A DNA stretch of 64,000 bases. Source: Luteitalea pratensis (GTDB lineage Bacteria > Acidobacteriota > Vicinamibacteria > Vicinamibacterales > Vicinamibacteraceae). Of the stretch, positions 1 through 64,000 are shown piece by piece. The notes under the pieces are model-generated. The model did not search any database and was not told the origin of the DNA. It saw nothing but the letters and a program-made list of their open reading frames with translations. The DNA is taken from NCBI RefSeq assembly GCF_001618865.1, contig NZ_CP015136.1, positions 4,561,001 through 4,625,000 of the forward strand, read 5' to 3'. Position 1 is the first letter of the stretch. Every line of letters starts with the position of its first letter. The position numbers and the translations under genes are program-made.

Positions 1-2
1 GC

Positions 3-968
3 AACGGGTTCACCCTCGGCGGAGGCTATCGGCAGCCGACACCGGCTGGCGTCCTCACGCTGCGCGGCCTCGGATCGATCCGCAGGTCTCACTTGTTCGA
101 GGTGGAGTTGACACGCGCCTTCCTGCCAAGGGAGGCCGGGTTCGTGACGGGCAGGGTCCAGCGCCGTCACGAGGCGGCGCAGCGGTTCTACGGCCAGGGG
201 CCCGACTCTGAGTTCGACGACAAGACCAGCTTCGGCTTGTCCGCCACTCTGGTAGACGCGACGGCGGGCGTGCACGTGACGCGCTGGCTCACCGGGTCGG
301 CCGGCGTCGGCTACGCCAATCCCGACATCAAGGAGTCGTCCGAATCGAGCAGCGTGCCACCCACGCAGGGCGCATATGACGACCTGAGCGCGCCGGGACT
401 CTTCTTCCAGCCCGAGTACGTCACCTCGCACGTCGAGGTCGCCATCGACACACGCAATGCCGGCAATCCGCGACGCGGTGGCTTGTACCAGGCGCAGTTG
501 CGGCGGTTCGACGATCGTGAAGGCGGAGCCTACAGCTTCGCTGACATGCGCATCGAGTTGCAGCATTACATCCCGTTCTGGAACCTGAGTCGCGTGCTGG
601 CGCTGCGCGCCCTCGCGCAACACGCCGACGGGCTGGGACAGGCGCAGGTGCCCTTCTACGTGATGCCGACGCTCGGCGGCGCGCGCACGCTGCGCGGCTA
701 CGAGCGGCAGCGATTCCGCGACCGCAGCCTGCTGCTGTTGTCGGCTGAGTACCGCTACGAAGTGAACCCGTTCCTGATGACGGCCGTCTTCTACGATGCG
801 GGCCAGGTCGCCCCCGACTGGAGCGACTTCGCGCTGAAGGACATGCGCGACAACTACGGCTTCGGGCTCCGGTTCGGTTCCAGCAATGCCGTGGCATTCC
901 GTGCTGATCTGGCCTTCGGTGGCGAGGACTCGGTTCGCTTCATCTTCGGATTCGCCTCGAGCTTCTGA
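3..968 (+). CDS. Omp85/BamA-TamA family outer-membrane protein, C-terminal part
   Basis: The reading frame is open from the window edge, so the start lies upstream and only about 321 residues are visible. The segment is rich in alternating hydrophobic/polar strands. It contains the Omp85 signature TLGGARTLRGYERQRF (nt about 670-717), the loop motif that folds back into the barrel lumen. It ends in Phe after FGFASS, the usual C-terminal signal for outer-membrane barrel assembly. Family proteins insert or translocate proteins at the outer membrane. The next gene begins 2 bp downstream, so the two are probably co-transcribed. BamA, TamA and D15-type surface antigens cannot be told apart without the POTRA region. 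Confidence 0.85.
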   Translation, partial: NGFTLGGGYRQPTPAGVLTLRGLGSIRRSHLFEVELTRAFLPREAGFVTGRVQRRHEAAQRFYGQGPDSEFDDKTSFGLSATLVDATAGVHVTRWLTGSAGVGYANPDIKESSESSSVPPTQGAYDDLSAPGLFFQPEYVTSHVEVAIDTRNAGNPRRGGLYQAQLRRFDDREGGAYSFADMRIELQHYIPFWNLSRVLALRALAQHADGLGQAQVPFYVMPTLGGARTLRGYERQRFRDRSLLLLSAEYRYEVNPFLMTAVFYDAGQVAPDWSDFALKDMRDNYGFGLRFGSSNAVAFRADLAFGGEDSVRFIFGFASSF

Positions 969-970
969 CA

Positions 971-2647
971 TTGTCCATGCCAGCGCCTCGTGCCGCCCGC
1001 ACCCCTCGCCGTGCCGCCCTCGCAGCAGTCGCCTGCCTGCTGCTCCTCGGGGCGTGGCGCGCCGACGAACCGCAGTTCGTGCATTTCAAGCCCGACGATC
1101 CGCTGTGGGTCGACTCCGACATGCTGGTCGATGCCAGCAGCGTCAAGGCGCAGGAGCTGAGCCAGTACTACGACTTCCTCGAGAATACGTTTGCCCTCAA
1201 GGGTGACCAGCGCGACGTGCGCGCGATGAACGTCAACACCCTCGACGAGGTGCCGGACTCGAGCTGGTTCAAGAACCGGATCACCCAGCGGCCGATCGAC
1301 GACACGGATCTCGTGCGCGGGCCGAACTCTGTGCAAGCCCTGCATGCGCCGGGATGGACCATCGTGGCCGGCAAGAACACGGGGCTGCAGCCCGGCTTCC
1401 GCGCCGTGATCAGCGGCGCCTCCGACAAGCAGTTGTACCAGGTCGAATTCGATCCGCCCGGCTATCCCGGGCTCGCGACCGGCGCCGAGATGGTCGGCAC
1501 ACTGCTCTATCACGCGCTCGGCTACCACGTCGTCGAGAACTACATCGTCTACGTCGATCCCGCGCACATCACGATCGACCCGAAGGCCTCCTATCGTGAC
1601 CGTGACGGTCGCCGGAAGCCGTTCACGCCTACGACGCTGGAACACATCCTGTGGCGCGCCGCACGTAGCCCCGACGGCACCTACCGGGCGCTGGCGAGCC
1701 GCTTCGCGCCGGGCAAGCCCGCGGGCCAATTCCGCTACTACGGCACGCGACACGACGACCCGAACGACATCTATCCGCACGAGCATCGTCGCGAGCTGCG
1801 CGCCGCGCGCGTGTTCGCGGCGTGGGTCAACCACGACGACTCGCGCGCCAACAACACGCTGGACATGCTCGAGGGCGACGGCGGTCAGTCGGCCGTGCGC
1901 CACTACATGTTCGACTTCGGCTCGATCATGGGCAGCGGCACCACGGGCCCGGACACGGCGCGATCGGGACAGTCGTATCTGCTCGACGCGCCGACCGCAT
2001 GGCGCGTGCTGTGGACAATCGGCATCTGGGCGCCCTCCTGGGCGCGCCGGCACATGGCGCCGTATCACCCATCGGTCGGCCCGTTCACCGCCGACGGCTT
2101 CGAGCCCGAGGAATGGAAGGCCGAGTACCCCAACGCCGCCTTCCTCAACATGCGCGCCGACGACGCGTTCTGGGGCGCGCGCCGGGTGGCCGCCTTCACC
2201 GATGGGCAGCTGAAGCTGCTGGCCGAGCAGGGCCGCTACAGCGACCCGGCCGCGACCGCGCAGGTGGCGCAGGCGCTGATCGGCCGGCGCGATCTGATCG
2301 CGAGGGCCTGGCTGACGAAGGTGACGCCGCTCGTCTCGCCGGCGCTCGAGGAGGGTCGCCTGCGGTTTGCCAATGCGGCCGTGGACGCCGGTGTCACCCA
2401 GCCACCGACGAGTTATGACGTACAGTGGGTGCGCTTCGACAACGACAGCGGCACGCACACCGCCGTTGGCAGCGCCCTGACAGTCACGGCGCCGGAAGCG
2501 CCGTTGCCCGTCGAACTCGCAGAGGAGCGCTACGTGACTGCCCGCGTGCACGCCACCCACCCCGAGTACCGGCACTGGAAGACGCCAGTATCGTTCTACT
2601 TCCGCCGAGACGGCGACCGCTGGACGCCCGTCGGCCTGATCCGGTGA
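971..2647 (+). CDS. Conserved secreted protein with protein-kinase-like motifs
   Basis: 558 residues from TTG at 971; an ATG two codons later (977) is an equally good start. The N-terminus is basic and then hydrophobic (AALAAVACLLLLGAW), a signal peptide or anchor. I do not recognise a named family. About residues 285-320 hold NHDDSRANN, which matches the HxDxxxxN pattern of a kinase catalytic loop, followed by FDFGS, which matches the metal-binding DFG. This suggests a distant kinase-like fold, as in CotH or HipA relatives, but that is inference and no glycine-rich loop is obvious. The gene lies 2 bp after the Omp85 gene and overlaps the start of the next carrier gene (TGATG), so an operon is likely. 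Confidence 0.75.
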   Translation: MSMPAPRAARTPRRAALAAVACLLLLGAWRADEPQFVHFKPDDPLWVDSDMLVDASSVKAQELSQYYDFLENTFALKGDQRDVRAMNVNTLDEVPDSSWFKNRITQRPIDDTDLVRGPNSVQALHAPGWTIVAGKNTGLQPGFRAVISGASDKQLYQVEFDPPGYPGLATGAEMVGTLLYHALGYHVVENYIVYVDPAHITIDPKASYRDRDGRRKPFTPTTLEHILWRAARSPDGTYRALASRFAPGKPAGQFRYYGTRHDDPNDIYPHEHRRELRAARVFAAWVNHDDSRANNTLDMLEGDGGQSAVRHYMFDFGSIMGSGTTGPDTARSGQSYLLDAPTAWRVLWTIGIWAPSWARRHMAPYHPSVGPFTADGFEPEEWKAEYPNAAFLNMRADDAFWGARRVAAFTDGQLKLLAEQGRYSDPAATAQVAQALIGRRDLIARAWLTKVTPLVSPALEEGRLRFANAAVDAGVTQPPTSYDVQWVRFDNDSGTHTAVGSALTVTAPEAPLPVELAEERYVTARVHATHPEYRHWKTPVSFYFRRDGDRWTPVGLIR

Positions 2648-4032
2648 TGAACGATCCTCGCACGCTGGTCTCGCACCCCGAGCTTCGGTCGCACCAGTCG
2701 TTCCCGCATTTCCAGACCGTCGGCGAGACGCCCAAGAGCGCGCTCGAACGCGGCCTGTCGTTCTTTGCCGATGTCCGATCCGGCGAGGGCGCGTCGGTCC
2801 TGCTCCTGACCTGCACGGTCTTCCTGTTGCTGGCCAGCTACTACCTGCTCAAGACCGCACGCGAAGCGCTCATCCTGAGCATCGACAACGGCGCCGAACT
2901 GAAGGCGTATTCGTCAGCGGGTCAGGCCGTCCTGCTGCTTGGCGTGGTGCCAGCGTACGGCTGGCTCGCCTCGCGCATGCCGCGCGTGCCACTGATCGGC
3001 GTGACGACGGCGTTGCTCGGCGTCAACCTGCTGGCGTTTGCCGCGCTCTACGCCGCCGGCACGGTCATCGCCGTGCCGTTCTACATCTGGCTCGGCATCT
3101 ACAACGTCTTCACGATTTCGCAGTTCTGGGCCTTCACCAACGACCTCTATACGGAAGGCCAGGGGCGGCGTCTGTTCGCCTTCATCGGCGTCGGCAGTTC
3201 GCTCGGGGCGTGGTTCGGGGCCGAGGCGGCAGGCGCGCTGGTCAAGCGCACCGCCGCCGAGCCGGGGACGCTGATGATCCTCGCGGCAATCCTACTGACC
3301 ACCTGCTTCGGGATGATCGTAGTGGTCAACAGGCGCGAGGTCCGGCGCGCGGACCCGGTTGGACAGCATCAGAGCGAAGCCCCGATCGGCGGGCGCAACG
3401 GCTTTGCCCTCGTGTTCAGTGACCGCTACCTGTTGCTGATTGCCGTCCTGATGGTGTTACTCAACGTGGTCAACAGCGCCGGCGAGTTCGTGCTCGGCAA
3501 GCTGGTGAGCGCGCAGGCGATGGAACTCTTCGCTGGCGACGCGCTCGCAAACGAGCGCCGCCGTTTCATCGCCGCCTTCTACGGCTCGTTCTTCGGGCGA
3601 GTCAACCTGCTCGGGTTCCTGCTGCAGTTGTTCGTGACCTCGCGCCTGCTGCGCGCCCTCGGCGTGCGCGGCGCGCTGTTCGTGCTGCCGGTCATCGCGC
3701 TCGTGAACTACTCGGTGATCATGGTGGCGCCGGTCCTCGCCGTCGTCTCGGTGCTCAAGATCTTCGAGAACGCCACCGACTACTCGGTCCAGAACACGGT
3801 CAAGCAGGCGTTGTTCCTGCCCACCTCGCGCGAGGCCAAGTACAAGGCCAAGGCGGCCATCGACACGTTCTTCATGCGGCTCGGCGACGTCACGCAGGCG
3901 GGTATCGTGCGGTTGGGTACCAGCCTCGGCGCCAGTGTCGCCGCCTTTGCCGCCTTCACCGTCGGGCTGACGGTGCTGTGGTTGGCGGTCGCGGGCCAGA
4001 TTGCCCGGGAGCATCGCCGGAAGACGGTGTGA
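2647..4032 (+). CDS. Npt1/Npt2-family nucleotide-transporter-like membrane protein
   Basis: 461 residues. ATG at 2647 overlaps the preceding stop (TGATG), so it is preferred to longer in-frame versions that run through the upstream gene. About twelve hydrophobic segments are visible. The first carries LLASYYLLKTAREALIL, typical of bacterial relatives of the ATP/ADP translocase (TLC) family. Characterised members exchange nucleotides, but free-living bacteria carry many of unknown substrate, so the substrate here is open. The last 77 bp overlap the 3' end of a second carrier of the same general type on the opposite strand. Confidence 0.8.
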   Translation: MNDPRTLVSHPELRSHQSFPHFQTVGETPKSALERGLSFFADVRSGEGASVLLLTCTVFLLLASYYLLKTAREALILSIDNGAELKAYSSAGQAVLLLGVVPAYGWLASRMPRVPLIGVTTALLGVNLLAFAALYAAGTVIAVPFYIWLGIYNVFTISQFWAFTNDLYTEGQGRRLFAFIGVGSSLGAWFGAEAAGALVKRTAAEPGTLMILAAILLTTCFGMIVVVNRREVRRADPVGQHQSEAPIGGRNGFALVFSDRYLLLIAVLMVLLNVVNSAGEFVLGKLVSAQAMELFAGDALANERRRFIAAFYGSFFGRVNLLGFLLQLFVTSRLLRALGVRGALFVLPVIALVNYSVIMVAPVLAVVSVLKIFENATDYSVQNTVKQALFLPTSREAKYKAKAAIDTFFMRLGDVTQAGIVRLGTSLGASVAAFAAFTVGLTVLWLAVAGQIAREHRRKTV

Positions 4033-6190
4033 TCTGGCGGTTCAGCTGCTCGAGCAGGCCATCCTGCGAGCGCAGCAACTCCTCGAGGGCCGTCTTGGAC
4101 GTCGGACTGCCTTCGGACCGGCCGGAGCCGGCGTCCAGGATGTCCCAGAGGCGCACGCGCACGCTCTCGGGCAGCACGCCGGTCAAGTACTCCAGCGCCA
4201 ACCCCCGCAGCATCGGGTCATCGGTGTGCACGACGCGGAACGCCACCTTGATGGGGTCGCGCGGCAGCACCGTCACGAGCAGCGAGAAGACGTGCTCGAG
4301 GCTGCGATTGGCACGGTCCCGCAGGTGTTCGTCGAGGAACATCACCGCGTCCGAACTCTCGAACTGATCGAGCAGCCGATGGCCATTCCAGACCGGGCGT
4401 GCGACTGACAGCTCGCGCTCGACAATCTGGAAGATGCGTGGCGCGTCGACGCGCAGCGAGGGGTCGGCGACGAGGATGCGATCCATCGCCCGGCTGCACT
4501 GGTAACGCACCTCGAAGCGAGTGTCGGCCAGGCCGAGCGCCAGGCCATCGAGCGCGCGCTGCGACGGCGCGCCGACGAGGATGCGCGGAATGCGACGGCG
4601 GATGGCGAAGTCGGTGGCGCCATCGAGCAGCGCATCCACCATCAGACCCACGTGCCGTTCGACGGTCCGCTCCAGTGCCCGTCGCACCTGCGCGGTCACG
4701 TCGTCCCACGCCAGCAACTGCAGCGTCTGGGAGACATGGATCGGCTCGAACGTCTGGGCGGATTCGAGCGCGACGATGACGCGCTCGCGATCGCCGGACC
4801 TGAGCTGCCGCAGCAGGTCGAGTGGTTCGTCGAGCAACACCTGGACCGGCACGTGCTCGCGATGGCCGGGGCGGACGTCCTCGAGCGCGAGCGGTGTCTC
4901 CACCACCGGCACTTCCAGGCTGAGGAGCGAGGGGCCGCCAAAGTCGCCCATGCTCATGAGTCCGTCGGATGCGGCCTGATCGACGAGCCGTTGCTCGATA
5001 CTGCGCAGGTACATCGAATCCAGCCGTCTGCCGATCCAGATGCTCGCCGCGGCCATGAGCAGCACGACGCCGAGCATCTCGTTGACCACAAACAGCGGCC
5101 CGGTCATCAGCAGGAGTTGCACGACGCTGGCGCCGAGTGCGTCGCCGGCGCGATCGCACGCGACGTCCAGGAAAGTCTTGACCCGCCGCTTCTCACTCGG
5201 TGCCATGGCCGAGAAGAGCAACTCGTAGCCGCTGCGGAACAGCGATCCCCGCACGACCGATTCCGTGCCACGCGCGAGCGCGAACACCGGCGTCGAGGGG
5301 AAGAACACCGACACGATGGCGCCGACGCCGAGGCCGACCGGCAGCATGGTCACCGACCGGCCGACGCCAAGGCGACGCTGCACGGGTACGGCGGCGAAGG
5401 CCTGGAAGACGAAGGTGACGACCTGGATGACCGTGTAGAAGATCGCAAAGAACTGCAAAAGGTGGCCCTTGTCGTAGTCGGCGGCGGCACGTGACTTCAA
5501 CAGGTAGTCGAGGATGGCGGCACTGGCCGTGCCGAAGATGACCAGGATCGCGATTTCCCGCGCTTGCGGCGACGCCTGGAACGACTTGAGCGCGAACACC
5601 GGCTCTGGTGCCAGGGCACGCGTCCGAGCTCGCACGGAGCCGCAGAGCGGCCAGAGGCCAATGGCGCACGCTGCATGCAGCGCCGCGAGCAGCAGCAACG
5701 CCGTGTCGGTCGACGCCCAGGCGCCGATCCGCTCGACAGCGAGACCACCGACGATGCCGCCCAGCGAGCCGGCGGTGGCAATACGAACGACCTGCTCACG
5801 CGCGGAATGCGGATCGAAGAGTTCGCTCGTGAGGGACCAGAACCCTGACAGCAACAGCGCCCCGAACGCGGCGACGTGGATGTACACGACAACGGGAATC
5901 ACCGTCCCGGTGCCGGTGCCGGTCCATGCCCATTCGGCTACGTGGGCCGCGGCGCTGAGGATGAACCCGAGCGGCACCAGCCGGCGCGGCCCGAGCCTCG
6001 CGAGCAGGTTCGAGTAGACCGGCACGGCCAGCACCGACAGCACGGCTGACAGGATGACCATACGCGGCAGGGCGGTGACCGGCAGCGCGCCGAGAAACAG
6101 CGCGTCGCGCACGGCCTTGCCTGCGACCTGGTGCGCGAGCATGACGGCGGCAACCGTCATGGCCATCCGCGCGAGGGAGACGATGTACAC
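3956..6190 (-). CDS. Npt/MFS-like membrane protein with C-terminal HEAT-repeat domain
   Basis: 744 residues. Residues 1 to about 400 hold roughly ten to twelve membrane helices starting MYIVSLARMAMTVAAVML, with VRDALFLGALPVTALP in the position that Npt-type carriers use for their first helix motif. Residues from about 430 onward are soluble, alpha-helical and repetitive (for example RERVIVALESAQTFEP and RRRIPRILVGAPSQRALDG), resembling HEAT repeats. Carrier-HEAT fusions occur in Acidobacteria and their substrate is unknown. The stop codon lies 77 bp inside the convergent carrier gene. The start lies 9 bp after the stop of the Ser/Thr kinase gene, so kinase and carrier probably share a transcript. 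Confidence 0.75.
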   Translation of the reverse strand: MYIVSLARMAMTVAAVMLAHQVAGKAVRDALFLGALPVTALPRMVILSAVLSVLAVPVYSNLLARLGPRRLVPLGFILSAAAHVAEWAWTGTGTGTVIPVVVYIHVAAFGALLLSGFWSLTSELFDPHSAREQVVRIATAGSLGGIVGGLAVERIGAWASTDTALLLLAALHAACAIGLWPLCGSVRARTRALAPEPVFALKSFQASPQAREIAILVIFGTASAAILDYLLKSRAAADYDKGHLLQFFAIFYTVIQVVTFVFQAFAAVPVQRRLGVGRSVTMLPVGLGVGAIVSVFFPSTPVFALARGTESVVRGSLFRSGYELLFSAMAPSEKRRVKTFLDVACDRAGDALGASVVQLLLMTGPLFVVNEMLGVVLLMAAASIWIGRRLDSMYLRSIEQRLVDQAASDGLMSMGDFGGPSLLSLEVPVVETPLALEDVRPGHREHVPVQVLLDEPLDLLRQLRSGDRERVIVALESAQTFEPIHVSQTLQLLAWDDVTAQVRRALERTVERHVGLMVDALLDGATDFAIRRRIPRILVGAPSQRALDGLALGLADTRFEVRYQCSRAMDRILVADPSLRVDAPRIFQIVERELSVARPVWNGHRLLDQFESSDAVMFLDEHLRDRANRSLEHVFSLLVTVLPRDPIKVAFRVVHTDDPMLRGLALEYLTGVLPESVRVRLWDILDAGSGRSEGSPTSKTALEELLRSQDGLLEQLNRQITPSSGDAPGQSGPRPPTTAPSARR

Positions 6191-6199
6191 GGCTGGGCG

Positions 6200-7822
6200 T
6201 CAGCGTACCAGCACGGGCGATGGCTGTAACAGGGCGTCGGGCTCGAGCGCAGGCGTGCGGTGCGAGGAGGACGGCGGCAGGTGCGTCCGCCACCACGCAT
6301 CGGCATCCTCGCTGCACCACTGCTTGGCGTCCACGCAGGCGTCGAGCAAGCGGATCAGCGCCCGGGCACTCGCTGGCCGGTCCGCCGCCTTCTTGGCCAG
6401 GCACTGCAGCACGACCTTCTCGAGGTCCGGCGACACCGGCAACTCCGTGCGCTCGGACGGCGGCGCCGGCGCCTTCTGCACGTGCGCCACGGCCATCGCG
6501 GTGGGGCTGGTCTCGGTGAACACCAACGTCCCGGTCAAGAGGAAGTACGCGACGCAGCCAAGCGTGTAGATGTCCGCCCGCCCGTCGATGCGTTCCTCGC
6601 CCATCGCGATCTCCGGGGCGATGTAGCCCGGCGTGCCGGCCGACACACCCTCGACGGTGAGGTGCGTGAATTCCTCGGCCTGCGTCGGCTTCACCAGGCC
6701 GAAATCGAGGACCTTCACGAAGTCGTGCTGCAGCGCCACCTTGCACGCCATGATGTTGGATGGCTTCAGGTCGCGGTGAACGAGACCGCTGGCATGTGCC
6801 TCCTCCAGCGACAGGCACACCTGTCGCAGCAGGTGGATCACGCGGGATCCCGGTTGTGGTCCGAAGGTCTGCACGAGTTTCTGAAGGCTGACGCCATCGA
6901 GCAACTCCATGACGAAATAGAAGTGCCCTTCGCGCGAGGTGCCGAAGTCGTAGAGGTAGACCGTGTGCGGACTCTGCAGGTCCGCGGTCACCCGTGCCTC
7001 GCGCTCGAAGCGCCGCACGGCCACGTCGGCCTGTCTCGCCGACGCGCCCTGGACCAGTTCAGGGCGGATGATCTTGATGGCCGCCTCCCGTGCCAGCATC
7101 TTGTGCCGCGCACGCCAGACCTCACCCATGCCGCCACGGCCGATCAGCGACTCGAGGTGATAGCTGCCGAGGTCCTGCGCCTTCTGCGCGGCGAACTCCA
7201 TGCCCTGGACCCGCTTGGCGATGAAGTAGGCCCACAGCGCCGCAAGGTACGGCATGGTCACCCAGACAATCAGCCGGTTGAGCGGCAGCGGCGGCAGGTC
7301 GAGCCGCGCCATGTTCATGAAGTACGCAAACGGCCACATCGACGCGGCCAGCAGGGCCACACTCAGCGTCACGATCGGCCGGGTTGGCACCAGGAAGCCG
7401 ACAATGATGATCCAGACGGCGAGGTTCGAGCCGCCGCGGACGAAGGCACCGGGATCGAACGGCAGGCTCGTCTCGAGCGTTGAAATCGAGAACGCCACCA
7501 CCACCTCGAACAACATCCCGAGTTGCAGGATGGTGGCCGGTGGCACGACGCGATACCGCTGGGCGGCGATCAACCCGGCGGCAAAGAGCACGTTGGCAAG
7601 CAGGGCCAGCGAATTGACCGGGTCCTGCTGGACCGGCACGACTTCGGGCTGCAGCACCCGCTGCAGCACGAACGAGAACACGGTCGTGGTGGCTGCCAGT
7701 AGCGAGACCCAGCACAATCGCCGCGTGGCCTGGCTCACCAGCCGCGGCGACATCGTCACGTCGTGCTCTTCGGGACCGGCGGTCATTTGCCCCGGCGTGG
7801 TGGCGCGGACGATGTCCTGCAT
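6200..7822 (-). CDS. Membrane-anchored serine/threonine protein kinase
   Basis: 540 residues. The N-terminal part (about residues 25-210) has five or six membrane helices, for example LALLANVLFAAGLIAAQRY and LIVWVTMPYLAALWAYFIA. A complete Hanks-type kinase domain follows. It has the glycine loop IGRGGMGEVW, the ATP-binding Lys in AAIKII, the catalytic loop HRDLKPSN, the metal-binding DFGLVK, and GTPGYIAPEIA in the P+1/APE region. All catalytic residues are present. The input domain is the polytopic N-terminus rather than PASTA repeats. It is followed after 9 bp by the carrier-HEAT gene, a plausible partner or substrate (inference). Confidence 0.93.
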   Translation of the reverse strand: MQDIVRATTPGQMTAGPEEHDVTMSPRLVSQATRRLCWVSLLAATTTVFSFVLQRVLQPEVVPVQQDPVNSLALLANVLFAAGLIAAQRYRVVPPATILQLGMLFEVVVAFSISTLETSLPFDPGAFVRGGSNLAVWIIIVGFLVPTRPIVTLSVALLAASMWPFAYFMNMARLDLPPLPLNRLIVWVTMPYLAALWAYFIAKRVQGMEFAAQKAQDLGSYHLESLIGRGGMGEVWRARHKMLAREAAIKIIRPELVQGASARQADVAVRRFEREARVTADLQSPHTVYLYDFGTSREGHFYFVMELLDGVSLQKLVQTFGPQPGSRVIHLLRQVCLSLEEAHASGLVHRDLKPSNIMACKVALQHDFVKVLDFGLVKPTQAEEFTHLTVEGVSAGTPGYIAPEIAMGEERIDGRADIYTLGCVAYFLLTGTLVFTETSPTAMAVAHVQKAPAPPSERTELPVSPDLEKVVLQCLAKKAADRPASARALIRLLDACVDAKQWCSEDADAWWRTHLPPSSSHRTPALEPDALLQPSPVLVR

Positions 7823-8163
7823 GTCGAATCAGAGAAGCGATCGCGGCCATGATGCCCGATCGACGGACCAGAGAAGCCCGGGCGTCCGGGCGGGCTGCGC
7901 AAGTGAGTACTTGCGCTCCATGGAATAGCACATTCGGCCTGCCCTTGCCGATGCCTGCCGTGTGTCAGGCCTCCGACACGCGCGCAGCAACCCATTCTCA
8001 AGAACGTCGCGAGCCCCCGCGGGCGAACGGCGGGCTCGACCTGGACCCCATCCGTGTGCGCAAGAACCGATACGTCCGTTTATGTCTGGCGAGCCCTGGT
8101 GCGACAGGACGGCCGGCCCGTCGCTCGTCGCGCCTCCATCACGTCATTCAGGGGGAGCATGGC
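7823..8163. other. Divergent intergenic region
   Basis: These 341 bp separate the minus-strand kinase gene from the plus-strand Delta-60 gene and should hold both promoters. A long frame runs through on the plus strand but starts without a convincing ribosome site and encodes no recognisable sequence. The clearest signal is a perfect palindrome at 7897-7916. A G-rich ribosome site (AGGGGGAG, about 8150-8157) precedes the ATG at 8164. Confidence 0.6.
7897..7916. promoter_or_regulatory. Perfect 8-bp inverted repeat, possible operator
   Basis: Arms GCGCAAGT and ACTTGCGC are separated by 4 bp in the divergent region upstream of the kinase and Delta-60 genes. The size and symmetry suit a dimeric repressor site. 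No terminator-like T tract follows. Function is inferred from symmetry and position only. Confidence 0.35.
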
Positions 8164-11100
8164 ATGACCGCCTCACGACTTCGCGTACTCGGACGGGTGA
8201 CTCATGGGATCGCCCTTGGGGCCGCACTCCTCGGCATGGCCTCCGCAGCCGAGGCGGCGCCGGTGGTGCGGCGCGCCAACGGCGCGGCAGCCAGCGACAT
8301 CCAGGCCACCGTCGAACAGTTCAGGACCGACCTCGGCGGCGCCAACAACGGAGTCGGCGGCTCGACCACGAACGGGCGTCGCGAAATCAACTGGGACGCC
8401 GTGCCTGCCGGTGCGTCATCGCCAAATCCGTTGGCGACAGACTTCTTCAACGTGAACTCACCGCGCGGCGCCGTCTTTTTCACCAATGGCGACGGTTTCC
8501 AGGTCAGCGGGACGCCAGACCGTTTCGGCAACTTCAACCCCACCTATCCTGGGCAGTTCACGACGTTCAGTCCGCAGAAGCTCTTCGCGCCGACGGGCTC
8601 GTTCATCATGGACGTGACATTCCGCATCCCGGGGACGTCGGTGCCCGCGACCGTCTCCGGCTTCGGCGTGGTGTTCACCGACGTGGACGTGTTCGGACCG
8701 ACGAAGGTCGAGTACTTCGACGAGCGCGGCCAGCGGATCGGACCGGTGGTCGACACCACCACGGCTTTCGTCGGAGCGATGAGCTTCGTCGGCGTGTCCT
8801 TCAATGCCGGCGAACGGGTCGCCCGCGTGCGCATCACGAGCGGCGATGCCAGCGTCTCGGCTGGCGCGAACGATATCTCCAACGGTGGCCTCAGCGACGT
8901 CGTCGTGATGGACGACTTCATCTACGGCGAGCCGCAGCAGATGACTGGCGCGACCAACCTCGACACGTCCTTCAATGCCGACGGACAGGCCGAGGTCAGC
9001 CAGGGGTTCGTGGAGCAGGGTGAAGCGATCGCCATCCAGCCCGATGGCAAGATCGTGGTCGTCGGCTTCTCCGATGGCCTCGGCGGCGCCGGCGAGGCGG
9101 ATTTCCTCGTAGTGCGCTACAACCCCGACGGCTCCCGCGACGCCAGCTTCAGTGGCGACGGCCGCATCAACTTCAGCTTTGGACCCGACCTGACCGGCAT
9201 CGATCGCGGCAGCGCGGTGGCACTCCAGCCCGACGGCAAGATCGTGGTGGCCGGCACGACCGATGCTGGCGGCGGCAACATCAACCACTTCGCTGTCGCG
9301 CGGTTGCTGCCCAACGGCGAACTGGACCCCAGCTTCGATGGCGATGGGCGGGTCACGATCGACTTCAACTTCGACGACATCGGCAACGCCGTCGCCATCC
9401 AGCCGGACGGCAAGATCGTGGTGGCCGGCCAGTCTGCAGCTGACACGGCGGTGGCCCGCTTGTTGACCAACGGCTCGCTCGACCCGGACTTCAACCCGGT
9501 CGCAGTCCCGACGCTCGAAAACGGCGACGGCCGCTTACGCATCGACCTCGGCAACACCGACTTCGCGCAGGCCATCATCGCCGCCCCAGATGGCAGTCTG
9601 TTGGTCGCCGGACGTGCCGACAACGGCGGCGGGGACGACATGGTGGTGTTGAAGCTCGATACGTTTGGCACCCGGGTCGGCGGGTTCGGGAGCAACGGCG
9701 CGACCTACATCAACTTCAGTGGGGCGGATCGGGCCGACAGCCTCGCACTGCTGCCTGACGGACGGTTGGCAGTGGGCGGGACCTCCGCAGCGGGGACCGA
9801 CTTTGCCGTCGCGCGCCTGGCGGCCAACGGCGCACTCGACAGCACGTTCAATGGCACGGGGCGGGTGACACTCAACTTCGGCGGCAGCGACGTCCTCACG
9901 GGCCTGGCCCTGCAACCGGATGGCCGCCTGGTGCTCGCCGGATTCACCAGTGCCGGTGGTGGCACGCCGCAAAACATTGCCATCGCCCGCCTCACCACAA
10001 CGGGGCTCGCCGACACCACGTTCGCCGCTGGCGGCCGTGACATGCTCGACCTCGGGTTCAGCGAGATTATCCGCAACGTCGCCCTGCAGTCCAACGGGCG
10101 CATCGTCCTCACCGGGAAGACGACCAACAACGAAGACATGTACACCGTGCGGCTCATCGGCGGACCGCCGCCGTCGGTCTCGATCGTCTCCCCGACGACA
10201 GCGATCAGCACGACGGCGACGTCGACGTTCCTGGCGCTGGCGGGTACGGCCGCCGATGCCGCTGGTGTCACACGCGTTACCTGGACGACTGACCGCGGCT
10301 TCTCAGGAACCGCCACAGGCACTACCGCGTGGTCTGCCGACGTCGCGCTGGCCGCCGGTACCAACCGAGTGACCGTCACGGCCACCAACGCCAATGGTGT
10401 GATCTCGGCCGATGCGTTCGTCGTCACCGTCAGCGAGTTCGCGTACTTCCTCTCGGAGGGCGCGACGGGCTCGTTCTTCGACCTCGACATCCTCATCGCC
10501 AATCCGACGACGACGGAGGCCAACGTCGCGATCTCGTACCTCAAGCCGGACGGGACGACGGTGCCGCAGACGTTCACGCTGGCGGCGCAGTCACGACGCA
10601 CCGTCAAGGTTGACCAGGTCGTCGGTGTCGAGAACACGGCGGTATCGGCCGTCGTGCGATCCACCAACGCCGTGCCACTCGTCGTCGAGCGGACGATGTT
10701 CTGGGACAGCACCTATTACGGCGGCCACACGGGCAATGCGGTCGACGCGCCTGCCACGCAGTGGCTCTTCGCCGAGGGCAACCAGGGCTTCTTCGACACG
10801 TACGTGCTGCTGGCCAACGCCAACGCCACGGAGGCGACGGCGACCGTGACGTTCCTCGTGGAAGGTGGCGCGAACGTGGTGCAGGTGGTGCCGGTGCCAC
10901 CGACGACGCGGCTGAACGTCTACGCCGGCATCATTCCGCAACTGATCGGCAAGTCCTTCTCGATCGTCGTCACGTCGACGCAGCCGATCATCGCCGAGCG
11001 CGCGATGTACTTCGGCACCCGGCTCTTCGAAGGCGGCCACGAATCGGCCGGCGTGCCGGCGGCCTCCACCAGGTGGTTCCACGCCGAGGGCGCGACGGGG

Positions 11101-11730
11101 TCGTACTTCGATTTGTACCTCCTCGTCGGCAATCCCAATCCCACCGTGGCCAACCTGACCGTGACGTTCCTCAAGGACGACGGCACGACGCTGGTGCGCA
11201 GCAAGCAGGTGCCGGCCAACAGCCGCTTCACCATGCACGTGGACGGCGAGGATCCGTCGCTGGCCAATACCGCGGTGTCGACCACGGTGGTATCCGACAT
11301 CCCCGTGGTGTCGGAACGCGCCATGTACTGGCCGGGAGATTCGAGCACCTGGTTCGAGGCACACAACAGTTTCGGCGTCACGACCACTTCGACGAAGTGG
11401 GCGCTCGCGGAGGGACGCGTCGGCCAGCTGCAGGAATTCGAAACCTTCGTCCTGATCGCGAACCCGTCGACATCGCTGGCGACGGTGCGCGCCACGTTCC
11501 TGCGCGCCAATGGCCAGCCGCCGGTGACCAAGACCTGGGACGTGCTGCCGACGAGCCGCTTCAACATCTGGGTGAATGCGATGGTGCCCGAGCTCGTGAA
11601 CGAGGAATTCGGCGTGCTGATCGAAGTGCTCAACGGCGTGGACGTCGCCGTCGAGCGCGCCCTGTACTGGAAGTCAGGGGACGTGGAGTTCGCCGGCGGA
11701 ACGAATGCGACGGCGGTGCGAGTGCCTTAG
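8164..11730 (+). CDS. Secreted Delta-60 repeat protein with four C-terminal AEG-type repeats
   Basis: 1188 residues. ATG at 8164 is chosen because it follows a strong purine-rich ribosome site and begins a clean signal peptide ending near ASAAEAAP. About nt 9030-10140 encode seven Delta-60-type repeats (IQPDGKIVVVG, LQPDGKIVVAG, LPDGRLAVGG, LQPDGRLVLAG and others), which probably form a beta-propeller or beta-helix. An Ig-like segment follows (about nt 10170-10430). The C-terminus holds four copies of a domain of roughly 100 residues that opens with an AEG motif followed by a Phe-rich stretch and IANP or similar. The protein is probably exported or surface-exposed. Ligand and function are unknown. 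Confidence 0.85.
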   Translation: MTASRLRVLGRVTHGIALGAALLGMASAAEAAPVVRRANGAAASDIQATVEQFRTDLGGANNGVGGSTTNGRREINWDAVPAGASSPNPLATDFFNVNSPRGAVFFTNGDGFQVSGTPDRFGNFNPTYPGQFTTFSPQKLFAPTGSFIMDVTFRIPGTSVPATVSGFGVVFTDVDVFGPTKVEYFDERGQRIGPVVDTTTAFVGAMSFVGVSFNAGERVARVRITSGDASVSAGANDISNGGLSDVVVMDDFIYGEPQQMTGATNLDTSFNADGQAEVSQGFVEQGEAIAIQPDGKIVVVGFSDGLGGAGEADFLVVRYNPDGSRDASFSGDGRINFSFGPDLTGIDRGSAVALQPDGKIVVAGTTDAGGGNINHFAVARLLPNGELDPSFDGDGRVTIDFNFDDIGNAVAIQPDGKIVVAGQSAADTAVARLLTNGSLDPDFNPVAVPTLENGDGRLRIDLGNTDFAQAIIAAPDGSLLVAGRADNGGGDDMVVLKLDTFGTRVGGFGSNGATYINFSGADRADSLALLPDGRLAVGGTSAAGTDFAVARLAANGALDSTFNGTGRVTLNFGGSDVLTGLALQPDGRLVLAGFTSAGGGTPQNIAIARLTTTGLADTTFAAGGRDMLDLGFSEIIRNVALQSNGRIVLTGKTTNNEDMYTVRLIGGPPPSVSIVSPTTAISTTATSTFLALAGTAADAAGVTRVTWTTDRGFSGTATGTTAWSADVALAAGTNRVTVTATNANGVISADAFVVTVSEFAYFLSEGATGSFFDLDILIANPTTTEANVAISYLKPDGTTVPQTFTLAAQSRRTVKVDQVVGVENTAVSAVVRSTNAVPLVVERTMFWDSTYYGGHTGNAVDAPATQWLFAEGNQGFFDTYVLLANANATEATATVTFLVEGGANVVQVVPVPPTTRLNVYAGIIPQLIGKSFSIVVTSTQPIIAERAMYFGTRLFEGGHESAGVPAASTRWFHAEGATGSYFDLYLLVGNPNPTVANLTVTFLKDDGTTLVRSKQVPANSRFTMHVDGEDPSLANTAVSTTVVSDIPVVSERAMYWPGDSSTWFEAHNSFGVTTTSTKWALAEGRVGQLQEFETFVLIANPSTSLATVRATFLRANGQPPVTKTWDVLPTSRFNIWVNAMVPELVNEEFGVLIEVLNGVDVAVERALYWKSGDVEFAGGTNATAVRVP

Positions 11731-11748
11731 GGCGACTACTCGACGAAC

Positions 11749-11776
11749 GTCGGACGCCGAACGCCGAACGCCGCCT
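11749..11776. repeat. Heptamer tandem repeat (GCCGAAC family)
   Basis: Four 7-bp units, GTCGGAC, GCCGAAC, GCCGAAC and GCCGCCT, lie just after the Delta-60 gene. This is one of several period-7 arrays in the window. Confidence 0.7.
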
Positions 11777-11806
11777 CCACTCTCAGCATTGTCGCCAAAT
11801 GAGCGC

Positions 11807-11830
11807 GGGCCGACTCGACCGAGTCGGCCC
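11807..11830. terminator. Strong hairpin between convergent genes
   Basis: GGGCCGACTCG and CGAGTCGGCCC form a perfect 11-bp stem with a 2-nt loop, just upstream (in coordinates) of the stop of the minus-strand DUF937 gene. It probably acts as a bidirectional terminator or 3'-end stabiliser. No U tract follows, so it is not a classic intrinsic terminator. Confidence 0.55.
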
Positions 11831-11840
11831 GTGCCGCGTC

Positions 11841-12398
11841 TCACTTGATGAACTTGTTCGCCATGCCCAGGATGTCGTCCATGACCGATCCGTCGTTGTT
11901 GCCATCGAGCACGGGCGTGAGCATGTCGAGTAGCCCGCCGCCGGCACCCACCTGCGGCTGACCGGCCTGAGCCAACGCGCCGCCCGAGCCGCCTTTGGCC
12001 AACGCCCCCATCACCAGCGTCGCCACCATCGGCAGCATGGCCTTGAGGATCTCAGGGCCGACGCCAGACTGCGCGGCGGCGCGCAAGGCCACTTGACGGC
12101 TGACGTCCTTGCTGCCGAAGATCTGGCCGAGGATGCCATTGCCATGGTCCACTGCGGCTTGCTCTGCGAGCTGCGACGGATCCTCGGCATACCTCGAGAC
12201 GCCGGCCCCTGCCAGCGAGCCGAGGAGGGCGTCGAGCCCAGGGCCACCGGCGGCGTTGCGCTGAACACCGGCCGCTACCGTCGGCAGCAGCGCGCTGAGC
12301 GCTGACTGCGCCTGTGCGGCGTCGAGACCGAACTGGCGGCTGATCTGATCGACCGCGACTCCATTGTTGGCGCCGAGAAGCTGCTCGAGCATATTCAT
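11841..12398 (-). CDS. DUF937 domain protein
   Basis: 185 residues. The ATG at 12396-12398 is preceded by GGAGG at a good distance, so the longer upstream frame is dropped. The sequence begins MNMLEQLLGANNGVAVDQIS. It then shows the DUF937 pattern of QFGLDAAQAQSALSALLPTV, Gly/Ala-rich helices, and a C-terminal GLLDMLTPVLDGNNDGSVMDDI segment with LDGNxDGS. Members of this family (YidB-like) are small helical proteins without an established function. It is convergent with the Delta-60 gene across a hairpin. Confidence 0.88.
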   Translation of the reverse strand: MNMLEQLLGANNGVAVDQISRQFGLDAAQAQSALSALLPTVAAGVQRNAAGGPGLDALLGSLAGAGVSRYAEDPSQLAEQAAVDHGNGILGQIFGSKDVSRQVALRAAAQSGVGPEILKAMLPMVATLVMGALAKGGSGGALAQAGQPQVGAGGGLLDMLTPVLDGNNDGSVMDDILGMANKFIK

Positions 12399-12499
12399 GT
12401 GGGCCTCCGCGTGAAACGCGCAGGCTACTGTACTCGCCTTTGCGGGAATGGTGCCGCGGCCGAGCTCGCAGTTGTGATACGCCTGACGTGTACGCCGCG

Positions 12500-12658
12500 T
12501 CAGCCGATCACGAACAGACCGACAATGAAGACGCCGGTGAGCAGGAGGAACAGGACCAGCCATACCAGGGCAATCGTGCGCTCCTCCTCGGGCTTCGGCT
12601 CGCTGATGCCGATGGTCATGTGGATCACGCGTACCAGGCGCACGAGCGGGTCGAGCAT
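12500..12658 (-). CDS. Small single-span membrane protein
   Basis: 52 residues, beginning MLDPLVRLVRVIHMTIGISE. A charged stretch (EPKPEEERT) leads into a hydrophobic helix of about 23 residues (ALVWLVLFLLLTGVFIVGLF) that ends two residues before the stop. A later ATG (MTIGISE) is an alternative start; neither has a strong ribosome site. The longer frame in the same phase runs through the META-domain gene on the other strand and is not credible. Function is unknown. The charged-then-hydrophobic layout is the main evidence that it is real. Confidence 0.5.
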   Translation of the reverse strand: MLDPLVRLVRVIHMTIGISEPKPEEERTIALVWLVLFLLLTGVFIVGLFVIG

Positions 12659-12712
12659 GTGCCATTGAGTACCACGAACGGCCTGCCCGGGCCCCACGAG
12701 GGAACGAGAATC

Positions 12713-13672
12713 ATGCTGCACATGCGTGCGTTGTCCGTCCGGTCCTGGCGATCCCTCGTTGCCGGTCTCGCTCTCGTCGGCGCGTGCTCGGCCGGGCCCG
12801 AGGAGAAGCGTGTTGCCGTGAGTCAGGACACTCCTGCGCCAGTAGCACCGGCCGCGGCCTCGATCACCGAAGGCCAGGTGGCCGGCGCCACGATCAGCGG
12901 CCTCTTCGCTGCGCCTGCCGCGTTCGTGGAGGGCAGCCACGAGGGCGCGCCGTTCGCGCAAGGAGGCGCTGCGCGACCGCTGGCCGTGATCATGATGCCG
13001 CTCGTGCGGTTTGGCGAACTCGACGCCGCGCCCGGCGCCGACGCGGCGGTCGTGATTGCGTCCAACGAGGGAGGCAGCGGCGAGCGGATCACGCTGGCGA
13101 TCGTCGGGATGCGCAACGGCACGGCGACCGGCGTTGCAACCGCGAGCGTCGGTGATCGCACGAAAGTGCGCGACGTGCGGGTGGCCGGGCCGGACATCAG
13201 CATCGACGTCGTCGAGATCGGCCCGGGTGAGCCGGCGTGCTGCGGCACGCAGCTCGCCACGAAGACGTATCGTCTCGAGGGATCGACCTTGTCGCAGAAG
13301 TCCTCGCAGCTGACCGGCACGTTGTCGCTCGCGGCCACCGTCGCGGGCCACACGTGGACGACGGTGGCCATGGACGGCGCGCCCGTCGCTACCGGCGTCA
13401 CGCCGCCGACCCTGACCCTTGCCGAGGGGCGCATCAGCGGCACGTCTGGCTGTAACCAGTACCGCGGCCCAATCGCCGAGCCTGCGCCGGGCACACTACG
13501 GATCGGTCCGACGGCCGGGACGCGCCGTGCGTGTGCCGGCGGCGCGGGCGACGTCGAGGCTCGTTTCCTGAAGACCCTGTCAGCAACGACCCGTTACACG
13601 TTCCTGGCCGGGCGGCTGGTGCTCTCTGGAGTGGATGGCGATCAGATGCGCAGCATCACGTTCTCGCGCTGA
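12713..13672 (+). CDS. META-domain (HslJ-like) lipoprotein
   Basis: 319 residues. ATG at 12713 follows GAGGGA at a good distance. A lipoprotein signal ends in LVGAC with the acylated Cys at about residue 25. The middle region is unrecognised and contains a CCG motif. The C-terminal 100 or so residues match the META/HslJ domain: GRISGTSGCNQYRGPI, then a conserved-Cys segment (RRACAGG), then EARFLKTLSATTRYTFLAGRL. HslJ-type proteins are envelope proteins linked to heat or antibiotic stress in other bacteria. The gene converges on the DinB-like gene with a 12-bp gap. Confidence 0.8.
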   Translation: MLHMRALSVRSWRSLVAGLALVGACSAGPEEKRVAVSQDTPAPVAPAAASITEGQVAGATISGLFAAPAAFVEGSHEGAPFAQGGAARPLAVIMMPLVRFGELDAAPGADAAVVIASNEGGSGERITLAIVGMRNGTATGVATASVGDRTKVRDVRVAGPDISIDVVEIGPGEPACCGTQLATKTYRLEGSTLSQKSSQLTGTLSLAATVAGHTWTTVAMDGAPVATGVTPPTLTLAEGRISGTSGCNQYRGPIAEPAPGTLRIGPTAGTRRACAGGAGDVEARFLKTLSATTRYTFLAGRLVLSGVDGDQMRSITFSR

Positions 13673-13684
13673 CGTTGCGCTCCA

Positions 13685-14539
13685 CTAGCCGACGATCGCC
13701 CGCGACCGAAGCACGGCCCCGGCGAGCACATGGTCGCCGCTGGCCTGGCAGTCGCGCGCGATGTCGTGTGCCGACAGCCCTTTCGTGAACAACCGCCAGG
13801 CGATGCGTGCGGGGATCGTCACGTGCGCCAGCGGAGCAGGTTCCGGATCGGGCCGCTCGGCATCGGGGCCTGGCGCACCTGCTGGGCCGTCGAGGTGCCA
13901 GGCAGCATGCTCGCGAGTCAGCGTCCACGCGCCGCCGCCTGCTCCGTCGACGATCACCACGATGCGCCCGCTCTCCGGTGCCTCGAGGTCGCGCAGCGCG
14001 TGCGGCAGCACGCGCATGAACGTGGCGACCAGCGGCGCGTAGAAACGTGTCGTCATCAGCGGCTCGAGCGCACCGACGGCCAGCCGAATCTGTGCCTGGT
14101 GATGCCATCGCTCCGTGTATTCGCGAGCCACGTCGAACCAGTGCGCGGATGTCGACTCCCCCGCCCAGCTCACCGGGAATGCCGCGATGTCGTCAGGTGC
14201 GCTCGCGCGGAGATGGTCCCGTAGCTGCGCCGCGGCCAATGTCATCAGGTCGATCAGGACAGCTGGACTGAGGCGACCGTACGTGCGGACGCCCTCGGCG
14301 TTCATGGCGTTGACGAACCGGACGAGATCCGCTTCGGAACGGATCTCGACGTCGGGCGGCCATCCATCGCGGACGAACGACAGGCGCCGAAGCGGCGTAT
14401 CGAGCAGGTGCCCCACCACGTCGCGCACCGTCCACGCACCCGCGATCGTGGTGCGGCTCCAGTCCTGCCGGGACAACGACCGCAACAGCGTCAGCAGTTC
14501 ATTATCGAGCGGCTCGAACAGGGGGAGGGTCTGGATCAC
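13685..14539 (-). CDS. Maleylpyruvate isomerase N-terminal/DinB-superfamily protein
   Basis: About 284 residues if started at GTG 14539 (IQTLPLFEPLDNELLTLLRS). A longer frame exists, but it reads through the heptamer array at 14543-14580 and into the neighbouring gene, so I reject it. Early residues WTVRDVVGHLLDTPLRR and the later HWFDVAREYTERWHHQAQIR supply the His/Glu/His pattern of the four-helix DinB/MDMPI metal site. Family members are thiol-dependent isomerases or transferases. The substrate here is unknown. Confidence 0.7.
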   Translation of the reverse strand: MIQTLPLFEPLDNELLTLLRSLSRQDWSRTTIAGAWTVRDVVGHLLDTPLRRLSFVRDGWPPDVEIRSEADLVRFVNAMNAEGVRTYGRLSPAVLIDLMTLAAAQLRDHLRASAPDDIAAFPVSWAGESTSAHWFDVAREYTERWHHQAQIRLAVGALEPLMTTRFYAPLVATFMRVLPHALRDLEAPESGRIVVIVDGAGGGAWTLTREHAAWHLDGPAGAPGPDAERPDPEPAPLAHVTIPARIAWRLFTKGLSAHDIARDCQASGDHVLAGAVLRSRAIVG

Positions 14540-14542
14540 GAT

Positions 14543-14580
14543 CGGGAGTCGGGAGTCGGAAGTCGGAAGTCGGAAGTCGG
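14543..14580. repeat. Heptamer tandem repeat (CGGGAGT/CGGAAGT)
   Basis: Five and a half 7-bp units: CGGGAGT twice, CGGAAGT three times, then CGG. The array lies directly upstream of the DinB-like gene start. The same family recurs at 26252-26289. Confidence 0.85.
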
Positions 14581-14612
14581 GGTGCCCGGCCCCGGCACCC
14601 GGAACCCGTTCT

Positions 14613-15908
14613 TCAGAGCGCGTACGGCTTGCGGAACTTCCGCGAGAGATGCTTGTCGGCGTCGCCGTCGCCGACGAAACGTTCGCGGCTGTCATCCCAC
14701 TGGAGCCGGCGTCCCGTTCGATACGCGATGTTTGACAGCAACCCGAGCTTCGTGACCCGGTGGCCGTAGCGCACGTTGCACGTGGTCTCGATGTTGCGCG
14801 CCTTGATGCCGTCGAGGAACTCGCGCAGGTGTCCCGGCGAATCCGGGATGGTCTGCGCCGGCCGCGTGAAGCTTTCGACCAGCTTCCCTTTCACCCAGAG
14901 TTCGTGCTTGGTGTAATTGACGACGAGCGTGCCGTCGCTGCCCTCGAAGACACAGCCGATGCCACCCATGTGCGTAAAGCCGGGTGGCGGCTCCGGCCGC
15001 AGGCTGAACGAGACGATGAGGCCAGGATACTCGAGCATCGCCTCCATCGTGTCGGGCGTCTCGGTGGCGTCGTTGACGACGAAACGTCCGCCCAAGGCCG
15101 AGACCGAGCGCGGCGCCTTCAGGTCGAGCGCCCACACCGCCACATCCATGATGTGACACCAGAAGTCGATGAACGTGCCGCCTGAGTAGTCCCAGAAGTT
15201 GCGGAACGTCAGGTGCGACCGCAGGGGATGATAGGGCCGCTTCGGTGCCGGGCCGAGCCAGAAGTCGTAATCGAGTTCGGGCGGCTCGGTGGCGGGCTCG
15301 TTATTGGTAAGGGCCGCGTTCCACGTCCGCCAGCACCCGGCGCGATGAATGCGCCCGAGCGTGCCCGATTGCACGATCTCCACGACGTCGCGGTAGTTCC
15401 GCCCCGTATTGTGGATGTGATTGCCCATCTGGGTGACGCGGGCGTGACGGGTCGACGCGTCGGCCATGGCCCGACCTTCCGCCACGCTGTAGGAGAGCGG
15501 CTTCTCCACGAAGACATCCTTGCCCGCCTCCATCGAACGCACTGCCGCAATCGCATGCCAATGATCGGGTGTCTGGATCGCGACGGCGTCGATGTCCTTG
15601 TTCGTGAGCAGGCGGCGGAAGTCGGCCTCACCCGGCGGCGCGTACCCCAGCGTCGATCGCACCAGGGCGATGGCCGCGTCCCGATGGCGCCCGTCGACGT
15701 CACAGATGGCCGCGATGCGGACATCCGGGTGCGTCATGAACTCCTTGAGCCGCCCGGTCCCCATCCCGCCGACACCGATCAATGCCAGTTGGATCTGGTC
15801 GCTGGGCGCCGCCGGTTGGGCGAACAGCGGACGATGGATCACGGTGGCGAGCCCAGCGGCCGCGCCGAGGAACACGCGGCGCGACACGCCGCTCGAATCG
15901 TGCAACAC
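14613..15908 (-). CDS. Gfo/Idh/MocA family oxidoreductase, Tat-exported
   Basis: 431 residues. The N-terminus has a twin-arginine signal (SRRVFLGAAAGLA). A Rossmann segment follows with LALIGVGGMGTGRLKEFM, then AAICDVDG at the end of the second strand. EKPLSYSVAEGRAM is the typical Gfo/Idh/MocA EKP motif with the catalytic Lys. The middle domain (GGTFIDFWCHIMDVAVWAL) has the conserved Asp/His region. These enzymes oxidise or rearrange sugars with bound NAD(P), and exported versions are common in Acidobacteria and Planctomycetes. The substrate is not predictable. The MBL hydrolase gene ends 16 bp upstream on the same strand. Confidence 0.9.
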   Translation of the reverse strand: MLHDSSGVSRRVFLGAAAGLATVIHRPLFAQPAAPSDQIQLALIGVGGMGTGRLKEFMTHPDVRIAAICDVDGRHRDAAIALVRSTLGYAPPGEADFRRLLTNKDIDAVAIQTPDHWHAIAAVRSMEAGKDVFVEKPLSYSVAEGRAMADASTRHARVTQMGNHIHNTGRNYRDVVEIVQSGTLGRIHRAGCWRTWNAALTNNEPATEPPELDYDFWLGPAPKRPYHPLRSHLTFRNFWDYSGGTFIDFWCHIMDVAVWALDLKAPRSVSALGGRFVVNDATETPDTMEAMLEYPGLIVSFSLRPEPPPGFTHMGGIGCVFEGSDGTLVVNYTKHELWVKGKLVESFTRPAQTIPDSPGHLREFLDGIKARNIETTCNVRYGHRVTKLGLLSNIAYRTGRRLQWDDSRERFVGDGDADKHLSRKFRKPYAL

Positions 15909-15924
15909 ACGGAACTCCCGGGTC

Positions 15925-16794
15925 TTACTTCTTCAGTTCGCCGTAGATGGCGGTGACGTTGGCTTGCCCGCGCCCGATCTGGTACTCCTTGAACTTTTCC
16001 GGCAGCTTGAGCCCGGCAAACGCCTCTTCGGGCGTCTTGCCGTCCTTGACCGCCTGCTGGACCGCCGACAGGAACGCGGCGTTGAACTCGCCGAACTCCA
16101 CGAACTTCGCCCAGGGCATCACGTCGGAGTGCCCGGGAATCACGGTGTCGACGCCGGTGATGCCGGCGGCGGCCTTCTTCAGCGTGTCCGGATAGGCCAC
16201 GCCCGAGCCACCGTTGTTCGTGTCGATCAGCGGCGTGCCCAGCCCGGCAAACAGGTCACCGGTGTGGGCAACCCGCAACTCGGGGAACACGACGATGGTG
16301 TCGCCGTTGGTGTGACCAGGTCCGAAGTAACGCAATTCGATGCGCTCGGCACCAGACCCGACGGTCAGCTGGTCCGTGTACGTCCGATCCGGCAGGAACT
16401 GGGCCTTGTCGCCAGCAAACGCCGGCATCTTCTCCATGTTCGTCTTGGTGTTGGCATGCGCCACGACCTCGACCGACGCCGGGAAGAACTCGTTGCTGCC
16501 GACGTGATCCCCATGCGTGTGGGTGTTGATGATCATCGTCACGGGCTTGTCGGTGACGGTGCGCACCTGCTGCATGATGCGCTCGCCCCAGTTGGCCAGC
16601 TTGGTGTCCACGAGCACGACGCCCTTGCTCGTCACGAACGCCGCGGTGTTGCCGCCACCGCCCTTGACCACGAACAGGTTGTCCTTCACCTTGACAAGTT
16701 CGGCCGTTTGAGGCGGGCCGGAGGCAGGCTGCCGGGCCGCGATGCCAGCCGCACCGGCAGCCACGATGATTCCGATCAAGAGAAGACGTCGCAT
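15925..16794 (-). CDS. Secreted MBL-fold metallo-hydrolase
   Basis: 289 residues with an N-terminal signal peptide (MRRLLLIGIIVAAGAAGIAA). The zinc-site motif NTHTHGDHVGSNEFF is complete (HxHxDH), followed by GPGHTNGDTIV and a late VIPGHSD segment that supply further metal ligands. The fold is the metallo-beta-lactamase superfamily. Whether it hydrolyses beta-lactams, lactones or another ester is not decidable by eye. It lies in a minus-strand run between the HupE/UreJ-like gene and the oxidoreductase gene. Confidence 0.88.
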   Translation of the reverse strand: MRRLLLIGIIVAAGAAGIAARQPASGPPQTAELVKVKDNLFVVKGGGGNTAAFVTSKGVVLVDTKLANWGERIMQQVRTVTDKPVTMIINTHTHGDHVGSNEFFPASVEVVAHANTKTNMEKMPAFAGDKAQFLPDRTYTDQLTVGSGAERIELRYFGPGHTNGDTIVVFPELRVAHTGDLFAGLGTPLIDTNNGGSGVAYPDTLKKAAAGITGVDTVIPGHSDVMPWAKFVEFGEFNAAFLSAVQQAVKDGKTPEEAFAGLKLPEKFKEYQIGRGQANVTAIYGELKK

Positions 16795-16823
16795 GGGTCC
16801 TTCCGTGTCTCACGAAGTCAAGG

Positions 16824-17921
16824 TCAGGCGCGTCCTTGCAGGACGCGCTCCACGAACCAGTACGCGCCGGCGAGCATGACGAGGGCCGAACCGGCCGTCG
16901 CCACCAGTCCCGACCACGCAGGACGATGCCGCCGCAACAGCCCAAGCCCGAGCGCGGCAATCAGCACGATGACCGCCTGCCCGATTTCCACGCCGAGGTT
17001 GAACGCGAACAACGATACTCCAAGCGCCGCGGACGGCAACCCGGTGTCGCGCAGCACGCTTGCGAACCCGAACCCGTGCACCAGCCCGAACGCCAGTGCC
17101 ACCCAGGCGCGAATGTCGCGCTCGCGACTACCGACAAACAGGTTGTCCGCGCCCACGAAGACGATGCTGAGGGCGATCAGCGGCTCGACGATGTGCGACG
17201 GGGGCGTGAGGATCGACAGCGTCGCCAGGGCCAGGGTGATGCTGTGACCGAGCGTGAAGGCGGTGACGATGGCGAGCAGACGGCGCAGGCGCCCGCCTGG
17301 CAGGAGCAGTCCGATGAGGAACAGGATGTGATCCGGGCCGATCGCGATGTGATGGATGCCGGACGCGACGAATCGGCGCAGCACCGCCATCCGCCCCTGT
17401 GGCGTGCCCGTGTAGTGGTCCGCACGGACCCGATCGCGGTTGAGCACCTCCTGCCATGTAACCCGGCCCGCCTCGTACACCGTGACGAAGGTCTGGTGCG
17501 TCGCGTCTTCCGGAAAGAGCCGCGCGCCCAGCCCGAGGTGCCCGGCCGGGCGCGACAGGGCGGCATGCCACGCGACACCGACCGCATCCTGGCCGGGCAT
17601 CGGTTCCACCCGGTCGATGACCCATGTAATCGGTGTGCCGTCGGCTTCGATCGCCACCCGCGTGGTCACCAGCGTCACGATGCCGTCAGCCTGGGCAGTA
17701 ACCACCTCCTCATTCGCCAGGGCCGACGGGTCCGGCATGTCGAGCGCGCGAGCGACGTCGATGGCGTGCAGCACGACAGTGCCCGAGAGGCGGTCGGACG
17801 CGACGGTGATGTCGAGATAGCTGAAGGGTGCGGGATGGGAGCCGGCGATCCGGGGCGATCCCGCCCAGACGGCCGTCATGACGAGTCCCACCAGCCAGCA
17901 ACTCCCCCCACGCGTGCTCAC
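16824..17921 (-). CDS. HupE/UreJ-family membrane protein
   Basis: 365 residues. A signal-like N-terminus precedes an extracytoplasmic domain of about 160 residues (SYLDITVASDRLSGTVVLHA). A membrane domain follows with GIHHIAIGPDHILFLIGLLL, FTLGHSITLALATL, and LVHGFGFASVLRDTGLP. His/Asp residues in these helices are the HupE/UreJ hallmark, proposed to bind nickel or another metal. The extra N-terminal domain places it in the HupE/UreJ_2 type. No urease or hydrogenase genes are nearby, so the nickel role is not supported by context. Confidence 0.85.
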   Translation of the reverse strand: MSTRGGSCWLVGLVMTAVWAGSPRIAGSHPAPFSYLDITVASDRLSGTVVLHAIDVARALDMPDPSALANEEVVTAQADGIVTLVTTRVAIEADGTPITWVIDRVEPMPGQDAVGVAWHAALSRPAGHLGLGARLFPEDATHQTFVTVYEAGRVTWQEVLNRDRVRADHYTGTPQGRMAVLRRFVASGIHHIAIGPDHILFLIGLLLPGGRLRRLLAIVTAFTLGHSITLALATLSILTPPSHIVEPLIALSIVFVGADNLFVGSRERDIRAWVALAFGLVHGFGFASVLRDTGLPSAALGVSLFAFNLGVEIGQAVIVLIAALGLGLLRRHRPAWSGLVATAGSALVMLAGAYWFVERVLQGRA

Positions 17922-17972
17922 CGCGCGAGATTCTATAGGCAGCGCCGTGCCGGGCCATGCCGATGTCGCTGC

Positions 17973-18066
17973 GTAGTTGTCGACCTTCAGGTCGACAGTC
18001 AGTTGTGTTCCGGGAAGCTGGGCCGCCCGCCGCGCGTCAGCGCCGACCTGGAGGTCGGCGCCTACG
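17973..18066. repeat. Two REP-like hairpins with GTAG/CTAC feet
   Basis: The first hairpin is TGTCGACC-TTCA-GGTCGACA (17978-17997), preceded by GTAG. The second is CGCCGACCT-GG-AGGTCGGCG (18041-18060), followed by CCTAC. Together they look like one inverted pair. A conserved GTAG beside a palindrome is the mark of REP elements moved by RAYT transposases. They lie between the HupE-like and DinB genes. Confidence 0.6.
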
Positions 18067-18136
18067 AAGACCCGGCAGGTAGGGCCGGCCAGCGCGGCCC
18101 TCTGTTATAGTCGCGGCCGCCTCACGGAGATTTCCC

Positions 18137-18661
18137 ATGCATCGACTCCTGATCGCGACCGGTCTCGCGCTCGCAGCGCTCCTGCTGCCCGTTACTCACG
18201 CATCTGCCCAGTCCGCGGCCATGGATGGCATCCGCGGCGAATTCACTGCCGTGAAGACCTCGGTGATGACTGCGGCCAACAAGGCCCCCGAGTCCATCTA
18301 CGGGTTCCAGGCGACGCCGGAGGTGTACACGTTCCGCAAGATGCTGCTTCACATTGCCGATGCCGGCTACAGCATCTGTTCCGGATTCAAGGGCACGCCG
18401 GGGCAGCGGCCCAAGGTCGATGCCGACGCCGTGCTTCCCAAGGCCGACGTCGTGGCGGCGCTGACCAAGGCCTTCGCCTTTTGCGACGAGGCCCTCGCGG
18501 CCGCCAACGATGCCACGCTCGGCGAAACCGTGACGGCGCCCTCAGGAACGAAGCGGCCCAAGAGCTATTACGCCAGCCACCTGCTCGCGCACACAAGCCT
18601 GCACTACGGCAACGTGATCACGTACATGCGGCTCAACAAGCTGTCGCCGGGCGAGCAGTAG
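18137..18661 (+). CDS. Secreted DinB-family protein
   Basis: 174 residues with a signal peptide ending near THASAQS. The mature part is a DinB-like helical bundle: FQATPEVYTFRKMLLHIADAG carries the first His, and ASHLLAHTSLHYGNVITYMR carries the two C-terminal His ligands. DinB-fold proteins bind a divalent metal, and many are thiol transferases. Export of a DinB protein is common in Acidobacteria, but its role is unknown. A GGAG ribosome site precedes the ATG. Confidence 0.85.
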   Translation: MHRLLIATGLALAALLLPVTHASAQSAAMDGIRGEFTAVKTSVMTAANKAPESIYGFQATPEVYTFRKMLLHIADAGYSICSGFKGTPGQRPKVDADAVLPKADVVAALTKAFAFCDEALAAANDATLGETVTAPSGTKRPKSYYASHLLAHTSLHYGNVITYMRLNKLSPGEQ

Positions 18662-18671
18662 GGGCGCCGAC

Positions 18672-18698
18672 GGCCGGGCTCGGAGAGCCGGCCCTACC
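18672..18698. repeat. REP-like hairpin with CTAC foot
   Basis: GGCCGG(G)CT-CGGAG-AGCCGGCC is followed by CTACC. The CGGAG loop and the CCTACC foot match the hairpins in the 177-bp units at 44330-45373. It lies between convergent genes and may also act in termination. A weaker similar sequence follows at about 18735-18765. Confidence 0.6.
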
Positions 18699-18792
18699 GC
18701 GGACGGTGAACCAGCCTACCGCGGATGATGGCCCGCCTGCCTCGGCTAATGAGCCGGCCTGACAGGTATTCGGAGCCCCCGATTCGGACGGG

Positions 18793-20256
18793 TCACGCCA
18801 GCAGTGCGTCGACGACGGTGCCGCTGACGTCGGTGAGCCTGAAACGGCGGCCCTGGTGCAGGTACGTCAGGCGTTCGTGGTCGACGCCGAGCAAACGCAG
18901 CAGCGTCGCGTGGAAGTCGTGCACGTGTACCCCACCGTCGACGATGTTGTAGGCGAAGTCGTCGGTGGCGCCGTGGACATAGCCGGCCTTCACGCCGGCG
19001 CCGGCCATCCAGATCGAGAAACAACGCGGGTGATGGTCGCGACCGTAGTTGGAGGACGTCAACTTGCCTTGTGAGTAGCTGGTACGACCGAACTCCCCGC
19101 CCCAGACCACGAGTGTGTCGTCGAGCATGCCGCGACGTTTCAGGTCGGTGACCAGAGCGGCGCTGGCCTGGTCGGTCTCGCGGCACTGCCGCTCGATCCC
19201 CTTGGGCAGGCTGTCGTGCTGATCCCAGCCCTGGTGATAGAGCTGGATGAACTTGACTCCGCGCTCCGCCAGGCGTCGTGCCAGCAGGCAATTGGACGCG
19301 AAGCTGCCCGGGAGCCTGGCGTCCGGCCCGTAGAGATCGAGTGTTGCCTCGGTCTCGCCCGACACGTCCATCACCCCGGGCACGCTCGCCTGCATCCGGT
19401 AGGACATCTCGTACTGCGCGATGCGTTGGTCTACCTCGCCGTCGCCGAGTTGCTCGGCGGCGTAGGCGTGCAGGTCGCGCAGCCGATCCAGCAGGAGCCG
19501 GCGTCCCTGCGGCGTCACGCCGCGAGGGTTGGTGAGGTACAGGACCGGATCCTTGCCGCTGCGGAACTGCACGCCCTGATGCCGTGAGGGCAGGAACCCG
19601 CTCCCCCACAACCGCGAGTACAGCGGCTGATCCACCTTGCCAGGCGTGATCAGTACGACGAAGGCTGGCAGGTCCTGAGTATCGGTGCCGAGTCCGTAAT
19701 GCACCCACGCGCCGATGCTGGGGCGCCCGGCGATCTGCGAGCCGGTCTGGAAGAACGTGATCGCAGGGTCGTGGTTGATCGCGTCGGTGTGCATCGATCG
19801 GACGATGCAGAGGTCGTCGACGACCCGGGCTGTATGCGGCAATAAGTCGGAGACCCACGTGCCGGACCGCCCCTGCTGCGAGAAGCCGAACTGCGAACCG
19901 GCAAGCGGCAGCACCGACTGGTTGCCTGACATGCCCGTGAGCCGCTGCCCCTGGCGGACCGAGTCTGGCAGGGACTCGCCGTTGCGCGCGCGGAGCACGG
20001 GTTTGTCGTCGAAGGTCTCGATCTGGGAGGGCCCGCCGGCCATGAACAGGTAGATGACCCGCCTGGCCTTCGGCGGGAAATGCAGCTGCGAGCCGAGCAC
20101 GCCCGGGGTCGCCTGCGACGTCATCGCCCCGAGCCGCAAGGGGTTCACGAGATCGGCAAGGGCGATGCCGCCGAGCCCGAGCCCGAACCGGTTCAGCACA
20201 GCGCGCCGCGACAGGCCGGCGGCTGGTAGCGCTCCCGTGCATTGATGGTTACTCAT
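18793..20256 (-). CDS. DUF1501 domain protein, Tat-exported
   Basis: 487 residues. A Tat-type signal (LSRRAVLNRFGLGLGGIALADL) is followed by the DUF1501 pattern: RRVIYLFMAGGPSQIETFDDKP, later DLCIVRSMHTDAINHDPA and LVVWGGEFGRTSYSQG, and near the end HDFHATLLRLLGVDHERL. DUF1501 belongs to the alkaline-phosphatase/sulfatase-like superfamily. It is nearly always found next to a PSD1/planctomycete-cytochrome gene, as here, where the partner ends 9 bp upstream. The joint role is thought to be in degrading complex polysaccharide or other polymers but is not established. Confidence 0.92.
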   Translation of the reverse strand: MSNHQCTGALPAAGLSRRAVLNRFGLGLGGIALADLVNPLRLGAMTSQATPGVLGSQLHFPPKARRVIYLFMAGGPSQIETFDDKPVLRARNGESLPDSVRQGQRLTGMSGNQSVLPLAGSQFGFSQQGRSGTWVSDLLPHTARVVDDLCIVRSMHTDAINHDPAITFFQTGSQIAGRPSIGAWVHYGLGTDTQDLPAFVVLITPGKVDQPLYSRLWGSGFLPSRHQGVQFRSGKDPVLYLTNPRGVTPQGRRLLLDRLRDLHAYAAEQLGDGEVDQRIAQYEMSYRMQASVPGVMDVSGETEATLDLYGPDARLPGSFASNCLLARRLAERGVKFIQLYHQGWDQHDSLPKGIERQCRETDQASAALVTDLKRRGMLDDTLVVWGGEFGRTSYSQGKLTSSNYGRDHHPRCFSIWMAGAGVKAGYVHGATDDFAYNIVDGGVHVHDFHATLLRLLGVDHERLTYLHQGRRFRLTDVSGTVVDALLA

Positions 20257-20265
20257 CTGGCGGCC

Positions 20266-23200
20266 TCATCGAATCACCACGAACGCATCGAAGTTCAGGA
20301 TCAGCGTCGCCACGTTGGTGGTGGCGGCGACGTCGGCAGCCGGGAGCGTGGCATCACGCGGTGTGCCGCCGACGGCGAGGAGTGCCGCGGCAGCCCGTGC
20401 GTCAGCCTGGTACAGGCGGCGCTGTTGCTCGAACGCCTGCGCGAGGATCGCCGCTTCGCGCGCGTCCGGTGCCCGTCCCGTGAGCTGCTGGAATGCTCCT
20501 CTGTGCCGAGCCGCCGGGTCCTGCGGATGCTCGCGGACCAGGCGCTCGGCGAGTACTCGAGCCGCCTCCACGAACTGCGGATCGTTGAGCAGCACGAGCG
20601 ACTGCAGCGGCGTCACGGTGACCTCGCGCCGCGCCACGCACACCTCGCGCGACACGGCGTCGAAGGTGGTCATCGCCGGCGGCGGCGACGTCCGGCGCCA
20701 GAACGTGTACAGGCTGCGCCGATAGAGCTTGTCGCCCTTGTCCTGGCTGTATGTCTGCCCGGTCCCGGACTGCTCCCACAGGCCCTCCGGCTGGTACGGC
20801 TTCACGCTGGGCCCGCCGATGGTCCGGACCAGCAGGCCGCTTGCGGCGAGGGCACTGTCGCGGATGTGTTCCGCGGGCAGGCGCAGGACCGGCCCGCGGG
20901 CGAGCAGCAGGTTCTCCGGGTCCAGGCGCAGCGACTCTGTCGATGCCAACGACGACTGGCGGAAGGTATCCGAAGACACGATCAGGCGGTGCAGCGCCTT
21001 GACGTCCCACCCGCTCTCGACCAAGCGCGAGGTGAGCCAGTCGAGCAGGTCGGGATGCGTCGGTTGTCGTCCCTGGCTGCCGAAGTCTTCCGGCGTGGCG
21101 ACGAGGCCCCTGCCGAAGTGCAGCTTCCAGATCCGGTTGACGACGACGCGAGCGGCCAGGGGGTTGGCGCGACTGGTCAGCCAGCGCGCGAGGCCGAGCC
21201 GATTCCGCGGCTGGTCGGCAGGGAACGGCGGCAGGCTCGCGGGCGTGTCACGGGACACCACGTCCTTTGGCGCATCGTAGGCGCCCCGTGCGAGAAGGTG
21301 CGCCGGGCGGGGCTCCGCGAGTTCCTCCATCACCATCAGCTCGGGTACTGGCCCGATCAGCCGGTTCTGCTCCACCCGCAACCGTTGCAGCGCCGCACGC
21401 GCGGTGCGCGACGGCACATGCACGCGGGCCAGGAAGTGCGCGCGGGCAACGGTGTCGCCCGCATCATCGCCTGGCACCGTCCCGGCGACCTCCGCGGCCG
21501 AGAGGGACACGTCGTAGACACGCAGGTCGTCCACGAGGCCGTGCCTGAACCCGCTGTCGCGAAAGCGTGCGCCAAGCGTAAGTGCAACCGGCTCCTTCTG
21601 CAGGTCGCCAGCGCCCTTGTCGTACAGGATGTCCTTGACGAGGCGGTCGCGCACGACGTCCACCGGCACGGGTGCCCCATCGACGTAGATGACGATGCCT
21701 TCGGCGCGGCTCGATCCGTCGTAGGCAATCACCAGGGACGACCAATGTCCGATCGGCAGCGGGATGCGCGCCCGCACGGCGATGGCGTTGCCGGGCCAGA
21801 AGTGAATCAGTCCGAAGAATGGCCGGCCATCCTCCAGTGTCAGCTCGAAGCCGCGGCTGCCCGCATCGGTCCAGGCCCGCGACTGGTGCAGCACGACGGC
21901 GCGCGCCTGCGTCTCGGTCGGCTTGACCCGAATGGCGATCGAGAACGGGTCGGTCCGCGAGAATGGGCGCAGATCCTTGAGCACGACGGCGTTGTCGCCG
22001 CTGAACCGCAAGGCCCGCCCGCCGCTCGCGTCGGGATCGTCGACCAGTGTCGGCCCGTCCTGCAGCGTCGCGACCGCGCTGGTGATCGCGTCGGGTGTGG
22101 TATCGCCGGCCACGGTGTCGAAGGCCAGATGCGCGATCGGTGCGGGTGGCGTGACCGTCGCGGATGCGCGCCAGGCGCGGAAGGCTGGATCGGACGCCCG
22201 CGCGAGTTGCCGCAGGCGTGACTCGGTGGCCTCGATGCGGCGTTGCACGCGGCTGTAGGCAGCCTGCTCGTGCGCCGGCCAGAGCAGCAGCGACGGCGAC
22301 GGCGTCGCATTCGTGAAGTGCGAGTACAGGCCGGATTCGTCGATGCTGTTGAAGAACGCGAACAACGAGAAGTAGTCGCGCTGGGTGATGGCGTCGAACT
22401 TGTGATCGTGGCAGCGCGCGCATTCGAGCGTCAGCCCGAGCATGGCCGTGCCGAGGGTATTGACACGGTCGGCGACGTACTCGGTCCGGAACTCTTCTTC
22501 GATGCTGCCGCCTTCATTGGTCTGGCGGTGGAGGCGATTGAATGCGGTGGCGATGCGCTGCTCGCGCGTCGCGTCGGGAAGGAGGTCGCCGGCCAGTTGC
22601 CAGGTCAGGAACTGGTCGTACGGCAGGTTTGTGTTGAAGGCTCCGATCACCCAGTCGCGGTACGGCGACACATCGCGGGTCACGTCGGCCTGGTACCCGT
22701 ACGTGTCGGCGTAACGCGCGAGATCGAGCCAGTCGGCGGCCATCCGCTCGCCATACGCCGGCGAGGCCAGCAGGCGGTCGACGACCCGCGCGTACGCGGA
22801 TGGCGAGTGGTCGGCGCGAAAGGCCTCGATATCGGCCCGGCCTGGCGGCAGGCCCGTGAGGTTGAACGAGAGACGCCGCAGCAGCAGTTCTGGCGCGGCC
22901 GGCGGGGACGGCGACACGCCCTCGGCCGCAAGACGCATGCGGACGAACGCATCGATGGGGGTTTGGCCAGCGTCGCTCAGCGCCGGCACCGGCGGTGACG
23001 CGACCGGCTCCCACGACCAATGGGCGCGATAGGGCGCGCCCTCGCTCACCCACCGTGTCAGCAGGGCCGTCTCCGCTGCCGTCAGCGCCAGGTGCGCGTC
23101 CGCGGGTGGCATCAGGTCTTCGTCGTCGGACGGCAACTGGATGCGGCGAATCATCTCACTGCGGACCTTGTCGCCCGGCGTGACGACCGCCATGCCCGCC

Positions 23201-23457
23201 TCGAGGTCCTTGAACAGGCCATCGCGCGTGTCCAGGCGCAACTTGGCCTTGCGCTTGCTGGCGTCGGGGCCATGGCATCGGAAACAGCGGTCCGACAGCA
23301 GGGGGCGGATCTGGCGGTTGAAGTCGACGGCAGGAGCCTGGTCGGGGGCCGCCGCCGGGGGCGCCGGCTGCCGGGCTCTTGCCGAGGATGCGCCGCACGC
23401 CACGATCAGCAGGACCATCGCGGTCAGGTGACGCCAGCGTGTCCCGCTCGCCCGCAT
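20266..23457 (-). CDS. PSD1/planctomycete cytochrome C protein with LamG domain
   Basis: 1063 residues from ATG 23457; the frame continues further but would read through the heptamer array. It begins with a signal peptide. Domains in order: a planctomycete cytochrome C (PSCyt1) with haem motif CFRCHG; DUF1549 with ECARCHDHKFDAIT; a LamG-like domain (about residues 450-620, for example DPFSIAIRVKPTETQA); and DUF1553 at the C-terminus (NRIWKLHFGRGLVATPEDFG, then EVCVARREVTVTPLQSLVLLND). It is typical of Planctomycetes and Acidobacteria and always paired with a DUF1501 gene. Confidence 0.92.
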   Translation of the reverse strand: MRASGTRWRHLTAMVLLIVACGASSARARQPAPPAAAPDQAPAVDFNRQIRPLLSDRCFRCHGPDASKRKAKLRLDTRDGLFKDLEAGMAVVTPGDKVRSEMIRRIQLPSDDEDLMPPADAHLALTAAETALLTRWVSEGAPYRAHWSWEPVASPPVPALSDAGQTPIDAFVRMRLAAEGVSPSPPAAPELLLRRLSFNLTGLPPGRADIEAFRADHSPSAYARVVDRLLASPAYGERMAADWLDLARYADTYGYQADVTRDVSPYRDWVIGAFNTNLPYDQFLTWQLAGDLLPDATREQRIATAFNRLHRQTNEGGSIEEEFRTEYVADRVNTLGTAMLGLTLECARCHDHKFDAITQRDYFSLFAFFNSIDESGLYSHFTNATPSPSLLLWPAHEQAAYSRVQRRIEATESRLRQLARASDPAFRAWRASATVTPPAPIAHLAFDTVAGDTTPDAITSAVATLQDGPTLVDDPDASGGRALRFSGDNAVVLKDLRPFSRTDPFSIAIRVKPTETQARAVVLHQSRAWTDAGSRGFELTLEDGRPFFGLIHFWPGNAIAVRARIPLPIGHWSSLVIAYDGSSRAEGIVIYVDGAPVPVDVVRDRLVKDILYDKGAGDLQKEPVALTLGARFRDSGFRHGLVDDLRVYDVSLSAAEVAGTVPGDDAGDTVARAHFLARVHVPSRTARAALQRLRVEQNRLIGPVPELMVMEELAEPRPAHLLARGAYDAPKDVVSRDTPASLPPFPADQPRNRLGLARWLTSRANPLAARVVVNRIWKLHFGRGLVATPEDFGSQGRQPTHPDLLDWLTSRLVESGWDVKALHRLIVSSDTFRQSSLASTESLRLDPENLLLARGPVLRLPAEHIRDSALAASGLLVRTIGGPSVKPYQPEGLWEQSGTGQTYSQDKGDKLYRRSLYTFWRRTSPPPAMTTFDAVSREVCVARREVTVTPLQSLVLLNDPQFVEAARVLAERLVREHPQDPAARHRGAFQQLTGRAPDAREAAILAQAFEQQRRLYQADARAAAALLAVGGTPRDATLPAADVAATTNVATLILNFDAFVVIR

Positions 23458-23505
23458 TGGCGCATTCTCTGGCCCGGGTCGGCGGGTGTCAATCGCGGCG
23501 ACGTC

Positions 23506-23573
23506 GGTCTCAAGCCTCAAGCGTCAAGCCTCAAGTCTCAGGCCTCAGGTCTCAGGTCTCAGGTCTCAGGTCT
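23506..23573. repeat. Heptamer tandem repeat (GGTCTCA family)
   Basis: Nearly ten 7-bp units. They start as GGTCTCA, AGCCTCA, AGCGTCA, AGCCTCA, AGTCTCA and GGCCTCA and end in GGTCTCA copies. The array fills the gap between the hybrid kinase stop and the PSD1 gene start. The same family occurs at 60827-60903. Confidence 0.9.
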
Positions 23574-23583
23574 GGCCGGCAAA

Positions 23584-26043
23584 TCAGGGACGCAGTCGCG
23601 ATCTCGCCACCAGCGTCGCGACCGATGCCACCAGTTCGCCCGGATCGACGGGCTTGGCCAGGTGCATCTCGAAGCCGCTCCGCAGGGCCTTCGTGCGGTC
23701 CGACGCTCTGGCAAACGCGGTGAGCGCCGCCGAGGGGATTCGGCGGACGTGCGGGTCATCGGAACCGCGGATAGCCTTCATCATTTCGTATCCGTCCATC
23801 TGCGGCATACCGATGTCGACCAGCAGCACGTCGGGGCGCAACGTGCTCACACGTTCCAGCGCGAACGCCGCTGAGGACATGGTCGTCACCTCGGCACCCG
23901 CCGACTCGAGCACGACACGCACGAGCGAGAGCGCGTCCTCGTCATCGTCGATGGCGAGCACGTGGACGCCGGTGACATCAGCGAGATCCCGCAACGGCGC
24001 CGAGAGTTCCGTGCGCGGATGCTGGCCAGTTCCCGGCACGATGGGTCCGGCGCTCACGATCATCAGCGGCAGACGCACGAGGAACGACGCTCCCTGATCC
24101 GCGCCGGCGCTCGCGGCCTCCACCGTGCCGCCGTGCATCTCGACGATGTGCTTCACGATCGCGAGCCCGAGCCCGAGGCCGCCGGTTCGCCGGGTCGAAC
24201 TGGAATCGGCCTGGCGGAAGCGTTCGAACACGTACGGGAGGAAGTCCGATCGGATGCCGGCGCCCGTGTCGCTCACCGTGAGTTCGATGTGCGAGTCGAC
24301 ACGCTCGAGACGCACCTGGACTTGCCCGTTGCGCGGGGTGAACTTCACCGCGTTCGACAACAGGTTCCACGCCACCTGCTGCAGGCGCCCGGGGTCGCCC
24401 GACACGGGGCCGACCTGCGGATCGAGCAACGTGTGCAGGCGGACACCCTTGGCGTCGGCCGCGGGGCGCATGGTGGCGATGGCATTCTCGATGACCAGCG
24501 GCAACTCCACCGACTGGACGTCGAGGCGGAGCTTGCCCGAGACGATGCGCGACACGTCCAGCACGTCGTCGACGATCTGGGTCAGCCATGTCGCATTCCG
24601 CTCGAGAGTCCCGAACGCGTCGTTTGCCTTCGATCCCGTGAGCAGGCCGCTGTGCAGCAGTCGCGAGTAGCCCATGATCGCGTTGAGGGGTGTCCGCAAT
24701 TCGTGGGACAGCACCGCCAGGAACTCGTCCTTGAGGCGGTTCGCCTCCTGCGCTTCGAGGAACAGCCGTGAGTTCTCCAGGGCGACCGACGCCCACGCCG
24801 CGACGCCAACCGCGAGGCGTTCGTCCTCGGACGTGAACATGCCGGGTAACGAGTGACCGAAGAACAGACCGCCCAGTACCGCCTGGTTGCGCCCCTTGAC
24901 CGGAACCGCCAGATAGCTGCGGACGGCGAGATGGCCAGGCGGCATCCCGACGTACGGCGCGTTGCCGCCGTAGCGGGGATCCTCGGTGACGTCCTCGAGG
25001 CGCACCGGACCATCGCCGCGAAAGGTCGGAGCGAAGAGCTCGGTCGCGCGCGGATGCGGAAAACCCGCGAAGGCTTCCTTGGGCGCGCCGGAGAGTGAAC
25101 AGAGCATGTAGGCGTCGCCCGTCGCGGCGGTGCGGACGTTGTAGAAAAACGCACCGAACTGCGCGCCCGTGAGTTCGGTGGCCGCGTCGGTCACCTTCTG
25201 GACGATTGGCTCACGCTCGAGCGCAGACGCGAGGAGCACGCCGACGTCCGAGAGTCTCTCGGTGTTGCGAGCTTGTTGCTGCGCCAACGCGCGCAGCCGC
25301 TGCTGATCGGAGATGTCGCGCGCGATCTTCGAGGCGCCCACGATCGTGCCCGATTCGGTCCGGATGGGAGACACGGTGAGCGAAATCGCCACCAGGCGCC
25401 CGTCCTTGGCGCGGCGAGTCGTCTCGTAGTGATCGACGGTCTCACCGGCGCGAATGCGCGCGATCACCACATCCTCCTCGCCCTGCAGTTGGTCGGGGAT
25501 GAGGATGCGGATGGACTGTCCGAGCGCCTCGGCGGCGGTATAGCCGAAAATCCGCTCGGCGGCCGGATTCCACGACGTGATGATGCCGTCGAGTGTCTTG
25601 GTGACGATCGCGTCGTCGGACGACCTGACAGCCGCAGCCAGCCGCCTGATGGCCAGATCGGAGGTCTTGCGGTCGGTGATGTCGCGGGCTATCGTCGACG
25701 CACCGATGACGACGCCGGCCTCGTTGCGAATCGGGGACACCGTCAACGAGATGCTGATCCGCGCGCCGTCCTTGCGTACGCGCACGGTCTCGAAGTGGCT
25801 CAGCGCCTCTCCGGACCGGATCTTCGCCAGCACCGTGTCTTCTTCGGATTGGAGTTCCGGCGGGATGATCATGCGCACCGAGCGGCCGATGGCCTCGGCC
25901 GCGGTGTAGCCGAACATCCGCTCGGCGGCGCGGTTCCAGGACGTGATCGTGCTGTGCAGGTCCTTGGTGACGATCGCGTCATCGGACCACTCGACGACTT
26001 GCGCCAGGTGCTGAATCAGCGAGTGCGGTGACAGTTCGGACAT
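23584..26043 (-). CDS. Hybrid sensor histidine kinase (PAS-PAS-GAF-HisKA-HATPase-REC)
   Basis: 819 residues from ATG 26043 (MSELSPHSLIQHLAQVVEWS); a longer frame upstream crosses repeats and is not used. Two similar PAS domains come first (each with WNRAAERMFGYTAAEAIG or WNPAAERIFGYTAAEALG), each with a PAC tail. A GAF domain follows (LASALEREPIVQKVTDAATE). The HisKA box is FLAVLSHELRTPLNAIMGYS. The HATPase has NLLSNAVKFTP, DTGAGI and GLGLGLAIVKHIVEMHGG. The last 125 or so residues are a receiver domain (VLAIDDDEDALSLV, LLVDIGMPQMDG with the phospho-Asp). There are no membrane helices, so it is a soluble sensor. No partner regulator is adjacent. Confidence 0.95.
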   Translation of the reverse strand: MSELSPHSLIQHLAQVVEWSDDAIVTKDLHSTITSWNRAAERMFGYTAAEAIGRSVRMIIPPELQSEEDTVLAKIRSGEALSHFETVRVRKDGARISISLTVSPIRNEAGVVIGASTIARDITDRKTSDLAIRRLAAAVRSSDDAIVTKTLDGIITSWNPAAERIFGYTAAEALGQSIRILIPDQLQGEEDVVIARIRAGETVDHYETTRRAKDGRLVAISLTVSPIRTESGTIVGASKIARDISDQQRLRALAQQQARNTERLSDVGVLLASALEREPIVQKVTDAATELTGAQFGAFFYNVRTAATGDAYMLCSLSGAPKEAFAGFPHPRATELFAPTFRGDGPVRLEDVTEDPRYGGNAPYVGMPPGHLAVRSYLAVPVKGRNQAVLGGLFFGHSLPGMFTSEDERLAVGVAAWASVALENSRLFLEAQEANRLKDEFLAVLSHELRTPLNAIMGYSRLLHSGLLTGSKANDAFGTLERNATWLTQIVDDVLDVSRIVSGKLRLDVQSVELPLVIENAIATMRPAADAKGVRLHTLLDPQVGPVSGDPGRLQQVAWNLLSNAVKFTPRNGQVQVRLERVDSHIELTVSDTGAGIRSDFLPYVFERFRQADSSSTRRTGGLGLGLAIVKHIVEMHGGTVEAASAGADQGASFLVRLPLMIVSAGPIVPGTGQHPRTELSAPLRDLADVTGVHVLAIDDDEDALSLVRVVLESAGAEVTTMSSAAFALERVSTLRPDVLLVDIGMPQMDGYEMMKAIRGSDDPHVRRIPSAALTAFARASDRTKALRSGFEMHLAKPVDPGELVASVATLVARSRLRP

Positions 26044-26419
26044 GCGCGCGTTGCGATGAGTGTCGGGCCGCGATTCGCCATCATGGGATCGGCCGAATTG
26101 TATCGTGGCGAACGTATACAGCGGTCCGATGGGCCTGGCCCCCTGGCGCTGACTCGAGCGTAAATGACGCTTCGCGACCAGGGCGCTCATGGGTACCGGG
26201 TACCGGGTAGGGGTGCCGGGTATCACGGATTCCGTGGCGGCCCTCGGCCGTCGGGAGTCGAAATCGGTCGGGAGTCGGGAGTCGGGAATCGCCGACGTTG
26301 TGGGCCAGCGCGGACATGGTTCGCAAGCCGAGCGAGAAGTCGCGGCGCTGGCTTTCGACATTCCAGCATCCTGGCATTTCGGCATTACGAGGCTCTTGTC
26401 AGTCTCGGAGGGTCTCGGG
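26044..26419. other. Intergenic region rich in heptamer repeats
   Basis: This 376-bp gap holds GGGTACC units (26191-26211), CGGGAGT units (26252-26258 and 26269-26289) and a looser GCATT-rich stretch near 26357-26389. It lies between the divergent hybrid kinase and the next plus-strand gene. A frame is open through it, but that frame is made of repeat sequence. Confidence 0.7.
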
Positions 26420-26422
26420 TTG

Positions 26423-26797
26423 GTGAACGACGAGCACGAGTCGACGGGTGAGGCGGTGCGCCAGGCGTTGCGCGGGTGGGAGCAGCGTGTCCAGGCCGTG
26501 ATCGAGATCGCTCGCGATAGCGACGACCTCGCTGCGCGATTGCCCGTCCTCGATGCGCTCGCGGAGGAACTCGTCAGCGATCTGGAGCGCGCGATGTCGG
26601 GTCTCGACGCGGCGACGCACCGCCCGGGGGCCGCGCTGCCCAATGGGGCAGACACCCTGCGCGAGGCGCTGGGAAAAGCGCACGCGCTGTTGCATGGCAT
26701 CGCGTTGTGGCATCGGCCCCCGAGCGTGGGAGCCTTGCGAAAGGCGCGCGATGGGTTTGCCGTGGCCGCCGACCGGCTGACAGCGCGCCGAACTTGA
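26423..26797 (+). CDS. Small helical protein of unknown function
   Basis: About 124 residues starting at GTG 26423 or TTG 26420; GGAGGG at 26407-26412 supports either. The sequence is almost entirely alpha-helical and charged (EAVRQALRGWEQRVQAVIEI, DALAEELVSDLERAMSGLDA) without membrane segments or a recognisable family. The in-frame extension upstream translates the repeat region and is rejected. It converges on the HTH gene at 26812. Confidence 0.5.
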   Translation: MNDEHESTGEAVRQALRGWEQRVQAVIEIARDSDDLAARLPVLDALAEELVSDLERAMSGLDAATHRPGAALPNGADTLREALGKAHALLHGIALWHRPPSVGALRKARDGFAVAADRLTARRT

Positions 26798-26811
26798 GTC
26801 GGAGGCGGGCG

Positions 26812-27036
26812 TCAGGAGCCGTGCGGCCGTTCCCAGGGGAGCGGCTGCCGTTCCGGACCGGCCGTGCTGTCGCGCACGAGCGTGACGCGATTGTGCGCGG
26901 CCTTGGTGCGTACCGCTGCCACGGTTCGCCCCAGTATCCGTGCGATCTCGCCTTCCGGCACGCCGCGGACCGCAAGGGTGGTGAGTTGCCGGACTTCGTC
27001 TTCGCTCCAGCGCTGGCTTCTCGGTGAGGTGGTCAC
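26812..27036 (-). CDS. Small SANT/HTH DNA-binding protein
   Basis: 74 residues. The region RWSEDEVRQLTTLAVRGVP followed by GEIARILGRTVAAVRTKA is a single Myb/SANT-like or GcrA-like helix-turn-helix: a Trp-led first helix and a recognition helix of the RTVAAVRTKAH type. Small SANT-type proteins of this kind are common and poorly studied. It probably binds DNA and may act as a regulator. Confidence 0.75.
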   Translation of the reverse strand: MTTSPRSQRWSEDEVRQLTTLAVRGVPEGEIARILGRTVAAVRTKAAHNRVTLVRDSTAGPERQPLPWERPHGS

Positions 27037-27416
27037 GTGTCGTTACCCTAAAACCGGGCAATCGTCACAAGGGCTGCCGCACACGACGTGTGCGCTTTCG
27101 CTCATCGCCATGCACCACTGCGCAACATTGCCGCATGGCAGTACGTCCCGAGGCCATCAGGGACAGGTACAGGTGAGACTACAGGTGGCGACACTGCCGC
27201 CGAGGCAGGGACGAGCGGCGCGCCATTCCGTAAGTGACGCGTGTCCGAACGGCCACTGTCCGTGCGCGGCCCTGCCAACAGAAGGCGAGAGTAGATGTTG
27301 GTGGGCGATGCGGCCGTAGCCACGCCACGAGGCGAAGCGCAAGGCTGGCCGGACGTGTCAACGACCGAAGATGTCGTGGGGCGTGGGGTTCCGGGACCGG
27401 CTGCGGGAGGCGGTCC
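27037..27416. other. Intergenic region without recognised features
   Basis: These 380 bp lie upstream of the small HTH gene and downstream of the 88-residue gene, both on the minus strand. Several frames are open by chance, but none has a family resemblance or ribosome site. I see no repeat or RNA gene here. Confidence 0.5.
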
Positions 27417-27683
27417 TCAGTGCACGTCCTTCGCGGTCTCGTATGGCGGAAGAAGCGAGTACCCGTCTCCGACGTGCCGCCAGGCGCGTGTGCCCTCTTC
27501 GTGGGCCAGGAAGCGAGCGCGCGCCTCGAGCTGGTCAGCCTGTTCGATCCATCCCTCGGCGATACCGCCGAAGCCGTCCTGGGCCACTTGCACCAGGAGG
27601 ATCGGCGGCTCGCCGGAGTCGTCGGACTCTGCGTCGAACAACAGAATGAAATCGCCGACCTGTGGCTCGTCGTGTTCCGTCAT
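27417..27683 (-). CDS. Small acidic protein of unknown function
   Basis: 88 residues (MTEHDEPQVGDFILLFDAES and on). AAGGA sits 6 nt upstream of the ATG, which supports this start over a longer frame. The protein is acidic and soluble, with no recognised family. It is the last chromosomal gene before the integrated element. Before integration it lay beside the tRNA-Pro gene. Confidence 0.55.
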   Translation of the reverse strand: MTEHDEPQVGDFILLFDAESDDSGEPPILLVQVAQDGFGGIAEGWIEQADQLEARARFLAHEEGTRAWRHVGDGYSLLPPYETAKDVH

Positions 27684-27788
27684 CGACTGTCCTTGCGCCG
27701 CGTGGCCCTGCGCCACCCAGAACGAAAACAGCCCCGGAGTGACCTCCGAGGCTGAGCGGCCAAACCTCTGCATTGCAGCGGCTTAGAC

Positions 27789-27837
27789 TGGTCGGGATGG
27801 CGAGATTCGAACTCGCGACCCCCTGAACCCCATTCAG
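27789..27837. repeat. attL: 49-bp copy of the tRNA-Pro 3' end
   Basis: Identical over 49 bp to 37273-37321, the 3' part of the intact tRNA-Pro gene (CCA end through the anticodon arm). It lacks the 5' half and cannot be a functional tRNA. It marks the left junction of the integrated element. Confidence 0.93.
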
Positions 27838-27956
27838 CCGAATGCGGGTTTCGCACTGCTTCATTCCCCGTGCTGACCACAACGCAAATGACTGTCTTTC
27901 AAGCCATTTACGGCTTCTAGGTGCTACGATGGGTTTCACCGCGAGCCACTGCTCGC

Positions 27957-28034
27957 GGTTGACCAGTCGGTTGACCAGCAGATGCTGAGGGCATCTCAGA
28001 GGGTCGCGACGGGTGCGGTTGACCAGTTGACCAG
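27957..28034. promoter_or_regulatory. GGTTGACCAG repeats, probable integrase arm sites (left)
   Basis: Three copies of GGTTGACCAG (27957, 27969, 28017) and a fourth TTGACCAG (28027) lie between attL and the integrase start. The same motif appears twice near attR (37206, 37217). A spacing of about one helical turn and presence at both ends only suit arm-type binding sites of a tyrosine integrase. The copies next to the ATG could also let integrase repress itself. Confidence 0.6.
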
Positions 28035-28051
28035 ACACGGGAGTACCTCTG

Positions 28052-29305
28052 ATGCGCAAAGCCTTGACACCTCGGTTCGTGGAGTCCGTCGCAAGGACCA
28101 CGGGACGCGCCGAGTACGTCGACACTACCACGCCCGGCTTGGCCCTACGGGTCGGCCCGCGTGCCAAGACGTGGGTCGCGCTGTACAAAACGGCCGGTGG
28201 ACAGGTCCGCCGTCAGACGCTCGGGCGCTACCCGTTCGTGTCGTTGCAGGACGCCCGCATCGCTGCCTGCGACGCCATGCGCTCGGTGCACGCGGGGGCT
28301 GACCCGCAGGCCGAGCGCAAGGCGGCTGAGCACGACACCTTCGGCGCGCTGGCGACCTTGTACATCGAACGGCACGCCAAGAAGCGCAAGCGCACGTGGC
28401 AGGAGGACGAGCGCATTCTCACCCGCGACCTGCTGCCCACGTGGCGTGACGTGCCCGTCCGCCAACTCACACGACGCACGATCCGCGAGCACCTGGACGC
28501 GATCGCGGATCGGGCACCCGTCATGGCGAACCGCGTCGCGGCGCTCGTGTCCAAGATCCTCAACTTCGGTGTCGACCGTGAATGGCTGGATGCCAACCCC
28601 GCCGCTCGGCTCGCGAAGCCGACGCGTGAACGCTCGCGCGAGCGCGTGCTGACCGACAACGAGATCCGGGCACTCTGGTCCGCACTGGCAGACGCAGAGT
28701 CCACGTATCGCCGCGTGGCTCAGGACGGGCGCGTCACGGAGGCCAAGACGGGCGACACGCCGCTGCTCCGTCCCATGCTGGCCGACTGGCTGCGCGTGCG
28801 ACTCCTGACGGCCCAGCGCGGCGGCGAGGTGATCCGGATGCGCTGGGCCGAGTTGGACCTCGACGCAGCCACATGGATGATCCCCAGCGAGACGACCAAG
28901 AACAAGGTCGCCCACGTCGTGCCGCTCGCCGGGCCGGTCGTCGAGATCCTGCGACGTCGCCGCGCTGATGTGGACGAGGGGGTGCCGTGGGTCTTCCCCA
29001 ACGACCTCCTCCGTGGCCCAGCGGCCGACCGCGCCAAGAAGGTTGCGCTGTCCACCTTCCTGCCGACGTCCGCCGACGTGCGTGGGCACGACCTCCGACG
29101 CACAGCGGCCTCAGGCATGGGGCGGCTCGGCATTGGGCGAGAGACAATCGCCCGCGTCCTGAACCACACGGATCGCGGTCCGCGCGCGACCGCGATCTAC
29201 GACCGCTTCGACAGGCTGCCGCAGAAGCGGGAGGCGCTAGAGGCGTGGTCGACGGAGCTGCATCGAATCGTCGCTGGCATCACGGCGGTGCCCCTTGCGG
29301 GGTAA
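28052..29305 (+). CDS. Tyrosine recombinase (P4-type integrase)
   Basis: 417 residues. The N-terminus is a DUF4102-like arm-binding domain (LTPRFVESVARTTGRAEYVD and RRQTLGRYPFVSLQDAR), typical of tRNA-integrating P4-type enzymes. A core-binding domain follows (TFGALATLYIERHAKKRKRT). The catalytic domain has Arg256 in LLTAQRGGEVI, His346/Arg349 in GHDLRRT, His372 in VLNHTDR and the nucleophile Tyr383 in AIYDRF, so it is complete. It lies next to attL and reads into the element, as expected. It would catalyse integration and excision at tRNA-Pro. Confidence 0.95.
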   Translation: MRKALTPRFVESVARTTGRAEYVDTTTPGLALRVGPRAKTWVALYKTAGGQVRRQTLGRYPFVSLQDARIAACDAMRSVHAGADPQAERKAAEHDTFGALATLYIERHAKKRKRTWQEDERILTRDLLPTWRDVPVRQLTRRTIREHLDAIADRAPVMANRVAALVSKILNFGVDREWLDANPAARLAKPTRERSRERVLTDNEIRALWSALADAESTYRRVAQDGRVTEAKTGDTPLLRPMLADWLRVRLLTAQRGGEVIRMRWAELDLDAATWMIPSETTKNKVAHVVPLAGPVVEILRRRRADVDEGVPWVFPNDLLRGPAADRAKKVALSTFLPTSADVRGHDLRRTAASGMGRLGIGRETIARVLNHTDRGPRATAIYDRFDRLPQKREALEAWSTELHRIVAGITAVPLAG

Positions 29306-29987
29306 ACGTCCCGACTACGACGCGACGGTCGACCACTTCCGGTCGGAGTTGCCGGACATCACGCGACGGCTGACGGAGCCTGAGACGACGGATCGGATCA
29401 CCGGCGACCAGCTGCGCGACATCGCGACTGTGCTGCATCTGGCTGAGACGGGCGCGCTCGACGAGGACGAGCCGAAGGTGTGCATCCCGACGTGGCTGCT
29501 ACCGACGCTCAAGCAAGCGCTGCGCAGCGCCTATCAGCAGGCGTCCGCCGGTAAGGGACGCACTGCGCGCGCGGACCGCGCGTGGCGCGCAGCGCACACT
29601 CGTGTCCGCCGATACCAGCGCGTCCTGGACCTCACCCACCCACTCGATGGTGGCGCAGCCTTGAGCAAGGCTGCCGCGTTCCGGGTGGTCGAATACGAGG
29701 AGGTGCAGGTGTTTGATGAGCCACCTCCTGGCGGGCGGCGGCGCACGCGTCAGACGCTCTATGCCAAGTACACCGGAGCTCGCGTGAAACGGGACTACTG
29801 GCATCTTGAACGCACCCACTCGCACGCCAAGCTCCAACGCTTGATTGACGCGCGAGCGGATGCCGCCGCGCTCCGGTGGCTCGCGTTCGCTCCGTCGTCG
29901 CTGAACGGCGAGCAGGTCGACTCGGGCAAGGCTGCGGTCGAACTCGCGATCCGTCACGAACGCGAAAGCGCCCGAAAACGCGGTTAG
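29295..29987 (+). CDS. Unknown protein encoded after integrase
   Basis: 230 residues from TTG 29295, overlapping the integrase stop by 11 bp and so translationally coupled. The N-terminal half is acidic (TRRLTEPETTDRITGDQLRD); the C-terminal half is basic (PPPGGRRRTRQTLYAKYTGA). No family is recognised. It contains no membrane segment. Position beside the integrase suggests a role in integration, replication or packaging, but there is no motif to support any of these. Confidence 0.6.
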   Translation: MRGKRPDYDATVDHFRSELPDITRRLTEPETTDRITGDQLRDIATVLHLAETGALDEDEPKVCIPTWLLPTLKQALRSAYQQASAGKGRTARADRAWRAAHTRVRRYQRVLDLTHPLDGGAALSKAAAFRVVEYEEVQVFDEPPPGGRRRTRQTLYAKYTGARVKRDYWHLERTHSHAKLQRLIDARADAAALRWLAFAPSSLNGEQVDSGKAAVELAIRHERESARKRG

Positions 29988-30033
29988 CTTTTGACCGAGA
30001 TTTCTCCCGTCCAGCCTGTCGCATCCTGTCGCT

Positions 30034-30303
30034 GTGGAACCCACAGCACCCGCCGCAAGCCCCCGTAAACGTCTACACGCTCGCTCCCGTGGCGAGCGCC
30101 TGCTGCCTCGCGACCCCTCGGCGCTGCTCAGCGGCCCAGACGTCGAGCAATTGCTGGGCATCGCGCGCGTTACGTTATGGAGATGGCTGAAAGACGGCCA
30201 CTTCCCTCCGCCCGATCGGCTGCTCCCCGGACGTCCTCCGCGCCGTGCGTGGTTGCGTCGCACGTACGAGACGTGGTCCGCCAATCGCGGGGGACAGGCG
30301 TGA
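30034..30303 (+). CDS. AlpA/excisionase-like HTH regulator
   Basis: 89 residues from GTG 30034. After a basic N-terminus, LLSGPDVEQLLGIARVTLWR and the following WLKDGHFPPPDRLLPGRPPR form a MerR-like winged HTH of the AlpA/HTH_17 type with the characteristic FPxPxRL turn. In P4-like elements and many satellites, such proteins activate the integrase or excision genes. The stop overlaps the next GTG start (GTGA), giving an operon. Confidence 0.85.
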   Translation: MEPTAPAASPRKRLHARSRGERLLPRDPSALLSGPDVEQLLGIARVTLWRWLKDGHFPPPDRLLPGRPPRRAWLRRTYETWSANRGGQA

Positions 30304-30497
30304 GCCCCGCCGAGACGCGTCTCGCGCTTGAGCAAGAGGTACGCGAGACCATCCGCACGATCCGATTGGGTCTCGATGACTTGTCTGCCGTCCTGGAACA
30401 GCTGCGTCAGCTGCGACACGACGAGGCGCACGCGTCGCGCGACCATCGCCTCGTCGTCGAGCACGGGCCGAACGGTCGACCCGAGGTCGTTCGATGA
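30300..30497 (+). CDS. Small helical protein, element-encoded
   Basis: 65 residues from GTG 30300, overlapping the AlpA-like stop (GTGA) and ending in an ATGA overlap with the next gene. It is predicted helical (ETRLALEQEVRETIRTIRLG, DDLSAVLEQLRQLR). No family is recognised. The double overlap supports coding. Confidence 0.55.
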   Translation: MSPAETRLALEQEVRETIRTIRLGLDDLSAVLEQLRQLRHDEAHASRDHRLVVEHGPNGRPEVVR

Positions 30498-30706
30498 AGC
30501 CCGTGTGTGACGCGCAGGGCGAACCGCTGACCGCGAGTGCGATGCTGGTCGACGCCCTGCGAAACGCCGACGTCTACCGACTCATGGCGCAGTGCGCCGT
30601 CGACCAACTGCGCGTCGCGCAGCTCGCGCTCGCGCAGACCCGTGCGGACTACCAGCGCGTGCTCGAAGAGTTTCGACGCTACCGAGACGATCATGGCGTT
30701 CGATGA
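30494..30706 (+). CDS. Small helical protein, element-encoded
   Basis: 70 residues. ATG 30494 overlaps the previous stop (ATGA). Helical throughout (LVDALRNADVYRLMAQCAVD, LRVAQLALAQTRADYQRVLE), with no known family. Its last 14 bp overlap the start of the AAA ATPase gene. Like the previous gene, it may be an accessory replication or regulatory factor of the element. Confidence 0.6.
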   Translation: MKPVCDAQGEPLTASAMLVDALRNADVYRLMAQCAVDQLRVAQLALAQTRADYQRVLEEFRRYRDDHGVR

Positions 30707-32054
30707 CACGACGTTGACGGCAGCGATCTTCGGAGATCGCGTGCATCCGGCCGATCCGCCCACAACGGATCGAGGTGCGCATCCAGCACCCAAGCCGCAA
30801 AACGCTACAGTGAGGGTGCCGGTGCTGTCCGAGGTTGTCTCGGTGCGAGCCTCAACGCTGGCACCCGAACACGTCACATGGCTCTGGCCGGGTTATATCC
30901 CGTCAGCCTCGTCGAGCATCTTGGCGGGCCGGGCCGGATTGGGTAAGTCAACGCTAGCCTGTGCCATGGCGGCGACGATCACGCGTGGTGGACAATGGCC
31001 TGATGGCCAGCGTGCCGTGCGCGGTCGCGTGGCGTACTTGACGGCTGAGGATCACCACACCAAGACCATGGTGCCGCGCTTGATGGCCGCGAATGCGGAC
31101 CTCGATCTCGTGGAGATCATCACGATGGTGCGTGTGCCAGATGAGCACGGTGAGGTATGCGGACGTGACCTCGACCTCGTGCAGGATGTCGCGGCACTGG
31201 ATCGCTTCCTGACGCGTCACGGTGACGCGCGCCTCGTGATCGTGGACCCGATTACGGCCTACATCAACGCCAGCAAGAATACCCATCGCGTCTCTGACGT
31301 GCGGTCGGTGATGCGACCGCTGGAAGCACTGGCACACACGCACGACTGCACGATCCTTGCGATCAGTCACTTTAACAAGGCCGTCGGCAACCACGACGCG
31401 ATGACCCGAGTCACTGGCTCGCAGGCGTGGGTCGATGCCGTGCGTTCGGCGTTTACGGTCGTGGCCGATCCCGAGAACGAGGACCGTCGGTGTTTCCTGC
31501 CGCTCAAGGTCAACCTGTCCCGCAAACCTGATGGTCGAGCCTACGTGGTCGAAACCGCCAGCGTCACGCACCGCGGTGAGCGGTTCGAGACCAGCCGCAT
31601 TCGGTGGACCGATGAGCCGGTGACGTTCACCGCCAACGAGGCGCTGGCGGCGCAAGCGTCAGTAGGAGACGACCGCACGGAGCGCGATGAGGCGAGCGCG
31701 TGGCTGCGCGACGCACTCAAGGACGGACCGCGCGCATGCGCAGCCATGCGACGTCAGGCACGGGCGGACGGCCTCGCGTGGCGGACCGTGCAGCGGAGGG
31801 CGAAAGTCCTCGGCGTGACGATGGGCAAGGGAGACTTCGGGGGCGAGGGGCTGTGGTCGCTCGACACGTCAACCGCGCCAGTCGAGCCCCCAACCGCGCC
31901 AACCGCGCCAGTCGTGCCACGTGGCGCGGTTGGCGCGGTTGACGTCGACAACTCGGCTGTAGTTGGCTCAGCCGTGCACACGTCAGCAGCGACTGACGCA
32001 GGCGAAAGTCGCAACCACGATGGCGACGAGACGGAGGTGGCAAGTGCCGAGTGA
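30693..32054 (+). CDS. AAA ATPase (RepA/AAA_25-type), probable element replication protein
   Basis: 453 residues from ATG 30693. The Walker A is GRAGLGKST (residues 79-87). The Walker B-like strand RLVIVDPITAYI is followed by a sensor strand TILAISHFNKAVG. These features place it with RepA/AAA_25 P-loop ATPases, many of which are plasmid or phage helicases or primase partners. A C-terminal HTH-like region (ACAAMRRQARADGLAWRTVQ) precedes a low-complexity Pro/Ala tail. It probably drives replication of the excised element. A separate primase is not seen. Confidence 0.85.
   Translation: MAFDDTTLTAAIFGDRVHPADPPTTDRGAHPAPKPQNATVRVPVLSEVVSVRASTLAPEHVTWLWPGYIPSASSSILAGRAGLGKSTLACAMAATITRGGQWPDGQRAVRGRVAYLTAEDHHTKTMVPRLMAANADLDLVEIITMVRVPDEHGEVCGRDLDLVQDVAALDRFLTRHGDARLVIVDPITAYINASKNTHRVSDVRSVMRPLEALAHTHDCTILAISHFNKAVGNHDAMTRVTGSQAWVDAVRSAFTVVADPENEDRRCFLPLKVNLSRKPDGRAYVVETASVTHRGERFETSRIRWTDEPVTFTANEALAAQASVGDDRTERDEASAWLRDALKDGPRACAAMRRQARADGLAWRTVQRRAKVLGVTMGKGDFGGEGLWSLDTSTAPVEPPTAPTAPVVPRGAVGAVDVDNSAVVGSAVHTSAATDAGESRNHDGDETEVASAE
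31869..31943. repeat. Inverted repeat within the ATPase tail codons
   Basis: Copies of AACCGCGCCA at 31871-31880, 31892-31901 and 31901-31910 face GGCGCGGTT copies at 31923-31931 and 31932-31940. The inner 20-bp arms (31891-31910 and 31922-31941) are fully complementary around an 11-nt spacer. It lies in the part of the gene that encodes the Pro/Ala-rich tail. It could be an iteron-like origin, a protein-binding site or an mRNA hairpin. Confidence 0.6.
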
Positions 32055-32520
32055 CGTGCTGGCAAACGTCGAGGCGCGTGGCCTGCTGCTCGACCTTGAC
32101 GAGAAGGGCGTCCGCCTGTTCGTGCGTGCCGGGACGCTGATGACGAAAGCGGCCGCACGCCTGACGCCCGATGACCGTGCGGCCATCCGTCAGCACAAGC
32201 CTGACCTGCTGGTGCTCGTCTTGATCTGCGCCGACGCCACCCTTGATCGTCTGCTGGCACTCCGTGCGGGGACGCTCGGCCGTGAGCGACACGAGCGCGG
32301 GTGCTACCTCTGCGGGCAACCGCTCCCGTCCGACCGTCCGCTCGGGCGCTGCGGCTGGTGCGCGCTCGCGTGTCGACTGCACGCAGGCGGGCCGGTGCCT
32401 GCGGACCTGATCGCGCTGTTCCCCGAGTCCATCCGTGGCACGACGTGCCCGCAGTTGCGTCCTGGCAGGGCGTTACCGTTCGACTGCGCGCAGCCCACGC
32501 TCGAGTTGCAGGAGGCATGA
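32044..32520 (+). CDS. TubC-like docking plus zinc-ribbon protein, element-encoded
   Basis: 158 residues. GTG 32044 is preceded by GGAGG at 6 nt, inside the end of the ATPase gene. Residues about 5-60 (VLANVEARGLLLDLDEKGVR, then LTPDDRAAIRQHKPDLLVLV) resemble the TubC N-terminal docking fold often fused to phage and plasmid replication proteins. Residues 87-110 carry CYLCGQ and CGWCALAC, giving Cys87, 90, 103, 106 and possibly 110 for a zinc ribbon. The layout suggests a primase-associated or DNA-binding partner of the ATPase. Confidence 0.7.
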   Translation: MPSDVLANVEARGLLLDLDEKGVRLFVRAGTLMTKAAARLTPDDRAAIRQHKPDLLVLVLICADATLDRLLALRAGTLGRERHERGCYLCGQPLPSDRPLGRCGWCALACRLHAGGPVPADLIALFPESIRGTTCPQLRPGRALPFDCAQPTLELQEA

Positions 32521-32786
32521 CCTTGTCGGATCACACGGACGACTCACCCTTGGAAGCCGAGGCGGAAACGCTCCGATTGGAGCTCCTGCGCGTGCTGCGC
32601 GACAGTCGCGTCGACGCGCTCAATAAACCGTTTGTTGCGTTGCTGGCTGCCGCCGATGTCTGCATGATGGCGGCCGAGGGGTCCGACTACATGCGTCTGC
32701 GTTGTGCGTCTGCGGCCATGCGCATCGCGCAGATTCTCGCACCTGAACGGACGCACATCGTCCCCGTGTCGCCAGTCGGCAATTGA
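32517..32786 (+). CDS. Small protein of unknown function, element-encoded
   Basis: 89 residues. ATG 32517 overlaps the previous stop (ATGA). GGAGG lies directly before the ATG, too close to be ideal, so coupling probably matters. The protein is helical, with ETLRLELLRVLRDSRVDALN and a stretch VALLAAADVCMMAAEGSDYM. No family is recognised. Confidence 0.6.
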   Translation: MTLSDHTDDSPLEAEAETLRLELLRVLRDSRVDALNKPFVALLAAADVCMMAAEGSDYMRLRCASAAMRIAQILAPERTHIVPVSPVGN

Positions 32787-32867
32787 CACGATTGGTGGCA
32801 GAATGCACTGACCGCCCGCGCACGCGTCCCCCTGCCATGTCGCGCACAACGACAGCAAGGACGGACG

Positions 32868-33500
32868 ATGACAGCAGCAATCGATTCCTCGATACGCGAG
32901 CCGCTCGAACGACGCGGGCTCGCCGACGGCGCGCAGCTCACGACGACAGACACCGAAGGCCCCGCCCGTCTGGTCGGCTACGCCTTGCGGTTCGGCGTAA
33001 GCTCCGAGCCCTTGACCGGCAAGAACGGCGCGACCTTCGTCGAGCAGATCGATTCGCACGCCCTCGACCGCTTGCCGCAACGACGCGACGTCAAGGCGCT
33101 GCTCGCGCACGACAGCTCACGCGTGCTCGGTTCGACCAAGGCAGGCACGCTCAAGCTGGCCGTTGACACCGTCGGCTTACGGTTTGAACTGACGCCGCCC
33201 AACAGCCCCGCAGGCGTCGACCTGGTCGAGTCCGTCAGACGTCGGGATCTCGACGGCGTCAGCTTCGGATTCAAGACGCTGCGCGACGAATGGCGGGAAG
33301 GCTCGCCGCCCCTCCGACTCCTGACCGATGTTGACCTGTTTGAAATTTCTTTCGTGGCGTGGCCTGCCTATCTCGCGGCCGACGTCGCGATTGAAGCCCG
33401 CGCGTTGATGCACGCCGCGCAGCTCGTGGCCCGTCAGGGTCGAGCACAGCGCCGCCGTGCCCTCGACGCGCTTTCGGCGCGACTGGCCGCGTTGCGGTAG
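32868..33500 (+). CDS. HK97-family prohead protease
   Basis: 210 residues; AAGGA lies 6 nt before the ATG. The family pattern is clear: LVGYALRFGV near the N-terminus, catalytic His81 in LLAHDSSRVLG, nucleophile Ser132 in DGVSFGFK, and the later ISFVAWPAYLAADVAIEAR. The enzyme matures phage capsids by cleaving the scaffold-like delta domain of the major capsid protein. Here that protein is encoded directly downstream, so the pair is functional in layout. Confidence 0.95.
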   Translation: MTAAIDSSIREPLERRGLADGAQLTTTDTEGPARLVGYALRFGVSSEPLTGKNGATFVEQIDSHALDRLPQRRDVKALLAHDSSRVLGSTKAGTLKLAVDTVGLRFELTPPNSPAGVDLVESVRRRDLDGVSFGFKTLRDEWREGSPPLRLLTDVDLFEISFVAWPAYLAADVAIEARALMHAAQLVARQGRAQRRRALDALSARLAALR

Positions 33501-33686
33501 TCGCGCGTCTCCGAGCGTCGACGACAACGCGACGTGTCGGCCCTGAGCGAACGCACGCGAACACGGAAGCAACCTCACGCGAGAGCCGACAGGCATCGTC
33601 AGGAAGGCTTGTGAGCCGAGTTCGTCAGGAACGTGCAGCGGGCACACGCGCAGTGTCGCGACGCATTCATAAGCAAGTGAGGTTTT

Positions 33687-34922
33687 ATGTTTGCGATTAA
33701 GCATGCCGAGCGCAACCTGACCGCCGCTCGTGCGATCCACGAACGAGCCGAAACCGAGAATCGCGATCTCTCCGTCGAGGAACGGAGCGAATACGACGGA
33801 CTGATGTCGGCCGCACAGAAGTACGCCGCCGACGCCGAGCGCGACGCGGAGATGGCTTCCGCGCTCGCGAAGTTCAACGGCGATCCTGTCGTCGCGTTCC
33901 GTAGCGTTGTCAGCGACGCCGCAGCGGGGCGCAGCTCGAGGACGGCCGCAGCCATTGAGCGCCGGAGCGCACGCCCACACGTCGAGCACGCCGTGCTCGT
34001 GCCGTCGACGAGCGAGTACCGAGCCGCGCAGGCTGAGGGCACCGACGCCGCTGGCGGATTCCTCGTGCCCATTGAGCAGGCACCTGTGATCGTCGAGCGG
34101 CTCGCGCCCGAGTCCGTCGTCCTGGCTGCGGGTCCACGTCTGTTCACGATGACGTCGGACACGATGACCGTGCCGAAGGTCGGGACGGGTGCCACGGTCG
34201 GATTCGTGCTCGAAAACGCCGCGATTCCCGAAGGCAACATCGTCTTTGAAGCGGCCACCTTGACCGCGCGCAAGCTCGCTGGATTGACGCGGTCGAGTAA
34301 CGAGTGGCTCAACGACGCGATCCCCGATGGCCGGACGGTTGTCGAGCAGCACTTGCTGCGCGAGCTCGCGATCAAGCTCGATGATGCGTTTTTCAACGGC
34401 ACGGGTGTGGCCCCGCAGCCGTTGGGCATCCTCAATTGGCCGGGTGTTGTCTCGACGCCGGGCGCAGCGACGCTCGACGACGTCGCCGCCGCGATTGCAG
34501 GCGTGGAAGCGGCGTACGCCTCGCCCAACGCGATCTTTATCAGTCCGGCGAACTGGTCCGCGTTGCGGCTCGAACGTGACGCAGGCGCAACGGGCGGCTA
34601 TGTCCTGCAACCCGACGCGAGCGCGGCGACACGGCCGGTCGTGTTCGGCGTGCCGGTCTACATCACGGCTGCGGTCGGAACGTCGATTGTGGTTGCCGAT
34701 ATGCGATTTGTCGGCATCGGCGTGCGGGATAGGTGGGTCGTGCATTACGACCCGTACCGTTACAGCGAGTACGACCAGAGCGCGATTCGGGTCACGAGTC
34801 GTTGGGCCATCGCGCCGCTGCACACGGCCGCTGTGCAGATCGTCGAAACCGGGGCACTGGCCGCACGCGACAAGCCCGCCGTGACCACGCCTGCCGCGAC
34901 GACGCCTGCACGGAAGGCGTAA
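33687..34922 (+). CDS. HK97-fold phage major capsid protein
   Basis: 411 residues, with a TGAGG ribosome site. The N-terminal 60 or so residues form a charged helical delta-like domain (ERSEYDGLMSAAQKYAADAE). GTDAAGGFLVP (about residues 114-124) is the usual start of the folded shell domain. Later motifs include TRSSNEWLNDAI and LDDAFFNGTGVAPQPLGIL, typical of HK97 capsids. The C-terminal tail is Ala/Thr/Pro-rich. With the upstream protease it could form a shell. No portal, terminase or connector lies beside it. Confidence 0.95.
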   Translation: MFAIKHAERNLTAARAIHERAETENRDLSVEERSEYDGLMSAAQKYAADAERDAEMASALAKFNGDPVVAFRSVVSDAAAGRSSRTAAAIERRSARPHVEHAVLVPSTSEYRAAQAEGTDAAGGFLVPIEQAPVIVERLAPESVVLAAGPRLFTMTSDTMTVPKVGTGATVGFVLENAAIPEGNIVFEAATLTARKLAGLTRSSNEWLNDAIPDGRTVVEQHLLRELAIKLDDAFFNGTGVAPQPLGILNWPGVVSTPGAATLDDVAAAIAGVEAAYASPNAIFISPANWSALRLERDAGATGGYVLQPDASAATRPVVFGVPVYITAAVGTSIVVADMRFVGIGVRDRWVVHYDPYRYSEYDQSAIRVTSRWAIAPLHTAAVQIVETGALAARDKPAVTTPAATTPARKA

Positions 34923-35043
34923 GAAGCCGCGCACCCGTCACGGTGTGATCGCACCTTCCGTCCGATCAGACCGTGGCGGGGCTCGCGTGCGCCCGACGTC
35001 GATGCCATGGCGAACGACACCTTGGGCGCGCACCGAGAACGCG

Positions 35044-35844
35044 ATGCGGTGCTACGATCCGACCGCCGAGAGGCTCGATGCTGACCTTCCCGGAATGGAC
35101 GACGACAGTCGGGAGGCACCTCTGCAAACACACTGGTTCTACACCGTTTGGCCGTTCATAGGGGTGGGAGGTGCGATTGTGATGATCGCCATCCTGCTGA
35201 TGACCGATACATTCCGTGGCAACGCTGCGGCGACTCGCTGGCGTGATCCAATGTGGCTGGCGTGGCTTGCCGTGCCGCTCTACTGGCTGCATCAGTTCGA
35301 GGAATACAGCCTGCCAGTGATCGGCATCGACTACTCGATCCAGGAAATGATCTGCGAGAAGATCGGCTTTCCCCCGTATCCGGAATGTCCGATTCCGCTG
35401 GCCTTCTACCCAGTGGTGAACATCGCTCTCATGTGGTTTGGGGCGCCACTCGCGGCATACCTCTTCCGGCGCAACGTCCTCATCGGCCTCAGCTTCTGGG
35501 GATTGCTCTTCGCCAACGGACTTGTGCACACGGCAGGCGGGGTCGCGCAGGGCGGTTACAACACCGGCCTGCTGACCGCGGCCTTTTTGTTTGTGCCATT
35601 GTCCGTTTGGGTCCTGTACGCCAGCGCGATTCGCGGACCGTACAGCGGCAAGGTTGTTGGCGTGGCGTACGCTGCCGGAGGCGCCACTCACATCTTGCTT
35701 TTTATGGGTTACGGACTCTTCAAAGCCGGTGTGATCGGCAATGCTGGCCTGCTGGTCTATGCCGCCGTGATCGGTTTCACGCCGATCATCTTGGCGGCCC
35801 TTGCAAGCCGCTTCTTCAAGCCTGAGTTGCTGTCGCCGGTCTAG
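35044..35844 (+). CDS. HXXEE-domain membrane protein
   Basis: 266 residues if started at ATG 35044; ATG 35095 is also possible. Six to seven hydrophobic segments. The HXXEE motif is HQFEE in YWLHQFEEYSLPVIG, with further polar residues in the helix GLLFANGLVHTAGGVAQGG. HXXEE proteins are small polytopic membrane proteins without a known function. Its place after the capsid gene, in the same direction, suggests a cargo gene of the element. Confidence 0.75.
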   Translation: MRCYDPTAERLDADLPGMDDDSREAPLQTHWFYTVWPFIGVGGAIVMIAILLMTDTFRGNAAATRWRDPMWLAWLAVPLYWLHQFEEYSLPVIGIDYSIQEMICEKIGFPPYPECPIPLAFYPVVNIALMWFGAPLAAYLFRRNVLIGLSFWGLLFANGLVHTAGGVAQGGYNTGLLTAAFLFVPLSVWVLYASAIRGPYSGKVVGVAYAAGGATHILLFMGYGLFKAGVIGNAGLLVYAAVIGFTPIILAALASRFFKPELLSPV

Positions 35845-36047
35845 TTCTGCGGGCATACCCGCCGCTTCGTCGTACTGCGAACCAGTTGCGCAGCTTGCAC
35901 AGCTCAGACGGCCGAAGGTCCATTTTACGTGTCGAAAATGCGCGCGTGGGGCCACGGTCGTCAGCCTTACACGGTGCCAGCGATTGCGACCCCCCTACCC
36001 GCCCCGACGGACGCACAGGTGAACCCCTGAGAAACCCGGAGCACACG

Positions 36048-36337
36048 ATGCCGACGCACGCAGTCATGGAGCCGTACAGCGGGTCAGTCCCTCGTCCCGA
36101 CGTGTCCGTGTCCGTCGCACGCTGGGGCGACGAGGAAACGTGGGGCGGCTCGTCCTGGTCAGCAGTCCACGTCCCGACGCAGATCGTCGCCTACGTCTCG
36201 TTCGAGCGCGGCTCATCCCCGATGACGTCGCGCTGACGCAGCTGCTCGACGTCCTTGGACCGTCGCGTCCGACGCGCGACAGCGGAGCAGGACTGATCGT
36301 CCCGGACGCCGCCGCGCTGCCGCAGCTGCCCAGCTGA
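36048..36337 (+). pseudogene. Small frame-disrupted gene, possible
   Basis: A 62-residue frame (36048-36236; MPTHAVMEPYSGSVPRPD and on, with an AG-rich ribosome site) ends just as a second frame opens that reads RLIPDDVALTQLLDVLGP to 36337. Joined, they would give a single protein of about 97 residues. This could be a decayed gene, a sequencing error or recoding. No family is recognised. The rest of 35845-36354 shows nothing clear. Confidence 0.3.
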
Positions 36338-36354
36338 TGGAGCTCCCAGCGGCT

Positions 36355-36942
36355 TCACTTTTGAGTACAGGGCGGCAGTGCCGACATGTCTCGCCCGAAC
36401 AGCTCCGCAGCGGTCGACGTTCCCATTTCGACCTTGAGGCGGCTCGCCCAATCTGGCGACGCGGGAAGTCTCTGTTGCCCCGCGTTCGTTTCCAGAACCA
36501 CCACCAGCCGGACGTCTCGATCAATGAGCACATCCTTGCGACCGTTCCATTTCAGGAGACCATGAGCCACCAGCGGCACGGTTGCCGCCTCGTTCAACAT
36601 CACTTGAGCGTCGCGTAGCGGGCTGGTGATCGACACTTCGCTGACGAATGAGGCAGGTAGCCCCTCTACCTCGATGGCAGTGACACGGGTCACGCTAATG
36701 GGGCGTCGCCCGACGTTGCTCACCTGAAAGCCAGTCTGCCACTCGAAGCCCTCAGCGCAGCGAGAGAAGCCTTGCGGCACCGTTCCGTCAATGAGCGCGA
36801 CGACGAAGGGCCTGTCGCGCGCGTCGCGCCTGTATTCCTGGACAGCAAGGAATGTCGACAGGCCAGCCGCGTAGAGAGCAACGTAAGGCGACAAGCCCGC
36901 TGCCAAGCGTCGCCACTGACCTTGCTTCGCCATCCACTGCAT
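36355..36942 (-). CDS. Membrane-anchored protein of unknown function
   Basis: 195 residues from ATG 36942 (MQWMAKQGQWRRLAAGLSPY); the longer frame lacks support. One hydrophobic helix near the N-terminus (YVALYAAGLSTFLAVQEY) is followed by a soluble domain (FQVSNVGRRPISVTRVTAIE) with a beta-rich, Ig- or DUF-like pattern. No family is recognised. It is the only minus-strand gene of the element and lies nearest attR, a usual position for cargo in integrated elements. Confidence 0.6.
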   Translation of the reverse strand: MQWMAKQGQWRRLAAGLSPYVALYAAGLSTFLAVQEYRRDARDRPFVVALIDGTVPQGFSRCAEGFEWQTGFQVSNVGRRPISVTRVTAIEVEGLPASFVSEVSITSPLRDAQVMLNEAATVPLVAHGLLKWNGRKDVLIDRDVRLVVVLETNAGQQRLPASPDWASRLKVEMGTSTAAELFGRDMSALPPCTQK

Positions 36943-37272
36943 GGCGGGCAGTTTACGCGACTCATCCACACGTCGGCATTTCGCGGGGCCGCAACGGTGG
37001 CCTCGCTGGGGCACGCCGCAATCCTTTGGTGACGCAACGCCGTCGTGGGGTCGGCTGCGACAAGCTGCGCGCCCACAGGAGCGACGCAGGGGGCGGACGC
37101 GTCACGAGCCTGCGTCGCGTGTCCTCGTGTTGCTGCGAGTGCGTGCGGGGGAACAACGAGCCACGCTGTGTCAACGCAGGCAGACGCCGTGACCACAAGC
37201 CCCTAGGTTGACCATAGGTTGACCAGTGGGTTTTTCGCGGCTCGCCTAGCGGCTGTAAGTTGTTGGGTTTAT
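36943..37272. other. Right-end noncoding region of the element
   Basis: About 330 bp before attR. No credible gene is seen. The notable feature is two GGTTGACCA copies at 37206-37214 and 37217-37226, 11 bp apart, matching the left-end repeats and probably binding integrase or excisionase. Confidence 0.6.
37206..37226. promoter_or_regulatory. GGTTGACCA repeats, probable integrase arm sites (right)
   Basis: Two direct copies 11 bp apart lie 47 bp from attR. They match the four left-end copies. Confidence 0.6.
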
Positions 37273-37349
37273 TGGTCGGGATGGCGAGATTCGAACTCGC
37301 GACCCCCTGAACCCCATTCAGGTGCGCTACCAGGCTGCGCTACATCCCG
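37273..37349 (-). tRNA. tRNA-Pro (anticodon GGG)
   Basis: 77 nt including the encoded CCA. The acceptor stem CGGGATG pairs with CATCCCG. The D arm, the anticodon arm CCTGA-ATGGGGT-TCAGG and the T arm GCGAG-TTCGAAT-CTCGC all fold. The anticodon is GGG (proline). Its 3' 49 nt (37273-37321) were supplied by the element and form attR; the gene stays intact. Confidence 0.96.
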
Positions 37350-37451
37350 ACCGGCGCCGTGAGGCGCGAACGCGAATTGTACCGCAATGGCCTGCGGCTG
37401 AACAGGTCCTCAGTCGTTGGGCGCATGGTGCCGGGCTGCTGAACGTGCGCG

Positions 37452-38144
37452 TCAGCTGCGCTTGCCGCGCCGGGGCGCCGAGGGCGGACGCGCCGGGGGC
37501 GCCGCAGCGGCGTCGCCACCCAGCAGGTCGAGCAACGAACGCATCTCCTGCTTCAACTGCACCAGGGTGGCGCGGGCCTCCACGGGAACCACTGTCGCTG
37601 CGGATGGTGCCGTTGCCGACACGTCAACGGTCGCGCCGTCCGCCGTCATTCCCGCAGGCGCCGCCAACGCCGGGACCGAACTCGCCCTCCTGCCGGCGTT
37701 GGGCGCAGCGGCTTCGGCGTTCGACGTTCCGCCAGCCTCGACGCTTGGCGTTCGGCGTGCCGGGTGCGGGGCGACGGTTTCCGCTTCGACGTTCAGCGTT
37801 CGACGTTCAGCGTGCGCCTGCGCGGCCTTGGCCTGCGCCGCCTGGATCTCGGCGACGAAGGTGAAGAGATCGTCCTGCGGCTGGGGCTGCTCGGCATCGA
37901 AGCGACGCCGCACGCCCGAGAGCGTCAGTCCCTCGGTGAAGACGAGGTCGCGGATGCGCAGCACACGCTCGACGTCCGTGCGCCGATAGATGCGCGGCCC
38001 GCCGGGGGTCTTCGAGAGACCCAGTTCCGGGAACTCCGACTCCCACGAGCGCAGCACGTACGGCTGGATCTGCGCGAGCTCGCACACCTCACTCGCCTTG
38101 AACGCAGGCTTGTCCGGAATGGTCACGCTGGGAGAATCAGCCAC
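37452..38144 (-). CDS. MerR-family transcriptional regulator with repeat-derived linker
   Basis: 230 residues. The N-terminal winged HTH is MerR-like (AFKASEVCELAQIQPYVLRS, WESEFPELGLSKTPGGPRIY). The C-terminus has a short coiled-coil (ATLVQLKQEMRSLLDLLGG). In between lies a long Ala/Glu/Arg-rich linker. Part of its coding DNA is made of 7-bp repeats (37712-37732 and 37784-37811) of the same kind found between genes. This type of MerR gene is often near an HU/IHF gene in Acidobacteria, as here. It probably binds DNA; the effector is unknown. Confidence 0.85.
   Translation of the reverse strand: MADSPSVTIPDKPAFKASEVCELAQIQPYVLRSWESEFPELGLSKTPGGPRIYRRTDVERVLRIRDLVFTEGLTLSGVRRRFDAEQPQPQDDLFTFVAEIQAAQAKAAQAHAERRTLNVEAETVAPHPARRTPSVEAGGTSNAEAAAPNAGRRASSVPALAAPAGMTADGATVDVSATAPSAATVVPVEARATLVQLKQEMRSLLDLLGGDAAAAPPARPPSAPRRGKRS
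37712..37811. repeat. Heptamer repeats inside the MerR coding sequence
   Basis: Two blocks of CTTCGNC/GTTCGAC/GTTCAGC heptamers (37712-37732 and 37784-37811) lie in the linker codons of the MerR gene. Intact frame shows that insertion was tolerated. Confidence 0.8.
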
Positions 38145-38190
38145 GAGGGAGAGTATAGAACCCGATCGGGAACCATGGACCGGGTCGGTT

Positions 38191-38217
38191 GCCGCCGACC
38201 GGAAGGTCGGCGGCTAC
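38191..38217. repeat. REP-like hairpin with TAC foot
   Basis: GCCGCCGACC-GGAA-GGTCGGCGGC, a perfect 10-bp stem, is followed by TAC. It is close in sequence to the hairpin at 18041-18060. It lies between merR-like and der. Confidence 0.6.
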
Positions 38218-38360
38218 AGGGTATCGGGAACCTCGACCGGTAATGGCGAGGCGTCTCAGGGCAGCCGGGCTCGGCCACCTTCGCACTCTCGCGCTTCGGC
38301 GCCAGGGAGATCCGGTCCCACCGGCGCGAGGCGTGCGCGTCAGCCGCTCGGCATGCGCGT

Positions 38361-38387
38361 CAGGCATCAGGCATCAGGCACAGGCAT
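38361..38387. repeat. Short heptamer repeat (CAGGCAT)
   Basis: CAGGCAT twice, then CAGGCA and CAGGCAT, directly after the der stop. Confidence 0.7.
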
Positions 38388-38389
38388 CC

Positions 38390-39772
38390 TCAGTGTTTCT
38401 TTTCCCGCTCCCGGCCGCCGCGCTTGCGGACGGTGATCCGGATCGGGGTACCCTCGAAGCCGAACGTGTCGCGCAGGCTGTTCACGAGGAACCGCTCGTA
38501 GGAGAAATGGAACTCGGTCGCCACGTTCGTGAAGAAGACGAACTGCGGCGGCGCGATGCCTGTCTGCGCCGCGTAGAGGATCTTGACGTGCCGCTTGTCT
38601 GGCGTGGACGGCGGATGCTCGCGGCCGACACGTTCGACGAAGCGGTTGAGCTCGCCGGTCGTGATGCGCCTGCGTCGCGACATGGCCACCCGGTCCACCG
38701 TCTCGAGCAGCTTGGTCGCACGTTCGCCGGTCAGCGCCGAGATGTGCAGCAGCGGCGCATACTCGAGGAACTTCATCCGGAAGCGCTGCTCCTCGTCGAA
38801 TTCCTTGTAGTACCGATCGCCCTCGCCCTTGGTGAGGTCCCATTTGTTGGCCGCGATGATCATGCCGCAGCCGAGCCGCTCTGCCTCGCCGGCGATCGCG
38901 GCGTCCTGGTCGGTCGCGCCCTGCGATGCGTCGATCACGAGGACGGCGACGTCGGCGCGCTCCATCGCGCGCTTTGCCGTGAGGACGCTCACCATCTCCA
39001 CCGCGTGCGAGCTCGCCACGCGGCCGGGTCGTCGGATGCCCGCGGTGTCCACGATCCGGAACGTGCGCTTGTGCCACTGCAGCAGTGTGTCGATGGCGTC
39101 GCGCGTGGTGCCGGGGATGTCACTGACGATCAGCCGTTCCTCGCGGAGCAGTCGGTTCACGAGCGACGACTTGCCGACGTTGGGCCGGCCGACGATGGCG
39201 ACCGCAATCTCGTCGGGCGTCTCCACCGATACCGATCCGCCCACCTTGCCGGCGGCCTTGAGTTGCCCCTGGACCGCGTCCATCAGATCGTGCACGCCCG
39301 TGCCGTGTTCGGCGGCGATTTCGAACACGTGATCGAACCCGAACGCGAAGAACTCGTACATGCGGTCGCGGGCACGCTTGTCGTCGGCCTTGTTCACGGC
39401 CAGCAACACCGGAGCCTGGGCCACCCGGCGAATCTCGGCGGCGATCTCGTCGTCGCCCGACACGCGCCCCTCGCGCCCATCGACAACGAAGATGACCAGA
39501 TCGGCTTGCAGGATGGCGCGCTTGCCGTGCTCGACGACCAGATCGTGGAGCGGATCCTCGGTATGACCGAAGATGCCGCCGGTATCCACGAGCCGGAACG
39601 ACATGCCCAGCCACTCCGCGTCGTGCGCCATCACGTCGCGGGTTGTCCCGGCCATCGCATTGACGATGGCACGGCGGGTCCGCGTGATCCGGTTGAAAAG
39701 CGTCGACTTGCCCACGTTGGGCCGGCCGACGAGCACCACGGTGGGCAGCGCGCGGGCGTGTGAACCTGTCAT
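38390..39772 (-). CDS. der: Ribosome-assembly GTPase Der (EngA)
   Basis: 460 residues with the tandem G-domain layout unique to Der. G domain 1: GRPNVGKSTLFN, DTGGIFG, NKAD. G domain 2: GRPNVGKSSLVN, DTAGIRR, NKWD. A C-terminal KH-like domain follows, ending in ITVRKRGGREREKKH. Der binds the 50S subunit and is essential for its assembly. It is divergent from the HU gene across a 60-bp promoter region. Confidence 0.97.
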   Translation of the reverse strand: MTGSHARALPTVVLVGRPNVGKSTLFNRITRTRRAIVNAMAGTTRDVMAHDAEWLGMSFRLVDTGGIFGHTEDPLHDLVVEHGKRAILQADLVIFVVDGREGRVSGDDEIAAEIRRVAQAPVLLAVNKADDKRARDRMYEFFAFGFDHVFEIAAEHGTGVHDLMDAVQGQLKAAGKVGGSVSVETPDEIAVAIVGRPNVGKSSLVNRLLREERLIVSDIPGTTRDAIDTLLQWHKRTFRIVDTAGIRRPGRVASSHAVEMVSVLTAKRAMERADVAVLVIDASQGATDQDAAIAGEAERLGCGMIIAANKWDLTKGEGDRYYKEFDEEQRFRMKFLEYAPLLHISALTGERATKLLETVDRVAMSRRRRITTGELNRFVERVGREHPPSTPDKRHVKILYAAQTGIAPPQFVFFTNVATEFHFSYERFLVNSLRDTFGFEGTPIRITVRKRGGREREKKH

Positions 39773-39788
39773 GCGGACATCTTGCGGA

Positions 39789-39817
39789 TTGACACTCTAA
39801 ACCCCTGTATCTATGCT
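39789..39817 (+). promoter_or_regulatory. Sigma-70-type promoter for the HU gene
   Basis: TTGACA (39789-39794) and TATGCT (39812-39817) are separated by 17 bp and lie 15 bp before the HU start codon. The -35 is a perfect consensus match; the -10 matches four of six bases. The leader would be very short. Confidence 0.65.
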
Positions 39818-39832
39818 TCTTAGCGGCACACG

Positions 39833-40105
39833 ATGATCAAGGTCGACATCATCAACGAAGTGGCGACTATCGCCGACATCACCAAGGTGAAGGCCGAGGT
39901 TGCCGTAGAGGCCGTCTTCGAGGCGATGCGCGAAGCCATGAAACGAGGCGAACGCATCGAACTGCGCGGGTTCGGCGTCTTCCAGGTAAAGCCTCGCAAG
40001 CGCGGCATCGGCCGCAACCCCCGGACGGGCAAGGAGGTGCGCATCCCGCCGGGCCGCACCATCCGGTTCAAGCCGGGCAAGGAACTCCAGAACATCGGCG
40101 GCTGA
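39833..40105 (+). CDS. HU/IHF-family nucleoid protein
   Basis: 90 residues of the HU/IHF fold: KVDIINEVATIADITKVKAE at the N-terminus, ERIELRGFGVFQVKPRKRG before the arm, and the arm GRNPRTGKEVRIPPGRTIRF with the intercalating Pro, ending in KPGKEL. HU-type proteins bend and compact DNA. The site-2 protease gene follows 13 bp downstream. Confidence 0.96.
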   Translation: MIKVDIINEVATIADITKVKAEVAVEAVFEAMREAMKRGERIELRGFGVFQVKPRKRGIGRNPRTGKEVRIPPGRTIRFKPGKELQNIGG

Positions 40106-40118
40106 GCAAATCCCGCCC

Positions 40119-41174
40119 TTGTCCATGCCCCCGCTCCCGCCCGCCGGGCCCGACTCAGTGCCGGGACGTCCCGCTCAACCCAGCATTCCTGTTCGGTGGT
40201 CCGACCAGGACAACGCCTGGGTGACCGGACCACTCACGCCTGCCGACGCCGATCTGGACCGTGGTGCGCGTGTCGGCTCCCGGCCCTGGGTCCACCTGCT
40301 GCTCTTCGTCCTGACGTTCCTGACAATGACGTGGGCAGGCTCCAGCTTCTTCCTGAACTACATCACCGCCGTCGGCACGCGGCGCGTCGTCATCGCGCCC
40401 GCCACCGCGCTGCTCGGAGGCTTGTGGTTCAGCGTTCCGGCGCTGCTGATCCTGGGTGCCCACGAGTTCGGGCACTACTTCGCGTGTCGATATTACCGGA
40501 TTCCGGCCTCGCTCCCGTACTTCGTGCCGGCGCCCGCCTTCTCCATCGTGGGCACCCTCGGGGCGGTCATCCGCATGGCCCTGCCCCGCACGCGCAAGGC
40601 GCTGTTCGACGTCGGCATCGCCGGGCCCATCGCCGGATTCGTCGTTCTGCTCCCGCTGGCGGTGTACGGCGTGTCGCATTCGTACGTCGTACGATTGCCG
40701 CGTGCGTTGCCCCTGCGGGGTGGCCTCGAGCTCGGAGACCCGCTGCTCCTGACATTGCTGCAGAAGGCGTTCTTCGGCACCCTGCCCGACCACGCGCTCT
40801 TCGTGATGCACCCGACCGGCTTCGGGGTCTGGTTCGGGCTGCTCGCTACCGCGTTGAACCTGTTCCCGGCCGGGCAGCTCGATGGCGGGCACATCGTGCA
40901 CGCCATCATCGGGCGCGCGTCGCGGTACGTGACCATCGCGTCCATCCTCGTCCTGCTGACCCTCGCGGTGTTCGTGTCCTCGAGCTGGGCGGTCTGGAGC
41001 GTGCTGCTGGTGTTGATGACGTATGCCTTCGGCCTCGATCACCCGGCCGTCGGCGAGGAGCACCTGCCGATTGGCAAGGCACGCCTGGCCCTCGGCGTCT
41101 TCGCGATCGTGATGTTCGCCCTCAGCTTCACGCCCGTGCCGATCAGCCCGGTCGATTTCATCGGCCGACGGTAG
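40119..41174 (+). CDS. Site-2 protease (M50 family membrane metalloprotease)
   Basis: 351 residues from TTG 40119; ATG 40125 is an equal alternative. Membrane helices surround the zinc site: LILGAHEFGHYFACRYYRIP carries HExxH, and NLFPAGQLDGGHIVHAIIG carries the third ligand in LDGGH. These are the two marks of M50 proteases. Members cleave within membrane helices and often release anti-sigma factors. The N-terminus is cytosolic and Pro-rich. No anti-sigma gene is adjacent. Confidence 0.9.
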   Translation: MSMPPLPPAGPDSVPGRPAQPSIPVRWSDQDNAWVTGPLTPADADLDRGARVGSRPWVHLLLFVLTFLTMTWAGSSFFLNYITAVGTRRVVIAPATALLGGLWFSVPALLILGAHEFGHYFACRYYRIPASLPYFVPAPAFSIVGTLGAVIRMALPRTRKALFDVGIAGPIAGFVVLLPLAVYGVSHSYVVRLPRALPLRGGLELGDPLLLTLLQKAFFGTLPDHALFVMHPTGFGVWFGLLATALNLFPAGQLDGGHIVHAIIGRASRYVTIASILVLLTLAVFVSSSWAVWSVLLVLMTYAFGLDHPAVGEEHLPIGKARLALGVFAIVMFALSFTPVPISPVDFIGRR

Positions 41175-41188
41175 GGTGCATCACGCAG

Positions 41189-41285
41189 TTTCAGAAGTGC
41201 AGAATTTCAAAATTTCCTTAGCATCGCCACGCTTCGAAGCGCTGAGGTGGTAGTGAAATTCTGCAATTGTGAAATTCTGCAATTC
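41189..41285. repeat. AT-rich inverted repeat between convergent genes
   Basis: GTGCAGAATTTCAAAATTTCC (about 41198-41217) faces two tandem copies of GAAATTCTGCAATT at about 41255-41285. The block is AT-rich against a high-GC background and could act as a terminator for both genes. Confidence 0.55.
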
Positions 41286-41286
41286 C

Positions 41287-43758
41287 TCAGAGCATCGACA
41301 GCGGATCCACGTCGACGGTGACGCGCTTCTGCAGCGACGGCATGCCGGTGATCGCCTGCCGCGTCACCTGCCGCATCGCGGCCCGGTCACGTCCCTTCAG
41401 GAACAACTGCACGCGTGACTCACCTCGCAGCCGGCCCAGCGGCGCCGGGGCGGGACCGAGCACGCCGAAGCGCTCGGCGCCAAGCGCGCGCAGCTTCTCC
41501 GCAAGCAGGCCCGCGTCCTTCAAGGCGGTTGCCAGTGACTCGTGCCGCACGACGATGTTGATCATCGACAGCCACGGCGGGTACCGCATGCGCTCGCGGA
41601 ACTCCAGTTCGTGCCCCACGAAATCGTCGTACGCCTGCCGCGCCGCCATCACGATCGCATAGTGCTTCGGATGCAGCGTCTGCACGAGGGCTTCGCCGCG
41701 CGCGTCGCCACGGCCGGCGCGCCCGGCCACCTGCGTGAGGAGCTGGAACGTGCGTTCCGCCGCGCGGAAGTCCGCCACGCCGAGGCCGATGTCGGCCGAG
41801 ACCACGCCGACCAGTGTCACCTGCGGGAAATCGTGGCCCTTCGCGATCATCTGCGTACCGACGAGGACATCGACCTCGCGGGCAGCAAACCTTGCCAGCA
41901 CCGTACCGATGGCGCCGCGACGCTGCATCGTGTCGCGATCGACACGCGCGATCCGCGCCTGCGGGCACGCGGCCAGCACCTCCTGCTCCACCCGTTCGGT
42001 GCCGACGCCCGTGTACTCGAGGAACTCGCCCTGGCACGACGGACACGTCGACGGCAGTGGCGCCGCATGGCCGCAGTAGTGACATCGGACCTGCGCCGCT
42101 CGTCGATGCACGGTCAGGGTGACCGCGCAGTTGGGGCACTCGGTGGTTTTGCCACACCCGCGACACAGCAGCGACGGCGCGTATCCACGACGGTTCAGCA
42201 GCACCATCGCCTGCTCGCGGCGCGAGAAGCACGCCTGCAACGCCTCTCGCAGGGGCTGGCTCAGCACGACCTCGGGCCCTTCGCTCGCCAGCACATCGCG
42301 CATGTCGATGATGCGGACGTCGGCCAGCGGTCGATCGTTGACGCGTTGTCGCATCCTCACGAGCCGATAGCGACCCTCGGACGCATGGCGCCACGTCTCG
42401 AGTGAGGGCGTCGCCGACCCGAGCACGGCCAGCGCACCCGCATCGCGGGCCCGCACCAGCGCCGCGTCGCGGCCGTGGTAGCGCGGACTCTCGTCCTGCT
42501 TGTAGGCGGTGTCGTGCTCTTCGTCCACGATCACCAGCCCGAGCCTGGGCAGGGGCGCGAACACCGCCGATCGCGTGCCGATGACGATGTCCACTTCGCC
42601 GCGGCGGATCCGGTGCCACTGGTCGTAGCGCTCGCCGTCGGACAGGCCGCTGTGCTGGATGGCCAGGCGCTCGCCGAACGCACGTCGGAACAACGAGGCC
42701 ACAGCGGAGGTCAGTGCGATCTCCGGTACCAGCAGCAGGACGCCGCGTTCGGCCTCGAGCGCGGCGCGCGCCAGGCGCAGGTAGACCTGCGTCTTGCCGC
42801 TCCCGGTGACGCCATGGAGCAGCGCCGGTTGAAAGCCCTGACCGATCAGCGGCTGCAGTGCCGCCAGCGCATCGGTCTGTTCCGGGGTCATCGGCAGGAA
42901 CAGCGGCGCCGCCAGCGCTTCCGACGTGCCTGCCGATCCGCTCGCGAAGGGATCGCGCGCGACCGCGCGCCACTCGACGATCGCCAGTCCGAGCGCCACC
43001 AACCGGCGCACGACCTCGCTGCCAATCCCCTGCTCGCGGAGCACGCCCGCGTCGATGCCCTCCGGCGTGCCGACCAGCACGCCCACCGCGGCCGCCTGCT
43101 TGGCTCCGAGTCGCGTCGTCGCTGGCTCGAATGCCGCCGGCGTCGGCCGGATCCACCGCTGCTTGCGCGACGCGTCGGCCTGCCCGGTGACCACCGGCTG
43201 CAGCCGCACTGCACCGATCTTGAGCAACCGGCGCACCGCCCGCGAGATGATCTCGGGCGTCGCCTCGAGGTCGCGGACACGCGCGGCGACGACGCGGGCG
43301 ACCTGCCGGCGCAGCACCGGGCCCTTGGCGCGCAGCAGCGCGAGGATGGCCTCGTCGACAGGCTGATCCAGCGGGAGTTCACGCGGGACCTGTTGCGCGG
43401 CATCCGCGGCGTCCTCGGCCAGGGCCAGCGTCATGTCGCTGCGCAACCAGCCCTTGGGCGGCATCGCCGCCGACATCACCTCGCCAGGTCCGGCGAGGTA
43501 GTAGTCGCCTACCCACAACGCGAGGTCCACCACCTCCTCGGGCAGGAACGTCACGTCGTCGAGCACTTCGAGGATGTCGCGCAGCCGCGCCGGCGTGTCG
43601 TCGAGCGGCGCGTTGTCGTGCGTGACCAGGCCCGTGAGCTTGCGGGGGCCGACCTGCACCACGACGCGCGTGCCGCGCGGCGCCTGCAGGCCGTCGGGGA
43701 GCCGATAGGTCAGCAGGCCGAGCCCTGGCACGGGCACGGCCACGCGGACCAGACGCAT
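41287..43758 (-). CDS. priA: Primosomal protein N' (PriA helicase)
   Basis: 823 residues. The N-terminal DNA-binding part precedes the SF2 helicase core: Walker A GVTGSGKTQVY, DEEH box VIVDEEHDTAYKQ, and LLNRRGYAPSLLCRGCGKT. Eight Cys form the zinc module: CRGCGKTTECPNC and CHYCGHAAPLPSTCPSC. GTQMIAKGHDFPQV and GRAGRG are the later helicase motifs. PriA restarts stalled replication forks. It overlaps the udg stop by one base and is last in the long minus-strand run. Confidence 0.97.
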   Translation of the reverse strand: MRLVRVAVPVPGLGLLTYRLPDGLQAPRGTRVVVQVGPRKLTGLVTHDNAPLDDTPARLRDILEVLDDVTFLPEEVVDLALWVGDYYLAGPGEVMSAAMPPKGWLRSDMTLALAEDAADAAQQVPRELPLDQPVDEAILALLRAKGPVLRRQVARVVAARVRDLEATPEIISRAVRRLLKIGAVRLQPVVTGQADASRKQRWIRPTPAAFEPATTRLGAKQAAAVGVLVGTPEGIDAGVLREQGIGSEVVRRLVALGLAIVEWRAVARDPFASGSAGTSEALAAPLFLPMTPEQTDALAALQPLIGQGFQPALLHGVTGSGKTQVYLRLARAALEAERGVLLLVPEIALTSAVASLFRRAFGERLAIQHSGLSDGERYDQWHRIRRGEVDIVIGTRSAVFAPLPRLGLVIVDEEHDTAYKQDESPRYHGRDAALVRARDAGALAVLGSATPSLETWRHASEGRYRLVRMRQRVNDRPLADVRIIDMRDVLASEGPEVVLSQPLREALQACFSRREQAMVLLNRRGYAPSLLCRGCGKTTECPNCAVTLTVHRRAAQVRCHYCGHAAPLPSTCPSCQGEFLEYTGVGTERVEQEVLAACPQARIARVDRDTMQRRGAIGTVLARFAAREVDVLVGTQMIAKGHDFPQVTLVGVVSADIGLGVADFRAAERTFQLLTQVAGRAGRGDARGEALVQTLHPKHYAIVMAARQAYDDFVGHELEFRERMRYPPWLSMINIVVRHESLATALKDAGLLAEKLRALGAERFGVLGPAPAPLGRLRGESRVQLFLKGRDRAAMRQVTRQAITGMPSLQKRVTVDVDPLSML

Positions 43759-45503
43759 CAGCGCGCCTCGCCTCGCAGGAGAGACCGGACCAGCTTCATG
43801 TCTTCCCAGGTCTCCCGCTTCTTGTCGGGACTGCGCAGGAGATACGCCGGGTGGAATGTCGGCACGAGCTGCGCGCCGCGGAACGGATGGATCTGGCCCC
43901 GTAGCCTGGTGATCGGCGTGTCGGTCCGCAGGAGCGACTGAGCCGCGAACTTCCCCAGCGCGACGATCACCTTCGGCTGGACGAGGTCAATCTGCTGGAA
44001 CAGGAACGGCTCGCAGGTGTTCACTTCGTCGGGTTCGGGATTCCGGTTACCCGGCGGCCGGCACTTGATGACGTTCGCGATGTACACGTCGTCGCGATGC
44101 AGCCCGATGGCCTCGATGATCTTCGTCAGCAGTTGTCCGGCGCGGCCAACGAATGGCACGCCCTGCTCGTCCTCGTCCGCACCCGGTGCCTCGCCGACGA
44201 ACATCAGGTCCGCCGTCGGATTGCCGACGCCGAAGACGACCTGCTTTCGACCGAGCCTGCAAAGCTTGCAGCGCATGCACTGTGGCCCGATGTGCGTCTG
44301 GAGGGCATCGAGCGCGGCCAGTGATGACTCCGTTGGTAGGGACCGCTCTGTTGGTAGGGACCGCTCTCCGAGCGGTCCATCTCCCACAGACGGATCGACA
44401 GGATGACCCTCGCGGGCACGGACGCCATCGCCCACGCGGCGATGGACGCCTCGGAGAGGCGTCCCTACCTGATCGACTTCGGCGTGCGGTCCATCTCCCA
44501 CAGAGTCCGTTGGTAGGGACCGCTCCGTTGGTAGGGACCGCTCTCCGAGCGGTCCATCTCCCACAGACGGATCGACAGGACGACCCTCGCGGGCACGGAC
44601 GCCATCGCCCACGCGGCGATGGACGCCTCGGAGAGGCGTCCCTACCTGATCGACTTCGGCGTGCGGTCCATCTCCCACAGAGTCCGTTGGTAGGGACCGC
44701 TCCGTTGGTAGGGACCGCTCTCCGAGCGGTCCATCTCCCACAGACGGATCGACAGGATGACCCTCGCGGGCACGGACGCCATCGCCCACGCGGCGATGGA
44801 CGCCTCGGAGAGGCGTCCCTACCTGATCGACTTCGGCGTGCGGTCCATCTCCCACAGAGTCCGTTGGTAGGGACCGCTCCGTTGGTAGGGACCGCTCTCC
44901 GAGCGGTCCATCTCCCACAGACGGATCGACAGGACGACCCACGCGGGCATGGACGCCATCGCCCACGCGGCGATGGACGCCTCGGAGAGGCGTCCCTACC
45001 TGATCGACTTCGGCGTGCGGTCCATCTCCCACAGAGTCCGTTGGTAGGGACCGCTCCGTTGGTAGGGACCGCTCTCCGAGCGGTCCATCTCCCACAGACG
45101 GATCGACAGGATGACCCTCGCGGGCACGGACGCCATCGCCCACGCGGCGATGGACGCCTCGGAGAGGCGTCCCTACCTGATCGACTTCGGCGTGCGGTCC
45201 ATCTCCCACAGAGTCCGTTGGTAGGGACCGCTCCGTTGGTAGGGACCGCTCTCCGAGCGGTCCATCTCCCACAGACGGATCGACAGGATGACCCTCGCGG
45301 GCACGGACGCCATCGCCCACGCGGTGATGGACGCCTCGGAGAGGCGTCCCTACCTGATCGACTTCGGCGTGCGGCGTTCGGTCTTCCGCGTTCGACGAGT
45401 TCGCGGTCCACGACTCGTCGCGACTGAACCCCGGCACACCGAGCTCGGAATAGAACTCCAGATGGGCACGCAGCTGCGCGCGCGGATCGGTGCGGTCAGT
45501 CAT
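43758..45503 (-). CDS. Family-4 uracil-DNA glycosylase with 348-residue repeat insertion
   Basis: 581 residues. Residues 1-43 ([20 protein letters not shown]) and the catalytic domain (about 392-581) are those of a normal family-4 enzyme: [11 protein letters not shown] for the Fe-S site, [20 protein letters not shown] for the catalytic loop, [13 protein letters not shown], and [16 protein letters not shown] near the end. Family-4 enzymes are usually about 200-230 residues long. The extra length is six in-frame copies of a 59-residue unit (residues about 44-391), built from intergenic-type hairpin DNA. The ATG overlaps the coaBC stop (ATGA). The enzyme removes uracil from DNA. Whether the insertion affects activity is unknown. 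Confidence 0.9.
44330..45373. repeat. Six 177-bp tandem repeats of REP-like hairpins inside udg
   Basis: Units begin at 44330, 44507, 44684, 44861, 45038 and 45215; the last is slightly short. The period is 177 bp, exactly 59 codons. Each unit holds a truncated and a full GGTAGGGACCGCT-type palindrome with a CTCCG loop, an inverted GGACGCCT-CGGAG-AGGCGTCC palindrome with a CCTACC foot, and a third hairpin CCATCGCC-CACGC-GGCGATGG. Copies differ by only a few bases, so the array is young or kept uniform. Confidence 0.97.
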
Positions 45504-46801
45504 TGGGCGTTGGCTGGGTTCGGAGAGTTCACTCGATCGGCCGGGCTGCCGCCTGCGCCTGCAGGCTTCGGCGTGTCAGGCGAAGAGCCGCCCATACCGT
45601 CGGCTGTGGCTGCGAGTCGCTCGGCGATGTACGCAGCGATGCGTGCCGCCAATGCCGCCTTGGCTTCGAGGGGAAACGACTGCACGCCCTCGGCGGTCAC
45701 GAAGCTCGCGATGTTGGTCTCGACCTCGAAGCCGGCACCGGGTTGGCCGACGTCGTTGGCGACGATCAGGTCCACCCGCTTGGCCTCACGCTTCCGCGAG
45801 GCATAGCCCAGCACGTCGGTCGTCTCGGCGGCGAACCCGACGAGCACGGGAGACGGACGGTCCGCACGCCACCGGCCGAGATCGGCCAGGATGTCCACGG
45901 TGCGTTCGAGTGTCACGGTGAGGCCGCCGTCCTGCTTCTTGACCTTGTCGCTGGCCGCGCCGCCGGCCGGGGTATAGTCGGCGACGGCGGCAGACATCAC
46001 GATGGCGTCGACGGCCTCACGTTCGGCCGTGACAGCGGCGTGCATTTCGCGGGCGGACCGCACCCGGACGGTCTTCACACCGGCAGGCGGAGCAATCGAG
46101 GTCGGTCCGAGGACGAGCGTGACCTCCGCCCCCTGTCGGGCCGCTTCGACGGCCACGGCCACACCCATACGACCACTCGAGCGGTTTCCCAAGTACCTGA
46201 CGGGATCGAGGTCCTCGTACGTGGGGCCCGCCGTCACGAGGACGCGGCGTCCGCGCAGGGCCCCCGGTGGCTCGATGATGCGCAGGGCCTCGGCCGCGAT
46301 CACATCCGGCTCGGCGAGCCGGCCCTTCCCTACCCAGCCGCACGCCAGGTAGCCCTCACCGGGCTCGACAAACCGCACCCCGCGCGTCCGCAGCAGCGCC
46401 ATGTTGGCCTGCGTCGCGGGGTGGTCGTACATGTGGGTGTTCATCGCCGGCGCGACGAGGACGGGCGCACGCGTCGCCAGCGCCAGCGAGGTCAGGAAGT
46501 CGCCGGCCAGCCCGTGTGCCATTTTGGCGATGGTGTTGGCCGTCGCAGGGGCGACCAGCAGCAGCGCGGCTTCGGAGGCGAGGGCGATGTGCTCGATGTC
46601 GGCGTTGGCGCCCGGCGTCCACTGGCTGGTGATCACCCGCCGCTGGGTGATCGCTTCGAACGTCAGGGGCGCGACAAAGCGCGTCGCGGCACGGGTCATC
46701 ACGACGGCGACCTGGTGTCCGGCCTTCTGCAGCTGGCGCACCACTTCGACCGCCTTGTAGGCGCTGATGCCGCCGCTGACGCCGACCGCCACGAGGGCCA
46801 T
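45500..46801 (-). CDS. coaBC: Bifunctional CoaBC (phosphopantothenoylcysteine decarboxylase/synthetase)
   Basis: 433 residues. The CoaC half binds FMN ([18 protein letters not shown]) and has the PAMNTHMY motif. The CoaB half begins near [20 protein letters not shown] with NRSSGRMG and ends in a segment [20 protein letters not shown] with VDLIVANDV. Both activities appear intact. It makes 4'-phosphopantetheine, the precursor of coenzyme A. It lies 21 bp after rpoZ. The tail is Gly/Pro-rich. Confidence 0.95.
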
Positions 46802-46822
46802 GCCGCTGTCCGCCGGGTCGCC

Positions 46823-47032
46823 CTAGGCGAACGGACGCGCCTGCGGGTCGATTGCGGGCTCGTCGTCGTACACGGGCTGTACGTAGCCCTCGATGACCTC
46901 GCGCTGGGCGGTGCGCGCCGGCTTCCCGCTCGGATCGACCTTCGGCACGCACCCTTGCAGCAACTGCTTGGCACGGGCGGAGGCCACGACGACGAACTCG
47001 AAAGCGTTGGGGAGGGTGCTGCGATCAACCAT
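46823..47032 (-). CDS. rpoZ: RNA polymerase omega subunit
   Basis: 69 residues. RSTLPNAFEFVVVASARAKQ is the omega core; the usual KR pattern is seen as ARAKQLLQGC. The C-terminus is acidic (VYDDEPAIDP). It is shorter than the E. coli protein but of normal size for this phylum. Position between gmk and coaBC is the conserved bacterial order and secures the call. Confidence 0.9.
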   Translation of the reverse strand: MVDRSTLPNAFEFVVVASARAKQLLQGCVPKVDPSGKPARTAQREVIEGYVQPVYDDEPAIDPQARPFA

Positions 47033-47078
47033 GAGGGCGGTTCCTGTGTTCGGGCAGTCATCCGGGCCCGGCCGGGTG

Positions 47079-47723
47079 TCAGACGACCGGCTGGACGCCG
47101 AACGTCTTGAGAATCACGTCAGCCTTGCGTCGCATGCGCCCGCGGCGCACCCGCTCGGCCAGGATGATGCTGCGCATGGCGGTGACGCACGCATCCAGGT
47201 CGTCGTTGACGACCACGTAGTCGTAGTCCTCGTAGGCCGCCACCTCCACACGCGCCGTATCCAGCCGGCGGCGGATGGCATCGCCGGAGTCCTTGCCGCG
47301 CCCACGGAGACGTTGCTCGAGGACCTCGAACGCTGGCGGCAGCACGAACACGGTGACGAGCGGGATACCCGCCGCGCGGACCTGCCCGGCTCCCTGGACG
47401 TCGATCACGAGGACGACGTCCTTGCCCGAGGCCATGAGGCCCTCGGCATCGGCTCGGCTGGTCCCGTAGAGGTTACCGAAGACGTCGGCATACTCGAGGA
47501 ACTCCCTCCGGGCCACCATGGCCTCGAAGGTCGCGCGGGACACGAAATTATAGTCTACCCCGTCGCGCTCGCCGGCCCGGGCCGGCCGGGACGTGTAACT
47601 GCGCGACATCGTCAGGTCGGGCACGACCTGCACCAGGCGTTCGACCACCGTCGTCTTGCCGGTCCCCGAGGGGGCCGACACGACGAACAGCTGGCCTCCG
47701 CCGGGTGCGCCGTCACTCGACAT
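47079..47723 (-). CDS. gmk: Guanylate kinase
   Basis: 214 residues. The P-loop is SAPSGTGKTTV, followed by SRSYTSRPARAGERDGVDYN for GMP binding and FLEYADVFGNLYGTS. It phosphorylates GMP to GDP. The start overlaps the yicC stop by 11 bp. It belongs to the yicC-gmk-rpoZ-coaBC run found in many bacteria. Confidence 0.96.
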   Translation of the reverse strand: MSSDGAPGGGQLFVVSAPSGTGKTTVVERLVQVVPDLTMSRSYTSRPARAGERDGVDYNFVSRATFEAMVARREFLEYADVFGNLYGTSRADAEGLMASGKDVVLVIDVQGAGQVRAAGIPLVTVFVLPPAFEVLEQRLRGRGKDSGDAIRRRLDTARVEVAAYEDYDYVVVNDDLDACVTAMRSIILAERVRRGRMRRKADVILKTFGVQPVV

Positions 47724-48597
47724 TCTGGACTTGCTCCCTCATCTTCTCGAGCTCGGCCTTGGCGGTCACGACCAAGGCGGACGCGCGGGCGCCCTCGGCC
47801 TTGGAGCCTATTGTATTCACCTCGCGGTTCATCTCCTGCAGGAGAAAGTCGAGCTTGCGGCCCACCGGTTCGTCGCCAGCGACCAGGTCCATCCAATGCC
47901 CGAGGTGCGCCCGCAACCGCACCAGTTCCTCGCGAATTTCGGAGCGCGCGACGAACTTGACCACCTCCTGCGCGACCAGGGTCTCGTCGAGCTGCGGGTC
48001 GAGACGGATTTCCGCGACGCGCTGGAGCAAGCGCTGCTGAATCCCGGCCGCACCCTCGCGGCTGGCCTCCTCGAGGGCGTCCACCAGTGCGACGAACGCC
48101 TGTCGCCGCTCCTCGATCTCGGTGGCCAGGAATTGGCCTTCTTTCTGCCGCATCTCGTTGAGGGCCAGCAGTGCCTCGTCGAGCACCGCTCGTACCACCT
48201 CCTCGAGGCGGGCAGTATCGACGGGCTGACGCTCCTCCCGGACCTTGAGCACTTGCGGGATCCGCAACATGTCGCCGGGGAGCAGGGGCCCTTCTACCAG
48301 GCCCGACTCACGCGCCTTCGCGACCGCGTTCCCGACGGCCTGCACCAGCGCCTCGTCGATCTCGACCACCATCACGGGCTCGGTCCGCTCCTGCACGCTC
48401 ATCGCCAGTTCGACCCGGCCACGGGCCAGCCGTTGCTGGATGGCAGCGCGGAAGGCGGTTTCGAGCCCCTGGACCGACTGCGGCAGCCGGAACTGCACGT
48501 CGAGATGGCGATGGTTCACGCTGCGCAGCGTGACGTTGACGGCGAGGTCGTCACTCTCGCGGGTGGCGGCAGCAAAGCCGGTCATCGATACGATCAT
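47713..48597 (-). CDS. yicC: YicC/YloC-family endoribonuclease
   Basis: 294 residues. It starts with SMTGFAAATRE (family pattern SMTGF) and contains SVNHRHLDVQFRLP. The C-terminal domain (DUF1732) holds KFVARSEIREELVRLRAHLG, with GRKLDFLLQEMNREVNTIGS. YicC-type proteins cut small RNAs in E. coli. The ATG overlaps the ABC transporter stop by 4 bp. Confidence 0.95.
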   Translation of the reverse strand: MIVSMTGFAAATRESDDLAVNVTLRSVNHRHLDVQFRLPQSVQGLETAFRAAIQQRLARGRVELAMSVQERTEPVMVVEIDEALVQAVGNAVAKARESGLVEGPLLPGDMLRIPQVLKVREERQPVDTARLEEVVRAVLDEALLALNEMRQKEGQFLATEIEERRQAFVALVDALEEASREGAAGIQQRLLQRVAEIRLDPQLDETLVAQEVVKFVARSEIREELVRLRAHLGHWMDLVAGDEPVGRKLDFLLQEMNREVNTIGSKAEGARASALVVTAKAELEKMREQVQNVE

Positions 48598-50432
48598 CGG
48601 TCTTCCAGGGCCGGGGCCGGGCTGTCCTGGCCCGCCGTCGCACGTGAGGAGGTCCCCGCGCGTCCGCGCGCGGCGGAGGCCTCAGAGTCGGCGTCGGGGC
48701 CGTTGCCATCGCCGAACATCTGCAACGCGTAGAGCCGGCTGTACACCCCGCCTTGCCGCGCCAGGAGTTCGTCGTGCCGCCCGGTTTCGACGATGCGGCC
48801 GTGTTCGAGGACGATGATGCGATCGGCACTGCGCACCGTCGAGAGCCGGTGGGCGATCACGAACGACGTGCGGTTCCGCATCAGCGCCTGCAGCGCGTCC
48901 TGCACCAACCGCTCCGACTCGGCGTCGAGCGAGGACGTCGCTTCGTCGAGGACGAGGACGGGCGGGTCCTTCAGGAGGGCACGCGCGATCGCCAGCCGCT
49001 GTCTTTGCCCGCCGCTGAGCCGGCCACCGCGCTCGCCGATGCGCGTCTCGTAGCGATCGGGCAGCATCGCGATGAACTCGTGCGCGTGCGCCGCCCGTGC
49101 GGCGGCCTCGATTTCGCCCTGCGAGGCGGCCGGGCGTCCGTACGCGATGTTGTGCGCGATCGTGTCGTCAAACAGCACGGTCTCCTGCGTGACCAGGCCG
49201 ATGTGCGCCCGCAGGGACGCGAGCGTCGCATCGCGGGTGTCCTGGTCGTCGATCAGAATCGCCCCGCCCGTCACGTCGTAGAAGCGCGGCAGCAGGTTGA
49301 CCAGCGTGGTCTTGCCCGCGCCGCTCAAACCGACGATGGCGACGATCTCGCCGGCGTTGACGCGGAAGGACACGCCGTCGAGCACCTTGCGCCGTTCACG
49401 ATCGGCGTAGGCGAAGCTGACGTCGCGGAACTCGACGCTGCGGCGTGGCCGCGGCATCGGCAGCGCGCCCGGTCGGTCGGTGACCTCGGTGTGGATGTCC
49501 AGCAGTTCGAAGATGCGCTGCGCCGCCGCCATGGCCTGTTGCAGCGTCGCGTTGACGCGACTCAGGCGCTTGATCGGTTCGTACATGAGGAAGAGCGTCG
49601 TCACAAAGAGCATGAACTCGCCCATCGTGAGCCGGCCCTGGCCGATCTGCGAGGCGCCGTACCAGATCATCGCCGCCACGGCGATCCCGCCCAACCACTC
49701 CATCAGCGGCGGCAGGGCCGACACGGTACTCGTGACCTGCATGTTGGTACGGTAGACCCGATGGGATGCGTCCTCGAAGCGCGCCTGTTCACGTGCTTCG
49801 GCACCGAACGCCTTCACGATGCGGTGGCCGTTGAAGGCCTCCGCCGTGATGTGCGTGAGCACCTCGAGTTGTTCCTGCGAGCGCCGGCCACGACGGCGGA
49901 CGCGTTGCCCGAGGCGGACGAGCGGATAGATCAGGACGGGGGCGCCGGTCAGCGACACGAGCGCGAGGCGAGCGTCATGGTAGAAGAGCAACCCGATGTA
50001 GCCGACCAGCGTCACGCCCTCGCGAACCAGGTCGCCGATCGTCTGCGACACCACCTGTTGCACCTGGTTGACGTCGTTGTTGACGCGCGAGAGCAATTGT
50101 CCGGTCGACCGCCGCGAGAAGAACGTCGCCGATTGGCCCAGGACGTGCCCGAACATCTCGTTGCGGATGTCACGGACGACCCGTTGGCCGACGTCGGTCA
50201 TCAGGTAGGCCGACAGGTACGCGCCCAGCCCCTTCACCAGGTACACACCGACGATCGCCAGCGCGATGTTCGACAACTGGGACTGGCTGCCCAGCGCCTG
50301 GTCGAAGATGGGCTTGATGAGGTAGACGACGCCGGCCGACGCGGCAGCGTACGCCACCATCGCCGCGAAGGCGGCGATGAGGCGGGCGCGATAGGGCGCC
50401 GCGTACCGGAGCAGCCGGAGAAGGACAGTCAC
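48594..50432 (-). CDS. MsbA-like lipid ABC exporter
   Basis: 612 residues. Six membrane helices (residues 1 to about 330) are fused to an ATPase: Walker A GLSGAGKTTL, signature LSGGQRQRLAIARALL, Walker B VLVLDEATSSLD. The half-transporter layout matches MsbA/lipid flippases. It could flip lipid A or a lipid-linked glycan from the adjacent polysaccharide genes. It lies 19 bp after galE in the same direction. The C-terminal tail is Ala/Ser-rich. Confidence 0.9.
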   Translation of the reverse strand: MTVLLRLLRYAAPYRARLIAAFAAMVAYAAASAGVVYLIKPIFDQALGSQSQLSNIALAIVGVYLVKGLGAYLSAYLMTDVGQRVVRDIRNEMFGHVLGQSATFFSRRSTGQLLSRVNNDVNQVQQVVSQTIGDLVREGVTLVGYIGLLFYHDARLALVSLTGAPVLIYPLVRLGQRVRRRGRRSQEQLEVLTHITAEAFNGHRIVKAFGAEAREQARFEDASHRVYRTNMQVTSTVSALPPLMEWLGGIAVAAMIWYGASQIGQGRLTMGEFMLFVTTLFLMYEPIKRLSRVNATLQQAMAAAQRIFELLDIHTEVTDRPGALPMPRPRRSVEFRDVSFAYADRERRKVLDGVSFRVNAGEIVAIVGLSGAGKTTLVNLLPRFYDVTGGAILIDDQDTRDATLASLRAHIGLVTQETVLFDDTIAHNIAYGRPAASQGEIEAAARAAHAHEFIAMLPDRYETRIGERGGRLSGGQRQRLAIARALLKDPPVLVLDEATSSLDAESERLVQDALQALMRNRTSFVIAHRLSTVRSADRIIVLEHGRIVETGRHDELLARQGGVYSRLYALQMFGDGNGPDADSEASAARGRAGTSSRATAGQDSPAPALEDR

Positions 50433-50451
50433 TCGTACGGCTTATCGGACC

Positions 50452-51462
50452 TCAATCGCCGTATCCGTTGGGGTGGGCCTCGAACCAGCGCCACGCGGTC
50501 CCCACGATGGCATCGAGATCGGCATACCGGGGTGTCCAGCCGAGCGCGGAGCGGATGGCCCCGTTTGCGGCATACAGCGTCGACGGGTCGCCGGGCCGGC
50601 GGGGACCAACCGTGTAGGGCACCGCTCGCCCCGACACGCGACCGACGGCGTCGATGACTTCCTTCACGGAATGCGGCGTACCGGTGCCCACGTTGAAGCG
50701 GGCCGACGGGCCGCCTCCCTCGAGCGACTCGAGGGCGCGGACGTGTGCATCGGCCAGGTCCGTGACGTGGATGTAGTCACGCAGGCAGGTGCCGTCGGGC
50801 GTCGGGTAATCCTCACCGAACACCTTGAGCGTATCGGTGCCCGTGGCGGCAAAAATAGCCCGCGGGATGATGTGGATCTCCGGGTCGTGGTCCTCGCCGA
50901 GCAGGCCGTCCGGATCGGCGCCGGCGGCATTGAAGTAGCGCAGGGCGATGCTGCGCAGCCCGTAGGCCGTCTCGAAATGTGGCAGGGCCCGCTCGACGGC
51001 GAGCTTGGTCTCGCCATAGGCGTTGATCGGCTGCTGCGGGTGCGTCTCGTCGATCGGCACCCGCTGCGGCTCGCCATAGGTAGCACAGGTGGACGAGAAG
51101 ATCAGGCGGGTGACGCCGGCCCGGCTCAGGCCCTCGAACAGGCCGATCGAACCGGTGACGTTGTTGCGGTAATAGCCAGCTGGATCGGTGACCGACTCGG
51201 CCACCGAGAGCCATGCCGCAAAGTGCATCGACGCGTCCACGCCATGCTGACGGCACGTAGACTCGACCGTGGCGGAGTCGCCGATGGCGGCTTCGACCAC
51301 CGTCAGCTGTCCGGGCGCCGCGATGGTCGCGAGGGCCGCGCACGCTGCTCGGTGCCCCGCGGTGAAGTCGTCGAGGACCACCACCTCACGACCGCCGGCG
51401 AGGAGGGCCTTGGCGGTGTGACTGCCGATGTACCCGGCCCCGCCGGTGACGAGTACGGCCAT
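50452..51462 (-). CDS. galE: UDP-glucose 4-epimerase
   Basis: 336 residues. NAD-binding GGAGYIGSH at the N-terminus, STCATYG and INAYGETK (catalytic Tyr and Lys), and FNAAGADPDG typical of GalE. It interconverts UDP-glucose and UDP-galactose. It lies 3 bp after ugd, so the two are co-transcribed and feed the polysaccharide genes. Confidence 0.95.
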   Translation of the reverse strand: MAVLVTGGAGYIGSHTAKALLAGGREVVVLDDFTAGHRAACAALATIAAPGQLTVVEAAIGDSATVESTCRQHGVDASMHFAAWLSVAESVTDPAGYYRNNVTGSIGLFEGLSRAGVTRLIFSSTCATYGEPQRVPIDETHPQQPINAYGETKLAVERALPHFETAYGLRSIALRYFNAAGADPDGLLGEDHDPEIHIIPRAIFAATGTDTLKVFGEDYPTPDGTCLRDYIHVTDLADAHVRALESLEGGGPSARFNVGTGTPHSVKEVIDAVGRVSGRAVPYTVGPRRPGDPSTLYAANGAIRSALGWTPRYADLDAIVGTAWRWFEAHPNGYGD

Positions 51463-51465
51463 GAA

Positions 51466-52761
51466 TCAGCGTCCGATCGAGTAGTACGTGAAGCCCTGGG
51501 CCGCGATTGCCTCTGGCTTGTAGATGTTGCGGCCGTCGAAGATGATCGGCGTGTTCATCCGCTTCTTCATCCGCGCGAAGTCGGGTTCGCGGAACTCGTT
51601 CCACTCGGTCACGAGCGCCAGTGCGTCGGCGCCCTTGAGCGCCTCGTACGCGTTCCTGGCATACGTGATGCGGTTGCCGAAGATCCGCCGGGCGGTCTCG
51701 TGGGCCTCCGGGTCGTAGGCCTGGACCGTCGCCCCCGCCTTGAGCAGTCCCTCGATGATCGTGATCGCCGGCGCCTCCCGCATGTCGTCGGTCCGTGGCT
51801 TGAACGCCAGGCCCCACACGCCGATCGTCTTGCCCTTCAACGATCGGAGACGCTGCTTCATCATCTGCAGCAGCTTCTTCTTCTGCTGCGCGTTGACGTC
51901 CTCCACGGCGTCGAGGATGCGGAAGTCATAGCCCTTGTCCCTGGAGAACTTCAGGATCGCCTTGACGTCCTTCGGGAAGCAGCTGCCGCCGTAGCCGACG
52001 CCCGGGAACAGGAAGGACGGGCCGATGCGGTTGTCGGACGCGACTGCTCGCCGCACCTGGTCGACGTTGGCGCCATACAGCTCGCAGACGCGCGCCACTT
52101 CGTTCATGAAGGAAATCCGCGTCGCCAACATGGCATTGGCGGCGTACTTGCACAGTTCCGCGCTCGCGCAGTCCATCACCATGACCGGCGCACCGGTCCG
52201 CGTGAACGGCGCGTACAGCTCGGTCATCAGTGCCGCGCCGCGCTCGTCGTCGGCGCCAATCACCACGCGGTCGGGTTTGAGGAAGTCGTCGACGGCAGCG
52301 CCCTGCTTCAGGAACTCCGGGTTGCTGACGACGCTGAAGGGGTGGCGAGTTTCCTTGCGCATCACCTCGCGCACCTTCTCGGAGGTCCCGACCGGCACGG
52401 TGCTCTTGTCGACGATGACCTTGTAGCCGTCCATCGCGCGGGCGATGTCACGGGCGACGCCGAGCACGTGCTTGAGGTCGGCAGAGCCGTCTTCGGCTTC
52501 AGGGGTGCCGACGGCGATGAAGACGATGTCGGAGGCCTTGACCGCCGCGGCCAGCTCTGTCGTGAACGAGAGGCGCTTCTCGGCGGTGTTGCGCTTGACG
52601 ACTTCCTCGAGGCCCGGCTCGTAGATCGGGATCTTGCCGCGCTTGAGGGCCTTGACCTTGTCGACATTGGTGTCGACGCAAATGACGTCGTTGCCGTTCT
52701 CGGCAAAACACGCACCGACTACCAGGCCGACGTAGCCCGTGCCCACGACCGCAATCTTCAC
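51466..52761 (-). CDS. ugd: UDP-glucose 6-dehydrogenase
   Basis: 431 residues from GTG 52761, with GGGAG upstream; the longer frame is not needed. The N-terminus has the NAD motif VVGTGYVGLVVGACFA. The catalytic Cys is in GVGYGGSCFPKDVKAI, and FKPRTDDMREAPA is the C-terminal signature. It oxidises UDP-glucose to UDP-glucuronate. The UXS-like gene at 59884 could use this product. The divergent glycosyltransferase start lies about 110 bp away, giving a shared promoter region. Confidence 0.96.
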   Translation of the reverse strand: MKIAVVGTGYVGLVVGACFAENGNDVICVDTNVDKVKALKRGKIPIYEPGLEEVVKRNTAEKRLSFTTELAAAVKASDIVFIAVGTPEAEDGSADLKHVLGVARDIARAMDGYKVIVDKSTVPVGTSEKVREVMRKETRHPFSVVSNPEFLKQGAAVDDFLKPDRVVIGADDERGAALMTELYAPFTRTGAPVMVMDCASAELCKYAANAMLATRISFMNEVARVCELYGANVDQVRRAVASDNRIGPSFLFPGVGYGGSCFPKDVKAILKFSRDKGYDFRILDAVEDVNAQQKKKLLQMMKQRLRSLKGKTIGVWGLAFKPRTDDMREAPAITIIEGLLKAGATVQAYDPEAHETARRIFGNRITYARNAYEALKGADALALVTEWNEFREPDFARMKKRMNTPIIFDGRNIYKPEAIAAQGFTYYSIGR

Positions 52762-52871
52762 GCCTTGCTCCCCCCGGCCCGGAGCGCGCCCGTCGCGCAT
52801 CGTCCCGTCCACACCCCGTAGAAGAACGCAGGCGGCGGGTGGCCGAACACCTTACGCTAGCATACGTTCCC

Positions 52872-53972
52872 GTGAGGGTGCTGCTGGACTATCGACCCGC
52901 CCTGCGCGCGCGGACCGGCGTCGGTGAGTACGTGCACCGGACGACGCTCGCGCTGGCCGCAACCGCTCCGGCGGGGCACAGCGTGGCGGTCTTCTCGAGC
53001 AGCTGGAAGGACCGCCTGCACGCGCCGGGGCCCGGGATCGAGAGTCGTGACGCCCCTGTCCCGGTGCGGGTGCTGAACTGGGCGTGGCATCGCCTCGAGT
53101 GGCCGCCCATCGAGTGGCTGGCCGGCGATGTCGACCTCGCGCACTCCCCCACGCCCCTGCTGCTGCCCGCCGCGCGCGCCGCCCAGGTGGTCACGATCCA
53201 CGACCTGTTCTTCCTCGATCATCCGCGCGACACCGCCGCCGAGATCCAGCGCGACTACCCGTCGCTGGTCGGCGCGCACGCCAGACGCGCCGACCTGGTC
53301 GTCACCGTGTCGAACACCGTTGCGGGGCAGGTCGCGGACCGGCTCGGCGTCGATCCGTCACGCGTGGTCACCTGCCACAACGGCGCGCCCGGGTGGACCA
53401 CCCGCGCACATGTACCTGCGGACGGGCCGGTCATCTGCGTCGGGACGCTCGAGCCGCGCAAGAACATCGCCGGGCTGCTGGATGCCTGGACACACCTGAT
53501 CGACGGCGGATGCAGGGTGCCCCTGTTGCTGGCTGGAAGCGCACCGTCGTCGGCTGCGCCACTGCTCGATCGGTTGACGCATCCACCGCTGGCCGGCGTC
53601 GTCGGTCATGTCGGCTACCTCGAAGAGGGTGACCGCCGCGCATTCTACGAGCGCGCACGCCTGCTGGTGCTGCCCTCCTTCGACGAGGGCTTCGGGATCC
53701 CCGCGGTCGAGGCGATGGCGGCCGGCGTGCCAGTCGTCGTGTCGCGTCGCGGTGCGCTGCCAGAGGTCTGTGGCGATGCGGCCGTGTACGTGGACCCCGA
53801 CGACCCGCGCGCGATGGCCGCGGCGATCGCCGCCGTGCTGTCTGATCCGGTGCGACTCGAGGACCTGCGGCAGCGAGGCGCCGCACGCGCACGACAGTTC
53901 TCGTGGATCGCGTCGGCCGAGCGGCTGTGGCAGGCCTACGCCGACGCGGTCGATCGCCGGAGCCGACGGTGA
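52872..53972 (+). CDS. GT4-type glycosyltransferase
   Basis: 366 residues from GTG 52872 (RVLLDYRPALRARTGVGEYV). GT-B fold: the N-terminal domain has VTIHDLFFLDHP. The C-terminal donor domain has GTLEPRKNIAGLLDAW and SFDEGFGIPAVEAMAAGVPV (the EGFG/E region). It transfers a sugar from a nucleotide donor, probably to a growing polysaccharide; donor and acceptor are unknown. Its stop overlaps the next ATG (TGATG), starting a tightly coupled run. Confidence 0.88.
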   Translation: MRVLLDYRPALRARTGVGEYVHRTTLALAATAPAGHSVAVFSSSWKDRLHAPGPGIESRDAPVPVRVLNWAWHRLEWPPIEWLAGDVDLAHSPTPLLLPAARAAQVVTIHDLFFLDHPRDTAAEIQRDYPSLVGAHARRADLVVTVSNTVAGQVADRLGVDPSRVVTCHNGAPGWTTRAHVPADGPVICVGTLEPRKNIAGLLDAWTHLIDGGCRVPLLLAGSAPSSAAPLLDRLTHPPLAGVVGHVGYLEEGDRRAFYERARLLVLPSFDEGFGIPAVEAMAAGVPVVVSRRGALPEVCGDAAVYVDPDDPRAMAAAIAAVLSDPVRLEDLRQRGAARARQFSWIASAERLWQAYADAVDRRSRR

Positions 53973-55084
53973 TGCGGATCGGCGTCGACGCGCGTGAACT
54001 CGGGGGCCGACCAACCGGGGTCGGCCGTTACCTGCGCGAGCTGCTGGTGCGATGGCAGTCCGACGCCGCGTGCGGCGGCCACGAACTGGTGATGTTCACG
54101 CCGCGCCCTGGCCAGGACATATGGACGACGCCGAAGGGACGCGGTGCCCGCTTGTCCTGGCACCTGGTCCCCGGTGCCGGCGGCACGCTCTGGCAACAAC
54201 GCGATCTCGCGCGCGCCGCGGGCGCCGCCCGCCTCGACGTGCTCTTCTCGCCCGCCTACACGGCGCCGCTGCTGGTGTCGATACCCAGCGTGGTGGCCCA
54301 GCACGACGTGTCGTTCGCGGCCCACCCGGAGTGGTACGCCTGGCGTCACGGTCTGCGCCTGCGCTGGCTCGCGCGTTGGTCCGGCCGACGGGCGCATACC
54401 GTGCTCACGCTCACGCAGTTCTCGGCCGACCAGATCGAGCACTACCTCGGCGTCGCGCGGCAACGCATCCGCGTGATTCCCCTCGCCGTGGACTACCACG
54501 ATGCCGCGTCCCATGCGGCAACGGCCGCGCCAGCCACGCCGGTGGTGCTGTTTGTCGGCTCGATCTTCGAGCGTCGCCATCTTCCGACCCTAATCGAAGG
54601 CGTGGCACTCGCGCGGCAAACCATTCCCGACCTGCGCCTGTACGTCATCGGCGAGAACCGCACCGAGCCGCGGCAGGACCTCGAGGCCATTGCCCGCGCC
54701 TGCGGGGCCGCCGAGGCCCTGCACGTGCGCGACTATGTCCCGGACGCCGAACTCGAGGCGGCTTACGCCAGCGCCGGCGTCTTCGCGTTCCTCTCGGAAT
54801 ACGAGGGATTCGGCCTGACGCCGCTCGAGGCGATGCGTCACCGGATTCCGACCGTCGTGCTCGACACGCCCGTGGCCCGCGAGGTGTATGGCGGAGGCGC
54901 GCGCTACGTGCCGGCTGGCGACGTGAACGCGGTCGCGACGGCGCTCGTCGAGTTGCTGCGCGATCCGGCTCGTCGTGCGAGCCAGATCGCCGCCGGTGAC
55001 GCCGCCGTCGGCCGGTACCGCTGGCACGACGCGGCGGCGGCCACGTGGGAGGCGCTCATGGCCGCTGGGGAGCCTCGCCCGTGA
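53972..55084 (+). CDS. GT4-type glycosyltransferase
   Basis: 370 residues. ATG overlaps the previous stop. MRIGVDARELGGRPTGVGRY starts the acceptor domain. The donor domain holds FVGSIFERRHLPTLIEGVAL and SEYEGFGLTPLEAMRHRIPT. It is similar in layout to the preceding gene, possibly through duplication. The next gene starts within its stop (GTGA). Confidence 0.88.
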   Translation: MRIGVDARELGGRPTGVGRYLRELLVRWQSDAACGGHELVMFTPRPGQDIWTTPKGRGARLSWHLVPGAGGTLWQQRDLARAAGAARLDVLFSPAYTAPLLVSIPSVVAQHDVSFAAHPEWYAWRHGLRLRWLARWSGRRAHTVLTLTQFSADQIEHYLGVARQRIRVIPLAVDYHDAASHAATAAPATPVVLFVGSIFERRHLPTLIEGVALARQTIPDLRLYVIGENRTEPRQDLEAIARACGAAEALHVRDYVPDAELEAAYASAGVFAFLSEYEGFGLTPLEAMRHRIPTVVLDTPVAREVYGGGARYVPAGDVNAVATALVELLRDPARRASQIAAGDAAVGRYRWHDAAAATWEALMAAGEPRP

Positions 55085-55911
55085 GCTCGCTCAGGTTGTC
55101 CATCGTGGTCGTGACCTACAACGCGCAGGCCGACGTCCTCGCCTGCCTGGCGTCGATCCACGCCAATCCTCCGGACCGCCCCTGGGATCTGGTCGTCGTC
55201 GACAACCAGTCCGACGACGGCACGCCGGACGCGGTTGCGACCCGGTGGCCCGACGTGTCCCTGGTGCGACTGCCCGAGAACATCGGCTTTGCCGCCGCCA
55301 ACAACGTCGGCATCCGCGCGACCGACGGTCCTCTCGTGCTGCTCCTCAACAGCGACACACTGGTCACGGCCGGCCAACTCGAGGCGCTGTGCCTCGCGCT
55401 CGAGCGCGAGCCCCTTGCCGCCGCGGCGGGTCCCCGCCTGATCGACGTCGACGGCCGGCAGGAGCTGTCGTTCGGGCCGATGATCTCCCCGCTGAACGAA
55501 ACCCGCCAGAAGTTGCGTGGCCGAATGCTGACCGATGGGCCAGGTGCGGTGCGCCACCGGATCGAGGCCGACATGGCCCGGCGGCAATTCGTGGACTGGG
55601 TGAGCGGTGCGTGCCTGCTCGTGCACCGCACGGCCGCCGACCAGGTCGGGCTGCTCGACGAGCGCTACTTCATGTACTGCGAGGACGTGGACTTCTGCGC
55701 GGGCCTGCGCGCCATGGGCCACCAGATCCTGTATGCCCCGGACGCCACCGTGACGCACCTGCGCGGACGATCCCGCGCCTCGGCCGCCGCCGTGACCAAC
55801 AGGCGCTACCGCGACAGCCAACTGGCCTTCTACCGCAAGCACCATCCGCGCTGGGCGCGCCTGCTGCGGTGGTACCTGGCTGCACGCGATGTCACGGGGC
55901 GGACGTCGTAG
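55081..55911 (+). CDS. GT2-type glycosyltransferase
   Basis: 276 residues from GTG 55081, overlapping the previous stop. The GT-A fold is clear: LSIVVVTYNAQADVLACLAS, VVVDNQSDDGTPDAV, ENIGFAAANNVGIRATDGPL, NSDT (metal site), and later YFMYCEDVDFCAGLRAMG. Such proteins include rhamnosyl- and other inverting transferases. No membrane helix. The gap to the next gene (55912-56114) is filled with repeats. Confidence 0.9.
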   Translation: MSSLRLSIVVVTYNAQADVLACLASIHANPPDRPWDLVVVDNQSDDGTPDAVATRWPDVSLVRLPENIGFAAANNVGIRATDGPLVLLLNSDTLVTAGQLEALCLALEREPLAAAAGPRLIDVDGRQELSFGPMISPLNETRQKLRGRMLTDGPGAVRHRIEADMARRQFVDWVSGACLLVHRTAADQVGLLDERYFMYCEDVDFCAGLRAMGHQILYAPDATVTHLRGRSRASAAAVTNRRYRDSQLAFYRKHHPRWARLLRWYLAARDVTGRTS

Positions 55912-55921
55912 GTCGGCTTAC

Positions 55922-56095
55922 CTCGTCGGCCTTCGTCATTCGGCCTTCGGCCTTCGACGTTGGCGGTCTTCTCCATTCAGCCTTCTCCCTCCGGGCTTGG
56001 GCCTGGGCCTTCGACATTCGCGGCATTCGCAGCATTCGCAGCATTCCGGCATGCTCGGGCATTCGGCACGCACCACCCGAATGCCTCTCGCATGC
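55922..56095. repeat. Mixed heptamer/nonamer repeat tract
   Basis: TTCGGCC-like heptamers (about 55925-55965) are followed by GGCATTCGC/AGCATTCGC nonamers (about 56013-56050). The tract lies between two glycosyltransferase genes. Confidence 0.65.
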
Positions 56096-56114
56096 CGGTG
56101 TAGACTCGCGACCG

Positions 56115-57230
56115 ATGCGTGTGGCCATCGACATCCGGAAGTTGCGGGACTACGGCATCGGCACGTACGTCCGCAACATCGTGTCGTGTCTCGCCCGCCT
56201 CGACACCGAGAACGAGTACCTGTTGATCAGCCGCCCGGACGACCTGGACTTCACCAGGTCGTTCGGCCCGAATGTCCGCGGCGTCGTCAGCACGGCCGGC
56301 AACTACTCGGTGCGCGAGCAGTTCTCGATTCCCTCGATCGTGCGCCGGGAGCGTGTGGACGTGTTCCACGCGCCCCACTACGTACTGCCACCGCTCGTGA
56401 CGTGCCCGTCGGTCGTGACCATCCACGACTGCATCCACCTGATGTTTCCGCAGTACCTGCCGAGCCGATTCGCCTACACCTACGCGCGCGCGTTCATGTG
56501 GACGGCGACTCACCGCTCGTCGCACGTGCTGACCGTGTCGGAAGCCTCCAAGCGCGACATCCTGCGCCTCTACCGCATCCCGGCCGAGAAGATCACGGTC
56601 GCCTACAACGCCATCGACGAGCGGTTCAACCGCGAGCCGGTCGATGAAGACATCGCCCGGGCCAAGGAGCGGTTCCAGCTCCACGATCCGTTCGTGCTGT
56701 ATGTCGGCAACATCCGGCCCCACAAGAACATCGAGCGGTTGATCGAGGCCTTCGCGCTCGTCCGGACCGGGGCGCTCGCCAACACCAAGTTGCTGATCAT
56801 CGGCGACGAGATCAGCAAGTACCCGACGCTGCGCCGCGCCGTGCACCAGGGGAAATTGCACAAGCACGTGCGGTTCCTTGGATTCGTGGGCGACCAGACC
56901 CTGGCGGCGCTGTACCGGCTCGCCACCGTGTTCGCGTTCCCGTCGCTCTACGAGGGTTTCGGCCTGCCGCCGCTCGAGGCGATGGCGAGCGGCACACCGG
57001 TCGTGACCTCCAACGTGTCGTCGCTGCCCGAGGTGGTCGGCGATGCAGCCATCCTCGTGGACCCGCGCGAACCGACGGCTATCGCGCACGGCCTGCGCCG
57101 GGCCCTGCTCGACCCGGTGCTCAGGGCGCAGATGCGCGAGCGCGGCCTGGCGAGAGCCCGACACTACTCCTGGGAACGCACCTCGGAGACCATCCTGCGG
57201 ATCTACCGCGAAACCGCGGCGGGGCGATAG
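56115..57230 (+). CDS. GT4-type glycosyltransferase
   Basis: 371 residues from ATG 56115. The longer frame reads through the GT2 gene and the repeat tract and is rejected. [20 protein letters not shown] opens the acceptor domain; [20 protein letters not shown] follows. The donor domain has [20 protein letters not shown] and [20 protein letters not shown]. It resembles mannosyltransferases of O-antigen loci. Donor unknown. Confidence 0.9.
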
Positions 57231-57232
57231 GC

Positions 57233-58438
57233 GTGCCCGCACCGCCCGGCCACCCGGGTCCGGACGCACCGCCCTCCGACCCGGTCGGCATGGCTGTCAC
57301 GCCGGCGCTGCCGGCGGCGCTCGCTGGCGTTCGCGTCGCCCTGGTCCACGACTGGCTGACCGGCATGCGCGGCGGCGAGCGGGTCCTCGAGGTGCTGTGC
57401 GAGACGTTCCCCGACGCCTCGCTGCACACACTGCTGCACGTGCCGGGCAGCGTCTCCCCGGTCATCGAACGCCACGTCCCGCAGACCTCGTTCCTGCAGC
57501 GCGTGCCCGGCATCGCCCGCCTGTACCGTCATCTGCTGCCGCTGTACCCGCTGGCAATCGACGGGCTCGACGTCGGTGATGCCGAGGTCGTCATCTCGAC
57601 CAGCCACTGCGCCGCCAAGTCGGTCCCCACCCGGCCCGGCGCCCGGCACCTCTGCTATTGCTTCACGCCGGTGCGGTACGCGTGGGATCAGTTCGACGCC
57701 TATTTCGGCCCGGAACGGGTCGGGCGGACACGTTCGGCGGTGATGCGGTTGCTGCTGGATCGGTTCGCCCGCTGGGACCAGCGCACGAGCATCCGACCGG
57801 ACCGCTATGTGGCGATCTCTCAATATGTTGCACGGAGGATCGGGCGATACTATAATCGGCGATCGGCCGTGGTGTATCCGCCGGTGGATACGATGTATTT
57901 CACTCCCGGCACCGCGCCGCGGGACGGTTTCGCGCTCGTGGTTTCCGCCCTCGTGCCGTACAAGCGGGTCGACGTCGCCGTGGCTGCGTGCCGGGCGGTC
58001 GGCGTGCCGCTGAAGGTGATCGGTCAGGGTCCGGACGCGCCGGCGCTGGCCCGGTTGGGTGGACCCGGCGTGGAGTTCCTGGGCGCTCTTCCCGATAACG
58101 ACGTACGGGAGATGTATCGTCGCGCGGCGATGGTGCTGTTGCCCGGCGAAGAGGATTTTGGCCTGGTGCCAGTGGAGGCGCAGGCGTGCGGGACCCCGAT
58201 CGTGGCCCTGGGACGAGGGGGGGCCACCGAAACCGTCGCGAACGGCGGCACGGGCGTGTTGACCGGCGAAGGCGTGGACGCCTTTGCCGCGGGGATCCGG
58301 CGGGTGCTGGACGAGCCCCCGTCACCGGCTGCCTGCCGCGCGCAGGCAGAACGGTTTTCCACCGAGCGATTCGTGCAGCAACTCCTTGATGCCGTGATGG
58401 ACATGCGACTGGCCGCCCCCGGGGCGGTGCGATGGTAA
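57233..58438 (+). CDS. GT4-type glycosyltransferase (WbaZ-like)
   Basis: 401 residues from GTG 57233; an internal ATG at 57290 is possible. VRVALVHDWLTGMRGGERVL is typical of WbaZ-type mannosyltransferases. Later FTPVRYAWDQFDAYFGPERV, SALVPYKRVDVAVAACRAVG and LPGEEDFGLVPVEAQACGTP complete the GT-B pattern. It starts 2 bp after the previous stop and overlaps the next gene by 7 bp. Confidence 0.9.
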   Translation: MPAPPGHPGPDAPPSDPVGMAVTPALPAALAGVRVALVHDWLTGMRGGERVLEVLCETFPDASLHTLLHVPGSVSPVIERHVPQTSFLQRVPGIARLYRHLLPLYPLAIDGLDVGDAEVVISTSHCAAKSVPTRPGARHLCYCFTPVRYAWDQFDAYFGPERVGRTRSAVMRLLLDRFARWDQRTSIRPDRYVAISQYVARRIGRYYNRRSAVVYPPVDTMYFTPGTAPRDGFALVVSALVPYKRVDVAVAACRAVGVPLKVIGQGPDAPALARLGGPGVEFLGALPDNDVREMYRRAAMVLLPGEEDFGLVPVEAQACGTPIVALGRGGATETVANGGTGVLTGEGVDAFAAGIRRVLDEPPSPAACRAQAERFSTERFVQQLLDAVMDMRLAAPGAVRW

Positions 58439-59874
58439 GGCGCTACAACCGCCTCCTGGTGGTGCTGCACGTGGCCGCCGACTCGGGCGCAGGCGTCGCT
58501 GCCTTCCTGCTCGCCTACTGGGTCCGCTTCCACTCCGGACTCATCCCAGTCACCAAGGGCTACCCACCCTTCGTGCAGTACCTGTGGCTCGCGCCGCTGA
58601 TCGGCGTGCTCGTGCCAGGGGCCTTCCACCTGCATGGCCTCTACCGCCTCCGCCAGGGCCGCTCACGCATCGACGACTTCTTCGGTGTCCTGGTCGGCAG
58701 CGTCCTCGCTGTCGTCCTGGGAGTCGTCAGCACCCTGTACGTCCAGACCTACTACGTCCCCGATCAGTTGAAGGACCGGGGTGTGTTCGAGGTCAGCCAG
58801 CTGGTCTGGGGCCTCTTCCTGTGCTTCAACGTCGGCCTGACGTGCCTCACCCGGGTCGGCGTCCGCGACTGGATGGAGCGCCGGTGGCGCGCCGGCATCG
58901 GTCTCAAGCGCGTCTTGGTCGCCGGGTCGGGCGACCTGGGCCGGCTGGTCGTCGATCGTATCCTCGAACACCGCGAGCTCGGCCTGAAGGTGGTCGGCTT
59001 CGTGGACGACCGTGCCGAAGGCGGCGCCCACCTCGGATACCGTGGCCTGCCACTGCTCGGCACGCTCGAGGAGACGCCCGAGATCCTGCACCGCGAGAAG
59101 ATCGACCACCTCTACATCGCGCTCCCGCTCGAAGAACACGTGAAGATGCTCGGCCTCGTGGAGAACGCCAACCGCGAGATCGTCGAAATCCGTGTCGTGC
59201 CTGACCTGCTGCAAATCATCTCGCTGCGCGCGCGCCTCGAGGATCTGGACGGCCTGCCGATCATCAACATCCACGACGTTCCCCTGCGCGGCCTGAACGC
59301 CGTGCTGAAACGGACGATGGATTTCGTGCTCGCGTCGGCGAGTCTGCTGGTGCTCGCCATCCCGATGGGCGTGCTCACGCTGGTGATCCGCCTCACCTCG
59401 CCGGGACCGGCGCTGTTCCGGCAGGAGCGCATGGGCCTGGACGGCAAGGCGTTCTACGTGTGGAAGTTCCGCTCGATGTACGACGGCGCCGAGCGCAACT
59501 CCGGCCCGGTCTGGGCGGTGGAGGACGACCCGCGCTGCACGCCGATCGGCCAGTTCCTGCGCCGCAGCAACCTCGACGAACTGCCGCAGCTCTGGAACGT
59601 GCTGTGCGGCGACATGTCGCTGGTCGGGCCGCGCCCGGAGCGACCGTTCTTCGTCGATCAGTTCAAGCAGCGCATCCCGCAGTACATGCTGCGCCACAAG
59701 GTCCGCGCCGGGCTGACCGGCTGGGCCCAGGTCAATGGCTGGCGCGGCAACACGTCCATCGAGAAGCGCATCGAGTACGACCTCTACTACATCGAGAACT
59801 GGTCGCTCATGCTGGACCTCAAGATCATGTGGCTCACCGTGATCAAGGGGTTCTTCCACAAGCACGCCTACTGA
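58432..59874 (+). CDS. Polyprenyl glycosylphosphotransferase (WbaP/WcaJ type)
   Basis: 480 residues. Four N-terminal membrane helices and a CoA-binding-like segment ([20 protein letters not shown]) precede the catalytic domain: [83 protein letters not shown]. The last motifs are the bacterial sugar-transferase signature. It links a sugar phosphate to undecaprenyl phosphate, the first step of polysaccharide assembly. Confidence 0.95.
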
Positions 59875-59883
59875 GGTCCGCCC

Positions 59884-60819
<936 letters not shown>

Positions 60820-60826
60820 GCTTGGG

Positions 60827-60978
60827 GGTCTCAGGTCTCAGGTCTCAGGTCTCAGGTCTCAGGTCTCAGGTCGCAGGTCGCAGGTCTCAGGTCGCAGGTC
60901 TCAAGCGGGTACGTGCCTGAGCCATGAGACATGAGACGTGAGACCGGGGCTGCAGGCTGCAGGCCGTAGGCTGCAGCC
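60827..60978. repeat. Long heptamer mosaic (GGTCTCA, ATGAGAC, TGCAGGC families)
   Basis: Eleven GGTCTCA/GGTCGCA units (60827-60903) are followed by inverted-sense ATGAGAC units (60924-60944), then TGCAGGC/CGTAGGC units (60951-60978). Three families in a row fill the space between convergent genes. Confidence 0.92.
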
Positions 60979-61529
60979 TATGACGGTTTGGTCTTCGGCC
61001 GTTGCGCGGTGAAGAGGTAGTGCAACGCGCTGAAGACGGTAATCGCCAGCGATGCCGCGAAGAAGACGCGCGGGATCGGCGAGGGCATCTCCAGCCAGTT
61101 GAACAGCAGGGTGACGACACCCGTCGCCGCGAACGTCGCGGTGGCCAGCTTCCCCCAGATCGACGGGTAGAAGGTGCGCGGCCCGAGCGCCAGGTTCACG
61201 ATCGACACCGTGAGCACGATGCCGAGGTCACGACTGAACACCACCACCGTGAGCCACAGCGGGATGCGGTGCGTCAGGTGCGGCAGCGGCAGCGTGAGCA
61301 CGATGAACATCGTGAGCAGCAGCAGCTTGTCCGCGACCGGATCGAGCCAGGCGCCGAGCGTGGTCGGATGGCCGGATCGCCGCGCGAAGTACCCGTCCAG
61401 GATGTCGGTGACCGAGGCGATCGTGAAGACGGCAAGCGCGCCGCCGAGCTGCCCGTACATCAACAGGATGGCAAACACCGGAATCAGCAACATCCGCAGC
61501 AGCGTCAGCTGATTTGCGAACGTCAGCAC
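60978..61529 (-). CDS. CDP-alcohol phosphatidyltransferase (PgsA-like)
   Basis: 183 residues from GTG 61529 (LTFANQLTLLRMLLIPVFAI). Five or more membrane helices. The family motif is complete: DGYFARRSGHPTTLGAWLDP with the D-x2-DG-x2-AR-x8-G-x3-D-x3-D spacing. It makes phosphatidylglycerophosphate or a related phospholipid. It lies 22 bp after the TPR/SLH gene on the same strand. Confidence 0.9.
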   Translation of the reverse strand: MLTFANQLTLLRMLLIPVFAILLMYGQLGGALAVFTIASVTDILDGYFARRSGHPTTLGAWLDPVADKLLLLTMFIVLTLPLPHLTHRIPLWLTVVVFSRDLGIVLTVSIVNLALGPRTFYPSIWGKLATATFAATGVVTLLFNWLEMPSPIPRVFFAASLAITVFSALHYLFTAQRPKTKPS

Positions 61530-61551
61530 CGCGGTGGCTCCTGCATGACAG

Positions 61552-62967
61552 CTACTCGCGGCGGCCGCCGCGCTGGCCCGCTCCGCCGCCACCACGACCG
61601 GCCTGACCCGCCAGCCGCGTCAGCCGATCGACGGCCGCGACGGCCTCCGCGCCGGTCATCGGCCGGCTGATCCCGAACGTCTGCCCCTCGACCGGCTGCA
61701 TCACGCCGCTCGCGACGGCGCGCGAGATCGCGAGGTAGAGCGTGTGCCCGGGCCGGACGTCGGCAAACGTCAGCCGCGCATCCTGCCATCGCTGCGCGGC
61801 CTCCGGCGTACGCGCCGCCACCAGGTTGAGCACGCGGGTCACGACCGCCGCGAAGTCGCCGCGGTTCATGCCGGCGCTGGGCTGGAACGTGTGATTCGGG
61901 TAGACCTCCATCGCCCCCGCCCGCGCGGCGAGCAGGATGGACGCCTGCGCCCAGTGACGACGGCTGTCGGTGATGAGGACCGTGCCGCGTGCCGAGTCCT
62001 GCAGCAGCGCCGGGATCCGGTACGCGAGCAGCGCCGCGGTCTCGCCGCGGGTGACGCGAAGCGTGGACCCAATGGCCTTGAACTCGGCCGGCAGGGCCGC
62101 TTCCTCGAGGCCGGTCTCGATCTCCGTGATGCGCTTCGAGAGCTCGCTCAACGCAGGATCGAGCTCGAGGGCGCGACGATAGTCCGTCAGCGCGGCGGTC
62201 GTGTCGCCGCTGGTGTCGGCGAGGGCGCCGCGCAGCGCATGTGCACGCGCATCCAGAGGATCGAGGACAAGGGCCCGGTCGACGAGCCCACGCGCGCGAG
62301 CGGTGTTGCCGAGACGACGCTCGACGTCGGCGAGATCGCGATGGAGGAAGCCGCTGTCGGGAGACGCCTTGAGGGCGCGACCGTAGTGATCGCGCGCTTC
62401 CTCGAGGCGATTGCCGGACAGTGCCGCCTGCGCGGCCGAGACGTCGCTCTGCACGGCCCGGAAGCGCAGCACCTCGGCGCGACGGAGGGCGACGGGCTGG
62501 TCTGGCATGCGCTCGAGTACGGCCTGGTAGGACTCGAAGGCATCGCCCTCCCGCCCGAGCTCGACGAGGGCCTCGGCGCGTCCGACCAGTGCGGGTACAT
62601 ACCCCGTCTCGGCCTGGAGCACGCGATCGAACCACTGCAACGCATCGGCTGGCTGGTCCTGCGCAAGCCGCGCGAAGCCCAGCGCAGCCTGCGATGGGTA
62701 CGCGCCCGGGACCTTCTTCAGGAGTTCACGGAGTGTACGCTCGGCGCTCCTGGGATCGCCCGATTGCAGCTGCACCCAGGCTCGCTCGTGCTGCTGCGCC
62801 AGTGCTTGCTGGCGCGCGAGATCGGGCGTCAGGCCCGGTTTCGGGTAGTCGGGGTAGCGCTCGCTGCCCGGTGCCAGGACCGGCGGAAGTACGGGGCTGC
62901 CACAACCGCCAGCGACGCCGAGGAGCACGACCGCCGCCACCATCCAGCGGCGAACCGGACCGATCAC
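61552..62967 (-). CDS. TPR-repeat lipoprotein with SLH domain
   Basis: 471 residues. Lipobox near residue 22 (VLLGVAGGC). At least four TPR-like repeats (residues about 55-290; for example [20 protein letters not shown] and [20 protein letters not shown]). The C-terminal part has an SLH-like segment ([32 protein letters not shown]). A lipid anchor plus SLH suggests an envelope role. ATG overlaps the hflX stop by 4 bp. Confidence 0.85.
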
Positions 62968-64000
62968 AGGGACAGCCCTTCCTGCAACCGTTGCATCAGG
63001 CGACGCGGCACCTCCGCCTCGATGCTGACCCGGTCACCGTCGGCGTCGTGGCTGAGCACGCGCGCGACCCGGTACAGGCGCTCGATCGCCTCGCGGTCCT
63101 CGGGGCGAGCCTGATCGAAGGAGAGCGTGACGCGCCGGGTGTCGAGTGCGAGCGCGCGGGCGATCTCGGTGAGCAGCCCGGCGACGCCATCGCCGGTCAA
63201 CGCGGAGATCTGCAGCGAACCCTCGTAGGCCTGGCGCAGGTGCTCGCGGGCGCCCTCGTCGAGGCGGTCGGCCTTGTTGAACACGAGCAACATCGGGACG
63301 TCGCCGGCATCCACTTCCCCGAGGACGCGGTCGACGGCCTGCATGTGCCGCTCGTAGTCGTCGATGGAGGCATCGACCACGTGCAGCAGCAGGTCGGCGT
63401 CGGCGACCTCCTCGAGGGTGGCGCGGAAGGCCGCGACCAGGGTGTGCGGCAGTCGATCGATGAAGCCGACCGTGTCCGAGAGCGCGGCGTGCTGCCGGTT
63501 GGGCAGTTTCAGCTCGCGGGTCAGCGGATCGAGCGTGACGAACAACGCATCGGAGGCGACGGCGGTGTCATGCGTCAGGCGATTGAACAGCGTCGTCTTG
63601 CCGGCATTGGTGTAGCCGACGAGCGCCACGGCTGGCATCTCCGAACGACGCCGGCGGTCGCGCAACTGCCCGCGACGCCGACGGACCTCGGCCAGATCGT
63701 CGGTGAGCGTGCCGATGCGCAGGCGGATGCGCCGACGATCGGTTTCGAGCTTCGTCTCGCCGGGGCCCCTGGTGCCGATGCCGCCACCGAGGCGCGACAG
63801 TGCGGCGGAGGCGCCGACCAGCCGCGGCAGCAGGTAGCGCAACTGCGCGAGTTCGACCTGGAGCTTGCCTTCCCGGGTACGGGCGCGGCGGGCGAAAATG
63901 TCAAGGATGAGCTGGGTGCGATCGATCACCCGCAACTCGAGGATTTTCTCGATGTTGCGCAGCTGGGCTGGCGTCAGCTCGTTGTCGAAGATGGCCAGTG
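62964..64000 (-). CDS. hflX: GTPase HflX, 5' part beyond window
   Basis: The frame is open to the window edge, so the start is missing; about 345 residues are visible. Upstream residues read [20 protein letters not shown], the typical HflX N-terminal domain. Later [20 protein letters not shown] is the HflX signature, with [18 protein letters not shown] and NKAD as G motifs. HflX splits stalled ribosomes after stress. It heads the run to the lipoprotein and phosphotransferase genes. Confidence 0.96.

Follow-up and report, generated by a model that had tools for sequence, protein, structure and literature searches.

A conserved DNA repair gene of Luteitalea pratensis, udg, carries within its coding sequence a tandem array of more than a kilobase. 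The locus raises the question of what this repeat is, how it came to lie inside the gene, and whether it is translated. The locus was analysed within a 64,000-nucleotide stretch of the L. pratensis genome, referred to below as the window. The relevant features are the following:

43758..45503, minus strand: udg ORF, family-4 uracil-DNA glycosylase (UDG), 581 aa (ORF list and profile match)
45372..45503, minus strand: udg codons 1–44, conserved N-terminal segment and start of the linker (alignment and model)
44329..45374, minus strand: array of about six 177-bp (59-codon) units, 347 residues, predicted to be disordered
43767..44333, minus strand: udg catalytic region, residues 391–579, predicted to be folded (pLDDT mostly >90)
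45500..46801, minus strand: coaBC-like gene (Flavoprotein and DFP domains), upstream neighbour of udg, with an ATGA overlap at the udg start
41287..43758, minus strand: priA-like gene, downstream neighbour of udg, with a one-base TGATG overlap at the udg stop

Tandem Repeats Finder placed the array at 44329-45374, with a period of 177, 5.9 copies, 98% matches, 0% indels and a score of 2050. The minus-strand ORF runs uninterrupted and in frame through the whole array, and the peptide HAEVDQ returns each 59 codons in all five intervals. An earlier, sequence-only reading had proposed six near-identical 59-codon units set in frame between an N-terminal helix and an Fe-S catalytic domain whose motifs remain intact. 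The units and their spacing are borne out by these data, and alignment, profile match and structural model agree on the placement. In the model, the N-terminal segment contains predicted helices at residues 7-20 and 30-36 (pLDDT blocks 61-84), and residues 41-383 mostly have pLDDT <50, so that the array is predicted to be disordered. The TIGR00758 profile (UDG family 4) matches residues 409-576 with 210 bits, compared to a cut-off of 125. Residues C409, C412, C481, C497 and H551 are invariant across a 40-sequence alignment; the four cysteines are those to which we ascribe an Fe-S role. The sequence also matches solved structures 1ui0 and 4zbx. The array-bearing protein thus has the catalytic domain and Fe-S cysteines of known family-4 enzymes and, with its active-site residues intact, is predicted to excise uracil. 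Matches of the array to Collagen_mid and to RiPP HaaA fell below their cut-offs and were discarded as noise.

Each 177-bp unit consists of a REP, an inverted REP and a half-REP, the two inverted REPs making a BIME:

44355..44378, plus strand: GTAG-type REP TAGGGACCGCTCTCCGAGCGGTCC, first of six; the others start at 44532, 44709, 44886, 45063 and 45240
44444..44467, minus strand: inverted REP TAGGGACGCCTCTCCGAGGCGTCC, first of six; the others start at 44621, 44798, 44975, 45152 and 45329
44506..44543, plus strand: half-REP and start of a full REP, with an 18-bp period; recurs at 44328, 44683, 44860, 45037 and 45214

The REPs have the hallmarks of the GTAG class, a 9-bp perfect stem closed by a 3-nt loop directly after GGTAG, and six plus-strand and six minus-strand copies alternate along the array as the regular inverted modules of a BIME. 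A strict palindrome pattern found 12 copies without mismatch in the array, a single one, with 2 mismatches, elsewhere in the window, and none in 100 shuffles of the sequence. When 40 genomes of the order were searched, 239 strict copies were found in L. pratensis, 110 in its congener G004, 8 in G001 and 1 in G002; the other 36 genomes, G003 included, contained none, and neither did any genome contain a reversed control pattern. The strict pattern omits diverged REPs, such as the one in an ASPIC gene (L117). A simple minisatellite was rejected, as the units hold GTAG REPs dispersed across the whole genome. The units had been described as REP-like from the letters of the window; beyond that description, the repeat belongs to a REP/BIME family that is linked to a REP-associated tyrosine transposase (RAYT) and is restricted to the genus, being present in four of its genomes only, among the 40 searched.

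Other repeats in the window were also recorded. A lone, slightly degenerate REP (18673-18696, 2 mismatches) lies where REPs are usually found, about a dozen bases past the stop codon of the ORF that ends at 18661. Tandem tracts of 7 bp at 60827-60903, 23506-23573, 38360-38388 and 14542-14580 (GGTCTCA, CTCAGGC, TCAGGCA and TCGGAAG, respectively) have no resemblance to REPs. The longest of them, with 11 copies, starts 8 bases past ORF 59884-60819, presumably a nucleotide-sugar epimerase gene.

A candidate transposase for the family is encoded in the same genome. A 154-aa ORF (C1:4000311-4000772) matches the RAYT model NF047646 with 94.7 bits (cut-off 80) and contains PDHVH and YLRQNPVRAGL, which we read as RAYT/HUH motifs. 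It is flanked by REPs on both sides (L126 10443-12114): on one side there is a 15-copy 56-bp REP array with an inverted REP, and on the other REPs in both orientations. RAYT matches at E 0.001 occur in 25 of 60 genomes, but identity of at least 50% was seen only in L. pratensis (two genes), G001 and G004. REP copies and close RAYTs are co-distributed, in L. pratensis and the two congeners with several copies, and a RAYT may have mobilised the udg REPs. A distinct variant of the GTAG hairpin flanks the RAYT gene of G001, as expected of RAYT-REP pairs. The second L. pratensis RAYT gene (C1:1497499-1497918; L162:2790-3460) is 51% identical to the first and lies between GTAGGG hairpin-like sequences. 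At C1:2122613-2122866 there is a third match to Y1 transposases, which is split into two pieces and contains a stop.

The udg gene was compared with those of close relatives, a check that the earlier reading had called for. Linker length was measurable in 66 of 110 loci tried, with some genomes represented twice. The linker has 34-91 residues in 65 of these loci, compared to 385 in L. pratensis, and 52-82 residues in four congeners. Without the 347 residues of the array, about 38 residues remain, which is below the range of the congeners and indicates that part of the original linker was lost or replaced; an exact empty site was not found among the four congeners. The G004 udg contains one REP and a half-REP in the same linker. 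Since this REP lies at the linker start and is of another stem subtype than the array REPs, the udg REPs of the two species may, but need not, have a common origin. Hairpins of at least 8 bp were detected in 7 of 106 UDG linkers and in none of 106 catalytic-domain stretches of equal length; the seven include L. pratensis and one sequence sampled twice (L017, L097), the stretch scanned missed the G004 REP, and no conclusion is drawn from this count.

To place the udg array among other REPs, a census of REP loci was made in L. pratensis and G004, covering 236 of 239 copies (131 clusters) and 99 of 110 copies (93 clusters), respectively. A two-sided coding score >9 was obtained for 22 L. pratensis and 18 G004 clusters. 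From these, 14 of the 131 and 13 of the 93 clusters were chosen by hand as lying in frame within genes recognisable by Pfam. The dropped candidates (8 of 22 and 5 of 18) had no Pfam match or a REP judged to be upstream of the gene (L128:5735-7318). In some kept loci (kinase, NuoL-like, YfhO-like, cyclophilin and DUF4953), only one of the two sides of the REP has a domain. According to the Pfam matches, the L. pratensis host genes code for UDG, DnaE2, LigD, an FtsX-like permease, VanZ, gamma-glutamyltransferase (GGT), an ASPIC/TPR protein, an AIRS-domain protein, a NuoL-like protein, a methyltransferase, a YfhO-like protein, a hydroxyacyl-CoA dehydrogenase/enoyl-CoA hydratase, a SpoU methylase and a protein kinase. 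Those of G004 code for UDG, DnaE2, LigD, DprA, an acetaldehyde dehydrogenase-like protein, a multicopper oxidase, a cyclophilin, a DUF7133/cytochrome c protein, the same methyltransferase as in L. pratensis, an NHL protein, a PD40/amidohydrolase protein, a DUF4953 protein and an MFS/spermidine-synthase protein. UDG, DnaE2, LigD and the methyltransferase are REP-bearing in both species.

These insertions are exceptions. A score of 12 was passed by only 16 of the 131 L. pratensis clusters, compared to 69% of 402 random positions, which indicates that REPs strongly avoid genes, with the qualification that the random spans were 60 bp and many REP clusters are longer. The remaining 115 clusters, as usual for a high-copy and mostly intergenic REP family, scored below 12; the udg cluster, at 11.2, is among them. 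The census by design detects in-frame copies only. An ASPIC/TPR gene of G004 (L309, around 3011-3035), met by chance outside it, has a REP flanked by strong coding signals whose frames differ from one side to the other; this may be an insertion that breaks the frame or an error of the fragmented G004 assembly. Frame-breaking insertions or assembly errors thus exist beside the in-frame copies, which counts against the explanation preferred below.

Six of seven L. pratensis genes were aligned with relatives, VanZ being left out, and for several of the in-frame copies the relatives have shorter sites. The FtsX insert is missing from G004, G001 and G002. G001, G003, G005 and G006 have a shorter ASPIC insert or none. 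The same holds for the GGT insert in two of three relatives (G001 and G004, as opposed to G003) and for the DnaE2 insert in G003. In the ASPIC/TPR protein and in LigD, linker length does not clearly exceed that of the relatives, and LigD linkers are variable in all five aligned genomes. The DnaE2 inserts apparently begin at the same residue in L. pratensis and G004, and G001 too reads VGRD there. In the methyltransferase, a REP pair occupies an identical linker site in L. pratensis and G004 (L338:2165-3799 and L282:1743-3818) with a diverged spacer, suggesting a candidate long-retained coding REP.

The reading frames of the inserts bear on whether they are translated. The 177-bp unit is stop-free in one of three plus-strand and two of three minus-strand frames, in line with the earlier observation that several frames on both strands lack stops. 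Over five stop-free frames, the kept intragenic REPs (27 gene loci, 34 gene-frame cases) use 16, 11, 4, 3 and 0. This bias is significant (chi-square p about 5e-5), also after shared genes were collapsed by hand (p about 2e-4). The commonest frame encodes a polar peptide of the GRDRSPSGP type (16 of 34) and the next GxLGExxLP (11 of 34); the udg array is read as the rarer VGTPLRGVH together with GPLGERSLP. Since transposition should be blind to reading frame, the bias points to filtering at the protein level and suggests that in-frame REPs are translated, although a target dinucleotide tied to codon phase, or stops around REPs, could contribute. The periods of tandem arrays are divisible by 3 in 5 of 5 intragenic arrays and in 17 of 38 others (Fisher p 0.027), a comparison in which the L142 and L288 arrays (periods 18 and 15), located within candidate genes, were tallied with the others. 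Two large REP arrays, L331:2970-4017 (TRF period 133, copies about 66-67 bp apart) and L126:10437-11275 (period 56), belong to clusters that do not score as intragenic and have periods that are not multiples of 3.

Within udg, the catalytic part has a dN/dS of 0.09-0.12. The N-terminal segment has values of 0.24 (G001), 0.46 (G002) and 0.25 (G004), undefined for G003, which mostly reflect the time prior to the expansion. All five interior base differences among the units are non-synonymous, and the array sequence therefore gives no sign of constraint. One variant is common to units 3 and 5.

Intragenic REPs have been described before. In the accessible text of a 2013 study (PMC3733652), GTAG and CGTC REPs are reported inside genes, many of which serve repair or replication (DnaE2 and a DNA ligase among them), and the authors speculate on mutator effects. 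The GTAG elements described there resemble the udg array in their palindromes, dimers, clusters inside genes and cognate RAYTs. The larger REP-encoded regions have 43-82 residues, whereas the udg array, with 347, is about four times longer than the largest. The main text of that paper, its supplementary gene list apart, does not contain the words 'uracil', 'glycosylase', 'DprA', 'LigD' or 'Luteitalea', and its sole mention of Acidobacteria places tyrosine transposases in the TIR-type group. Compared with that text, UDG and DprA are new hosts, and DnaE2 and a ligase are found again. Among the open-licence PMC matches listed, no title or abstract describes a REP array in UDG or REPs in Luteitalea, which is not proof of absence. 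The alternating REPs in regular tandem modules and the REP-flanked RAYT are likewise features of BIMEs and REPtrons as presented in the available parts of PMC2817692 and PMC8266576, and one of the two REP groups in the latter combines GTAG with a perfect palindrome, as the udg units do. In the part of the BIME literature consulted (PMC2817692), the great majority of REPs are extragenic; in contrast, all 12 array REPs lie inside the udg ORF, in a module whose length is a multiple of three.

Rickettsia palindromic elements, as covered in the accessible text of two reviews (PMC10969869, PMC2229807), are also short palindromic mobile DNA inserted in frame into conserved genes, a trait that the Luteitalea REPs share. 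According to these reviews, a guanylate kinase bearing such an element kept its activity with altered substrate affinity; a tandem array comparable to that of udg was not found in their accessible text. The elements differ from the udg REPs in sequence: RPE-4 and RPE-6 are CGTC repeats, for which the portion of PMC3733652 available reports no transposase association, whereas the base tag of the udg repeat is GTAG. Given these elements, the intragenic GTAG REPs of 2013 and the 14 of 131 clusters found here, the sequence-only reading was too strong in regarding such repeats as normally confined to noncoding DNA.

We consider it quite probable that a GTAG-REP/BIME was inserted in frame into the UDG linker, was then expanded in tandem, and is read through to give an active, long-tethered UDG. 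The REP family would have spread by, or alongside, a RAYT, and one REP or pair would have entered, in frame, the flexible and naturally variable linker that joins the N-terminal segment to the Fe-S domain. Tandem duplication may then have brought a 177-bp unit containing the BIME to six copies, each of which stays in frame since 177 is divisible by three. Amplification may have been driven by the RAYT, as proposed for BIMEs in the available text of PMC2817692, or may have occurred by unequal recombination, and the variant common to units 3 and 5 is compatible with both. Translation would start at the coaBC-coupled ATG and proceed through the array, and the product would be an active UDG with a disordered tether, probably with a near-neutral effect. 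Of the roughly 350-residue protein insert proposed earlier, the in-frame extent (347 residues) is thus upheld, and translation of the full length is the likely, conditional part.

This origin has to be weighed against readings in which the array is not part of the protein or not real. Short-read assemblies are prone to errors in near-identical tandem repeats, and the copy number or even the presence of the array could in principle be wrong. The L. pratensis genome, a single contig of 7,480,314 bp, was however assembled from PacBio reads of strain HEG_-6_39 (mean 13.7 kb), corrected with Illumina data and circularised (PMC4882960); as such reads far exceed the 1.05-kb array, and as the separate genome G004 also has a REP in the same linker, an artefact is extremely improbable. 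The array could also be effectively non-coding, the catalytic domain being translated from a start inside or after it and the REPs acting as mRNA or DNA elements of a coaBC-udg-priA operon. The tested array stretch indeed contains 18 in-frame GTG codons, the REP hairpins are strong, and REPs close to an N-terminus may be misannotated as coding, according to the accessible text of PMC3733652. Yet the gene has a recognisable start, given by its conserved N-terminal segment and by the ATGA overlap with coaBC. No ATG, GTG or TTG occurs from the end of the array up to the first Fe-S cysteine, and the next ATG comes after that cysteine. The frame bias over 27 gene loci also suggests that in-frame REPs are generally translated. 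We regard a non-coding array as very unlikely.

A further possibility is that REP insertion in repair genes is not fortuitous, in that the inserts adjust the activity of repair enzymes or polymerases and increase mutability, the udg array being a length-variable regulator of base excision repair. This hypothesis is older than the present data, having been raised as a speculation in 2013 (accessible text of PMC3733652). UDG, DnaE2 and LigD are REP-bearing in both species and DprA in G004, so that repair genes make up 3 of 14 kept loci in L. pratensis, 4 of 13 in G004 and 4 of 23 in the union; for 3 of 14 the binomial p is 0.001-0.008, on an assumed background of 1.5-3% DNA-metabolism genes. The two species are related, not independent, and some insertions look ancestral; proteins with long linkers may be easier targets; and in udg the active-site residues are untouched and the catalytic part has the low dN/dS given above. 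The recurrence is support, not proof, and we consider it unlikely that the inserts tune repair in this way, if less so than a non-coding array.

In-frame insertion followed by tandem expansion remains the reading we prefer, and the udg array is then a known phenomenon, the intragenic REP, in an extreme form: it is the longest REP-encoded protein segment among the genomes analysed here and the accessible literature compared. It is a case from Acidobacteriota of GTAG REPs that lie inside genes and whose cognate RAYT has been identified, and the reading-frame bias adds a hint that REP inserts are translated and filtered. A bolder reading, to which we give little credence, would make REPs a genus-level source of protein tethers that are sorted by selection for frame, with repair genes as recurrent, retained hosts and the udg copy number tuning base excision repair and hence mutation rate. 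With REPs recurring in UDG, DnaE2, LigD and DprA, the idea put forward in 2013 about repair genes can be tested in L. pratensis, a soil organism that is in culture and has congeners without the array.
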